Below, one piece after another: positions 1 to 39,184 of a stretch of DNA of 39,184 bases. The notes beneath the pieces were generated by a model, which saw nothing but the letters and a program-made list of their open reading frames with translations, did not search any database and was not told the origin of the DNA. Within the stretch, counting starts at the first letter, position 1. Each line of letters opens with the position of its first letter. The DNA comes from Desulforudis sp. (GTDB taxonomy: Bacteria; Bacillota; Desulfotomaculia; Desulfotomaculales; Desulforudaceae): NCBI GenBank assembly GCA_019084485.1, contig JAHRFU010000008.1, positions 1 to 39,184 of the forward strand, written 5' to 3'. The position numbers and the translations under genes were made by a program.

Positions 1-131
1 CCGACATTGGCTATATTATGTAAATGGTGATGTGAAGAGCCGTATGCCTTAGTTGGGCTAGTACGGTTCTGTGAGGGGGGCTGGGACAATTCGTACACGC
101 AGAGGTTCAAAGAGTCCCGCTTCTACTCGAC
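1..131 (+). mobile_element. 3' end of a group II intron (domains V and VI)
   Basis: Positions 37-70 form a 34-nt domain V: GAGCCGTA pairs with TACGGTTC and contains the AGC catalytic triad. It is followed by a domain VI-like hairpin in which GGGAC (83-87) pairs with GTCCC (114-118). The intron probably ends at the AC of CTCGAC near 131, in line with the AY rule for group II introns. The rest of the intron and its reverse transcriptase, if any, lie outside the window. The apical part of domain V lacks an obvious GNRA loop, so activity is uncertain. The intron sits just upstream of cobU. Confidence 0.8.
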
Positions 132-206
132 ACTTTTTCTCGTATGTAAGACACATCCCATTTCTAAGCCTTCTATTATCCAAAACGATAGGTGGTAGAG
201 TAGATT

Positions 207-815
207 ATGTCGCGAAAAAGTTGCCTGTCCCCGTTTCCTGCCCGGAGAGAGGCGAAGGTGTTGGTTGTGTCTGCAGGACAGATTTCGGAGCGGGATAAGC
301 CGGAAGTAATGCTTGTCCTGGGGGGTACCCGGAGCGGGAAGAGTGATTGGGCGCTGAGATACGTGGAGGGGCGGTACCGTGCTCCGCTTTACCTGGCGAC
401 GGCGGAGGCGCGGGATGCAGAGATGGCCGAACGGATTGCCCGGCACCGTCGGGAGCGGGGTCCCGGTTGGGGACTCGTGGAAGAACCGCGAGAGATTGTT
501 CCCATACTGGCCCGGGGTGGTAGGCGTGAGGCCGACGCCGTACTCGTGGACTGCCTGACCATGTGGTTGACCAACATCCTCCTGACCGAAGGCGGACCAG
601 CCGCTGACCGCGGCATCGATGAACTGTGCACGGCGCTGCGGGAGCCTGGCTGCCCTCTGGTGCTGGTGTCCAACGAGGTCGGAATGGGGATCGTACCGGA
701 TTCCACCTTGGGCCGTGAGTTTCGCGATCTGGCCGGAATGCTGAACCAGCGGGTGGCCGCCCTGAGCGACCGCGTAGTCTTTGTGGCCGCAGGTCTGCCG
801 CTGGTTCTAAAGTAG
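207..815 (+). CDS. cobU: CobU-type adenosylcobinamide kinase / GTP:adenosylcobinamide-phosphate guanylyltransferase
   Basis: This bifunctional enzyme phosphorylates adenosylcobinamide and then transfers GMP to give adenosylcobinamide-GDP, in the nucleotide-loop assembly branch of B12 synthesis. The P-loop GGTRSGKS lies near residues 39-46. The segment ARHRRERGPGW holds the histidine expected to carry GMP. VDCLTMWLTN and LVSNEVGMGIVPDS are family blocks. The ATG at 207 has an AGGTGG-like site 9 nt upstream, but about 34 residues precede the usual family start. A GTG at 258 (behind GGAGAGAGG) or the ATG at 309 are possible true starts. The gene heads a cobU-cobT-cobS row and lies just 3' of the group II intron. 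Confidence 0.9.
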   Translation: MSRKSCLSPFPARREAKVLVVSAGQISERDKPEVMLVLGGTRSGKSDWALRYVEGRYRAPLYLATAEARDAEMAERIARHRRERGPGWGLVEEPREIVPILARGGRREADAVLVDCLTMWLTNILLTEGGPAADRGIDELCTALREPGCPLVLVSNEVGMGIVPDSTLGREFRDLAGMLNQRVAALSDRVVFVAAGLPLVLK

Positions 816-892
816 TCAGGAGTCAGGAGTCAGTAAGTATCAATATAGAGAATTGCAATCCTTCTTCCTGGTTCATTCTGAATTCTGACTAC
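812..892. repeat. Imperfect inverted repeat built on GTCAGGA units (REP/MITE-like)
   Basis: The left part is GTAGTCAG followed by direct repeats of GAGTCAG (812-833). The right part CTGAATTCTGACTAC (878-892) is nearly its reverse complement. The element fills the 101-bp gap between cobU and cobT. Similar GTCAGGA-rich intergenic repeats occur in many bacterial genomes. It could fold into a hairpin in the cob transcript, and nothing coding is visible. Confidence 0.6.
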
Positions 893-916
893 CTAAATTG
901 GAGAGGAGATGCCGTT

Positions 917-1966
917 TTGTGGTCCATTGATGAGGCAATCCAACTTATTCAGCCTGTGGCCCCTGAGCGCATTCAGGCCGCCCAGGTTCGCCTGGACAAT
1001 CTGACCAAGCCGCGGGGGAGCCTTGGCGTGCTGGAGGAGATCGCGGCGCGCATGGCCGCCTTCAGCCGGGGAAAGCCCGCTGTGCATAATCCGCGCATCT
1101 ACGTCTTTGTCGGGGATCACGGTGTGAATGAGGAGGGTGTGTCTGCTTATCCGCCGGAGGTTACCACGCTGATGGTGCACAACTTTCTCGGCGGTGGAGC
1201 AGCCATTAATGTCTTGGGCCGGCGTGCCGGGGCTGAGGTGTGCGTGGTGGACGTGGGGATGCGGGACGAAGTAGCGCTACCGGGCCTTATTTCTCGGAAC
1301 GTCCGCCGGGGAACGGCGAACATCGCCAGAGGACCGGCGATGACCATTATGGAAGCGCAGCAGGCTTTAGCGGCTGGTATCGAGATGGCTGGACAGGCCC
1401 GGGCCGAAGGTTGTACCCTGCTTGCTACGGGGGAAATGGGCATTGGCAATACCACGCCCTCCGCGGCCCTCTACGCGGCGTTGTTGCCCTATGATCCGGA
1501 GAAAATCGTTGGGCGGGGAACAGGATTGGATGAAGCCGGACTGCGCCGCAAGGCGGCCGTGGTGAAACAGGCGCTCGAGACCAACCGGGAACGTCTTTCC
1601 GACTCGCTTTCCACCCTGGCCGCGGTGGGTGGCCTTGAAATCGCCGCTATTGCCGGGCTGTGCCTCGGGGGGGCGGCCTACGGGGTGCCGGTGGTGGTGG
1701 ACGGCTTCATCTCCGGTGCCGGAGCGCTGGCAGCGATGCGCATGGCTCCGGCCGTGCGGGATTACCTTTTCTTCTCCCATCTGTCGTCCGAGGCCGGTCA
1801 CCGTTTCTACTTTGAATGTGAGGGCCTGCGCCCGCTGCTTGACCTGGATATGCGCCTGGGGGAAGGAACCGGTGCGGCGATCGGAATCCAGCTTATCGGG
1901 GATGCCGTGGCTATTTACAATGAGATGGCCACCTTCCAAGACCTCGGGATTGAGGCAGGAGCGTAG
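917..1966 (+). CDS. cobT: CobT nicotinate-nucleotide--dimethylbenzimidazole phosphoribosyltransferase
   Basis: This enzyme activates the lower-ligand base of cobalamin: nicotinate mononucleotide plus dimethylbenzimidazole gives alpha-ribazole 5'-phosphate. The 349-residue length fits the family. Diagnostic blocks are the early NLTKPRGSLG, the FVGDHGVNEEGVSAYP segment, TGEMGIGNTTPSAAL, and the C-terminal LGEGTGAAIG, which contains the catalytic glutamate. The start is TTG at 917, placed about 8 nt after GGAGAGGAG; the ATG at 909 is out of frame. Three bases separate it from cobS. Confidence 0.95.
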   Translation: MWSIDEAIQLIQPVAPERIQAAQVRLDNLTKPRGSLGVLEEIAARMAAFSRGKPAVHNPRIYVFVGDHGVNEEGVSAYPPEVTTLMVHNFLGGGAAINVLGRRAGAEVCVVDVGMRDEVALPGLISRNVRRGTANIARGPAMTIMEAQQALAAGIEMAGQARAEGCTLLATGEMGIGNTTPSAALYAALLPYDPEKIVGRGTGLDEAGLRRKAAVVKQALETNRERLSDSLSTLAAVGGLEIAAIAGLCLGGAAYGVPVVVDGFISGAGALAAMRMAPAVRDYLFFSHLSSEAGHRFYFECEGLRPLLDLDMRLGEGTGAAIGIQLIGDAVAIYNEMATFQDLGIEAGA

Positions 1967-1969
1967 ACG

Positions 1970-2704
1970 ATGGGCGGCTTGATTTCGGCCCTGCGCACTC
2001 TAACCATCCTGCCCGTACCGGGGCGGGATGCCCGGCAGCTCTCCGATTCGCTGTCCTACTTTCCCCTGGTGGGGGCGCTGTTGGGACTAATGGTTTCCGG
2101 TGCCGGTCTGGGGCTTTTGGCCGTTGCTCCCGGTTGGTATGCCGGGGCGGCCGCGTTGGTGCTGGTTCTGGAGATGGTATTGACCGGGGCCCTGCACACC
2201 GATGGGTTGGGCGACACGGCCGATTCTTTGGGGGCGGGAAGAGACCGGCAGCGGGCACTGGCGATCATGAAGGACTCCTGTCAGGGCAGCTACGGGGTAG
2301 TGGCCATCGTCTTGGTCTTGCTCTTGAAATGGGTGGTCTACACTAGGCTTCTGGCTCTGCCGGGGGGTTGGATACTGATCATCGCGGCCTTCGCCGCTTC
2401 GCGCCAGGCCACCGCGCACCTGGCCGCATCCCAACCGTACGCCCGGCCCGAGGGGGGAACCGGTGCCGCTGTGGCGGGCGTCGGGCTATGGCCGGGAGTA
2501 GCAGTGGGCTGGCTACTCGCCCTAGCTCTTTGTGTACCGGCTGGCTGGCTCGGTGCTGCCGGATTGGCGTTGTCCGCAGCGGTAGCTCTGATTTTCGGCC
2601 GATGGTGTCGCGCTCGCTACGGCGGGGTCACGGGCGACCTTCTGGGGGCGCATACGGAAGGATCCGTGGTTGCGGTGTTATTCCTGATGGCTCTGCTGAA
2701 CTAG
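1970..2704 (+). CDS. cobS: CobS adenosylcobinamide-GDP ribazoletransferase
   Basis: This membrane enzyme joins adenosylcobinamide-GDP to alpha-ribazole (phosphate), the final assembly step of cobalamin. The sequence is strongly hydrophobic with several membrane segments. It carries the family motif HTDGLGDTADSLGAG near residues 77-91, followed by RALAIMKDSCQGSYG. At 244 residues it has normal length. The ATG at 1970 follows a GCAGGAG site inside the end of cobT, so translation is probably coupled. The gene ends directly at a pair of REP-type repeats. Confidence 0.95.
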   Translation: MGGLISALRTLTILPVPGRDARQLSDSLSYFPLVGALLGLMVSGAGLGLLAVAPGWYAGAAALVLVLEMVLTGALHTDGLGDTADSLGAGRDRQRALAIMKDSCQGSYGVVAIVLVLLLKWVVYTRLLALPGGWILIIAAFAASRQATAHLAASQPYARPEGGTGAAVAGVGLWPGVAVGWLLALALCVPAGWLGAAGLALSAAVALIFGRWCRARYGGVTGDLLGAHTEGSVVAVLFLMALLN

Positions 2705-2782
2705 TAGCAAGTGGGGACGGTTCTTGCTTGCCCGGTAATTAACTAGCAAGTGGGGACGGTTCTTGCTTGCCCGGTAATTAAT
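2705..2782 (+). repeat. Two tandem 39-bp units containing a RAYT-associated hairpin
   Basis: Units 2705-2743 and 2744-2782 are identical over almost their full length. Each begins with an AGCAAG-N11-CTTGCT hairpin whose loop contains TGGGGACGG. The same 23-bp hairpin recurs inverted at 4533-4555 and 7920-7942. The first unit starts right at the cobS stop codon. A REP-associated tyrosine transposase gene lies about 0.9 kb away, so these are likely its substrate repeats. Confidence 0.85.
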
Positions 2783-2786
2783 GGTA

Positions 2787-3521
2787 TTAATCCGATTTCT
2801 TCAAGCCCCAGATCCGGCGGCCTACGCTGAGGTCGTGGAGCGGGATCAGAATGTCTGCCGCTTCACGCACACGTTTGGCGCTCTCGTAGGCGTCAATGGC
2901 GTTGATGTGTACCCCCGGTGTAACCACCGGGCCCTGTTTCGGGAAATTCTCCTGGTTGCAGCAGAACCCGGTGATAATCGCCTTGCCTGCCGCCGTGTTC
3001 ACCACCACCGACTGACCACCGGGGGAGTGGCCGGGAGTGAGCATCACACTGATGCCGTCCACGATCTCTTGGTCACCTTCAACGGTAACGATGTCCACAT
3101 CATCGAGCACGTCCGGGTAGTAACGGTGGTCGATCGGGTGCGGGTTCTTGAAGAACTCGTACTCGGCCTTTTGTACATACACCTTGGCGTTAGAACACTT
3201 GTAGTCATTTTCGCAATGGTCATTGTGTAGGTGGGTGTGGATAATGATATCGATTTCTTCAGGCCTCAGACCGACCTTGGCGAGGGCCGCCTCGAAATCT
3301 AGGATGTCGAGCCCGTACTCTTCACCAATCTCCGGCGGCACCATAAACTGCTCCAGTCCGGTATCCACTAGGATCTTCTGGTCACCGCCCTCCAGGTAGA
3401 ACACGTAGATGGGAATCCAAATCCGTCTTCCGTAGCCGCGCAGGTAGGTCATGACACCTTGGTCGGTCTGGTTCGCGCCGACGACCAACGGGTGAATAAC
3501 ATACTCTTGCACCGTGATCAT
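2787..3521 (-). CDS. MBL-fold metallohydrolase, N-acyl-homoserine-lactonase-like
   Basis: This is a metallo-beta-lactamase-fold hydrolase of the subfamily that includes AHL lactonases. It shows the dinuclear zinc motif HTHLHNDHCEN (around residues 95-105), a later GHSPGG histidine and a C-terminal LHDLS histidine. About 244 residues is typical. No quorum-sensing genes are nearby, so the substrate is unknown; a general lactonase or esterase role is as likely. The ATG at 3521 abuts the AAGGAG site with no spacer, so the in-frame GTG at 3512 may be the true start. Confidence 0.85.
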   Translation of the reverse strand: MITVQEYVIHPLVVGANQTDQGVMTYLRGYGRRIWIPIYVFYLEGGDQKILVDTGLEQFMVPPEIGEEYGLDILDFEAALAKVGLRPEEIDIIIHTHLHNDHCENDYKCSNAKVYVQKAEYEFFKNPHPIDHRYYPDVLDDVDIVTVEGDQEIVDGISVMLTPGHSPGGQSVVVNTAAGKAIITGFCCNQENFPKQGPVVTPGVHINAIDAYESAKRVREAADILIPLHDLSVGRRIWGLKKSD

Positions 3522-3659
3522 CTCCTTCTATTGCCATCCTAGCAGAGCCGTCGCCGGCTTGCCAAGACATTTTGTCTTATGTTCAAAAATCTACTTGGAA
3601 GGCAAAGGCGGTTCTTCCCTAATCTTGCTAGACAATGTAAAATAGTGCCAAGGGGGTGT

Positions 3660-4490
3660 ATGAAAGTGCCGCGGCAAGCTAGGATTAAGGGGGAGTATTC
3701 TGTCTACCACATAATTCAACGGGGAAATGAGAGAAAGAACCTGTTTTTATCGGATGCCGACAGGCTTAAGTTCATTGATACATTACAGAAGACAAGGGAA
3801 AAGTACAATTTTGCTGTATATGCATACTGTCTTATGAGCAATCACGTACATCTTCTGATTGACGATAATGGCAACGATGTATCAGCAATAATTAAGAGCA
3901 TAAATATCAGCTATGCACAATACTTCAACCGAATCTACAGAAGATGCGGCCACCTGTTTCAGGACAGGTTTAGAAGCGAGTTAATAAATGATGACGGGTA
4001 TCTGCTTGAAGTGAGCAGGTACATACACAATAATCCGGTCAAGGCAGGTATTGTGAGAGAGCCTTCTGATTACCCTTGGAGCAGTTTCAACATCTACTTA
4101 GGTAAGGATCAAGATATCGAGGGGCTGATTAATCGAACTCGGATATTGCGATACTTCTCCGATAACGAACTGAAGGCTACCAAGGAGTATATTGATTTTG
4201 TATACAAAGGCGGCAGTGAGCAGGTAAACATAATGGATGTGGAAGAGACCGAATTGAACGATATTTACCATACCAATTATATCGGTACCATAGAGGAGGC
4301 TCGTTCAGTAATAACAGCTACTGTCAAGGATTGCGGAATATCTTATGACGAGTTCATAAGCCGCATCGATGATCGTAATGAATTGATGAGACAGGTGAGG
4401 AGGAATTCTCACCTCACCCTAAGGCAGATTGGGGAGTTGTTCGGAGGCATAAGCGAGTCTAGGGTCAGCCGGATCCTCAATAAAAGCTGA
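3660..4490 (+). CDS. REP-associated tyrosine transposase (RAYT, Y1/HUH superfamily)
   Basis: This is a single-strand DNA transposase of the TnpA-REP type. Seen in the sequence: MSNHVHLL, which carries the HUH metal-binding pair (near residue 58), and YIHNNPVKAG, which carries the catalytic tyrosine. The C-terminal 50 residues (LTLRQIGELFGGISESRVSRIL) resemble a DnaA-C/helix-turn-helix domain, an extension seen in some RAYTs. The ATG at 3660 follows AGGGGGTG; the in-frame extension up to 3579 lacks a site. The gene has lower GC than its neighbours. REP hairpins flank it at 2705-2782 and 4533-4555. Confidence 0.9.
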   Translation: MKVPRQARIKGEYSVYHIIQRGNERKNLFLSDADRLKFIDTLQKTREKYNFAVYAYCLMSNHVHLLIDDNGNDVSAIIKSINISYAQYFNRIYRRCGHLFQDRFRSELINDDGYLLEVSRYIHNNPVKAGIVREPSDYPWSSFNIYLGKDQDIEGLINRTRILRYFSDNELKATKEYIDFVYKGGSEQVNIMDVEETELNDIYHTNYIGTIEEARSVITATVKDCGISYDEFISRIDDRNELMRQVRRNSHLTLRQIGELFGGISESRVSRILNKS

Positions 4491-4532
4491 ATAGCAAGCC
4501 AAAACATCCCTACCTGACAAGAGCTGATGGCA

Positions 4533-4555
4533 AGCAAGAACCGTCCCCACTTGCT
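4533..4555 (-). repeat. RAYT-associated hairpin repeat, inverted copy
   Basis: This is an exact 23-bp reverse complement of the hairpin core at 2706-2728. It lies 42 bp downstream of the RAYT stop, so the transposase gene and the MBL gene are bracketed by copies in opposite orientation. Confidence 0.85.
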
Positions 4556-4576
4556 AAGAAAATTTTCGAATAATCA

Positions 4577-4605
4577 TTTACACGAACTGAACCAATGCTT
4601 ATAAT
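4577..4605 (+). promoter_or_regulatory. Sigma-A type promoter of the metal ABC operon
   Basis: TTTACA (4577-4582) is followed after exactly 17 nt by TATAAT (4600-4605). Transcription would begin near 4612, giving a leader of about 130 nt before the lipoprotein gene. Confidence 0.75.
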
Positions 4606-4611
4606 AGTCAG

Positions 4612-4743
4612 TAAGTGAGCGGCTGAAGCTGCCGGGTAGTGTTCTAGGAGACAACTGCATATTTTGGATTTAAACCACGAAGGTTTCTGATGCCAGAGGG
4701 CATTGCTTCGTGGTTTATTATTTAATTGAGGGAGGTTTTCACT
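4612..4743 (+). promoter_or_regulatory. Structured 5' leader with attenuator-like hairpin
   Basis: A first short stem GCGGC-TGAA-GCTGC lies near 4620. The main element is a perfect 12-bp stem, TAAACCACGAAG (4671-4682) with CTTCGTGGTTTA (4706-4717). It encloses a nested TGCC-AGAG-GGCA hairpin (4691-4702) and is followed by a T-rich tail. It could act as a terminator or attenuator controlling the zinc/manganese importer. I recognise no known riboswitch consensus in it. Confidence 0.5.
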
Positions 4744-5622
4744 TTGGGGACGAGGCTTGTTAGGTGTTGGTGGTTAGTTGCTCTCATCGTCCTGATCTCG
4801 TTGACTGCAGGATGCGGTCAGACCACGGGGGTTCAGCAGGGGAGTCCGGAAGGGGCTGAGGAAACCGCCAGGGTAAAGGTGGTAACGACGACCACCCTTA
4901 TCGCTCACATTGTCGAGGAAGTGGGGAAAGACCGGGTGGAGGTATTAAACATTATCCCGCCGGCATCCTGTCCCGGGCATTTTGATGTGAAGCCAGCGGA
5001 TATGATGGTTCTGGCCGAAGCCAAGCTCTTTTTCGTGCATAACTGGCAGGGTGAAATGTTTTCGGATGACCTGATTCGTTCTGCGGGTAACGATCAACTG
5101 GAGAAGGTCGTATTAGCCATCCAGGGTAACTGGCTGGTACCCGAGGTGCAAAGTGAGGCGATCACGAAGATTGCTGCTGAATTAGCTCTGGCTGATCCTG
5201 ACCATACGGACTTCTATGAACAAAACGCCGCCGCGTTGAAGGAAAAGGTGACCGTTACCGGGCAGCAGATGAGAGAGCGTCTCAGTGCGGTCGGTGCTGG
5301 CGAGGTCAAGGTGCTGGTCAGCGAAATGCAAACCGGATTCATCAAGTGGGCCGGGTTTGATGTGGTCGCTCCCTTTGGCCGGCCCGAAGACACCAGCCCA
5401 AAGGAGATGGAACAACTGATTGCGCTGGGAAGAGAATCCGGTGTGGCCCTGGTGGTGGATAACCTGCAGAGCGGACACGAAGGCGGGAAGAGCATCGCCC
5501 GCGAACTGGGCGCAAAGCACCTCACCCTCTCCAACTTCCCGGGCGGTTTTGACGGCACCGAGAGCTGGACTCTGACCGTCCAGCGTAATGTCGACTTGCT
5601 GCTGGATGTTTTAGAACAGTAG
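4744..5622 (+). CDS. Metal ABC transporter substrate-binding lipoprotein (ZnuA/TroA-like)
   Basis: This extracytoplasmic binding protein delivers a divalent metal (zinc or manganese class) to the permease encoded downstream. The N-terminus has a basic residue, a hydrophobic stretch and the lipobox LTAGC, so the mature protein is lipid-anchored. The mature part starts VVTTTTLIAHIVEEV, as in cluster A-I proteins. The metal site probably uses the histidine of PGHFDVKPADM, with further ligands in VSEMQTGF and VVDNLQSGHEGG. The TTG at 4744 lies 9 nt after GGGAGG; an upstream TTG at 4726 precedes the site and is unlikely. First gene of the operon 4744-7917. Confidence 0.85.
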   Translation: MGTRLVRCWWLVALIVLISLTAGCGQTTGVQQGSPEGAEETARVKVVTTTTLIAHIVEEVGKDRVEVLNIIPPASCPGHFDVKPADMMVLAEAKLFFVHNWQGEMFSDDLIRSAGNDQLEKVVLAIQGNWLVPEVQSEAITKIAAELALADPDHTDFYEQNAAALKEKVTVTGQQMRERLSAVGAGEVKVLVSEMQTGFIKWAGFDVVAPFGRPEDTSPKEMEQLIALGRESGVALVVDNLQSGHEGGKSIARELGAKHLTLSNFPGGFDGTESWTLTVQRNVDLLLDVLEQ

Positions 5623-5656
5623 GTTTCCAGACAGCAGGTTGAAGGGAGGCGGCAGA

Positions 5657-6499
5657 TTGGGAGTGGCGATCACCCTGCGTGATGTCACGGTTTCATACCG
5701 TGAGGATGTGGCGCTGCGTAGGGTTTCTCTGGAGATAACTGAAGGTGAAATGGTGGGCATTGTCGGGCCTAACGGGGCTGGGAAGACCACCATCCTAACG
5801 GTGGTTAACGGGCTGGGCCGATTGCTGCACGGCGAGGCTAACGTCTTGGGTTGCCGTATGCAAGCCGGACGCCGCGGTCGCGACTTCCGCCTTAGTAACG
5901 CGGCACGCCGGATGCGGGTCCGGATCGGGTTTGTGCCCCAGGGGCAAAATGTGGACCCCCGCTTGCCAGTGAATGTTCGTGAGGCGGTGATGATCGGTCG
6001 TTACGGTCGCATCGGCCCCGGGCGGCACCCGAAACGAGAGGACTGGCGTCTGGTGGACGAACTGATCGATCTGGTCGGGATGACGCCCCTGGCGGAACGC
6101 CCCTTCGGTCATCTATCAGGAGGGGAGCAGCAGCGTACGGCCATCGCCCGGGCTCTAGCCCAGGAACCACAAATACTCCTGCTTGATGAACCGACGGCGT
6201 CCCTGGATTGGCGTTCACGTCAGGAGATTTTGGAACTGATGCACAGAATTCACCGCGACCGAGGCTTGACCACGCTGCTGGTCAGCCACGACCCCCGTGA
6301 GACCTTTGACCTGTGCAACCGGGTGGTTTTGATGCGACAGGGTTCGGTTTACGCCTTTGGGCCACCTGAACAGGCCCTATCCGATGCCAACATTCAGGAA
6401 GTGTACGGGAAGAGCCCGCTCTGCTGTCACGGAGACGGTCACGACCACAGGCACGAACGTGCCGATGGGGAGGAGGCCGGCGGCAATGGGCGTATTTGA
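5657..6499 (+). CDS. Metal ABC transporter ATP-binding protein with His-rich C-terminus
   Basis: ATPase subunit of the zinc/manganese-type importer. It shows Walker A GPNGAGKT, Q-loop FVPQG, signature LSGGEQQR, Walker B ILLLDEPTA and the SHD switch histidine, in the usual order. The C-terminus carries CCHGDGHDHRHE, a histidine-rich tail that may bind metal. The start is probably TTG at 5657, about 8 nt after AGGGAGG. It lies 34 bp after the lipoprotein gene and overlaps the permease start by 14 bp. Confidence 0.9.
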   Translation: MGVAITLRDVTVSYREDVALRRVSLEITEGEMVGIVGPNGAGKTTILTVVNGLGRLLHGEANVLGCRMQAGRRGRDFRLSNAARRMRVRIGFVPQGQNVDPRLPVNVREAVMIGRYGRIGPGRHPKREDWRLVDELIDLVGMTPLAERPFGHLSGGEQQRTAIARALAQEPQILLLDEPTASLDWRSRQEILELMHRIHRDRGLTTLLVSHDPRETFDLCNRVVLMRQGSVYAFGPPEQALSDANIQEVYGKSPLCCHGDGHDHRHERADGEEAGGNGRI

Positions 6500-7328
6500 A
6501 TACCAGTTTATGCAACACGCGCTACTGGCCGGCTTGCTGGGCGGCATCGCCTGCTCGCTGGTCGGGGTTTTCGTTGTCAGTATGCACCTTTCGTTCATTG
6601 GGGTCTGTCTGTCCCACGCAGCCTTTGCCGGGGCGATAATCGCCATGTTCTTCGGGTTTAACCCCGTGGCGGGGGCTTTCGTGTTCAGCCTGGGGGCGGC
6701 CGCAGCTATCGGGCCGTTGGCCGACCGCGGGGATTTCAATCCGGACGCTTCTTTGGGGATCATGTTTTCCCTGATGTTGGGGCTTTCGTTTATGTTTCTG
6801 GGCTTAATGGAGGGGCCGAAGACCCAGGCGCTGGGCCTGATGTGGGGGAGTATCTTGACCGTTACCCAGGAGCATTTAATATTGTTGGCGGTGGTGGCAT
6901 TCCTGGTTCTAGGAACGGTCTCCCTGTTATTCAAGGAAGTCCAAGCGGTAATTTTCAACCGGGAGATAGCGTTGGCTGTGGGCCTTCCGGCCACCTGGAT
7001 TTTGTACGGCCTGCTGATCCTGACCGGACTGACGGTAACCGCGTCCCTGCAGCCGATCGGCGGGCTACTGATCTTCAGCCTGATCCTCAATCCGGCTGCT
7101 GCGGCTTATCAGCTTACCTACAGCCTGCGTAAACTTTTCATACTAGCCGGGTGCTTCGGGGTCTTGTCCTGTTGGATGGGACTGGCTCTGGCCTATCTGT
7201 TCAATCTGCCCAGCGGGGCCACAATCGTGGTCTTCTCCACGCTGATTTTTCTGGTATGCAATCTTTTTTCACCTAAACGTAGATTCAAACAACTTCGGGA
7301 AACGGAGGGCGCTTCAATTAATGCGTAA
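6486..7328 (+). CDS. Metal ABC transporter permease (ZnuB/MntB type)
   Basis: Integral membrane subunit of the importer, about 280 residues with seven to nine hydrophobic segments. Family features are the N-terminal MQHALLAGLLGGIACSLVG and the conserved LSHAAFAG block, followed later by IGGLLIFSLILNPAAAA. The ATG at 6486 lies 9 nt after GGAGGAGG and inside the end of the ATPase gene, indicating coupled translation. The stop overlaps the next start by 8 bp. Confidence 0.9.
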   Translation: MGVFEYQFMQHALLAGLLGGIACSLVGVFVVSMHLSFIGVCLSHAAFAGAIIAMFFGFNPVAGAFVFSLGAAAAIGPLADRGDFNPDASLGIMFSLMLGLSFMFLGLMEGPKTQALGLMWGSILTVTQEHLILLAVVAFLVLGTVSLLFKEVQAVIFNREIALAVGLPATWILYGLLILTGLTVTASLQPIGGLLIFSLILNPAAAAYQLTYSLRKLFILAGCFGVLSCWMGLALAYLFNLPSGATIVVFSTLIFLVCNLFSPKRRFKQLRETEGASINA

Positions 7329-7917
7329 AGAATTCTTCAATAATCTGGCGGCCAAGTGGGATAACTTAGTCGTCCCGGATGCCCGGCAGAAACTGAGCGC
7401 CATCGTTACTGATACGGGACTTAAGGAGGGCATCAGAGTCCTTGACGTTGGATGCGGCACGGGTGTGATGACGCCAATCCTGCTTAATGCCGTAGGGGAG
7501 ACCGGAGCGGTTACCGGGATAGACTTTGCGGGTGAGATGGTGGCACTGGCCGAGGCCAAGAATTCTGGACCGAACGTCCGGTTTCTGGAAGCTGACGTTG
7601 ACAAGATGCCTTTTGATACGGCCCAGTTTGACGCCGTTTTCTGCAACAATGCCTTTCCACATTTTCCGGACAAGGCGGTCGCTCTGATCGAACTCCGTCG
7701 CGTTCTTAAAGCCGGGGGCACCCTAGTTATTTGCCACACGAACAGCCGTGAGGGAGTAAATAGTATGCATCGACAGATCGGCGGTGCCGTGGGTGAGGAC
7801 ATGCTTCCTTCGGTTCCCGAAATACTTGGGATGCTGAATCGGGCGGGGTTCGAAGTGACAGAGGTAATTGACGGCCCGGATGTTTTTGTGGTCAGGGCTA
7901 GTCGAGCCGTCAGCTAG
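7321..7917 (+). CDS. Class I SAM-dependent methyltransferase
   Basis: Small methyltransferase of the UbiE/Methyltransf_11 type. Motif I is VLDVGCGTG (near residues 41-49), followed by the acidic TGIDFAGEM and the post-II block FDAVFCNNAFPHFPD, then LRRVLKAGGTLVICH. The start overlaps the permease end, so it belongs to the metal-transport operon. The substrate is not evident; its position suggests a link to metal or cofactor metabolism. 198 residues, apparently complete. Confidence 0.85.
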   Translation: MRKEFFNNLAAKWDNLVVPDARQKLSAIVTDTGLKEGIRVLDVGCGTGVMTPILLNAVGETGAVTGIDFAGEMVALAEAKNSGPNVRFLEADVDKMPFDTAQFDAVFCNNAFPHFPDKAVALIELRRVLKAGGTLVICHTNSREGVNSMHRQIGGAVGEDMLPSVPEILGMLNRAGFEVTEVIDGPDVFVVRASRAVS

Positions 7918-7919
7918 CA

Positions 7920-7942
7920 AGCAAGAACCGTCCCCACTTGCT
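7920..7942 (-). repeat. RAYT-associated hairpin repeat, third locus
   Basis: An exact copy of the 23-bp hairpin at 4533-4555, same orientation, 3 bp after the methyltransferase stop. It lies between converging genes, where it may also act as a weak 3' hairpin for the transcript. Confidence 0.85.
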
Positions 7943-7974
7943 CAGGCGACGGTCTAATGCCGTTCTCACTATTG

Positions 7975-8421
7975 CTATGACGGTTGATTTCGTTTGGTGC
8001 GGTAATAGAAATAGATGGCCGGTATTAGCAGGAGGGCCAGACCGAAGGCTACCCGCAGTATCAGCGGCGTTTCCGCTATGTCTTCGGTCGCGGCAAATTC
8101 CAGTATGTCCCGGTGCCCCAGACCGTCTCTGGCGACCGCCTTAATCGGTTTCAAAGCCTTGTGGTCAAAGGTGAACCGGCCTTGTTCATCCACGGGCCCC
8201 GTGAGAAGCACCTGCTCTTCCTCCCCGAGCAGGGTGATTACCGACTTCGGTGCCGGACGACCACCCTCATAGGTAGCCCTCAGCATCCCCGGTTTCTCCT
8301 CTTGCAGGTGCATACTGTGCGCCCAGGCCTGATCGACGAAAAATACGTGCTGCAGGGCTACCAGGGCCAGGGCGATAAGCGTGATTACCGCGCCACGCAG
8401 CATCATACGGCAAAGAACCAT
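7975..8421 (-). CDS. Secreted, C-terminally anchored protein, possibly metal-transport accessory (NikL-like)
   Basis: About 148 residues. A signal peptide ends near AWA, so the mature protein would begin with HSMHL, a His-rich N-terminus. A beta-rich domain (residues about 40-105, with PKSVITLLG and VDEQGRFTFDHKAL) resembles carboxypeptidase-regulatory-like or NikL-type domains. A membrane helix and a basic tail (FYYRTKRNQ) end the protein. Such an N-terminal histidine can bind copper or nickel. Proximity to the metal ABC operon and the cobalamin genes fits a nickel/cobalt role, but the family assignment is tentative. The ATG at 8421 lies 5 nt after GGAGGGGA. Confidence 0.6.
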   Translation of the reverse strand: MVLCRMMLRGAVITLIALALVALQHVFFVDQAWAHSMHLQEEKPGMLRATYEGGRPAPKSVITLLGEEEQVLLTGPVDEQGRFTFDHKALKPIKAVARDGLGHRDILEFAATEDIAETPLILRVAFGLALLLIPAIYFYYRTKRNQPS

Positions 8422-8454
8422 AGGGATCCCCTCCACTTCCCATAAACACATTCA

Positions 8455-8489
8455 TTGATCGAGCCGGAAGTAAATTTGTCATCGATCAA
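8455..8489 (-). promoter_or_regulatory. Inverted repeat TTGATCGA-N19-TCGATCAA upstream of the secreted protein
   Basis: Perfect 8-bp arms (8455-8462 and 8482-8489) lie 34 bp upstream of the start of the secreted protein gene. The wide spacing resembles operators bound by tetrameric or multi-domain regulators such as NikR, whose known consensus is different. It could also be an RNA hairpin in the leader. Confidence 0.4.
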
Positions 8490-8679
8490 GGCCGTAAGCA
8501 TCCTCTGAATGCCGGAGTCGGGGGACAAAAACAAACGCCACGGGGGCCTCGGCCGTCACAGCGGGTTCGTACCTCCGTGGTACACATCTCAAGAGAAGAT
8601 GGAAAACCGAACCGTCGACAGCTTCTGCTACCGTGTTGAGACAAGTATAAACGTGGTGGAGAGACGTGTAAAGCCTGTC

Positions 8680-8925
8680 TCATTCCTCATCCAGATATCG
8701 AATCTCTGCCTCGTTCGACTGCTCCAGCTCCCGAATCAGCTCCTTGGCGCGGTACTGATCCACATCGGCCACCATGAGTTTGATCCCGCCCATGGGGTGC
8801 GGAATTAGTACCTGCAACTGTTCATCGAACAGGTATCCGGTAATGCCTTGGGCGCTCAAGAGGTCTTTAATGAGATGGGCCTCGGCGGGGCTCAAAAAGG
8901 TCGCAACCTTCACCAGTCTGGCCAT
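8680..8925 (-). CDS. DUF2007 domain protein
   Basis: An 81-residue protein whose start LVKVATFLSPAEAHLIKDLLSAQGI is typical of DUF2007, a ferredoxin-like fold proposed to be a signalling or PII-like binding domain. The later IKLMVADVDQYRAKELIREL matches the second half. No partner is evident. The ATG at 8925 follows GGGGGTG. The 258-bp stretch up to the next gene holds only the dyad at 8455-8489 and an imperfect CCACGG/CCGTGG hairpin near 8538-8580. Confidence 0.8.
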   Translation of the reverse strand: MARLVKVATFLSPAEAHLIKDLLSAQGITGYLFDEQLQVLIPHPMGGIKLMVADVDQYRAKELIRELEQSNEAEIRYLDEE

Positions 8926-8991
8926 TGTCGCACACCCCCGTTTGGTTTCTACCTACATCTATGCTCCTCTATTCAACAGTGGGTTGTCAAA

Positions 8992-9687
8992 TCAGGCGAA
9001 GAAACGCTCGATGACGATGGCGGCTAGAGCGGCGACAAAGATGGCGGGCAGCAGGTTTCCGACCCGTATTCTGGTCATGCCCAGAACGTTGATGCCGATG
9101 GCGAGGATCAACAGGCCGCCGGTAGCGGTGAGTTCCGCGATCACCCATGGACTCAAAACAGGGGCCACCCAGGAAGCGGCGAGGGTGATCCCTCCCTGAT
9201 AAACAAAAACCGGCACGGCTGAGAAGATGACTCCGATGCCCAGGGTGGAGGTCAGGATGACCGAGGCGACCCCGTCCAGCATGGACTTGGCGAATAGGGT
9301 ATTCGGCTGACCGGTTAGACCGTCTTCAAGCGCTCCCATAATGGCCATTGCCCCGACGCAGTAAAGCAGGCTGGCGGTGACGAAACCCCGAGCAATCCCG
9401 CCGGATTCGGATCCGTTCCCGAAACGCCCCTCCAGCCACGTCCCGAACCGGCTCAGCCACCGCTCGATGTCAATCAGTTCGCCGATGATCGCCCCGACCA
9501 CGATGCTACCGATGACGATCAGAGGATTCTGAGTCTGAAAGGCCATCTGCAGACCAATCAGAATGACGGCCAGGCCGAGACCCTGCATGATCGTGTCCCC
9601 GAACCTTTCCGGAATCCCTTTGCGAATGGTCAATCCGACCAGAGCACCGGCCACAATGGCCGCCGTGTTCACAATGGTCCCGATCAA
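8992..9687 (-). CDS. DUF554 family membrane protein
   Basis: A polytopic membrane protein of about 231 residues, widespread in Clostridia and without an assigned substrate. The family start GTIVNTAAIVAGALVGLTIRKGIPE is present, as are FGDTIMQGLGLAVILIG and the glycine-rich VVGAIIGELIDIERWL. The TTG at 9687 lies 6 nt after GGAGGT and gives the usual family N-terminus. The in-frame ATG at 9708 lies upstream of the binding site and is unlikely. Confidence 0.85.
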   Translation of the reverse strand: MIGTIVNTAAIVAGALVGLTIRKGIPERFGDTIMQGLGLAVILIGLQMAFQTQNPLIVIGSIVVGAIIGELIDIERWLSRFGTWLEGRFGNGSESGGIARGFVTASLLYCVGAMAIMGALEDGLTGQPNTLFAKSMLDGVASVILTSTLGIGVIFSAVPVFVYQGGITLAASWVAPVLSPWVIAELTATGGLLILAIGINVLGMTRIRVGNLLPAIFVAALAAIVIERFFA

Positions 9688-9804
9688 TTCACTACCTCCA
9701 AAGGCCAAACTAAGCCCACAAAGATAATAAGATTAGCTATCCGTTTCAAAAATCCTCTTATTTAGAAGTCAGTTCGGCGGAGCATGCGGTCACTTCTCCG
9801 GAGC

Positions 9805-9930
9805 CTAGTGCTTGAAGGCGATCAGGTAGTATCGGTCACCCAAGCGATGCTCCAATTCGCAGATGGCCTGGATTTCTTCTTCGCCGATTTCGGCAATGGG
9901 AACCTGGTCCATTTCGTTGTATCTCTCCAA
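9805..9930 (-). CDS. Small acidic protein, 41 residues, unknown function
   Basis: A TTG at 9930 lies 7 nt after AGGAGAGG and opens a 41-codon frame. The product contains VPIAEIGEEEIQAICELE and ends LGDRYYLIAFKH, an amphipathic and well-formed sequence. A longer in-frame reading starting at 10071 would place the ribosome site inside the gene, so the short form is preferred. Family not recognised. It points away from the DUF5677 gene. Confidence 0.5.
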   Translation of the reverse strand: MERYNEMDQVPIAEIGEEEIQAICELEHRLGDRYYLIAFKH

Positions 9931-10062
9931 GGAATTTCCTCTCCTTTCCCGAGTTCTTGTCCTTAGGATGTACCCAGGGGCTGTTCCCAAATCATAGTTT
10001 CGCCCGTGTTTGGTTACGAATAAGAAAGGCAAAGCGACAATGAAAAGCGAAAGGAGCACAAC

Positions 10063-10857
10063 GTGACACAAACGCTAAACGATGCGCAGGGAATTGCGGA
10101 CAGGCTGGAGAGCCTGGCGGAGCGGACGGCGGGTGTGATGATCCAGGACGCTTCGGCATACGATAGGGTGCTGCAGCTCTTTTTCTCAAGGGGCAGAAGA
10201 ACCTTCAAGGGTATCACCACGCTGGCCGGTGACGGTTTGGGTGAGCCAGCCATGATTCTGGTGCGTTCCTTGTACGAGGATACCCTAAACCTGCTGTATA
10301 TCGGTACCAATCCAGACGAATTGGCTGAGCTGTATTTAGACTACGCGCACATCCGCAACTTCAAGTACCTGAAATTTATCCAGGAAGTAGATCCTGAGGC
10401 TCTGGCCGGCGAGGATCAGGCCACGCTGGCGGAGGTGGAGGAACGGTTCAAAATCCTGAAAGAGCGTTACCCAAAGATCAATAACTGGAGCGGCCTGACG
10501 ATTACCGATACGGCCCGCAAGGTTCACATGAGCCAGCCGCACAAGACCCTGTACAAGATTGCGTGTGACATGACCCACGGCAATGTGGCGGGGGTGTACC
10601 ACTTTTTGCTCGTGAACGACAACCGGCCGATCGGGGTTGAGGGGGAAGACGACGGCGAGCTGATCACGACCGCGCTGATACTGGGTCTGGAGTGCTTCCG
10701 CACCCTAATGAGCGAGGTAAACGGCCATTTCGAGCTTGGTCAGGATGAGGAACTACTCGGGCTCGGTGACGAACTGGGCCGGATCATCAGAACGGAGGCT
10801 CCGGCTCCGGTGGTTCAGTCCGCACCCACGGCGGGTGGTGTTTACCCGCTGCACTAG
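10063..10857 (+). CDS. DUF5677 domain protein
   Basis: A mostly helical protein of 264 residues. The N-terminal part (DASAYDRVLQLFFSRGRRTFKG) and the RSLYEDTLNLLYIG block match DUF5677, which is related to HEPN-like or abortive-infection type helical proteins; no activity is established. A DMTHGNVAGVYHF segment supplies conserved histidines. The GTG at 10063 follows AAAGGAG. The LD-carboxypeptidase gene follows 28 bp later and may be cotranscribed. Confidence 0.7.
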   Translation: MTQTLNDAQGIADRLESLAERTAGVMIQDASAYDRVLQLFFSRGRRTFKGITTLAGDGLGEPAMILVRSLYEDTLNLLYIGTNPDELAELYLDYAHIRNFKYLKFIQEVDPEALAGEDQATLAEVEERFKILKERYPKINNWSGLTITDTARKVHMSQPHKTLYKIACDMTHGNVAGVYHFLLVNDNRPIGVEGEDDGELITTALILGLECFRTLMSEVNGHFELGQDEELLGLGDELGRIIRTEAPAPVVQSAPTAGGVYPLH

Positions 10858-10885
10858 GTTACCTTCATTGGGGGAGGGATTTAGA

Positions 10886-11821
10886 ATGGCTTTGCGTAAA
10901 CCGCCGGCCTTAAGACCCGGCAGTACGCTCGGCCTGGTCGCTCCGGCCGGGTATCCACCCGACCCGGAAGCGGCGGGCCGGGGGATAAGGAGGCTGAAGA
11001 GTCTGGGTTTCGGGGTGCAAACCGGCCGGTTCTGGGGCCGAAAATCAGGATACCTGGCCGGCACGGATCAGGAACGGGCGGCCGACCTGATGGAGATGTT
11101 CACTGACCCGACGGTGGACGGCATCGTTTGTCTACGGGGCGGATACGGAAGTATGCGCCTCATCCCGTATCTCGATTTTCAACTGATCAGCAAGAATCCC
11201 AAGGTCTTCGTCGGCTTCAGCGATATTACCACCCTGCATCTGGCTCTTACCCGCCTCGCCGGCTTCGTCACTTTTCACGGGCCGATGGTGGCGTCCGATT
11301 TCGGGGGAGGAGCCACCGCCTATACCGTGGAATACTTTCGCAGAGCGGTCACGGCCCCGGGGGTGATCGGAGAGATTGTGCGCCCTAACGACGGGGCGCG
11401 GGTGGAAACCATCAACGGCGGCCGGGCCGTGGGGACACTGACCGGGGGCAATCTGACCCTAGTGGCGGCCAGCCTGGGCACGAGTTTTGAGATTCAGACC
11501 AAGGGCAGCATCTTGTTCCTGGAGGAAGTGGGCGAAGAATCTTACCGTGTGGACCGGATGCTCACTCAGCTAAAGCTGGCCGGGAAACTGGACGGAGTGG
11601 CCGGTATCGTGTTCGGCCGCTCCACCGGGGGCGCCACCAAAGGGGTGGGGCTGCTTGAAGCTTTGCGTGAAATCCTCGGGCCGGTCGGTGTGCCCGCCGT
11701 GTATGGCCCGGCCCTGGGTCACGAAGCGGATAAGGTGACTCTGCCACTGGGAGTGAGGGCTGGACTTGATGCCGACCGCGGACTCCTGGTTGTTACCGAA
11801 CCGGCTGTGGAAGCGGTCTGA
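10886..11821 (+). CDS. LD-carboxypeptidase (LdcA/MccF family, S66)
   Basis: A serine peptidase that cleaves the L-Lys(or Dap)-D-Ala bond of muropeptides, or related amide bonds in MccF. The catalytic set is visible: the serine in VGFSDITTLH, the glutamate in LFLEEVGEESYRVDRML, and the histidine in GHEADKVTLPLG. CLRGGYGSMRLIPYLD is the family substrate-binding block. 311 residues, normal length. The ATG at 10886 lies 6 nt after GGGGGAGGG; the frame is open further upstream but only as an overlap with DUF5677. No signal peptide, so it acts in the cytoplasm. Confidence 0.9.
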   Translation: MALRKPPALRPGSTLGLVAPAGYPPDPEAAGRGIRRLKSLGFGVQTGRFWGRKSGYLAGTDQERAADLMEMFTDPTVDGIVCLRGGYGSMRLIPYLDFQLISKNPKVFVGFSDITTLHLALTRLAGFVTFHGPMVASDFGGGATAYTVEYFRRAVTAPGVIGEIVRPNDGARVETINGGRAVGTLTGGNLTLVAASLGTSFEIQTKGSILFLEEVGEESYRVDRMLTQLKLAGKLDGVAGIVFGRSTGGATKGVGLLEALREILGPVGVPAVYGPALGHEADKVTLPLGVRAGLDADRGLLVVTEPAVEAV

Positions 11822-11852
11822 TTATACAAACCCTCGGGGTTTTGGGCATGAA

Positions 11853-11882
11853 AAGAGCCCCCCAAACAGTTGGGGGGCTCTT
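11853..11882. terminator. Bidirectional terminator between converging genes
   Basis: A perfect 13-bp stem, AAGAGCCCCCCAA with TTGGGGGGCTCTT, and a 4-nt ACAG loop. It separates the LD-carboxypeptidase (+) from the minus-strand membrane protein. A small AAACCC/GGGTTT hairpin near 11827-11843 precedes it. Confidence 0.85.
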
Positions 11883-11902
11883 CGATCATAGTCGGTTAGC
11901 AT

Positions 11903-12229
11903 CTATTTTCTCTTGAAGATCCGTCCAACAACAGCACCCACGGTCAGGACTGCAAACAAACCTAGGAATATCAGTCCGCCCAATGCAACCAGTACAAACA
12001 ACGTAGCCATTACCGCAGCCATCACCAAACCGAGCTTTACCGTGGATAGGCGACCCTTCCGTGGCCCGTAGTAGACATACCCGTATGTGGAACCCTTCCC
12101 GGAGTTGGAACGGTACTCCCGCACTAATGTTCGGGGAAACACACCCTCGTGCCTGCCCGAGTCATGGTCTGGGGGGTACTCCACGATAACCCTAGGACTT
12201 GGAGGTTCCTCATTTCCTCTGCCAGTCAT
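11903..12229 (-). CDS. Small membrane protein, unknown function
   Basis: 108 residues. The N-terminal 65 residues are polar and proline/arginine-rich, with a YGYVYYGPRKGR segment. The C-terminus has two adjacent hydrophobic helices (VKLGLVMAAVMATLFVLVAL and the following LIFLGLFAVLTVGAVV) and ends IFKRK. This suggests an inner-membrane protein with a cytoplasmic N-terminus. The ATG at 12229 follows GGGGAG. Family not recognised. Confidence 0.65.
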   Translation of the reverse strand: MTGRGNEEPPSPRVIVEYPPDHDSGRHEGVFPRTLVREYRSNSGKGSTYGYVYYGPRKGRLSTVKLGLVMAAVMATLFVLVALGGLIFLGLFAVLTVGAVVGRIFKRK

Positions 12230-12260
12230 TTTTCATCTCCCCGCAGATTTTTTCAAGATC

Positions 12261-12290
12261 AGTATATCAAAACAGAGTTGTTTTGACCAA
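12261..12290 (-). promoter_or_regulatory. Promoter with operator-like dyad for the small membrane protein
   Basis: Read on the minus strand: TTGGTC (12290-12285), an 18-nt spacer, then TATACT (12266-12261). The spacer contains the dyad CAAAACA-N4-TGTTTTG (12268-12285 on the plus strand), placed where a repressor would block polymerase. Confidence 0.55.
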
Positions 12291-12354
12291 CCTAGCCAGA
12301 TCGCACAATTCGAACCAGCGTTGAGTATCGCCTCGCAAGACGGATCAGATTGGT

Positions 12355-12570
12355 CTATTTATCTCTTTCCGGTACGGGCTGGCCATCTTTGATCACATCG
12401 GACCCGCACTTCCGGCACTGGTAATCTCGGGTTTCCTTACTGATGCGCTCCTCATCGCCGCAACCAGGACAGCGCACAAAGTGCGTGAACCGGGCGTAGA
12501 GCAGCATGGCGAAGCCGATCACCGCCACGATCAGTAGAAACATCAGGAATAGGTTCAGCCACGGGTTCAT
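12355..12570 (-). CDS. Small membrane protein with zinc ribbon
   Basis: 71 residues: one N-terminal membrane helix (about residues 4-26) followed by a four-cysteine zinc ribbon, CPGCGDE...CRKCGSD. The ATG at 12570 follows an AGGAGG-like site 8-9 nt upstream. It lies 12 bp downstream of the DMT permease on the same strand and is probably cotranscribed. Function unknown. Confidence 0.7.
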   Translation of the reverse strand: MNPWLNLFLMFLLIVAVIGFAMLLYARFTHFVRCPGCGDEERISKETRDYQCRKCGSDVIKDGQPVPERDK

Positions 12571-12582
12571 TTATCATGCCTC

Positions 12583-13515
12583 CTACGCTTGAGCCTTGTG
12601 AGCCGCCACCGGCTCTTCGACCACCGTTTCCGGTGCCGGAGCGATCTTCGAGGTCTGCACCAGCACCACTCCAACCAGAATCACTGCAGCGGCCAGCACT
12701 GTCTCCAAGGTTACGGGTTCTTTGAGGATCAAAGCCCCCAGGGCCACCGCCACCACCGGGTTGACATAGGCATACGTACCCGCTTTGGCCGGCGGTAACA
12801 CCTTCAGCATATACATAAAGGCACTGTATGCCAAAAGCGAGCCGATAAAGATCAGATACAATAGCGCCCACAGGCTCTCCGGCGAGGCCCCGGCCAGCGA
12901 GGTGTCCCCGTTTATTATAGCCACACCACACAGGCAGATTCCCGCCACCAGCATCTGCACTCCGACCCCGGTGAGCATCGCTCCGGTTACGACCCGCCGG
13001 CTGGAATAGACCGATCCGATCGCCCACAGCAGCGAGGCCGCCAAAACCCCGATCATTGCCGGGAGAATGTCCGTGCCGACGTGGGTCGTCGGATGCACCA
13101 GCGAAGCCACACCGGCAAACCCGATGAACAGCCCCAGCCAGCCCAACCGGCCGATGCGCGGACCGCCCGGCAGGAGGTTTTGGATCGTGGCCATAAACAG
13201 CGGCACGGTGGCGATCAACAACGCGGTGAGGCTGGAGTCCAGCCACTGTTCCGCCCAGCAGACCAAACCGTTGCCGCCGAACAGGAGTAACAGCCCGACA
13301 ATAGCCAGGGCCCGGTAATCCTTCCATGAGGACGGGAATGCCCAGCCGCAGAGGCGGGCGACAGTCAGCATTATGGCACCGGCAATAGTAAAACGCAGTC
13401 CCGCAAAGAGCAGGAACGGAATATCCTGAACCCCGATCCGGATCGCCAGATAGGTCGAACCCCAGACGATGCAGACGATGAGGTAGGCCAGCAAGGCCAG
13501 ATAGGTTTTATTCAA
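12583..13515 (-). CDS. EamA/DMT family permease
   Basis: A drug/metabolite transporter of about 310 residues with two EamA repeats and around ten membrane helices. Family features are IVWGSTYLAIRIG near the N-terminus, GLRFTIAGAI, and the second-repeat YAYVNPVVAVALGALILKEPVT. The substrate is unknown; members export amino acids or other metabolites. The start is TTG at 13515 with only a weak site (GAAGGT) upstream. Confidence 0.85.
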   Translation of the reverse strand: MNKTYLALLAYLIVCIVWGSTYLAIRIGVQDIPFLLFAGLRFTIAGAIMLTVARLCGWAFPSSWKDYRALAIVGLLLLFGGNGLVCWAEQWLDSSLTALLIATVPLFMATIQNLLPGGPRIGRLGWLGLFIGFAGVASLVHPTTHVGTDILPAMIGVLAASLLWAIGSVYSSRRVVTGAMLTGVGVQMLVAGICLCGVAIINGDTSLAGASPESLWALLYLIFIGSLLAYSAFMYMLKVLPPAKAGTYAYVNPVVAVALGALILKEPVTLETVLAAAVILVGVVLVQTSKIAPAPETVVEEPVAAHKAQA

Positions 13516-13667
13516 GAACAGAAGTACCTTCTTTATGTGACGTCATTACGGTGGTGTGATCCTCAGGCTACTTTTCTCGGTATGGCGACAAAATCCTGCA
13601 ATGTCGTCCTAATGATCAAATACCAAAAACTATAACCTCTTGCATTAAATAGCAATATCATACACTA

Positions 13668-13696
13668 TTGACAATGATTGTATTTGGTGATAAGCT
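13668..13696 (+). promoter_or_regulatory. Putative promoter of the GreA-like gene
   Basis: TTGACA (13668-13673), 17 nt, then TAAGCT (13691-13696). The leader that follows contains GGGCGAAGCGCCC near 13726-13738, which can form a short GC-rich hairpin before the ribosome site at 13781. The remaining 150 bp up to the DMT gene holds nothing else I can call. Confidence 0.5.
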
Positions 13697-13793
13697 GTAT
13701 TTGATTGGGTGTTCGCCGATTCGTCGGGCGAAGCGCCCTTGCGTGTTATTTCGGGGCTTTCCCATTTAATGGGTAATTATTGGAGGGAGTAAA

Positions 13794-14212
13794 TTGGCTA
13801 AGGAAACATTGTCGAAAGCTACCTTTGAGACTCTAGTCAAACACTTGGTGGAAATCGAGGGAGGGAAGAATAAGCTTCTTGAACAATACTTCCCGGAACT
13901 TCAAAAGAACGTAATGAATTTGCGAGCTTTCTCGACGAATATATTGAACGAGTTGACCAACTAATTAAAAATGCTAGTAAGTCAAAAAACACGGGCAATA
14001 GAGTTCCTTTTGTCATCAGTGGTAGCGAAGTGGAAGTACAAGACCTATCTGACCAGAAAGTCTTTAAGTATCGCATAGTAATTCCCATTCATGGTAGTGT
14101 AAGAGGGGGAGATGTGTCATATTTGTCTCCGATGGGGAAGTCATTAATGCTGAGAAGAGTCGGTGGGCAGTATCCGCACCATGTTTCGAAAAACGAAAAG
14201 GTTCCGGGATAA
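13794..14212 (+). pseudogene. Frameshifted GreA/GreB-family transcription elongation factor
   Basis: Translation from TTG 13794 (5 nt after GGAGGGAG) gives an N-terminal coiled-coil part, MAKETLSKATFETLVKH...., ending soon after LLEQYFPELQ. Moving back one base at the A-run 13903-13906 opens a second frame that reads KERNEFASFLDEYIERVDQL and continues into GSEVEVQDL and a YLSPMGKSLMLRRVGG segment. The latter is the C-terminal domain of GreA-type factors, which rescue backtracked RNA polymerase. One missing A explains the break. It may be a true mutation, a sequencing error in a homopolymer, or less likely programmed slippage. It adjoins the element boundary. Confidence 0.7.
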
Positions 14213-14227
14213 AACCCCGGACCCTTT
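14198..14227. terminator. Hairpin terminator between greA-like gene and tRNA remnant
   Basis: AAAGGTTCCGGG and CCCGGACCCTTT form an 11-12 bp stem with one mismatch. It overlaps the end of the GreA-like frame. It is placed to stop both the plus-strand gene and, before integration, the minus-strand tRNA-Leu transcript. Confidence 0.7.
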
Positions 14228-14238
14228 AATATCTAATT

Positions 14239-14295
14239 TTGGTGCGGCAGAGAGGAGTTGAACCTCCACACCCTTACGGGCACTAGAGCCTGAGT
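14239..14295 (-). repeat. attL: displaced 3' half of tRNA-Leu
   Basis: 57 bp matching 39047-39103 with one mismatch (G14257 versus T39065), including CCA, acceptor 3' strand, T arm, variable arm and part of the anticodon arm. The match stops after CTAGAGCCTGAGT. It represents the original chromosomal tRNA end, pushed aside when the element supplied a new one. Positions 14296-14600 to its right hold no gene. They contain the dyad TGACC-GATATC-TGGTCA (14313-14330), a GAAGCCTT/AAGGCTTC hairpin near 14357-14379, an arm-type repeat and a promoter. Confidence 0.9.
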
Positions 14296-14446
14296 TCCAC
14301 GCAGGTCTTACTTTGACCGATATCTGGTCATAGTACTCGGAATCTGATTACCGCGAGAAGCCTTATGTTACAAGGCTTCGAGGGGAGTGTGCCGGAAATT
14401 CCCTTACACCCAAAGGGTTGCGAGTTTCTTTAGGACTTATCCTGCA

Positions 14447-14469
14447 GGTGATAATTTTGTTATAAAAGC
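14447..14469 (+). repeat. Putative integrase arm-type site, left
   Basis: GGTGATAATTTTGTTATAAA followed by AGC; 20 of 23 positions match 38960-38982 near the right end, in the same orientation. Being about 150 bp inside both ends suggests arm binding sites for the tyrosine integrase. Confidence 0.55.
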
Positions 14470-14483
14470 AACCCATGCAACAA

Positions 14484-14512
14484 TTGACTACAATAGACAA
14501 TTACCATATACC
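14484..14512 (+). promoter_or_regulatory. Promoter of the first element gene
   Basis: TTGACT (14484-14489), 17 nt, TATACC (14507-14512), about 90 bp upstream of the HTH gene. AATTG/CAATT repeats overlap it and could form an operator. Confidence 0.55.
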
Positions 14513-14604
14513 ATAATTAATCATGAATAAACATTATGTCATAACATTTAATATCCGTATAGACATTAGGTGTTACTTTTGATACTGTAAGTGTCAAAAA
14601 GGAG

Positions 14605-14844
14605 TTGGTTGTTATTTCTCTCGAAAAGGTAATTCAATCGATTATTGATTCTATGCCAAAAGACCCGTTCTTTACCCCAACCCAGGTGGCTAAGATTCTG
14701 CAAATAAGTCGACACAATGTGTATCCTCTTCTGGGCAAAGAAATACCATGTATCATTCTCTCTTACAAGCGGCGTAGGATTTCCAGACAGGGGCTGATCG
14801 ATTACTTAATTAGAAAGATTAAACTGCCCTCAGACGAAAAGTAA
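14605..14844 (+). CDS. Small helix-turn-helix protein (excisionase/HTH_17-like)
   Basis: 79 residues. The central FTPTQVAKILQISRHNVYPLL is a MerR/excisionase-type helix-turn-helix, followed by a wing with KRRRISRQGLIDYLI. It probably regulates element genes or assists recombination. The TTG at 14605 directly abuts the AAAAGGAG site; a non-standard ATT at 14614 has better spacing, so the exact start is uncertain. It is followed by a perfect palindrome terminator. Confidence 0.7.
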   Translation: MVVISLEKVIQSIIDSMPKDPFFTPTQVAKILQISRHNVYPLLGKEIPCIILSYKRRRISRQGLIDYLIRKIKLPSDEK

Positions 14845-14876
14845 GGTTGCCGGACAATATCTTGCAATGGTGTGTT

Positions 14877-14910
14877 AATAATACCGAAAGAATATTCTTT
14901 CGGTATTATT
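14877..14910. terminator. Perfect 34-bp palindrome, likely terminator
   Basis: The arms AATAATACCGAAAGAAT and its exact complement meet with no spacer. The T-rich TTATTTTGT tail suits termination of the HTH gene 33 bp upstream. The ATACCGAAA core recurs in an inverted pair at 35326-35434, so a protein-binding role is also possible. Confidence 0.65.
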
Positions 14911-15251
14911 TTGTAGTGTGTATGGAATGTATGGTAAATTTGACGCCTTCAGCTAACTATGATAAGATACTGCTATGTAATGCTTCCAGCGGGACATTAA
15001 TTATCAGGTTTAGGGCGATATGATGCTAATAGTGAGTGAAAGCCACACGGCGACTGCATAAGGTAGAAGGGTCTAATTGCCACCAAATGCCCCTTGTGAC
15101 GCATAAACAACGTATACAGAACTTGCGTATTTCCTATTTATGGTGTATACTTAAAGTAGGAAGAAAGATAAACATCAATCAAGAAATCCTCAACAGAGCC
15201 GAAAGGAAAGCTGGTGAGAAGATAGGGATTTTCTAGCTTATTTTAAGCGAG
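14911..15251 (+). other. Gene-free stretch with two promoter-like signals
   Basis: It contains TTGACG-N17-TAAGAT (14940-14968) and TTGCGT-N17-TATACT (15123-15151), both well-spaced sigma-A type signals reading toward the replication genes. About 95 nt lies between the second -10 and the next start. The only open frame (15036-15236) has no ribosome site and spans the second promoter, so it is not called. A small RNA cannot be excluded. Confidence 0.5.
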
Positions 15252-15446
15252 GTGATACAGTCGAACAGAGCAGAGAAGCGTGCTAAGGAGCTACGAAAAA
15301 AATGGGAAATAATCCATAAGTACGGAAACCTCAACCTCACCCCCCGAACCCTCGGGCATGCAGATCCAACTCCCTATAAAGCCATCAAAAACCTTGAAAG
15401 AATCACCGACCCCGATGAAACCCTGTTGCGTACAACTGAATACTAG
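15252..15446 (+). CDS. Small basic protein, unknown
   Basis: 64 residues, rich in Lys and Arg at the N-terminus (NRAEKRAKELRKKWEII) and followed by a short polar tail. A GTG at 15252 overlaps the GCGAGGTG ribosome site, so initiation is unclear. The frame fits the run of small co-oriented genes and uses similar codons. No family recognised. Confidence 0.4.
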   Translation: MIQSNRAEKRAKELRKKWEIIHKYGNLNLTPRTLGHADPTPYKAIKNLERITDPDETLLRTTEY

Positions 15447-15498
15447 TCTTTTTTTTAACCCTTTACAGGCAAATGCCATTGACTAAGGAGGTGAGATA

Positions 15499-15699
15499 GT
15501 GTCGAGATTGGAACGCGAACGCCGGGAAAGGGATTGGACTGGGCTTAAACTGGCGACACTCATGGGGTTACACCCGTCATCGTTGTCCCAGATCGAAAGG
15601 GGACACCGTAAGTCCTGGCCTGCTTTTCGTGAGAAGGCTGCAAAAGCCTTAGGATTGTCGAAAGATGAGCTATTCTTTGATGACGGGACTCTGAAATGA
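15499..15699 (+). CDS. XRE-family helix-turn-helix protein
   Basis: 66 residues forming one Cro/C1-type helix-turn-helix: LKLATLMGLHPSSLSQIERG is the recognition region, followed by FREKAAKALGLSKDELFF. Likely a DNA-binding regulator of element genes. The GTG at 15499 lies 6-7 nt after GGAGGTGAG. Confidence 0.8.
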   Translation: MSRLERERRERDWTGLKLATLMGLHPSSLSQIERGHRKSWPAFREKAAKALGLSKDELFFDDGTLK

Positions 15700-15741
15700 T
15701 GAAACCCTGCACCAACATCAAATTGAAAGGAGAAAGTGTAT

Positions 15742-15924
15742 ATGCAGCAGACCGAGAAACTGGCCTTTTCTGTTTCTGAAACAGCTACCCTCTTGGGCGT
15801 ATCCGAAAGGGTAATCCGAACCGCTATCGCTCAGAAAGAGATCCCCAGTCTCAGACTCGGAGCTAAGCGAATCCTGATCCCTAGACGCTCTCTTGAAATA
15901 TACCTAGCAGGCAGCAGCTCCTAG
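15742..15924 (+). CDS. Helix-turn-helix excisionase-family protein
   Basis: 60 residues with the HTH_17 pattern: FSVSETATLLGVSERVIRTAI, then LRLGAKRILIPRRSLEIYL. Proteins of this kind act as recombination directionality factors or repressors. The ATG at 15742 lies 9 nt after AAAGGAG; the GTG at 15736 is too close to the site. A second, more integrase-proximal excisionase is at 37543. Confidence 0.75.
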   Translation: MQQTEKLAFSVSETATLLGVSERVIRTAIAQKEIPSLRLGAKRILIPRRSLEIYLAGSSS

Positions 15925-16031
15925 TGTAAACTAAGCCCACCATCACTCAAAACCCCAAGTAAACCCCCAACAAAAGGAAAACACCCGGCCCGAACGTCCG
16001 AGTGTCATTTTGCCATTTTTGAGGTGATGCT

Positions 16032-16724
16032 ATGTCCCAAACCCCAGTAGGGTGCTCTGCTCAACACCCTTCATACCCTCTTATAGATAAGTATACCACA
16101 AAAGCCAAAACTTCTCAACTCCCCGACTTCTTTGAATCAGCGCGAGAAGTACCCATTACTGATCTTCTTCAACGATATTCACACGTAGAGCTAAAACAGA
16201 GAGGTAACAATCTATGGGGGAGATGCCCCTTTCACGAAGAGAAGACAGCTTCATTCAAAATAGATCCCCACAAAGGCGTATTCTACTGTTTTGGATGCCA
16301 CGCTGCGGGTGATGGTATCACATTGACATCATTGCTCTTAGATTGTTCTTTGATCGAAGCAGCCAAAATAATTTGTGATGATTTCAACTTAATCCCTTCA
16401 CCCATCTATCATCCCCATGCAAGCACAAGAAACACAGCAAGTGAAAGACGTGCCGGAAAAGACATAGCAAAACAAAAAATCCGGGATGCTCGCTTGTACG
16501 TTATTGCGCTGCAAGAAGCCATACAAGAGAAACTAAAGTTTTGTGAATATCAAAACAGCAATCTTGGCATGTTAGATTGCTTGCTTGACGAACTACGATG
16601 GGAGCTAACAGACAACAATGAAGACGTTCGACTAAACGCAGCAATGGAGGTGAGCAATCTTTGGACTCGGTGGCAGAAACTATGCAAGAACTCGAAACAT
16701 GCAACTTTGGTGAAGGACCACTAA
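16032..16724 (+). CDS. CHC2 zinc-finger protein (primase zinc-binding domain)
   Basis: 230 residues. The N-terminal third has the DnaG-type zinc-binding domain: CPFH (C65, H68) and CFGCH (C86, C89), with the usual SFKIDPHKGVFYCFGC context. No TOPRIM catalytic domain follows, so it is probably a primer-site recognition or loading protein rather than a full primase. The C-terminal part is helical and unassigned. The ATG at 16032 follows GAGGTGATG. It overlaps the RepA-like gene by 64 bp, and the two are likely partners in element replication. Confidence 0.8.
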   Translation: MSQTPVGCSAQHPSYPLIDKYTTKAKTSQLPDFFESAREVPITDLLQRYSHVELKQRGNNLWGRCPFHEEKTASFKIDPHKGVFYCFGCHAAGDGITLTSLLLDCSLIEAAKIICDDFNLIPSPIYHPHASTRNTASERRAGKDIAKQKIRDARLYVIALQEAIQEKLKFCEYQNSNLGMLDCLLDELRWELTDNNEDVRLNAAMEVSNLWTRWQKLCKNSKHATLVKDH

Positions 16725-17761
16725 ACATTGAAAGATTAGTGGGCATACAAAGCCAACCCCAGCAAAACGGTGCAATCATACAATGTTTGGCTGACGTGAA
16801 ACCGCAAAAAGTAGAATTTCTATGGGACCCATATCTCCCAAGGGATAAGTTGATTCTTGTCGAGGGCAATCCAGGTGATGGAAAAACTTACTTTAGCCTT
16901 GCGTTAATGTCTGGCATAACTAGAGGATTCCTTCCGGGTGTAAACGGTCAATTATCACCAATTACCCCACAAAACTGCCTCTACATAGGTATAGAAGATG
17001 GTATCGGAGACACAATACGCCCCCGGCTTGATGCTACGGGCGCTGATGTCAGTAAGATATTCACAATGACAGGCACAAAAGTAGCCGGCGAAATAGTCCC
17101 CTGGTCATTTGATGACATAAAGACCCTCGATGAAACAATGTCTCGAATACAACCAGCGTTGGTTGTCATTGACCCGCTACAGGGTTTTATCGGATCACAT
17201 GTGGATTTGTATAGGGCAAATGAAACCCGGCCTAAAATGGCTGCCCTTGCACAGTTAGCAGAGAAACACCATGCCGCAATAATGATCATCCGACATCTAA
17301 GTAAGTCGGGAAATCAAGCCCTGTACCGCGGCCTCGGATCAATTGACTTTACGGCAGTGGCACGGAGTGTTCTGCTCATCGGCAAAGAGGATGATTCAGA
17401 ACTGCGGGTTATGATTCACTTGAAATCCAGTTGCGCTCCTGCTGGACCGACACAAGCCTTTGTTTTAAGCAACACTGGGTTTGCGTGGGCGGGGACAACG
17501 GCCACTACCGCCGATGATCTACTGTTCACTGAAAAGAAGAAACCTGGCGAAACCAAACTTGACCGGGCGATGGACTGGCTTGAAGACTTTTTGGCCGATG
17601 GACCAAAGACCAAACAAGAAGTCGATAAAGCAGCACGGCGAAAGGGGATCAACGTAAGAACCCTGCGAACCGCAAAAGAGAAGCTTAAAGTTAAATCATG
17701 CAAGCGACCAGGTGAACAGCACAGTCCTTGGGTCTGGAGACTACCCGATGAAGAAGAGTAA
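16661..17761 (+). CDS. RecA-fold ATPase of the RepA/AAA_25 helicase type
   Basis: 366 residues. Walker A VEGNPGDGKT (about residues 66-75), Walker B ALVVIDPLQG (about 164-173) and HLSKSG (about 212) match hexameric RepA-like helicases of plasmids and phages. The C-terminal 90 residues (DGPKTKQEVDKAARRKGINVRTLRTAKEKL) form a winged-helix-like DNA-binding domain. The TTG at 16661 lies 8 nt after GGAGGTGAG, inside the preceding gene. Together with the CHC2 protein it probably opens and primes the origin-like region immediately downstream. Confidence 0.85.
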   Translation: MDSVAETMQELETCNFGEGPLNIERLVGIQSQPQQNGAIIQCLADVKPQKVEFLWDPYLPRDKLILVEGNPGDGKTYFSLALMSGITRGFLPGVNGQLSPITPQNCLYIGIEDGIGDTIRPRLDATGADVSKIFTMTGTKVAGEIVPWSFDDIKTLDETMSRIQPALVVIDPLQGFIGSHVDLYRANETRPKMAALAQLAEKHHAAIMIIRHLSKSGNQALYRGLGSIDFTAVARSVLLIGKEDDSELRVMIHLKSSCAPAGPTQAFVLSNTGFAWAGTTATTADDLLFTEKKKPGETKLDRAMDWLEDFLADGPKTKQEVDKAARRKGINVRTLRTAKEKLKVKSCKRPGEQHSPWVWRLPDEEE

Positions 17762-17945
17762 ACATGTCCAACATGTCTATCACAATTTCTTGGTCACCTT
17801 GTCAACTTGACTCAAACCCTTGATATATATATATTTCTTAAGCCTTCTCAAGATGACCTTTTGGTAACGTTACCAGTTGGTCATGTTGATCGATACCCTC
17901 TATCCTTACAGCCTCAAGGATTGAAGTCAACATGACAACATGACC
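17760..17945. other. Candidate replication origin: iteron-like repeats, AT tract and dyad
   Basis: Copies of a CAACATGACC-like unit occur at 17760-17769 (AAACATGTCC), 17769-17778 (CAACATGTCT), 17879-17888 (inverted, exact), 17928-17937 and 17936-17945 (exact). Between them lie a TGATATATATATATTTCTTA tract (17821-17840) and a 30-bp dyad, TGACC-N4-GGTAACGTTACC-N4-GGTCA (17854-17883). The stretch 17762-18019 has no gene. Its position directly after the helicase gene is where many plasmids and phages have their origin. Confidence 0.55.
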
Positions 17946-18019
17946 ACCTCTTTTTATGACCACCTTTCACCGATTTCCCCAAACAACCCCTAACCCCGCT
18001 TGAAAGGGGGTGATCCGTA

Positions 18020-18400
18020 ATAAGCAAGAGCATTTCCAAGTTAATCCGTGAGACCTGCGCCAATTACGAACTGGTCAGTCCAAACAGCGGGAAACGCCAC
18101 TTCTGCATTAATCACGACGACATATGCCGATTGTTTAGTGAAGAACTGGGACGCTGCCACTACTTTGAAGTTGCTGTGTTACCCGCCGACCCGCTTCTTC
18201 ACGGTGAGTATCTAACTGCACGAACTCTGGGCACCAACGCCATCGAGATCAGCATGCGCCACAGATGTGAGAAGTGTCAGACAATCTTTCACCGAAAGTC
18301 CAACAGGAGCAACCTCTGCCCCAAATGCTCCGAGTGGCAACGGCGAATGAAAAACCGCGAGTATCAGCAAGCCCACAAGCAGAAGAAAGTAAGCGTTTAG
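18020..18400 (+). CDS. Zinc-ribbon protein, start codon not standard
   Basis: The frame is open from 18014 and codes for a coherent protein: RHFCINHDDICRLFSEELG, then a C-terminal zinc ribbon with CEKCQ and CPKCSEW, and a basic helix RRMKNREYQQAHKQKK. The first standard start is TTG at 18131, but coding character clearly extends upstream. The only strong ribosome site, AAGGGGGTGAT (18004-18014), is followed by ATA at 18020 or ATT at 18032. An AUA/AUU start, or a start lost by mutation, must be assumed. Function unknown. Confidence 0.5.
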   Translation: MSKSISKLIRETCANYELVSPNSGKRHFCINHDDICRLFSEELGRCHYFEVAVLPADPLLHGEYLTARTLGTNAIEISMRHRCEKCQTIFHRKSNRSNLCPKCSEWQRRMKNREYQQAHKQKKVSV

Positions 18401-18463
18401 AGTCCAAAAAACCCACTATTCCCAAGGCTTTCAGAACGTCAAATGTGAGAGATGGTGTAATTC

Positions 18464-18479
18464 TACCTGCCTCTTGTTT
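18464..18479 (+). repeat. 16-bp direct repeat, copy 1
   Basis: TACCTGCCTCTTGTTT, identical to 20058-20073. Both copies lie 46-52 bp upstream of a gene start (18526 and 20125), so a shared regulatory or recombination site is possible. Confidence 0.5.
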
Positions 18480-18525
18480 TTGCGTTCCCAAATGCTTACC
18501 CCAACAATGAAAGGATGGATTGAAC

Positions 18526-18957
18526 ATGGAACTACAGACGCAGACCCCGGAGGATGTAAGCAAACTCAGTGCCCTGGACGAATGGATGGTAGCCATTCCT
18601 CAATTACGACTTACGAACCTGGAACAGATGATTCAGTTGCTGGAAACGTTCACACCCGCGATGCAGAGGTGCGAAATTCTCCAAATGCTGCTTGGTGCGA
18701 TCGAATGCGGGTTGAAAGACCTGAAGGAATTCAAAGATCCAAATGACGGCATCCCCGTGGTGTTAGCTCAGTGTCCATACTGTGATGCCTTCCTTGGAAC
18801 ACTTCCGTTGGTCACAATGGAAGCTGAACCGCAGCCCATCGACATATCGGTCCTGGACAAGACCGTTTCAAAGTGGTGGAACTCCAGTGATTTCGCTTGC
18901 CCAAACTGCAAGATTCAGTTTGAAAAACTAGCCGATGAGGACGGTGAACTGCATTAA
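18526..18957 (+). CDS. Protein with C-terminal zinc ribbon, unknown
   Basis: About 143 residues. The N-terminal half is helical (LDEWMVAIPQLRLTNLEQMIQLLE). The C-terminal half has CPYC and CPNC pairs about 48 residues apart, a probable split zinc site. The ATG at 18526 or the TTG at 18520 fits the AAAGGA site. Its last 14 bp overlap the next small gene, which suggests coupled translation. Confidence 0.65.
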   Translation: MELQTQTPEDVSKLSALDEWMVAIPQLRLTNLEQMIQLLETFTPAMQRCEILQMLLGAIECGLKDLKEFKDPNDGIPVVLAQCPYCDAFLGTLPLVTMEAEPQPIDISVLDKTVSKWWNSSDFACPNCKIQFEKLADEDGELH

Positions 18958-19063
18958 GTGCAAGCTGTGCGGTAGGCCACTAAAGGACGAACAGCACAGA
19001 TTTTGCTTTGTTTGCGGAATCATTACTCAACACAAAAAGGAGGAGGCAAAACATGTCAGATGA
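18944..19063 (+). CDS. 39-residue zinc-ribbon microprotein
   Basis: A GTG at 18944 after GATGAGGA opens a short frame reading MNCIKCKLCGRPLKDEQHR, then FCFVCG. Two CxxC-type knuckles are separated by about 12 residues, a compact zinc ribbon. It overlaps the preceding gene by 14 bp and the following gene by 11 bp, as in tightly packed phage-like operons. Too short for routine gene finders. Confidence 0.5.
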   Translation: MNCIKCKLCGRPLKDEQHRFCFVCGIITQHKKEEAKHVR

Positions 19064-19490
19064 ATTAGAAACCGTGATTGATGAAAAGGAGACTATCCAA
19101 TCTCAACGAGAGGCAATGACCCAGCAGTTCAAGAAGATAGACTATGAGCTTGAGCTTGCCGAGCGGGAAGCAGAGCGAAAGCTCGATAAACTACTGAACA
19201 TAGCAAAACCCGAACCCCCGACACTGACCGCAAAAGAAGAAAAGGAACTCGCTACGATCGTAAAGACATTCAAGGACAAAGAGCGACAACTCGAAGGCAT
19301 GCTTGAACCAATGGAAGCTTTGGTTAGGGAAATGAAAGGATTGGTCGCAAGGTCTGATCAATTAACCAACGGAAAAACATGTAAGGTGTCGTGCCTAGAC
19401 AGGGTCTCATTTTCGAACTACGTTCGGCATGGGTTTCCTAGCACGGTCGCCGGTATTTATGGCAGGGTGATCATCAGAGGATGCAATTAA
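19053..19490 (+). CDS. Coiled-coil protein, unknown
   Basis: 145 residues. Residues 1-110 are highly charged and predicted to be one or two long helices (IDEKETIQSQREAMTQQFKK, ELELAEREAERKLDKLL). The C-terminus (YVRHGFPSTVAGIYGRVIIR) is different in character. The ATG at 19053 lies after AGGAGGAGG. No family recognised; the position resembles that of small scaffold-like or regulatory proteins. Confidence 0.6.
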   Translation: MSDELETVIDEKETIQSQREAMTQQFKKIDYELELAEREAERKLDKLLNIAKPEPPTLTAKEEKELATIVKTFKDKERQLEGMLEPMEALVREMKGLVARSDQLTNGKTCKVSCLDRVSFSNYVRHGFPSTVAGIYGRVIIRGCN

Positions 19491-19491
19491 T

Positions 19492-19680
19492 ATGGCAATG
19501 CCGTTTGGAAAGAAGATCGAGGAACAGGAGAAATTGGTCACCCGGTTTGAAGCAGACGAAGCCACTATTGAGGCTCAAACGGACTTGGCCGAACTACAGG
19601 AACAAGCCAGTAGGACGGATGCGGAGCAGGCCAAGATTGATGAACAGAAGCGCAGAGATGATGCTCGTAAGAAGTGGTAG
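19492..19680 (+). CDS. Short coiled-coil protein with in-frame coding sequence beyond its TAG
   Basis: 62 residues, mostly one charged helix (EEQEKLVTRFEADEATIEAQ). The TAG at 19678-19680 is followed in the same frame by 37 further codons with protein-like content (GKWVERITKSGETFIHDWAE) up to a TAG at 19792. The full product may have been about 100 residues, interrupted by an amber mutation (for example W to stop), or the codon may be read through. The ATG at 19492 follows the previous stop by one base. Confidence 0.55.
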   Translation: MAMPFGKKIEEQEKLVTRFEADEATIEAQTDLAELQEQASRTDAEQAKIDEQKRRDDARKKW

Positions 19681-19938
19681 GGGAAATGGGTTGAACGTAT
19701 CACGAAGAGCGGCGAAACCTTCATCCATGACTGGGCTGAAGCACTCCAGGATGGGAAAGATAAAGGATTTGACAAGGTTAACTGCATTGTCTAGCCTTTT
19801 TGTAAGTAGCAAAAAATTCTAGAAGTGTTGGTAAATAACCTTTTGTTTTGTACCCGCCGATCGCGCCACTTCTCTCCGCCCAACCACTTAGTCCCCCCCC
19901 TAGGTCGGTGCAACCCCCTTACCACAGGGTACAGCGGC

Positions 19939-20050
19939 CCGTGCCGTAGGCTAACCAGGCCTCCACAGGAGACGGCACGGTACGTTTTACTAGGTGCGGG
20001 TAACGACTCTCTGCTGATCCTCCGGGATTCACAGGCGGTAGGGAGTCGTT
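19939..20050. ncRNA. Candidate structured RNA: two tandem stable hairpins
   Basis: Stem 1: CCGTGCCGT (19939-19947) with ACGGCACGG (19972-19980), 9 bp perfect, enclosing short AGGC/GCCT and CTCC/GGAG stems. Stem 2: AACGACTCTC (20002-20011) with GGGAGTCGTT (20041-20050), 10 bp with one G-U, enclosing GATCC/GGGATT. The gene-free stretch 19795-20124 is GC-rich unlike its surroundings and otherwise shows only a run of eight C near 19894. A regulatory leader, small RNA or DNA packaging/processing site are all possible; strand unknown. Confidence 0.4.
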
Positions 20051-20057
20051 CACTTTG

Positions 20058-20073
20058 TACCTGCCTCTTGTTT
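20058..20073 (+). repeat. 16-bp direct repeat, copy 2
   Basis: Identical to 18464-18479. It lies 8 bp after the second stable hairpin and 52 bp upstream of the HTH gene. Confidence 0.5.
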
Positions 20074-20124
20074 CGATAATGCCTATTTACACAACCAAAT
20101 CCCCAGATAAAGGAGTGTGGGAAT

Positions 20125-20592
20125 GTGAAAAGCAAGGAACCAATTGTCGAGGTCTTACCCGCTAAAGTGCATCCCAGGGAAGGGAAACCGGCCTCGAATG
20201 CACACCCTCCAGAGGTCATTGAAGAAGCTATTGAGATGCTCTGCTACCATCCGGTGGCTGAGGTAGCACGTAAGCTAGGTATTTCTCGAACGGTCCTCAT
20301 GGGGTGGCGGGGTAGACATGCGTTGGGGATCAATTCTACGAGAGCTTACCTCCTATCCGATAAGCTAGACACCGTAATTCAGGATACTCTTGACCGGATC
20401 AGCGGAGACAAGCTAGATGGCAGTTCGGCACACAGCCTGGCGATTATCGCCGGAATCCTTACTGACAAGAAAGTCGCACTTCTCGGCCCCCAGAAGAACG
20501 CACAAGGAAATTTCAGGGCAAGGGTGGTATGGAAGGGTGCTGGCGGCTCTGCAATGGCTCTAGAGGTAGGTTCGGGCGGCAATGTCGAGTAG
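20125..20592 (+). CDS. Helix-turn-helix protein, terminase-small-subunit-like
   Basis: 155 residues. Residues about 30-62 (EVIEEAIEMLCYHPVAEVAR, KLGISRTVLMGWRGRH) form a helix-turn-helix resembling phage small terminase subunits or homeodomain-like regulators. A helical middle (DKLDTVIQDTLDRISG) and a polar C-terminus follow. The GTG at 20125 follows AAAGGAG. Without a large terminase nearby the packaging role is doubtful; it may bind the structured region upstream. Confidence 0.55.
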   Translation: MKSKEPIVEVLPAKVHPREGKPASNAHPPEVIEEAIEMLCYHPVAEVARKLGISRTVLMGWRGRHALGINSTRAYLLSDKLDTVIQDTLDRISGDKLDGSSAHSLAIIAGILTDKKVALLGPQKNAQGNFRARVVWKGAGGSAMALEVGSGGNVE

Positions 20593-20666
20593 TTCAGTAG
20601 GAATTAAGAGGATTCGCAAGCGCGGGTAATGATGAGTAAGATAATCGGGATTATTGGGTATCGTCG

Positions 20667-20727
20667 TTTGACGGTTCCTTTTTGGCATTATTAATCCGTG
20701 CGGCGTAACTGATGTTTCACCGTCAAA
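20667..20727. repeat. Inverted repeat upstream of the tape-measure gene
   Basis: TTTGACGGT (20667-20675) and ACCGTCAAA (20719-20727), perfect 9-bp arms with a 43-nt loop, in the 187-bp gap before the tape-measure-like gene. It could be a terminator for the HTH gene or an operator. Confidence 0.4.
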
Positions 20728-20779
20728 AAGGGGCTTGGTATTGCTAGGCTCCTCATCTTTTGAAAGGAGTTGATCGCTA

Positions 20780-23245
20780 TTGACAAACCCCACAATCCCA
20801 CAAGTCATGGCTAGTTTAGGACTGGACTATTCTCCTGCCCTTCAAGCCAGTGAGTATTTCCGAAGGGATGCAGCAAGGACGAACGCTACGCTAATCGAAA
20901 TGCGGCAACAGTCACTACTCACATCCCAGGCAATGAAGCAACACTTCGGACTTCCCGCAAAGGATCTTCAATCTCTCAATACCACAGCTAGAGACCTAGG
21001 CCGTTCCATGGAGAAAACCACGGGCAGACAGGTAGCAGATGCCTCTCGTGCTCGAACAGACGCCTTTAAGCGTGAATCTCTCGCTGTTCAGGATCTTGCA
21101 CAGAAGCAGTACCACTTGTCTCAGCAGCTATCGCACAGAATGGGCTGGTTCCTAGGTGGGGCTATTTTCTACGGAGGCATTCAAACCTTCGGTAGCATGG
21201 CCGGTGCTATCCGTGACGTTGAGCTCGGAATGGTGCAAATCAAAAAGGTGATGAACGATGCCTCTGCCGACTTCGATAAGCTCCAACAGCAGTTGATAGA
21301 TATGGCTGTTCAATATGGCGTATCTGTGCAGGACACGTTGGAGGTCGCTACCTTGTGGGCCAGAGCCGGGTATCGCACTCACGAGATTTTGGACTTGGTT
21401 AAGACGTCTCTTCTGGGAATCTCGGTGGCCGAGCTTTCCGCAAACGACAGTGTGAGACTTCTAATCAGTGGCCTTAAACAGTTCAATATGACTGCTGATG
21501 AGTCTCACAAAATCCTGGATGCCGTCAACGAAATTTCGAACAATTTCAGCGTTAACGCAAAAGATCTGCTGGAGGCTTTAAGCGTCTCAGGCCAGGTTGC
21601 AAAAAATGCTGGAATCGACTTCCATACTTTGTTGGGGTACATCACAAGTTTAAGCGAGGCCACGGGCAGAGCGGGTCGGGAGCTTGGAAATAGTGTAAAA
21701 AGTATCATTGCTTTCAGCCAGAGACCCAAGGCAATCGAGGTCTTCGAGCAATTAGGTGTCCATGTGGTTGATGCAAAAGGCTACTACCGGGACTTCACGG
21801 ATGTGTTCACTGAACTCTCGGAGAAATGGACAGGCGCATCCATTGCACAGCAGGAACAGTTACACAAGCTGGCAGAGGAAATGGGTCTTGTCATTGAAAA
21901 GACCTCCGAGCTAACGGACGTGGAGAAGACCAATGTTTCTGCCGCAGCAGCCAACATGTTTCGCCGAAACATGTTCGTATCCCTCATGGAGAATTACACT
22001 ACAGCCTTAAACGCTACTGAAACCGGGATGCGTTCTGCCGGTAGTGCTGAACAGGAAATGTCTATGTTCATGGAGTCTGCCTACAAGAAAACCGAACAGC
22101 TAAAGGCAAGCATGACCGCCTTAGCGGTGGAAATCGGTCAAGCCGGTCTGTTAGCCGCTATGAAAGGCGTAACTGACGAAACAAGGTATTGGGTTGAGTC
22201 GTTCACCAAACTTCCAGAACCAGTGAAAACTTCAGTTATCGTTTTCGGTGAGCTAACAATGGCTATAGCGCTTGCTAACCTTGCCAGTAGGACGTTTGTT
22301 GGCATCGGTATGGCTGGAGCACTGAAGTCCTGGGCGGCGGCTGCTACAGGCGCACAGGTCGCGACAATGGGGTTAGGAACGGCCCTTAGCGTATTGGCCA
22401 GGAACCCAATCTTCCTAACCGTTACTGGAATCACGGTTCTTGTCGGTGCCCTACGAGCTTACAACAAATCCAGCGAACAGAATGTTCAGAAGACCATCGA
22501 GAGTATGCAAGCTCACCAGATGGCTGCTGAGCAGTTTAAAGCTCAGAAAGAGCAGATTGAAAAACTTGCACACCAGTATGGGGTATTAAGCCAGAAGACA
22601 GAATTGAGCGCGAGTGAACAGGAACGGCTTAACTCTGTAATGGCCGAGATTGCCAGTACTCTGCCCGGTGCTATTGAAGGCTATGACCAGGCTGGAAATG
22701 TAGTGCTTAGTCTTGCGAATGTCACCCGTGTTGCAGCTAGTGAAACCGCACGACTAACCGCCGAAATGAAGGTTCAGGCTGAGGCTGCCGCTGAGATTGC
22801 TAAGGCAAGACTCCCCTTCCTCGAAGCAGAAAAGGCGGCGGCTGCTACAGAAGTCCTAAAGTATACTGAGGCGTTGCGTTCACCGTTCCCCAGAGGGGAG
22901 TTACTAGGGCTTGAACCTAGAGGCTATATGCAACTCTGGGAGACCCTAACCTTCACTGACGATAAGGCACGGCAGAGACTATCCGACCTCGCGCAGGATG
23001 CAAACCAGTCCTACGGTGAACTGAATAAGGCCGTTGCAGAGGCAAAGGCACAACTCCGAGCCGGTGAAGTAATGAAGGCGTTCAAATCTGAAGGTTTAAA
23101 GGTTAGTGGAGAAAGCTTAGATGGGTTTACTGCAAAAGACGTATTCAGTGGCAAGAGCAAGCCTGATAATTGGGCTACGGCATTCAGTGGCTCCTTGTGT
23201 ATTCTAGGGGCAATTATCATAATCAGCGAGGAGGTTATTCACTAA
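20780..23245 (+). CDS. Phage tail tape-measure-like protein (TP901 core)
   Basis: 821 residues. Residues about 115-370 carry the TP901-type core: LQQQLIDMAVQYGVSVQDTL, SANDSVRLLISGLKQFNMTA and SLSEATGRAGRELGNSVKSI are characteristic. Hydrophobic segments follow (about 480-555, including FLTVTGITVLVGALRAY), then a coiled-coil region. In phages this protein sets tail length and helps DNA entry. Here no other tail or head gene is present. Its last codons (GSLCILGAIIIISEEVIH) encode a hydrophobic tail, and the TAA overlaps the ATG of the next gene. A reused or remnant protein is likely. The TTG at 20780 lies 11 nt after AAGGAG. Confidence 0.75.
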   Translation: MTNPTIPQVMASLGLDYSPALQASEYFRRDAARTNATLIEMRQQSLLTSQAMKQHFGLPAKDLQSLNTTARDLGRSMEKTTGRQVADASRARTDAFKRESLAVQDLAQKQYHLSQQLSHRMGWFLGGAIFYGGIQTFGSMAGAIRDVELGMVQIKKVMNDASADFDKLQQQLIDMAVQYGVSVQDTLEVATLWARAGYRTHEILDLVKTSLLGISVAELSANDSVRLLISGLKQFNMTADESHKILDAVNEISNNFSVNAKDLLEALSVSGQVAKNAGIDFHTLLGYITSLSEATGRAGRELGNSVKSIIAFSQRPKAIEVFEQLGVHVVDAKGYYRDFTDVFTELSEKWTGASIAQQEQLHKLAEEMGLVIEKTSELTDVEKTNVSAAAANMFRRNMFVSLMENYTTALNATETGMRSAGSAEQEMSMFMESAYKKTEQLKASMTALAVEIGQAGLLAAMKGVTDETRYWVESFTKLPEPVKTSVIVFGELTMAIALANLASRTFVGIGMAGALKSWAAAATGAQVATMGLGTALSVLARNPIFLTVTGITVLVGALRAYNKSSEQNVQKTIESMQAHQMAAEQFKAQKEQIEKLAHQYGVLSQKTELSASEQERLNSVMAEIASTLPGAIEGYDQAGNVVLSLANVTRVAASETARLTAEMKVQAEAAAEIAKARLPFLEAEKAAAATEVLKYTEALRSPFPRGELLGLEPRGYMQLWETLTFTDDKARQRLSDLAQDANQSYGELNKAVAEAKAQLRAGEVMKAFKSEGLKVSGESLDGFTAKDVFSGKSKPDNWATAFSGSLCILGAIIIISEEVIH

Positions 23246-24192
23246 TGACAATTGCAATGACCGTGGTTACTAAGCAGGGGATAGTGATGGGCAGTGAGAG
23301 TCGCACAATAGAGGTCGAGCGTGGTATGGAAGAGAATTACGGGGGAGATTTCAAGGTTGTATTAGACGATAACCAGAAGATACATCAGCTAACTGACAGG
23401 ATTGCCATTTGCACGAGTGGCTATGCGAGGGTAGGGGATTGGTGGCAGTCACATGAAATTGATGAACTGAAGAAGATGGCCCAAAACGGCGTTAAGATCA
23501 ATGAGTTAGCCAAGCACTACAACGGGAAGGTTTGTCAGGCATTGGAAAAGCACAACCTGAAACCGAAGTTTGGTTTTATCATAGCAGGGTATGAACACAA
23601 GTCATATCCCTGCGCGGTATGTTATGCTCACGGAAAAGAGGACTTCAAATTAGGTTTGACTGACCCCTCAACAGGGTCGTTTCAATCTGGAATGCATGTG
23701 ATCGGTAGGCTAGAAATCGTTAGGAAGCTACTGGCTGACGAAACCCCAGACTACAATAACCTTAGCATATTCGAGGTTGCCGGTTTTGTAGAATTGTGCA
23801 TTACGGCAGGCTACAAATTCCAACGGTATCTTGTTGGTCATCATGAGGAATCGGCTGGCCCGGTTAAACTGCTGGTTATGACACCTTGGTACTCGTTACC
23901 CACATTCCCGAAATTGGACACAGAACTTAACTTCCTCAGAAACGGCATATCCGAGTGCATCAATTGTGGCAGTCCAATGAGAGCCGTGAAGCAAATAAAG
24001 GTGGACGGTGAACACCTATTCTACCTTGCGAAGTGCGACTGTGCCAACTCCGATGTCTCAGTTATTGGCCCCAATAGTCCCCGCGTCAGGGAAGCAGACG
24101 ACATGAAAGTCATCGAACTCACCCTGCCGGAATACACCAAGAAAGCACTTGAGGAACACTTGTTATGCCGTAACGAGGATCAGGTCAGGTAA
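23245..24192 (+). CDS. Proteasome-like Ntn-hydrolase with C-terminal zinc ribbon
   Basis: 315 residues. The start MTIAMTVVTKQGIVMGSESR resembles beta-type proteasome subunits: Thr2 would be the N-terminal nucleophile after Met removal. Glu18-x-Arg20 sits at the Asp17-x-Arg19 spacing, and NQKIHQL (Lys45) followed by ICTSG matches the Lys33/strand region, with an insertion of about 11 residues. The C-terminus holds CINC and CDC cysteine groups (about residues 240-275), a zinc ribbon not usual for this family. The ATG at 23245 overlaps the tape-measure stop (TAATG) and has its own GAGGAGGT. Function unknown; peptidase or amidohydrolase activity is inferred only. Confidence 0.6.
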   Translation: MTIAMTVVTKQGIVMGSESRTIEVERGMEENYGGDFKVVLDDNQKIHQLTDRIAICTSGYARVGDWWQSHEIDELKKMAQNGVKINELAKHYNGKVCQALEKHNLKPKFGFIIAGYEHKSYPCAVCYAHGKEDFKLGLTDPSTGSFQSGMHVIGRLEIVRKLLADETPDYNNLSIFEVAGFVELCITAGYKFQRYLVGHHEESAGPVKLLVMTPWYSLPTFPKLDTELNFLRNGISECINCGSPMRAVKQIKVDGEHLFYLAKCDCANSDVSVIGPNSPRVREADDMKVIELTLPEYTKKALEEHLLCRNEDQVR

Positions 24193-24459
24193 GGATTAGA
24201 GAGATTTGAATGTTTGAAGGGAAGTCAGGGTGTAAGTAGTTTCGGCAGACTTTCTGTTTTTGAGATCCTGAATGGCCCCATTGACAGTCCCTGCTGATAT
24301 CCCAACTACTAGTGCTGGTGCGGTGGAAGTAATTTCATAGCCAGTGTAGAATTTCCTTGGTAAATGGAGCCAACTTGGAAGGGGTGGTGCACAATGAAGT
24401 ATCCGAAGTGAGGCACCCTCGTCCACTTGACTCATCCATGTAGAGTAGGGGCGTGCTCC

Positions 24460-24687
24460 TTGTTTGAATGCCCCAAGTGCAACAGTAAGCGATCAGATTT
24501 TCTGCCGGTTGTGGTGGTTTCTTCCTTGCATTTGTGTACTTCATTCTCTTTTTGACATTGGATGTTTAACTTCTTAGCCACAATCGTTGTGAACATTGTA
24601 GCGATTGGATTAGGCATGTTCTCCGGTGCTACAATTCTCCGGTGCAGCGAATGTGGACACACATGGACCGGGGGTAACCCCTAACAC
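24460..24687 (+). pseudogene. Decayed copy of the zinc-ribbon membrane protein at 28075
   Basis: The nucleotide sequence aligns to 28075-28323. It begins TTG TTT GAA TGC CCC AAG TGC (LFECPKC), resumes in another frame with AGCGGFFLAFVYFIL, and in a third with GLGMFSGATILRCSECGHTW. At least two frame changes, including a deletion of about 13 bp after AACAGTAAG, break it. The preceding 267 bp (24193-24459) has no gene I can support. Confidence 0.65.
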
Positions 24688-24715
24688 CAAAATTGGCCCA
24701 ATTGTCATTAAGGAT

Positions 24716-25231
24716 GTGAAGTCCGTTAAAATCCAAAGAATGGCATCTGTAATTTGGCTGGTTTTTGTTATTGTTACGTGGCTTAGTATTACTGGTGGCT
24801 GTAGTAATGACCCTAAACCGCAACACTCAAAGCAACCCGATGATCCTACGGCACTTACCGATAGTGAGTACACCCTGTGGTTCATAACATACACTGATGA
24901 ATTCGGCGAGTTAATGGATAGGATTTCCGCCGCTGCTTATGCCCAAGACAGTTCTACCCTTAAAGCAATGGTCATCCAAGTTCCCATATACAACCAAGAA
25001 GCTATGAACATACGCCCTTCCTTTAAGTTTACGGAGGTACATAGCAAGTATCTTGAAGCGATGGATTTGTTCGACCGGGGTGCCCGGATGGTGTATGATG
25101 GCTTGGAAAATAACAATGCAACTAGGATTAATATGGGAGCAGAACTAACGGCTCAAGGCAATCAAACACTTAGCGAAGTAACTAAACAAGTATCAAAGTT
25201 GAACCAGCAAGACTTGGCTAAACTAAGGTGA
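24716..25231 (+). CDS. Putative lipoprotein, unknown function
   Basis: About 171 residues. MKSVKIQRMASVIWLVFVIV leads to the lipobox SITGGC, then a polar linker and a helical domain (FGELMDRISAAAYAQDSSTL and later NMGAELTAQGNQTLSEVTKQ). It is probably anchored outside the membrane. The start is either GTG at 24716, which gives a basic signal-peptide n-region, or ATG at 24740; neither has a well-spaced ribosome site. It lies just after the decayed zinc-ribbon gene. Confidence 0.6.
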   Translation: MKSVKIQRMASVIWLVFVIVTWLSITGGCSNDPKPQHSKQPDDPTALTDSEYTLWFITYTDEFGELMDRISAAAYAQDSSTLKAMVIQVPIYNQEAMNIRPSFKFTEVHSKYLEAMDLFDRGARMVYDGLENNNATRINMGAELTAQGNQTLSEVTKQVSKLNQQDLAKLR

Positions 25232-25267
25232 AACAAAAGGTAATTAGAGCTATTGGTGGCACCAAAA

Positions 25268-25300
25268 GAGAAGAACCGGGCTAGTTGCCCGGCTCTTCTC
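25268..25300. terminator. Terminator between converging genes
   Basis: GAGAAGAACCGGGC (25268-25281) pairs with GCCCGGCTCTTCTC (25287-25300), 14 bp with one A-C mismatch on the plus strand that becomes G-U on the minus strand. The minus-strand read-out continues into TTTTGG, so it mainly serves the small minus-strand gene. Confidence 0.75.
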
Positions 25301-25527
25301 TAATCAGCTAAGATGTGTTTCAACCCGTGTCTTTCTTCCAGTTTGCCGACCTCTTTCTCCAGGTCAAAGGCCACATTTTGGAGTAGCGCTGAAACCTGTG
25401 CAAGCGGCCAAATTCCATCCTGGGTGGTGATGGTCACGTGAGCGGTTCCCTGCTCGTCCTTCTCGATTACAACCGTGTCACTGTCACCATCCTTGATGCT
25501 GATGTTTGTTTTTAGTGGACTGAACAC
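25300..25527 (-). CDS. Small beta-rich protein, unknown
   Basis: 75 residues: a strand-rich N-terminal half (VVIEKDEQGTAHVTITTQDG) and a helical C-terminal half (VSALLQNVAFDLEKEVGKLE). The GTG at 25527 lies 9 nt after GAAAGGGG. It lies 40 bp downstream of the minus-strand recombinase and is probably cotranscribed with it. No family recognised. Confidence 0.55.
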   Translation of the reverse strand: MFSPLKTNISIKDGDSDTVVIEKDEQGTAHVTITTQDGIWPLAQVSALLQNVAFDLEKEVGKLEERHGLKHILAD

Positions 25528-25567
25528 TACGGAAAACCCCTTTCAACTTATGTTTTTGGACTAGACC

Positions 25568-26467
25568 CTATATCCCAATGTTAATGAAATCCGTGGAACC
25601 CTTCTGTAATTGGTTTGCGGAGTGCAGATACCTTTGCGTGGTGGTCAGCGAACTGTGCCCTAAGTCCTTCTGAACCTGAAGAAGATCAGCACCGTTAGCC
25701 AGGGCCAAGGTAGCTGCCGAGTGCCGTAACCAGTGGGGGGAAACGTCCTTCTTAATCCCTGCATCCTTGGCGCATTCGGTGATAAGGCGGCGAACATACA
25801 CATCTGACATTGCCTTACCGTTCCGATTGGCAAATAAGGGCCGGTCATCCTGGTTATCAATCTCTATAGGCAGACCCTTCAGCGTCTGGTACTCACAAAT
25901 GGCATTCCACAAGTCGGAGCGAACTTTGATAGTCCTGAGCTTCTGTCCTTTACCGATAACCCGAAGTCCCGTGTTGTCGTGAAGATCCTTGAAGAAGTCC
26001 CCCCACTTGATGCCGACCAGTTCAGCTATTCTAAGGCCGGTCAAAACCAAGAAGCCAACTGCAAGGTAAGCGGTGGGGTTCTTACACTTGCTGGTAGCCA
26101 ATAAAGCCTTCAGTTCAGACCGGGTGAGGAACCGCTGCTCACTTGTTACATTTACCTTGGGAACTTCTAATACTTCAGCCACATTGAACCGGGTGTAGCC
26201 AATCCGAAAAGCAAACTTGAAGAGGCTGCGAATAGTAGTTAATGCCCTGGCTTGGGAGGCAGGGGCAAGGTATTCAAGGGAGTCCGCGAAGGCTTGAAGG
26301 TCTGACAGTGTTACCATTCTAAGTGGCTTGCCAACGAAGTCCAGGAACCGGCGGATCTCAACACCGTAAACCCGTGCAGTATTCAAGCTACGGCGCGACT
26401 TGTTGCTGAGGAACATTTCCACGACCTGAGAATCATTAGTTTCAACCACTTCAACTAGGTTGGTCAT
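25568..26467 (-). CDS. Tyrosine recombinase (XerC/D-like integrase)
   Basis: 299 residues with an N-terminal SAM-like core-binding domain (RSLNTARVYGVEIRRFLDFV) and a catalytic domain showing TGLRIAEL (Arg), HWLRHSAATLALANG (His-x-x-Arg) and LGHSSLTTTQRYLH (His and Tyr). It is closer in style to XerC/D or invertase-type recombinases than to the tRNA-proximal integrase. The ATG at 26467 lies 8 nt after GGAGGAATT. It is divergent from an XRE regulator. It could resolve multimers, drive an inversion, or mark a nested element. Confidence 0.85.
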   Translation of the reverse strand: MTNLVEVVETNDSQVVEMFLSNKSRRSLNTARVYGVEIRRFLDFVGKPLRMVTLSDLQAFADSLEYLAPASQARALTTIRSLFKFAFRIGYTRFNVAEVLEVPKVNVTSEQRFLTRSELKALLATSKCKNPTAYLAVGFLVLTGLRIAELVGIKWGDFFKDLHDNTGLRVIGKGQKLRTIKVRSDLWNAICEYQTLKGLPIEIDNQDDRPLFANRNGKAMSDVYVRRLITECAKDAGIKKDVSPHWLRHSAATLALANGADLLQVQKDLGHSSLTTTQRYLHSANQLQKGSTDFINIGI

Positions 26468-26642
26468 CGGAATTCCTCCTCTCTTTGAACCCATTATAGA
26501 TCCGATAGTTACCGTCTGTCAATAGAAAATTACAATAAACAATAATAAACTTTCCTCATGCCCCTATAGGCATACTTGTTGCGGGACAAAGAATATAGTA
26601 GGATGTAATAGGGTTACTGTATACCATAAAGGGGGTGACAGG

Positions 26643-26852
26643 GTGATTCGGGTAAGGCTTTCCGCAATACTTGGCTCCAGACGGATTAAAATGGCCGAAG
26701 TCGCTAGAGCAACGGGAGTTTCTACTACCACAGTCTTTAACTTGTACCACGAGAAGGTCTCAGCGGTGAGCTTTGACGTGCTAGGAAAACTGTGTGAGTT
26801 TCTTCAATGCCAACCCGGTGACATCCTTGAATGGGAACCAGACCGGGAATAG
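26643..26852 (+). CDS. XRE-family regulator
   Basis: 69 residues, a single Cro/C1 helix-turn-helix (MAEVARATGVSTTTVFNLYH) followed by VSFDVLGKLCEFLQCQPGDIL, the pattern of YozG-like regulators. The GTG at 26643 follows AAGGGGGTG. The 175-bp divergent gap to the recombinase contains TGCC-N6-GGCA and a GGTTAC/GTATACC element near 26613-26626, which could be its operators. Confidence 0.8.
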   Translation: MIRVRLSAILGSRRIKMAEVARATGVSTTTVFNLYHEKVSAVSFDVLGKLCEFLQCQPGDILEWEPDRE

Positions 26853-26989
26853 AGGATAAGGGAGGCCAAAAGATGTGAAGGAATTGACACAAAACTACAA
26901 TCGACAAAACACCCCCATATTCAACAAAGGTAATAGCATCCTTCCTGCCGAACGACAGCGAGTTAAATCGATTCCGAGGAGGGAATACC

Positions 26990-27985
26990 GTGACTGATTC
27001 AAACAAACCGAGTCTTAAGGTGCTCGCTACTCGCGTCGGCATTGTTGTGTTAGTCATAGTAGTCATCCTATCTATAGCTTGGCATCGCTCACAACAAGCA
27101 ACATCACTTCTTCACGAAGTTCAGACTCACGTTAGTAACCGTCAATATGAGCAGGCTCTAACTTTAGCCCAGAAATCAAACGAGATCAACGCAACAAAGA
27201 ATGCTCAAAGTTGGATTGCTTATTGCCAAGAACTAATCGCATCCGAGGTTTCTTTTGACGAAGGGCTAGCCGCTATGGAATCCGGTCAGTACGAAGACGC
27301 GATTTCGGCCTTTGAGAAAGTCACTCGAAGGGACGAGGTCCTCTATAACGACGCCAACCAAAGAATCGCCGAGGCCAATCAAAAGTTAGCCCTGACCGCT
27401 CTGGACGAGGCGAAGGTCCTATATCAGGATAAAGACTACATTGCAGCCTATCAGAAACTCGATAAGAGCATCAACTTAGACAAAACCCTCGAAGAGGCTC
27501 AACAACTTAAGACCGCGTATAGCCAAGCCAAAGACAAACAAGAAACTCAACAGCGGGAAGAGGCTAAGAAGCAGGCCCACATTGCTACTAAAGGGCGCAT
27601 GGGCAACTACGAGTTCGGCACTGGGCCTGTTGGTATAGCAGTGACCGAGGCAAAGAGCACATCTGGGGTAAATAGTAGCTATGGTACGTATCGCTCTGCA
27701 ACTGACCCCAACAAGAGTCATTTTGTTTGGCTTTGGATCAACGCCTGTAACGGTGGCGGTTCTACGGTACACGTTAACCCCAACTACTTCACATTATCGA
27801 CTCCAGATGGCTACACAGCAAACTATAACGAAACCACCTTCTGGGTGAACTGCCTTGACGCCACAGATGTCCCACCCGACAAGTACATTTCCGGCTGGCT
27901 GATCTTCTTTGTGCCGAAAGCTGACTCATACACCCTGCACTTCAGAGGTATAAGTGGAGCAGTCAACAAGGAAATCGTGCTCTAA
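26990..27985 (+). CDS. Membrane-anchored TPR-like protein with extracellular C-terminal domain
   Basis: 331 residues: one N-terminal membrane helix (about 14-31), two or three TPR-like repeats (SNRQYEQALTLAQKSNEINA, ESGQYEDAISAFEKVTR, and a similar unit with YQDKDYIAAYQKLDKSIN), a charged coil, and a C-terminal beta domain (GIAVTEAKSTSGVN, FVWLWINACNGGG) resembling DUF4352-type surface domains. The GTG at 26990 follows GAGGAGGG. Probably displayed outside the membrane. Confidence 0.6.
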   Translation: MTDSNKPSLKVLATRVGIVVLVIVVILSIAWHRSQQATSLLHEVQTHVSNRQYEQALTLAQKSNEINATKNAQSWIAYCQELIASEVSFDEGLAAMESGQYEDAISAFEKVTRRDEVLYNDANQRIAEANQKLALTALDEAKVLYQDKDYIAAYQKLDKSINLDKTLEEAQQLKTAYSQAKDKQETQQREEAKKQAHIATKGRMGNYEFGTGPVGIAVTEAKSTSGVNSSYGTYRSATDPNKSHFVWLWINACNGGGSTVHVNPNYFTLSTPDGYTANYNETTFWVNCLDATDVPPDKYISGWLIFFVPKADSYTLHFRGISGAVNKEIVL

Positions 27986-28074
27986 TCGGTTCTGTCGTCT
28001 TCATTAAGCTGAACATCAAGGATGATCGGCATTCTTGATGCAAGAGATGATTATTCAGGAAAGGAGGACTGGGT

Positions 28075-28323
28075 ATGTTCGAGTGTCCTGAGTGTACCAG
28101 TAAGAAGGTCACCAGCACCAACCGGTATTCTGCCGGTTGCGGGGGAATCTTTCTGGCGTTCATACTGTTCTCTGTGTTCTCATTAATGGGTGCAAGTGGT
28201 GCCGCCGTGTTCTTCTTCTGGGCGGCTATCATCATTGGGGTTATATCCATTGGCCTTGGGGTCGTTTCGGGCGGTACAATCATCAGGTGTAGCGAATGTG
28301 GACACAAGTGGACGCAGGGATAA
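28075..28323 (+). CDS. Membrane protein with split zinc ribbon
   Basis: 82 residues: an N-terminal CPEC knuckle, two membrane helices (about 24-65), and a C-terminal CSECGHKW knuckle. Both cysteine pairs would face the same side and could jointly bind zinc. The ATG at 28075 follows AGGAGG. A decayed paralogue is at 24460-24687; the local order (zinc-ribbon gene, then a short membrane or lipoprotein gene) is similar at both places. Confidence 0.7.
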   Translation: MFECPECTSKKVTSTNRYSAGCGGIFLAFILFSVFSLMGASGAAVFFFWAAIIIGVISIGLGVVSGGTIIRCSECGHKWTQG

Positions 28324-28339
28324 GGAGGGACGGGGCAAG

Positions 28340-28732
28340 ATGATGATTCTGCTGAGGATGGTCGCCGTGATTATGATTGTCCTGGGAATCCTGAGCGGAG
28401 GTACAATCCTGGCCACAATGGATCTGGACGACTACAAGATCAGCAAAAGCATATACGATCAGCTTTTCCGAGACGACATGGACACCTTTCTCGCTATATC
28501 TGAGAAGCGAACCCGTACATCGAGTGAGTTTAGCGAAATCTTTGGAGCCATCAGTCTAGCCAAGGACAGAATGGAGACTACTCGGAGTATCGTTGCAATG
28601 CAGGCCATAACCGGGATTGCTAGTATCTTCTCCGGCCTAGCCTTTGGGTTACTGTTCTTGGGAGTTGACAGAATCCTAAGCATCTTGGAACAAAGGCAAT
28701 TATGTAGTAGGGCTTCCGCTTCGGAAATCTAA
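28340..28732 (+). CDS. Small membrane protein, unknown
   Basis: 130 residues with an N-terminal hydrophobic helix (residues 4-25), a helical middle, and a C-terminal hydrophobic helix (TGIASIFSGLAFGLLFLGV). The ATG at 28340 lies 9 nt after GGAGGGA. It follows the zinc-ribbon gene by 16 bp and overlaps the opposite-strand gene by 4 bp at the 3' end. No family recognised. Confidence 0.6.
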   Translation: MMILLRMVAVIMIVLGILSGGTILATMDLDDYKISKSIYDQLFRDDMDTFLAISEKRTRTSSEFSEIFGAISLAKDRMETTRSIVAMQAITGIASIFSGLAFGLLFLGVDRILSILEQRQLCSRASASEI

Positions 28733-28971
28733 TAATCGTTCCCGTCTTCATCATCATCCAGCCCAAATCGGTATTTTCTCATTGCATCCAATCTATTCAC
28801 TCCAAACCTGTACCTACTGATTGCATCCATCTCAAGCCATTTACCTGGGCGGCAATATCTCTCGTACCGGCAGAAGGGAGTATCATCTTGGCACTTTCCT
28901 GTGCAAGTAACACAGCATTTGATGCAGTCGCTCCTTCGCTTTGGGGCAATAAGACAGCCCTGATCGCGCAT
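28729..28971 (-). CDS. Cysteine-rich small protein
   Basis: 80 residues. The N-terminal half has a tight cysteine cluster (CIKCCVTCTGKCQDDTPFC), possibly a metal site. The C-terminus has two similar units, ISRYRFGVNRLDA and AMRKYRFGLDDD, and an acidic end. The ATG at 28971 lies 8 nt after GGAGGTG. A second minus-strand frame at 28883-29068 overlaps its start and may be an upstream partner or the same gene after a frameshift. Confidence 0.5.
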   Translation of the reverse strand: MRDQGCLIAPKRRSDCIKCCVTCTGKCQDDTPFCRYERYCRPGKWLEMDAISRYRFGVNRLDAMRKYRFGLDDDEDGNDY

Positions 28972-29118
28972 CTGGGTGCACCTCCGCTACAATTATTTGA
29001 AGAGTGCCTATAACCTGTAGCTTGAAACCGGCCCCAGTTAAGAGATCTATGGGATGCTTGTCTGCCATTAGTAAACCTGATACATTCTAGTTATCCATTA
29101 GAATTGGGGTGGACATCA

Positions 29119-31104
29119 ATGTCTCGAAAGTTAAATGTCCAAGTCAGCAACGACCATATACAGAGGATGATTACAAATGTCGGAGCCTTGAGAGCACTAA
29201 AAGAATTGATCTGGAATGCTCTTGACGCGGATGCGACCATAATCAAGGTTTCATTTGTTCGCGGTGCTCTTGATGGCATTGAGGAAATCAGTGTCACAGA
29301 TAATGGGCACGGAATCTCTCACGATGACATTGATCATAAATTCGGCAAGCTCGGAGATTCACACAAAATTCGTGAATTCAAGAGTCCTGGTGGTCGGATG
29401 TACCACGGCAAACGCGGTGAAGGCAGGTACAAAGTGTTTAATCTCGGACATTTGGCAACATGGCGAAGTGTTTATTTGGGAATGTCTAATAATGCATTAG
29501 CTTTTACTATTGAAGGTAGCCGCTCCAACCCTTCAGAGGTTCTAGTTAGTGAACCGGCACCTTGCAGCGAGCAAACCGGCGTTCGGGTTTCGGTACTAGA
29601 TCCTATTGATAAAGTTGCACAGTTAGATAATCCCGACACTGTTATAGGGAAGCTGACAGAGGAGTTTGCCGCATACTTACTAGCCTATCCCGAAATTAGA
29701 ATAAGTGTGGATGGAGTAGCTATTAAGACCAGAGAAATCATTGATGAGTTTGTAGATTTAGACCTGAGATTTGTAACAGAAGAACAGGAATCTATAGAGG
29801 CTAAGGTAAGACTTATCATATGGAAGCGTGGCAACTTCCGAAACCGGTTTCTATGTAATTCTGAAGGTGTAGCGTATGCCTATGAACCGTCGAGGATAAG
29901 GCATGTGCCGTTCAATTACAGTATTTATATTCTAAGCAACTACATTGAACATATGGCAGGCAGTGCTGATCCTTCGGCATTTTTGTTACGTAATATGAAC
30001 CCGGTTCTAAGGGAGTTAGTACAAAGGGCCGAGAACGTTGTTCGTATCTATTTCAGGGAAAAGCTCGCTATTGAGGCCTCAGACACCATAAGAGATCTTA
30101 AGGATGAAGGGGTTTATCCTTATCAAGGCTCTCCGGCAAACGAGATAGATAACGCAAAGAGGCAAATATTTGACATATGTGCCGTTAAGATTCATCAATT
30201 CGATCCTAATTTCATTAAGTCACCTACTACATCAAAGCGGTTAACCCTTCGCCTCATTAAGGAGGCAATTGATCAGAACCCTACAACGCTGAAAAAGATT
30301 CTAACTGAGGTACTTAGCTTACCCGTTGATACACAGGAGGAGTTTGCCGATTTGCTTGAGCGAACATCGCTTAAGGCAATTGTGAACGCAGGCACTACTA
30401 TTGCCAATCGTCTGGATTTTCTAAGTGGATTGGAGCACATTCTTTTTAGTCCTGACTTCAGGAAAGGTCTAAGAGAGAGAAGTCAGCTACACAAGATACT
30501 GGTCAATGAACTATGGATTTTTGGAGAACAGTACGTCTTGGGGCAAGATGATGCCTCACTTAAAACTGTATTGAGAGAATATGTACGCTACTTAGGGCGT
30601 GAGGAGCTTGCAAAAGACATTCCCCCAGATGAGATGAAGGATCTAATCGATATACCGGACTTGTGTCTGTGGGCTAAATTACCAGTAGGTAAGCCAGGTC
30701 AGTTTTCTAACCTGGTAGTGGAGTTGAAACGACCTTTGCATACGCTTACTACTGATGATCTGGCCCAAATCGAAAAGTATGCTTTTGAAGTTGCCCAAAA
30801 CCCACGCTTCAGTCAAAACGGCTTAGAGTGGACTTTTGTGCTAGTTGGGAATTCTTTGAATGATACGCTTAAGTGGAAATGTAAATCATCTGACCGACCG
30901 TATGGATTGGTGGTCCAGACGGGTGCTGTAAATGTTTGGGTAAAAGAGTGGAGTGACATACTCCGGGAAACTAATTGGCGTTATCAATTCCTGAGGGATC
31001 AGCTAGAGTTAGTTGTTCAGGATAATGCTGAGGGAATGGCCTATTTATCGAAGAAGTACGGAGAGATTTTGAAGAGTAATCCCAAAACAAAAGACCTATA
31101 CTAA
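29119..31104 (+). CDS. GHKL ATPase fused to a PD-(D/E)XK-like nuclease domain
   Basis: 661 residues. The N-terminal GHKL fold (Hsp90/MutL/MORC type) shows the N-box ELIWNALDADA (E29, N33), G1 box DNGHG (61-65) and G2 GKRGEG (97-102). The middle is helical. The C-terminus has IPDLCLW (P513-D514) and LVVELKRP (E535-x-K537), the spacing of a PD-(D/E)XK nuclease, then QIEKYAFEV. Such ATPase-nuclease fusions occur in restriction-like and anti-phage systems. The ATG at 29119 lies 6 nt after GGGGTGG. It appears to be a single-gene system; no methylase is nearby. Confidence 0.7.
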   Translation: MSRKLNVQVSNDHIQRMITNVGALRALKELIWNALDADATIIKVSFVRGALDGIEEISVTDNGHGISHDDIDHKFGKLGDSHKIREFKSPGGRMYHGKRGEGRYKVFNLGHLATWRSVYLGMSNNALAFTIEGSRSNPSEVLVSEPAPCSEQTGVRVSVLDPIDKVAQLDNPDTVIGKLTEEFAAYLLAYPEIRISVDGVAIKTREIIDEFVDLDLRFVTEEQESIEAKVRLIIWKRGNFRNRFLCNSEGVAYAYEPSRIRHVPFNYSIYILSNYIEHMAGSADPSAFLLRNMNPVLRELVQRAENVVRIYFREKLAIEASDTIRDLKDEGVYPYQGSPANEIDNAKRQIFDICAVKIHQFDPNFIKSPTTSKRLTLRLIKEAIDQNPTTLKKILTEVLSLPVDTQEEFADLLERTSLKAIVNAGTTIANRLDFLSGLEHILFSPDFRKGLRERSQLHKILVNELWIFGEQYVLGQDDASLKTVLREYVRYLGREELAKDIPPDEMKDLIDIPDLCLWAKLPVGKPGQFSNLVVELKRPLHTLTTDDLAQIEKYAFEVAQNPRFSQNGLEWTFVLVGNSLNDTLKWKCKSSDRPYGLVVQTGAVNVWVKEWSDILRETNWRYQFLRDQLELVVQDNAEGMAYLSKKYGEILKSNPKTKDLY

Positions 31105-31174
31105 GCGATCAACACAGTGCGATTGAGAGCTCTTCCTTGCAGGATTTCCCTACCTTCTAACGAAAACCACTAAT

Positions 31175-31390
31175 ATGAAGATGCAGAATCGCCTGGAAGA
31201 CATCCGCTGGGAACTCAGGCTTTCCAAGAAGGAGATGGCCGAACGAATAGGCTGTCTCCCAAACCAGTACAGCAGATGGATCAGTCAGCAGCAGCAACCT
31301 AACCAGGTTTGGATGCTGCGAATTGCTTCGGCTTTGAAACTCTCAGTAGAACAGATCTTCTACCTGGTAGAGGATGAACAAGAGTCATAA
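31175..31390 (+). CDS. XRE-family helix-turn-helix protein
   Basis: 71 residues with a Cro/C1 helix-turn-helix: WELRLSKKEMAERIGCLPNQ, YSRWISQQQQPNQVWMLRIA, then LKLSVEQIFYLVED. No good ribosome site precedes ATG 31175. It lies 70 bp after the GHKL-nuclease gene on the same strand, so it may regulate that gene. It converges with the RelA/SpoT-type gene. Confidence 0.75.
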   Translation: MKMQNRLEDIRWELRLSKKEMAERIGCLPNQYSRWISQQQQPNQVWMLRIASALKLSVEQIFYLVEDEQES

Positions 31391-31406
31391 CAGAGAATAG
31401 CTGTGT

Positions 31407-32621
31407 TTAGCTTTGTTCTATGAACTCATTGCAGTTCGTACAGAAGTCCTTATTATCCGTGTAGACGCCGCAACGAAGACACTCTGTCATTGTCTCTACA
31501 AAGCACTCAGGACAGTAGAAATCGGAATCCCAATCAGCTTCGGGTCGATACTGTACTGACAAAATCCCCTTCCGGTCGTACTCTCCAGCTTCCTCGTTCC
31601 AGGAAGACCCAAAGAAAGTCGGATGAATAATCCGACCACAGTTGACGCAATACTCAGCCTGAAGAAAACCGTAAATACGGTCTTCCACTTTTTGCTTGGC
31701 TACATCCTTCAGGTCGTAGAAGTCTGCTGTGACCATCAGTACTAATTGTTGTTCTGGCGTGAGTACAGAATCGATGCCTTGGTAAAACTTGAATACCTTA
31801 AAATGGTAGTCAACGATATCTTTCAAAAACTCTTGAACCCTGCGGTTTTCTAATAGTTTCGTTAGTTCGGCAACTGATTTGACCGAATAGTCGCGTAGTT
31901 CTTGTAGCAAGTAGGCTAGGTCCAGAGTCTCAGGTGTTCTAGCATCAGGCCATCTATCCTCAATAACTGCAAGTAAGGTTGCTTCCGTAAATGAATCATT
32001 CCTAGGATCTTGTGCTACTACGCGCTTAGCCATGCCGTCTCTAATTCCTTGAGACATCTTGTCAACTGCTTCAAGAATATCACCTATACGGGCCTGAAGG
32101 TCTGAAAGTAACTCATCCTTGTCGTCTGAACTATAAAAATCGTCATGACTTAGAACTGACCAAGTGTGCTGAGCTAGTGTTTTGACCTGGATTTCACATG
32201 GAAAGTCCATAGTAGTTCCATGGTATGTAACTTTTAGGTCAATATTTATGTGAATGGCCCGGTAACCACTTGGGTAATTCTTGCGTTCTACATGGCAGCC
32301 TTCAGTCTCCCAAATGCTCTTGATCTCCTCAGCATCGGAAAGGTTCTTGCACACGATACATATTCCAACAGTGTCGCCGACGACAGTCAGAATATCCTTT
32401 GTATTCCTCACACCCCTCTTAATGCCTTTTTCAAACAGACGTTGCGGACTCTTAATTCTACTGCTGATATGAACAACCTTCTTATCTTGGGATCTGAGAT
32501 TGTCCTGTAGAGACTGTACCATATAGCTATGCAGCCTTTGCTTAATCCTCTCAAATAAGCCCAAATGCTCTAGATACCAGGAATTGAAGTCTTTCTGATC
32601 CAATTCCTTCGTGCCCCCCAT
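31407..32621 (-). CDS. RelA/SpoT-domain nucleotide synthetase with C-terminal zinc ribbons
   Basis: 404 residues. Residues about 45-170 form a RelA/SpoT synthetase domain: SRIKSPQRLFEKG (ATP-site basic residues), GDTVGICIV (the catalytic Asp; the usual GxR arginine is Cys), GYRAIHINIDL (ring-stacking Tyr), and EIQVKTLAQHTWSVLSHDDFY (catalytic Glu). A helical region follows, then four CxxC pairs (CVNC, CPEC, CLRC, CTNC), likely two zinc ribbons. No hydrolase domain. It could make (p)ppGpp-type alarmones or, like toxSAS enzymes, pyrophosphorylate tRNA. The two-part design recalls the fused phage-sensing toxin CapRel. Start ATG 32621 has a weak site. Confidence 0.75.
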   Translation of the reverse strand: MGGTKELDQKDFNSWYLEHLGLFERIKQRLHSYMVQSLQDNLRSQDKKVVHISSRIKSPQRLFEKGIKRGVRNTKDILTVVGDTVGICIVCKNLSDAEEIKSIWETEGCHVERKNYPSGYRAIHINIDLKVTYHGTTMDFPCEIQVKTLAQHTWSVLSHDDFYSSDDKDELLSDLQARIGDILEAVDKMSQGIRDGMAKRVVAQDPRNDSFTEATLLAVIEDRWPDARTPETLDLAYLLQELRDYSVKSVAELTKLLENRRVQEFLKDIVDYHFKVFKFYQGIDSVLTPEQQLVLMVTADFYDLKDVAKQKVEDRIYGFLQAEYCVNCGRIIHPTFFGSSWNEEAGEYDRKGILSVQYRPEADWDSDFYCPECFVETMTECLRCGVYTDNKDFCTNCNEFIEQS

Positions 32622-32812
32622 TCATCTTCTCGTGTTTAAGAATTGATTCGATAAAGAGTTGCTATATCCTGCCAGTTGTTGCGGTAATTTAGCGGATTGT
32701 ACAAGATGTTCTCTGAGCACATCTGATAAGTTTCTAATCGGGACAGGCAACTCTCTCCCGTTCAGCGCATATCCTTTAGTGTGCGAATACCTCAACGAAC
32801 GGGGGTGAGAGA

Positions 32813-33922
32813 GTGCAGAAGACCAATGCTCTCGGTGAGTCCTTTCAGTCAATACGTTATCTCTGGCGGCATAGAAAAGGGCAAGAAGTCCCGGCAGCAG
32901 TGCTTGACGTTCTGGACGCTCTTTACGCTGACAAAACCAAGCCTCTCTTGATACGCAAAATCAAGAAGGAAAACGGCTGGCGTTTAATTTTCAACATTCC
33001 TCCTGGGGTGTCTTTCAACGAACTCAAGAGAAAGCACGACTATTTCACCGATGCTACAAATGCCGTGGTGTTGTTCGAGAAAATCAACGGACACCTTCAC
33101 CTTGAGATGCAGACCGCAGAACTGAAAGATCATTATCCCTACGCATGGAACCCCGAACAATACCCCAAACTCCACTTACCGTTACCGGTAGGCTATACTC
33201 CTTCAGGTTTAGGTGTTGCTGACCTCGCCGCAATGCCACATCTCCTTATAGCCGGACATCCGGGGGCCGGTAAGTCAAACTATCTTCACACTGTTGTGGC
33301 TAGCCTCCTCCTGCTGCCCAAGCCGGTCTATGTTTGCGTGGTGGACTTCAAAAAGTTGGAGTTTGCCTACCTCAAACAACGAGCCTTGGTAGTCACGGAC
33401 ATGGAGAATGCCCGAAACCTTCTGACCGCATTAAACAGAGAGATGGATTCCCGACTTGATGCCCTGGAAAAGGCAGGGGTCGTCAAGATCCAGGACTTTC
33501 AGGGTGAGATGCCTTTCATCGTCCTCGTGATTGATGAACTCGCCGAGATGATAGACGAACACTGCCAAAGCCAACTAAACCGTATCCTCAGACTAAGCCG
33601 TGCTGCCGGTATCTGTGTGGTGTGTGCAACCCAAAGACCTTCTTCAACCATCTTTGCGAAGTTCGGCGACAGCAAAGCCATGTTCGCTGCCAACCTCTGC
33701 TTTAAAGTAAGAGACGAAATCAATTCGCGCATGGTGCTGGACAATGACCGAGCGGCACACCTCCCCCAAATCCCTGGAAGGGGGGTGTTCCAGTGGGAGG
33801 ACGAAACCGAAGTTCAATCAATGTTCCTACCAGTTAACCAGGCGAAAAAGATGCTTAGCAAAATTCAGTCCAGGCAGGTGAGCAGGCTTGAACGACAGGC
33901 AAAAAGGCTTCCACCGAGATAG
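32813..33922 (+). CDS. FtsK/SpoIIIE-type DNA translocase
   Basis: 369 residues. Walker A is AGHPGAGKS (about residues 146-154), Walker B FIVLVIDELAEM (about 235-246), then LSRAAGICVVCATQRPSS and RGVFQWEDE, typical of FtsK/TcpA/TraB-like DNA pumps. An N-terminal domain of about 130 residues precedes the motor; there are no membrane helices. It probably moves element DNA during transfer. The GTG at 32813 lies 5 nt after GGGGGTGA. An inverted repeat (ACTCTCT/AGAGAGT) surrounds the start region. Confidence 0.85.
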   Translation: MQKTNALGESFQSIRYLWRHRKGQEVPAAVLDVLDALYADKTKPLLIRKIKKENGWRLIFNIPPGVSFNELKRKHDYFTDATNAVVLFEKINGHLHLEMQTAELKDHYPYAWNPEQYPKLHLPLPVGYTPSGLGVADLAAMPHLLIAGHPGAGKSNYLHTVVASLLLLPKPVYVCVVDFKKLEFAYLKQRALVVTDMENARNLLTALNREMDSRLDALEKAGVVKIQDFQGEMPFIVLVIDELAEMIDEHCQSQLNRILRLSRAAGICVVCATQRPSSTIFAKFGDSKAMFAANLCFKVRDEINSRMVLDNDRAAHLPQIPGRGVFQWEDETEVQSMFLPVNQAKKMLSKIQSRQVSRLERQAKRLPPR

Positions 33923-34538
33923 GCGGATCATTGAAGAAGTAGAGCGGTGCCGGTGCCTAAACACCGAACAGATTCAAGCATTACTGTTTCCAATGCTATC
34001 GGGGAAGCGGAAATGTCAGATGAGAATGAAGCGGATTACCGACAGAGGCCGGTTGAAACGATGGAGATATGCCCTTGAGGAACCGTATGCCTACTATTCG
34101 GACTTGAATAACCGGGTGGAGCAACTTGAACACACCGTTCTGCTGAATTGGGTTTACGTCTGGCTAATTAAGAGGCTGAAGCCTTGGGAAAGACTACACT
34201 CCTTCTCCTATGAGGATGACTATGGTGTTCTCAGAACGGATGCTTTTGCTGCCGTGAAAAACACCGTCACCGGGGAATTTCGCTTCTGCTTCGTGGAGAT
34301 GGATCGAACTACAAGCAACCGCTTTGACAAAGTGAGACTCTACAATGACCTCTATGAATCTGAGGGTTATGCAGAGTCCTGGTGGGTGTCGTTAACCAGG
34401 CGATACCCGCCCATCATTATCGCCACAACGAACACCCGAAGGAAACGCAAAATTGAAGAGGCTGTCCAATCCGACAACAGGAACGGTCTGGAGTTTCAAG
34501 TCTATCTTGTGGATGCCCTCCGGCAGGAGGTGGTCTAG
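33888..34538 (+). CDS. Replication-relaxation family protein
   Basis: 216 residues. The N-terminal winged helix (EEVERCRCLNTEQIQALLFP, MRMKRITDRGRLKRW) and the middle block (DYGVLRTDAFAAVKNTVTGE, then FCFVEMDRTT) match the Replic_Relax family, found with plasmid and integrative-element transfer genes. The D...E-x-D arrangement resembles a restriction-nuclease-like fold and could be a nicking activity; this is inference. The TTG at 33888 lies inside the translocase gene (35-bp overlap), so the pair is coupled. Confidence 0.75.
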   Translation: MNDRQKGFHRDRRIIEEVERCRCLNTEQIQALLFPMLSGKRKCQMRMKRITDRGRLKRWRYALEEPYAYYSDLNNRVEQLEHTVLLNWVYVWLIKRLKPWERLHSFSYEDDYGVLRTDAFAAVKNTVTGEFRFCFVEMDRTTSNRFDKVRLYNDLYESEGYAESWWVSLTRRYPPIIIATTNTRRKRKIEEAVQSDNRNGLEFQVYLVDALRQEVV

Positions 34539-34763
34539 TTGGGCAATACCTTGGTGCAGGGTGTCCTGGTCGCAATAGTGGGGGTCATATCCTGTTACAC
34601 CGTTCGGGCTATGAGTGGCAAGGAACAATCTGATCTCATCAAGCTGGCAGTAATCTTAATCTTGTTGACCCTTGTGTTTCAGTCTTTGGGTGGCGTGATC
34701 GAGTGGTTCGCGGCGGCAGTCGCCCGAATCGAAAGCCGGTTTTCTTGGATTCCAAGATTCTAG
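34539..34763 (+). CDS. Small membrane protein of the transfer-like module
   Basis: 74 residues with two membrane helices separated by a polar MSGKEQSDLIK turn, a layout similar to SpoIIIAC/AD-type and conjugation channel subunits. The TTG at 34539 directly follows the previous stop, with GGAGG upstream inside that gene. Probably a channel or anchor partner of the FtsK-like protein. Confidence 0.6.
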   Translation: MGNTLVQGVLVAIVGVISCYTVRAMSGKEQSDLIKLAVILILLTLVFQSLGGVIEWFAAAVARIESRFSWIPRF

Positions 34764-34777
34764 AGGAGGGCTGAACG

Positions 34778-35101
34778 GTGAGGAAGGCTAGAAAGGCAAT
34801 GGGGGTCTGCTTGGGGCTACTCGGTACAGTGGCGGTCTGGCCGGGGTTGGCAGAAGCTACGACGTTTGGTCAGTTGGCTAGTGCTACATTTGGACTGGGT
34901 GGGCCAGGAGCGGCAATACTTCAACTGCTACTGATTTGCATCGTGGTCTGGTTCTCAATGTATATGGCTACCGCTCTGAACAATGGTCAGGCTGCGGCGT
35001 TGATCAAGGTTACTGGTACATTCACCTGCCTCAGCATCATCGTCGGGTTGGCATGGGGTTTGCTCAAATCAATCTGTGCCTTTGCCGGGATTACGTTTTA
35101 G
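34778..35101 (+). CDS. Small exported two-helix membrane protein (pilin- or channel-like)
   Basis: 107 residues. A signal peptide ends near GLAEA, then a Gly/Ala-rich segment (FGQLASATFGLGGPGAAI) and two hydrophobic helices (LLLICIVVWFSMYMATAL and TGTFTCLSIIVGLAWGLL). The size and layout recall VirB2/TrbC-like pilins or small channel proteins. The GTG at 34778 follows GAGGAGGG. Last gene of the module 32813-35101. Confidence 0.6.
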   Translation: MRKARKAMGVCLGLLGTVAVWPGLAEATTFGQLASATFGLGGPGAAILQLLLICIVVWFSMYMATALNNGQAAALIKVTGTFTCLSIIVGLAWGLLKSICAFAGITF

Positions 35102-35523
35102 TGATCGTCTACCTGTTCGTTAATCTGTGGGTTTACCTGTTCACCTATCCGGTCGCTAGATGAACGGGTAAGCCCATATTTTTGCAATAATATCAGTAGT
35201 TCTTTCGAAGAAGAAGAGGGGAAAGGGGGGAAGAGTACGCCGGTCTCGGGGGAAAGGGGGGGGGGTAAAAAGCTCTGTAACCTAGCAATATTCGCAATTG
35301 CAAAAATCTTCAGAAATAAACCGTTTCATACCGAAAAGCTAATCTTAAGATTGTTCCAGCTTTTCCATTGATTTCTCATAGATTCTTCAAATTATTATCT
35401 TTTCCTTTGTTGACATTGTGTATTTTCGGTATGATTTCCATAACTTGACAAGTATCTACTAAGTTTTCTATACTGTATCAAAGCCGTTATTCGGCTAATT
35501 TCAAATTGAAAGGTGGTTAATTC
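35102..35523 (+). promoter_or_regulatory. Non-coding region with G-runs, inverted repeat and a strong promoter
   Basis: Four runs of G (35218-35221, 35225-35230, 35248-35252, 35256-35264) on a purine-rich strand could form a G-quadruplex. TCATACCGAAAA (35326-35337) and TTTTCGGTATGA (35423-35434) are perfect 12-bp inverted arms. A strong promoter follows: TTGACA (35445-35450), 18 nt, TATACT (35469-35474), 50 bp upstream of the next gene. No open frame is convincing. Confidence 0.6.
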
Positions 35524-35841
35524 ATGGGTGCTATGGAGAGGATTATGGTCAATGTCTGGGACGACAACAGCGATATCCCTGTAATTAAGAAGGCATTCAG
35601 GGGGCGTTGGCTGGTAGGTGACATGGCAACTGAGGTGGATGGGTACATGGGTGGTATACGGTGGAGTGTTGCCCTTACCCAGGGTGAGAGGATTGCTATT
35701 TATTCAAGCAACCCACATTCCTTTGGAAAGCTTGAAGTGTATGAATCTCTCGAAGATGCAGAAGACGACTTACCAGAAGATGTTTACGCTGCTGTGGCTA
35801 GTCAGATTGATGAGAACTATGTGCAAGAGCTTGATATTTAG
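35524..35841 (+). CDS. Protein of unknown function
   Basis: 105 residues, acidic, strand-rich in the middle (WSVALTQGERIAIYSSNPHS) and helical near the C-terminus (EDDLPEDVYAAVASQIDENY). The ATG at 35524 follows GAAAGGTGG. It lies downstream of a clear promoter. No family recognised. The second ATG at 35533 is also possible. Confidence 0.55.
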   Translation: MGAMERIMVNVWDDNSDIPVIKKAFRGRWLVGDMATEVDGYMGGIRWSVALTQGERIAIYSSNPHSFGKLEVYESLEDAEDDLPEDVYAAVASQIDENYVQELDI

Positions 35842-35913
35842 CAGTCTTACCTAAACAAAGTACGGTTGTGGCGTGGTTTGGTACGGATTCTTAGTTATAA
35901 GGAGGATAAATCT

Positions 35914-36231
35914 ATGACTCAGATCAATCTGAATAAGAGTTTTTCCGGTATTCTCTTTTGGGAAGAAGTAAGGAATCAAATAGAAAAGCGACTTGAGGAA
36001 ACCGGTGCTTTGCCCGTGGACTGGAGACTAAACATCTATCCCACCTTCGTCACTGATGAATTTGGAGAATATATGGCCGAAGCAAGAATTGAAAACAAAA
36101 CCGTAAAGTTGTTCTTCCATCCTAATACGTTTGATGCTGAAATTAACAGTTTCGTTGAAGCGAATATCCTGGACGTGGTATATCAGATTATGGAAGAGCA
36201 GTCTAAAGAGCCAGCACTGACTTTAGTCTGA
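35914..36231 (+). CDS. Protein of unknown function
   Basis: 105 residues, acidic: helix (LFWEEVRNQIEKRLEETG), strands (WRLNIYPTFVTDEFGEYMAE), helix (INSFVEANILDVVYQIMEEQ). The ATG at 35914 lies 8 nt after AAGGAGG; the frame is open further upstream but that part precedes the site. It may share a transcript with the gene at 35524. Confidence 0.55.
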   Translation: MTQINLNKSFSGILFWEEVRNQIEKRLEETGALPVDWRLNIYPTFVTDEFGEYMAEARIENKTVKLFFHPNTFDAEINSFVEANILDVVYQIMEEQSKEPALTLV

Positions 36232-36389
36232 ACCGGGGCAGAATGCCCGTCCGAGTGCCGGTAGACTATGCTCTTTTGGGTAGTGGCTGGAAGAGAATGA
36301 ACTAATTGCGTAGAATGACCTTGGAAACAAAGAATAACCAAGTGAATTGAGCAGGAAAATGGAGTTACGGCAGGAAGGAGCGGTCTAAA

Positions 36390-37391
36390 ATGAAAAGACT
36401 CGCATTGTTAATCATGGCGATTTGTCTCCTTGTGGCTGGTTGCGCTAACCCGCTGGGTGCGAATGATGCTGAAAAGGTGTTGAGGCAGTACTTTGAGTTT
36501 TGCCGCGATGCGAGACCCATACCTGTTTCAACCCCCATACGGCCATATGTAGAATTTCAGTTTAATGAAGAACAAGCTATTATGAGCGATAAGGTTTACA
36601 ATGCAATTGTATTTGGGGAAGAAGTACCAAGTAGAAAAGACTTTGCTACTGCGTTTGTAATCCCGCTTATCGAGTATGACATCATTAGTACAGAGCAGGA
36701 TGCCAACGGGAGAACCATCATTAAGGTGTCGGTTACAAAATATGAGGATGAAGAGTTTATTGGGGAAATACTCGGTGGATACTATGGGGATTTAGATATT
36801 GGCGTTGAACTCGAAGAAAGGCAAGATGAGATAGAAAGGTTCCTTGCAGACAAGTTAGTTGGGGACTTTGAGCGCAATTATCGGAATGCTTTTACCGTTA
36901 GCACGTTCAAAGACGAAGTATCCTATGTTCTGGAACGGGTTAATGGAGAGTTTAAGATCATATGGGACGAGACAGTTTCAGAGAGAGCCGAGAGGGAAAA
37001 AGCTGACGCGGAACAGATGGATGCTGAATGGAAGCAACAGATGCAAGAAGAAGCCGACAAGCTTGCCAAGGTACTCCCATATTTAAGTGTTGCGAAGGCT
37101 TCGGTAAAGGATTATCGGCCAGATGCATTCTTTGTAGAGGTTGTCGTCAAGAACAGGGGTGATATTCAGATTGGTTTTATGGACGGTCTATATTTAGAGA
37201 TTGAATTACTTGACGAGAACGGGAAGGCTATATCAAGCGATAGGCATTTAATATCAGAGCTACAACCTAACTTCACCGAAAAAGCTCTTCTTTACTTTAA
37301 AGACCATGAAACCGTTGACTGGAGCGGCAAATACCGTTTAAGGATCGGCAACCAATACCACGACCTATATACCGAGTGGTTCTACTACTAG
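36390..37391 (+). CDS. Lipoprotein with C-terminal beta domain
   Basis: 333 residues. MKRLALLIMAICLLVAGC is a complete lipoprotein signal. The mature protein has an alpha/beta N-terminal part, a charged coiled coil (ERAEREKADAEQMDAEWKQQ) and a C-terminal beta domain (VEVVVKNRGDIQIGFMDGLY) resembling DUF-type surface domains. The ATG at 36390 follows GGAAGGAG. The 158 bp upstream hold no clear promoter. Role unknown; a surface or exclusion function would suit an element of this kind. Confidence 0.65.
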   Translation: MKRLALLIMAICLLVAGCANPLGANDAEKVLRQYFEFCRDARPIPVSTPIRPYVEFQFNEEQAIMSDKVYNAIVFGEEVPSRKDFATAFVIPLIEYDIISTEQDANGRTIIKVSVTKYEDEEFIGEILGGYYGDLDIGVELEERQDEIERFLADKLVGDFERNYRNAFTVSTFKDEVSYVLERVNGEFKIIWDETVSERAEREKADAEQMDAEWKQQMQEEADKLAKVLPYLSVAKASVKDYRPDAFFVEVVVKNRGDIQIGFMDGLYLEIELLDENGKAISSDRHLISELQPNFTEKALLYFKDHETVDWSGKYRLRIGNQYHDLYTEWFYY

Positions 37392-37475
37392 AGATTTGGG
37401 GAATAAAGACATATGGGTCGGGCGGCGGTTTGCTTGTCGAAAACGAATAAAGAGACTTGGGAACCGCTTTAGGAC

Positions 37476-37515
37476 TTTGTATGAACTGATGGTAATTTGT
37501 ATGAAACTATGGTAA
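37476..37515 (+). repeat. Two tandem 20-bp units upstream of the excisionase
   Basis: TTTGTATGAACTGATGGTAA followed directly by a near copy with AAACTATGG in the middle. They lie 28 bp before the excisionase start, so they may bind a regulator, the excisionase itself, or the integrase. Confidence 0.6.
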
Positions 37516-37542
37516 AGTGGGATTGAACATAGGGGGTGCCTT

Positions 37543-37716
37543 ATGTCCGATAAGCTTTTCACACCCGAAGAGGCTGCAGAATACCTCAAGGTTACTAGGC
37601 GAACAATCTACAATTGGTTGCTCAGCGGCAGATTACCAGGACAAAAGCTAGGCCCGAAACTCTGGCGCATTCGGAAACAAGACCTGGACGCCATGTTGAA
37701 AGGAAAGCAAGACTAG
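37543..37716 (+). CDS. Excisionase (HTH_17 family)
   Basis: 57 residues: FTPEEAAEYLKVTRRTIYNW, then LPGQKLGPKLWRIRKQDLDA, the standard excisionase/MerR-like helix-turn-helix of Firmicute integrative elements. It would turn the integrase toward excision. The ATG at 37543 lies 4 nt after AGGGGGTG. It precedes the integrase gene by 40 bp. Confidence 0.85.
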   Translation: MSDKLFTPEEAAEYLKVTRRTIYNWLLSGRLPGQKLGPKLWRIRKQDLDAMLKGKQD

Positions 37717-37756
37717 TAACCCCTTGGACAAGCACTGAGCAGGAGGAATGGTGCTA

Positions 37757-38923
37757 ATGGCAAGTAAGATCAAAAAGCGAGTAGGGAAGACCGGCAAGGT
37801 CTCCTACCAGTTCACCGTAGACCTTGGAAAGGACATTGAGGGTAAGCGAAAGCAGAAGCTTGTAACCTGTGAAAGCCTGAGAGAAGCAAGACAAAAGCAG
37901 CGCGATATGGAGTCAGCGGTCAGTAATGGCACATTCTGTGACTGCAAAAAGATGAACCTGGCCGAGTACCTTAGATACTGGCTGGAGCAATACGCCAAGT
38001 CCAATGTAGAGCAGACTACCTATGGGCTATACAAACTGATAATCGATAAGCACCTAGTCCCCGCCATCGGAGCTATCCCCTTAGCAAAGCTTCAACCCGC
38101 TCACGTGCAGAAATACTACTCAGGTGCCCTTACCGGGGGGAGAAAGGATGGCAAGCATAAATTAGGTCGTTCTCTCTCGCCGACAACAGTCCTGCAGCAC
38201 CACAGGATACTTCACAAAGCCCTAGATTCAGCAGTCAAGTGGGAGATAGTATCCCGAAACGTTTGCGACGCTGTAGAGGCTCCGCGTAAGCAGAAGAAGC
38301 AAATGCAGGTCTTGACAGAGAAACAAGTGGAAGTCTTGCTCAGTTCTCTCAATGGTCACTACTTGTATATGCCGACCTACCTAGCCCTGGCGACAGGCAT
38401 GCGCAGGAATGAGATCTTAGCCTTAACGTGGGTAGACGTGAACCTCAAGGAGCGGACGCTAACAGTCCGACAGGCAGTGAAGAGTAGTCACGTTGAACAA
38501 GCCTATATAGGGCTTCCGAAGACAGAGAAGGGTAGACGGACAATCAACATTGCCCCTGAAGTGGTTAGGGAGTTCAAAAAACACAGCAAGGAACAGGCCA
38601 GGAATAAGCTTCAAGCCGGTGAGCTCTGGCAGGACAACAATCTAGTGTGCTGCCTGCAAAACGGACAAGCCATCGTTCCTTCGACCCTATCAACCTCATT
38701 TAGAAAAGTTGCAGAAAAGGCAGGACTGAAACTACGATTCCACGATCTGAGACACTCTTGTGCCTCTTTTCTGTTGAAGCTTGGTATCAACCCGAAGACC
38801 GTCCAAGAACTTCTAGGACACGAAAATATAGAAACAACCCTCGGTCTGTATTCACACCTTCTTCCAGGCGTTATGGATGAAGCAGCTTGTAAGCTAGCCA
38901 AGGCAGTTCTACCCACAAAGTGA
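37757..38923 (+). CDS. int: Tyrosine integrase of the element
   Basis: 388 residues with an N-terminal arm-binding domain (about 1-60), a SAM-like core-binding domain (60-165) and a catalytic domain: R216 (TGMRRNEIL), H329 and R332 (HDLRHSCASF), H355 (LGHEN) and the nucleophile Y365 (LYSH). It catalyses integration at tRNA-Leu(CAG). The ATG at 37757 lies 10 nt after AGGAGG; the ATG at 37748 is too close to the site. It lies next to its att site, as is usual. Confidence 0.92.
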   Translation: MASKIKKRVGKTGKVSYQFTVDLGKDIEGKRKQKLVTCESLREARQKQRDMESAVSNGTFCDCKKMNLAEYLRYWLEQYAKSNVEQTTYGLYKLIIDKHLVPAIGAIPLAKLQPAHVQKYYSGALTGGRKDGKHKLGRSLSPTTVLQHHRILHKALDSAVKWEIVSRNVCDAVEAPRKQKKQMQVLTEKQVEVLLSSLNGHYLYMPTYLALATGMRRNEILALTWVDVNLKERTLTVRQAVKSSHVEQAYIGLPKTEKGRRTINIAPEVVREFKKHSKEQARNKLQAGELWQDNNLVCCLQNGQAIVPSTLSTSFRKVAEKAGLKLRFHDLRHSCASFLLKLGINPKTVQELLGHENIETTLGLYSHLLPGVMDEAACKLAKAVLPTK

Positions 38924-38959
38924 TAACGGAATGTGATAAAAGCCCGACTATGACCGGTC

Positions 38960-38982
38960 GGTGATAAAATTGTTATAAAAAC
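38960..38982 (+). repeat. Putative integrase arm-type site, right
   Basis: GGTGATAAAATTGTTATAAA followed by AAC; 20 of 23 positions match 14447-14469. Further GTGATAA copies lie at 38920 and 38933, giving a cluster between the integrase stop and the att site. Confidence 0.55.
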
Positions 38983-39004
38983 GGTACTAAAATGGATATT
39001 GCAG

Positions 39005-39058
39005 GCAAACAAAAAGGCCCCCGATTCCGGGGAAGCCTTGATTTACTTGGTGCGGCAG
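39005..39058. repeat. Left arm of a 54-bp perfect inverted repeat around tRNA-Leu
   Basis: Exact reverse complement of 39127-39180. It includes the 7-bp acceptor stem and CCA of the tRNA plus 43 bp beyond. The tRNA's own acceptor pairing explains only the inner 7 bp. Confidence 0.85.
39011..39039 (-). terminator. Terminator of tRNA-Leu
   Basis: On the minus strand the sequence reads AAGGCTTCCCCGG-AATCGGGGGCC followed by TTTTT, a GC-rich hairpin and T tract 9 bp after the CCA. It is supplied by the element side of the junction. Confidence 0.8.
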
Positions 39059-39103
39059 AGAGGATTTGAACCTCCACACCCTTACGGGCACTAGAGCCTG
39101 AGT
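39047..39103 (-). repeat. attR: direct repeat shared with attL
   Basis: 57 bp matching 14239-14295 with one mismatch, forming the 3' half of the intact tRNA-Leu. The last 38 bp are identical, so crossover lies within the anticodon-arm to T-arm segment. Confidence 0.9.
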
Positions 39104-39133
39104 CTAGCGCGTCTGCCATTCCGCCACTGCCGC
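39048..39133 (-). tRNA. tRNA-Leu(CAG)
   Basis: 86 nt on the minus strand, beginning GCGGCAGTGGCGGAATGG and ending CTGCCGCACCA with encoded CCA. The anticodon stem CTAGA/TCTAG encloses the loop CTCAGGC, giving the anticodon CAG. A long variable arm (TGCCCGTAAGGGTG) is typical of leucine tRNAs. The T arm is GAGGTTCAAATCCTC. The 5' half is chromosomal and the 3' half comes from the element. Confidence 0.93.
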
Positions 39134-39180
39134 ACCAAGTAAATCAAGGCTTCCCCGGAATCGGGGGCCTTTTTGTTTGC
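39127..39180. repeat. Right arm of the 54-bp inverted repeat around tRNA-Leu
   Basis: Exact complement of 39005-39058. It places a second terminator-like hairpin (39146-39174, plus-strand T tract) immediately upstream of the tRNA's 5' end, where a promoter would be expected. The match breaks at 39178-39181, where GCATGC replaces GCAGGC. Confidence 0.85.
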
Positions 39181-39184
39181 ATGC

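Follow-up and report, generated by a model that had tools for sequence, protein, structure and literature searches.

Why does a gene for a proteasome-like hydrolase lie directly behind a phage tape-measure gene in the genome of Desulforudis sp.? The gene occupies positions 23245-24192 of the window, by which we mean the whole stretch of 39,184 nucleotides analysed here, and the original prediction read it as an Ntn hydrolase with a C-terminal zinc ribbon, carried on a mobile element and coupled to the tape-measure gene. Our analysis confirms the coordinates, frame and length of this ORF (315 aa), as well as its position behind a tape-measure-like gene and within a mobile element, a 24.8-kb insertion flanked by 57-bp repeats of the tRNA-Leu 3' end. 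The features of this element are as follows.

14239-14295, no strand: attL, a 57-bp copy of the tRNA-Leu 3' end, 98% identical to 39047-39103
16032-16724, forward strand: DnaG-type zinc-binding primase protein (Pfam Zn_ribbon_DnaG, E 1e-21; PHROG DNA primase)
16661-17761, forward strand: RepA/primase-helicase-like AAA ATPase (Pfam AAA_25, E 2e-23; PHROG DNA polymerase/primase, E 1e-20)
19053-19490, forward strand: coiled-coil-like protein 5' of TerS (weak coiled-coil matches only)
20125-20592, forward strand: HTH protein, small terminase-like (TerS), common to every element of the set
20780-23245, forward strand: tape measure protein, 821 aa (Pfam PhageMin_Tail, E 2e-29; PHROG tail length tape measure protein, E 5e-87)
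23230-23234, forward strand: GGAGG, read from the sequence as the ribosome-binding site of the Ntn gene, within the 3' end of the tape-measure gene
23245-24192, forward strand: proteasome-like Ntn-hydrolase gene, 315 aa, with putative nucleophile Thr2 (following a predicted loss of Met1), Glu18, Arg20 and Lys45
23956-24042, forward strand: codons of a putative zinc ribbon, Cys238-x2-Cys241 ... Cys264-x-Cys266, in this copy only
25568-26494, reverse strand: tyrosine recombinase 1 (Pfam Phage_integrase, E 6e-29; PHROG integrase)
32813-33922, forward strand: FtsK/HerA-like ATPase (Pfam FtsK_SpoIIIE, E 4e-22; G196 element copy, E 3e-20)
37757-38923, forward strand: tyrosine integrase 2, adjoining attR and tRNA-Leu (Pfam Phage_integrase, E 1e-28)
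39047-39103, no strand: attR, the 57-bp repeat inside the intact tRNA-Leu(CAG) gene (39048-39133, reverse strand)

Taken alone, the window protein stays under the threshold of Pfam Proteasome (16.8 bits, the cut-off being 22.4), and a single-sequence search with it found no match among PDB sequences. The family as a whole does reach the proteasome: profile A4, built from the window protein and nine relatives, finds proteasome beta subunits in the PDB at E 7.5e-8 with Thr2 aligned on Thr1, the profile of the window clade alone finds a proteasome alpha chain at E 2.6e-4, and profile-profile comparison gives 99.1% to a phage clade having one member above the Pfam Proteasome cut-off. The predicted proteasome-like identity is supported. 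AlphaFold2 models, built from only 3-4 sequences, had pLDDT values of 35 and 33, too low for a reliable view of the four-layer alpha-beta-beta-alpha fold.

All residues of the predicted catalytic set (Thr2, Glu18-Ser19-Arg20 and Lys45) are present. The first five members of the window clade all share Thr2, Glu18, Arg20, Lys45 and Ser58-Gly59, and these residues stay invariant when a sixth member, from another class, is added; because of this invariance across the clade, the set Thr2/Glu18/Arg20/Lys45 is not a product of chance. The Thr or Ser nucleophile and the Lys, a pair whose absence from homologues would have spoken against the prediction, are kept in 18 of the 18 aligned sequences. The acidic position is Glu18 in the window clade and Asp in all other relatives, and Arg is kept in all relatives except two distant ones. 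In the window clade the place of the second-shell Asp166, three residues before the conserved Ser-x-Gly, is taken by His, Pro or Gln. The clade is monophyletic (support 99/96), and dN/dS values of 0.07-0.17 in sister pairs of Ntn genes indicate that the sister copies are under purifying selection. At the level of sequence comparison, these data show the window protein to be a homologue of proteasome-type Ntn hydrolases in which the catalytic set has been kept.

Other details of the prediction hold for this copy and require correction beyond it. The insertion that had been allowed for in aligning the N-terminus exists, and is a real loop between Arg and Lys that occurs throughout the window clade. 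The tape-measure stop codon (TAA, 23243-23245) does overlap the ATG of the Ntn gene (23245-23247) in a TAATG, but the overlap is specific to the window copy. The cysteines of the zinc ribbon are visible by eye, a search of zinc-finger families gave 0 matches, and the ribbon is confined to the window copy among the relatives, not a feature of the family. That it might be a shrunken version of the zinc domain at the end of the sister fibre proteins was rejected, since despite a plausible alignment it scored no better than shuffled tails.

What kind of element carries the gene? Among the larger ORFs scanned, we found no capsid, portal or large terminase gene; no tail assembly chaperone or baseplate hub was recognised, the small ORFs 5' of the tape-measure gene being without assignment. 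The TerS identity is based on the position of a homologue that precedes TerL and portal in prophage L100. The same genome holds no helper prophage recognisable by a PF04860 portal gene, a statement that applies to this portal family only. Homology between the tape measures of the window and of the G041 element (1,479 aa) covers the N-terminal ~650 aa of the former, which is shorter at its C-terminus; given this shortening and the two integrases, the window element may be decaying.

Comparable elements bounded by att repeats occur in G041 (49 bp, tRNA-Arg, 19.1 kb), G196 (67 bp, tRNA-Sec, 16.1 kb) and G060 (59 bp, tRNA-Leu, 18.7 kb). An att site with an integrase is present in these three and in the window, and the window element also has primase or replication genes and TerS, as in PICI-like elements. 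The sequence shows that the Ntn gene lies in an element bounded by att sites at a tRNA gene, together with genes for integrase, primase and a TerS-like protein, and the element is apparently a Desulfotomaculales mobile element that hitch-hikes on viruses, that is, a phage satellite. It resembles PICIs and SaPIs in its tRNA-type integration, integrase, primase and TerS, in the size of the elements (16-25 kb) and in the lack of capsid and portal, and differs from them in the tape measure and Ntn/fibre genes.

The original prediction had asked whether homologues always follow a tape-measure gene. They do not: the Ntn gene follows it in four elements and precedes it in one, and six have no tape measure between TerS and Ntn. 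The link itself is recurrent, with a tape measure adjoining the Ntn gene in the window, G104:C41, G060, G075 and G041, but the neighbour present throughout is the TerS-like gene, which lies 5' of the Ntn gene in the window, G041, G196 and G060 elements; across the order, 12 TerS loci had flanks that could be read, and 10 of these also have an Ntn gene. Most sister copies have a tail-like fibre fused to them or downstream. The G104 protein joins the Ntn domain to a PblB-like tail protein (match to Enterococcus phage phiFL3A at E 3e-15), those of G041, G060 and G075 join it to a fibre-like part, and in G196 the Ntn gene is followed by that of a virion structural protein (PHROG minor head, E 6e-36). 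The window copy lacks the fibre and has the small zinc ribbon in the same place. The sister loci thus show the Ntn gene repeatedly next to, or fused with, genes of the tape-measure and tail-fibre-like kinds.

The protein family itself is essentially known already. Fuchs, Alva and Lupas (2021, PMC8665760) described 22 uncharacterised families of proteasome homologues, with no gene context hinting at function, and among these the FC4 group comprises Firmicute homologues with phage-tail-like C-termini. Our comparison with FC4 (reference WP_076223917.1) is by description: the two share their occurrence in Firmicutes, a proteasome-like N-terminal domain and, in sisters G041, G104, G060 and G075, the tail-like C-termini, whereas a zinc ribbon replaces the tail domain in the window copy, and the copies studied here have TerS and tape-measure genes as neighbours in satellite-like elements integrated at tRNA genes. 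The PPH and AAH homologues of phages (PMC8665760) are likewise phage-associated proteasome-type Ntn domains, but PPH has ~140 residues, against ~220 in the window clade, PPH and AAH both belong to group I, and in profile the window clade comes nearer to Firmicute phage proteins (L019, L052). HslV shares the N-terminal Thr, the Asp/Glu and the Lys; membership in HslV was rejected on an hhalign probability of 0.5% and on the presence of a separate HslV in the host (G000:C107), and the element genes examined included none for an HslU partner. Also close to the satellite context are the PLE satellites of Vibrio cholerae, which build chimeric tails with a tape measure of their own (PMC12987554, 2026). 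Their genes include one for a tail assembly chaperone and, in some PLEs, one for a baseplate hub, no Ntn gene being reported in the parts of that account used here, while our elements have TerS and Ntn/fibre genes.

Our preferred reading, which we put at somewhat short of even chances, is that the protein is the proteasome-type Ntn domain of a phage-satellite tail module, acting as a processing or assembly protease, which comes close to the maturation protease among the roles originally suggested. A PICI-like integrative element would package itself in the particles of a helper phage. Host methionine aminopeptidase would strip Met1 and expose Thr2, and the Ntn domain would assemble, probably as a ring like its relatives. 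It would then cut a tail protein, either the tape measure or the fibre, in a limited way or be incorporated with it, in a satellite tail that would mix own and helper proteins. Having a zinc ribbon and no fibre, the window copy could act only in trans, perhaps on the shortened tape measure encoded next to it; and given six elements with an Ntn gene and no tape measure, the latter cannot be the sole substrate. Against this reading stand the replacement of Asp17 by Glu, the loss of Asp166 and the position of the family elsewhere, which is of the moron or defence type. The further proposal that a lineage of Desulfotomaculales satellites supplies its own tape measure and fibre to chimeric tails, which a proteasome-type Ntn protease at the fibre N-terminus or encoded beside it processes or assembles, is rather doubtful.

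The position of relatives outside satellites may point to another role. No relatives were found by tblastn in named phages, and a direct scan of genome contigs with the window protein gave no match; IMG/VR yielded one relative, L059, its other scans giving none. The wider family lies upstream of packaging genes in Paenibacillus phages and on one IMG/VR contig. Morons and defence genes, too, occur at the site just upstream of the packaging module, which is the usual position of Tai genes. The protease might accordingly interfere with tails or control the helper, attacking a tape measure or fibre of helper or competitor, which would favour the tail parts of the satellite itself or leave the rivals without tails. 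We hold this to be unlikely: PADLOC found no defence-system match for the Ntn proteins, which also leaves the originally suggested defence sensor without direct support, and the fusions of several sister proteins to fibre-like tail proteins are easier to reconcile with a structural partner than with a defence enzyme acting on its own.

A structural partner need not be an enzyme. Domains of the proteasome type assemble into six- or sevenfold rings, and in four elements (G041, G104:C112, G060 and G075) the Ntn domain lies N-terminal of fibre-like domains, where it could serve as a ring-forming or baseplate-attachment module of satellite fibres, with catalysis secondary or lost; Glu in place of Asp17 and the missing Asp166 would agree with this. 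Such a purely structural role appears improbable, however, since the nucleophile, acidic residue, Arg and Lys are kept under purifying selection in both satellite clades, and the domain stays at the extreme N-terminus with Thr or Ser at position 2, as catalysis needs.

A fibre-borne amidase or peptidase cutting a surface polymer or S-layer at adsorption could be proposed from the fusions to PblB-like tail proteins, from a Paenibacillus prophage in which the family gene lies close 3' of a lipase-like protein gene, and from the many kinds of amide bond that Ntn enzymes cleave, but it is very unlikely, as the Ntn domain lies at the fibre N-terminal end, which normally faces the particle, and the window copy has no fibre. 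We consider equally remote the reading as an ordinary decaying prophage remnant, with residual tail genes, a moron and no working satellite cycle, to which the shortened tape measure, missing fibre, two integrases and lack of a PF04860 portal gene would point: this small set of genes is found again in separate elements with att boundaries, at three different tRNA genes and in two classes, which, with the purifying selection on the sister genes, argues against decay for the family, though less so for the window copy.

Should the proposal of chimeric satellite tails with an Ntn protease hold, this would be, to our knowledge, the first proteasome homologue in virion morphogenesis. An uncharacterised family gains a strict context, after a TerS-like gene and adjoining or fused to tail genes in tRNA-integrated elements, and the question of what tail-ended proteasome homologues do becomes open to a direct test with few candidate substrates. 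With these elements, a Firmicute lineage joins the recent finding of satellites that have their own tape measures.

The Ntn gene had been predicted to lie on a mobile element, and this is borne out by the tRNA-derived repeats that flank it together with integrases. Three related elements are bounded in the same manner:

Window, 14239-14295 and 39047-39103: 57-bp att repeats, copies of the tRNA-Leu 3' end, 98% identical, enclosing 24.8 kb
Window, 20125-20592: TerS-like (small-terminase-like) HTH protein, with a homologue in every element carrying a window-clade Ntn gene
Genome G041: 49-bp repeats, tRNA-Arg, 19.1 kb
Genome G196, of a different class from the window genome: 67-bp repeats, tRNA-Sec, 16.1 kb
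Genome G060: 59-bp repeats, tRNA-Leu, 18.7 kb

Inside the window element we find two integrases, a DnaG-type primase, RepA-like genes, the TerS-like protein, a tape measure and the Ntn gene; none of the larger ORFs was recognised as a capsid, portal or large-terminase gene. Such a putative PICI-like satellite would depend on a helper. Both integrases are of the tyrosine type and share a single att pair (14239-39103), so the 24.8-kb insertion may represent tandem elements or one nested in the other. The right half encodes a HATPase_c_3 protein (29104-31104, +), which matches a PHROG of unknown function (E 7e-64) and, weakly, PADLOC REase_II. It also encodes a protein with a RelA/SpoT domain (31407-32621, -; PADLOC PDC-S33, E 2.5e-9); both are possible defence cargo. 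The window and G196 elements have in common an ATPase of FtsK/HerA type, about 370 aa long and adjoined by small hydrophobic proteins (window 32813-35101, +; locus L024 4917-7113, -), which may form a module for transferring or packaging DNA.

The ORF at 23245-24192 (+) is genuine (315 aa), and its predicted TAATG overlap with the stop of the upstream gene is present; the 3' end of that gene also holds a GGAGG ribosome-binding site. That the upstream 821-aa product is a tape measure is confirmed by Pfam PhageMin_Tail (E 2e-29) and PHROG (E 5e-87). Alone, the Ntn protein scores 16.8 bits against Pfam Proteasome, below the 22.4 cut-off, and a PDB sequence search with it gave no match. Three relatives (26-30% identity) occur among 100 related genomes, and profile searches yielded more. 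Thr2, Glu18, Arg20, a Lys at position 45 and the Ser-Gly after it are invariant across the window clade, the Glu-type relatives grouping with the window protein. A profile of this clade plus Asp-type relatives matches PDB proteasome beta subunits at E 7.5e-8, placing Thr2 on Thr1; a profile without the Asp-type relatives gives E 2.6e-4, to a proteasome alpha chain. Relative L019 exceeds the Pfam cut-off (25.2 bits); compared with the L019/L052 profile, the satellite set aligns across the full domain at 99.1% probability. The proposed proteasome-type homology thus holds at the sequence level. The Ntn fold is deduced from homology, since AlphaFold, run twice on shallow alignments, gave no informative model. 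HslV was ruled out, no match being found; the host's own HslV is encoded on a different contig.

In a maximum-likelihood tree the window protein falls within the Glu-type clade (support 99/96), on a long branch of unsure exact placement. The remaining satellite proteins group apart from it in a Ser-Asp-type clade (100/100); the niche is therefore shared by two Ntn lineages. The Ser-nucleophile lineage (MSIIASIILKDR..SDSR) occurs in L093, L095, L092 and L113, in the same position beside tape-measure and fibre genes of sister elements.

Gene order around the Ntn gene, by genome and contig

TerS, tape measure, Ntn: window, G104:C41, G060:C158
Tape measure, Ntn (short contig): G075:C3
TerS, Ntn fused to fibre, tape measure: G041
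TerS, Ntn and fibre, tape measure not seen: G076:C23, G076:C34, G107:C130 (near-identical to G076:C23), G094:C14, G104:C112, G196

Contig G104:C212 stops within its Ntn gene; G104 is Pelotomaculum sp. PtaB.Bin104, assigned to Desulfotomaculales because it is listed under the same order as the window genome. The suggested coupling to a tape measure therefore recurs in several elements but is not universal, the constant neighbour being TerS, and the TAATG overlap is peculiar to the window copy. Direct terminase-family matches of the HTH protein are weak (E 0.03); it is named TerS because its homologue in L100 directly precedes TerL and portal (PHROG E 9e-35 and 5e-55). Among 113 genomes of the class, 17 strong TerS loci (E below 1e-20) were found: ten carry the Ntn gene, five reach a contig edge too early to judge, and two lack it (G013, a remnant, and G090, a full prophage).

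Linkage to tail genes extends to fusions. In G104:C112 the fusion partner of the Ntn domain is a tail protein of PblB type, with matches to phage phiFL3A (tblastn E 3e-15) and to a PHROG tail protein (E 1e-8); in G041, G060 and G075 the partners are fibre-like regions ending in a Cys-rich domain. In G196 the next gene encodes a structural component of the virion (minor head in PHROG, E 6e-36). Neither a fibre fusion nor a following virion structural gene is seen with the window copy, and judged by score its C-terminal Cys motif has no kinship with the fibre-end domain. A secreted protein adjoins the fibre gene on the opposite strand (L092 134-1060, L007 135-1061, L008 7490-8419, L024 14499-15077); by eye, its 'DVAPYIKDNRTYTPVR'-type repeats resemble copper amine oxidase N-terminal (stalk) domains, and it is possible cargo. 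In prophages L057 and L058 (Paenibacillus-like, judged by gene content) and IMG/VR contig L059, members of the wider family have accessory or tail-like genes on one side and terminase genes on the other; in L057 (10093-11990) ParB-like and Mom-like genes, named by eye, stand between the Ntn gene and the terminase genes. Genome G001, of the same genus, encodes a distant proteasome-like protein, 288 aa long and stand-alone (L014/L117), which lies outside satellite elements of this type, near DNA methyltransferase-like and Fic/DOC-like genes (named by eye).

Fuchs, Alva and Lupas described 22 new proteasome homologue families, with PPH and AAH found in phages, and found no informative gene context for them (PMC8665760). 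The C-terminal domains of their Firmicutes family FC4 resemble phage tail proteins (PMC8665760); our sister proteins match FC4 by description only. PLE satellites are reported to have their own tape measure and chimeric tails, and putative tape measures are likewise noted in cf-PICIs (PMC12987554).

An anti-tail factor is one rival reading; PICIs carry tail-targeting defences such as Tai (PMC11364771). Against it, the Ntn domain of several sister proteins is itself fused to fibre-like tail proteins. The domain might instead be purely structural, as its fibre fusions in sister elements could suggest; against this, its catalytic set is conserved, and it is maintained by selection in sister copies, as dN/dS is 0.07-0.17 between sister pairs, the window copy having no close relative for comparison. 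Further alternatives are an enzyme acting on the envelope and, in the case of the window copy, decay. The window protein is best read as an Ntn protein belonging to the tail module of a satellite. Met1 would be removed and the Ntn domain would cleave a substrate; the protein is probably a limited-processing protease, its activity putative, and possibly also a ring-forming attachment domain.
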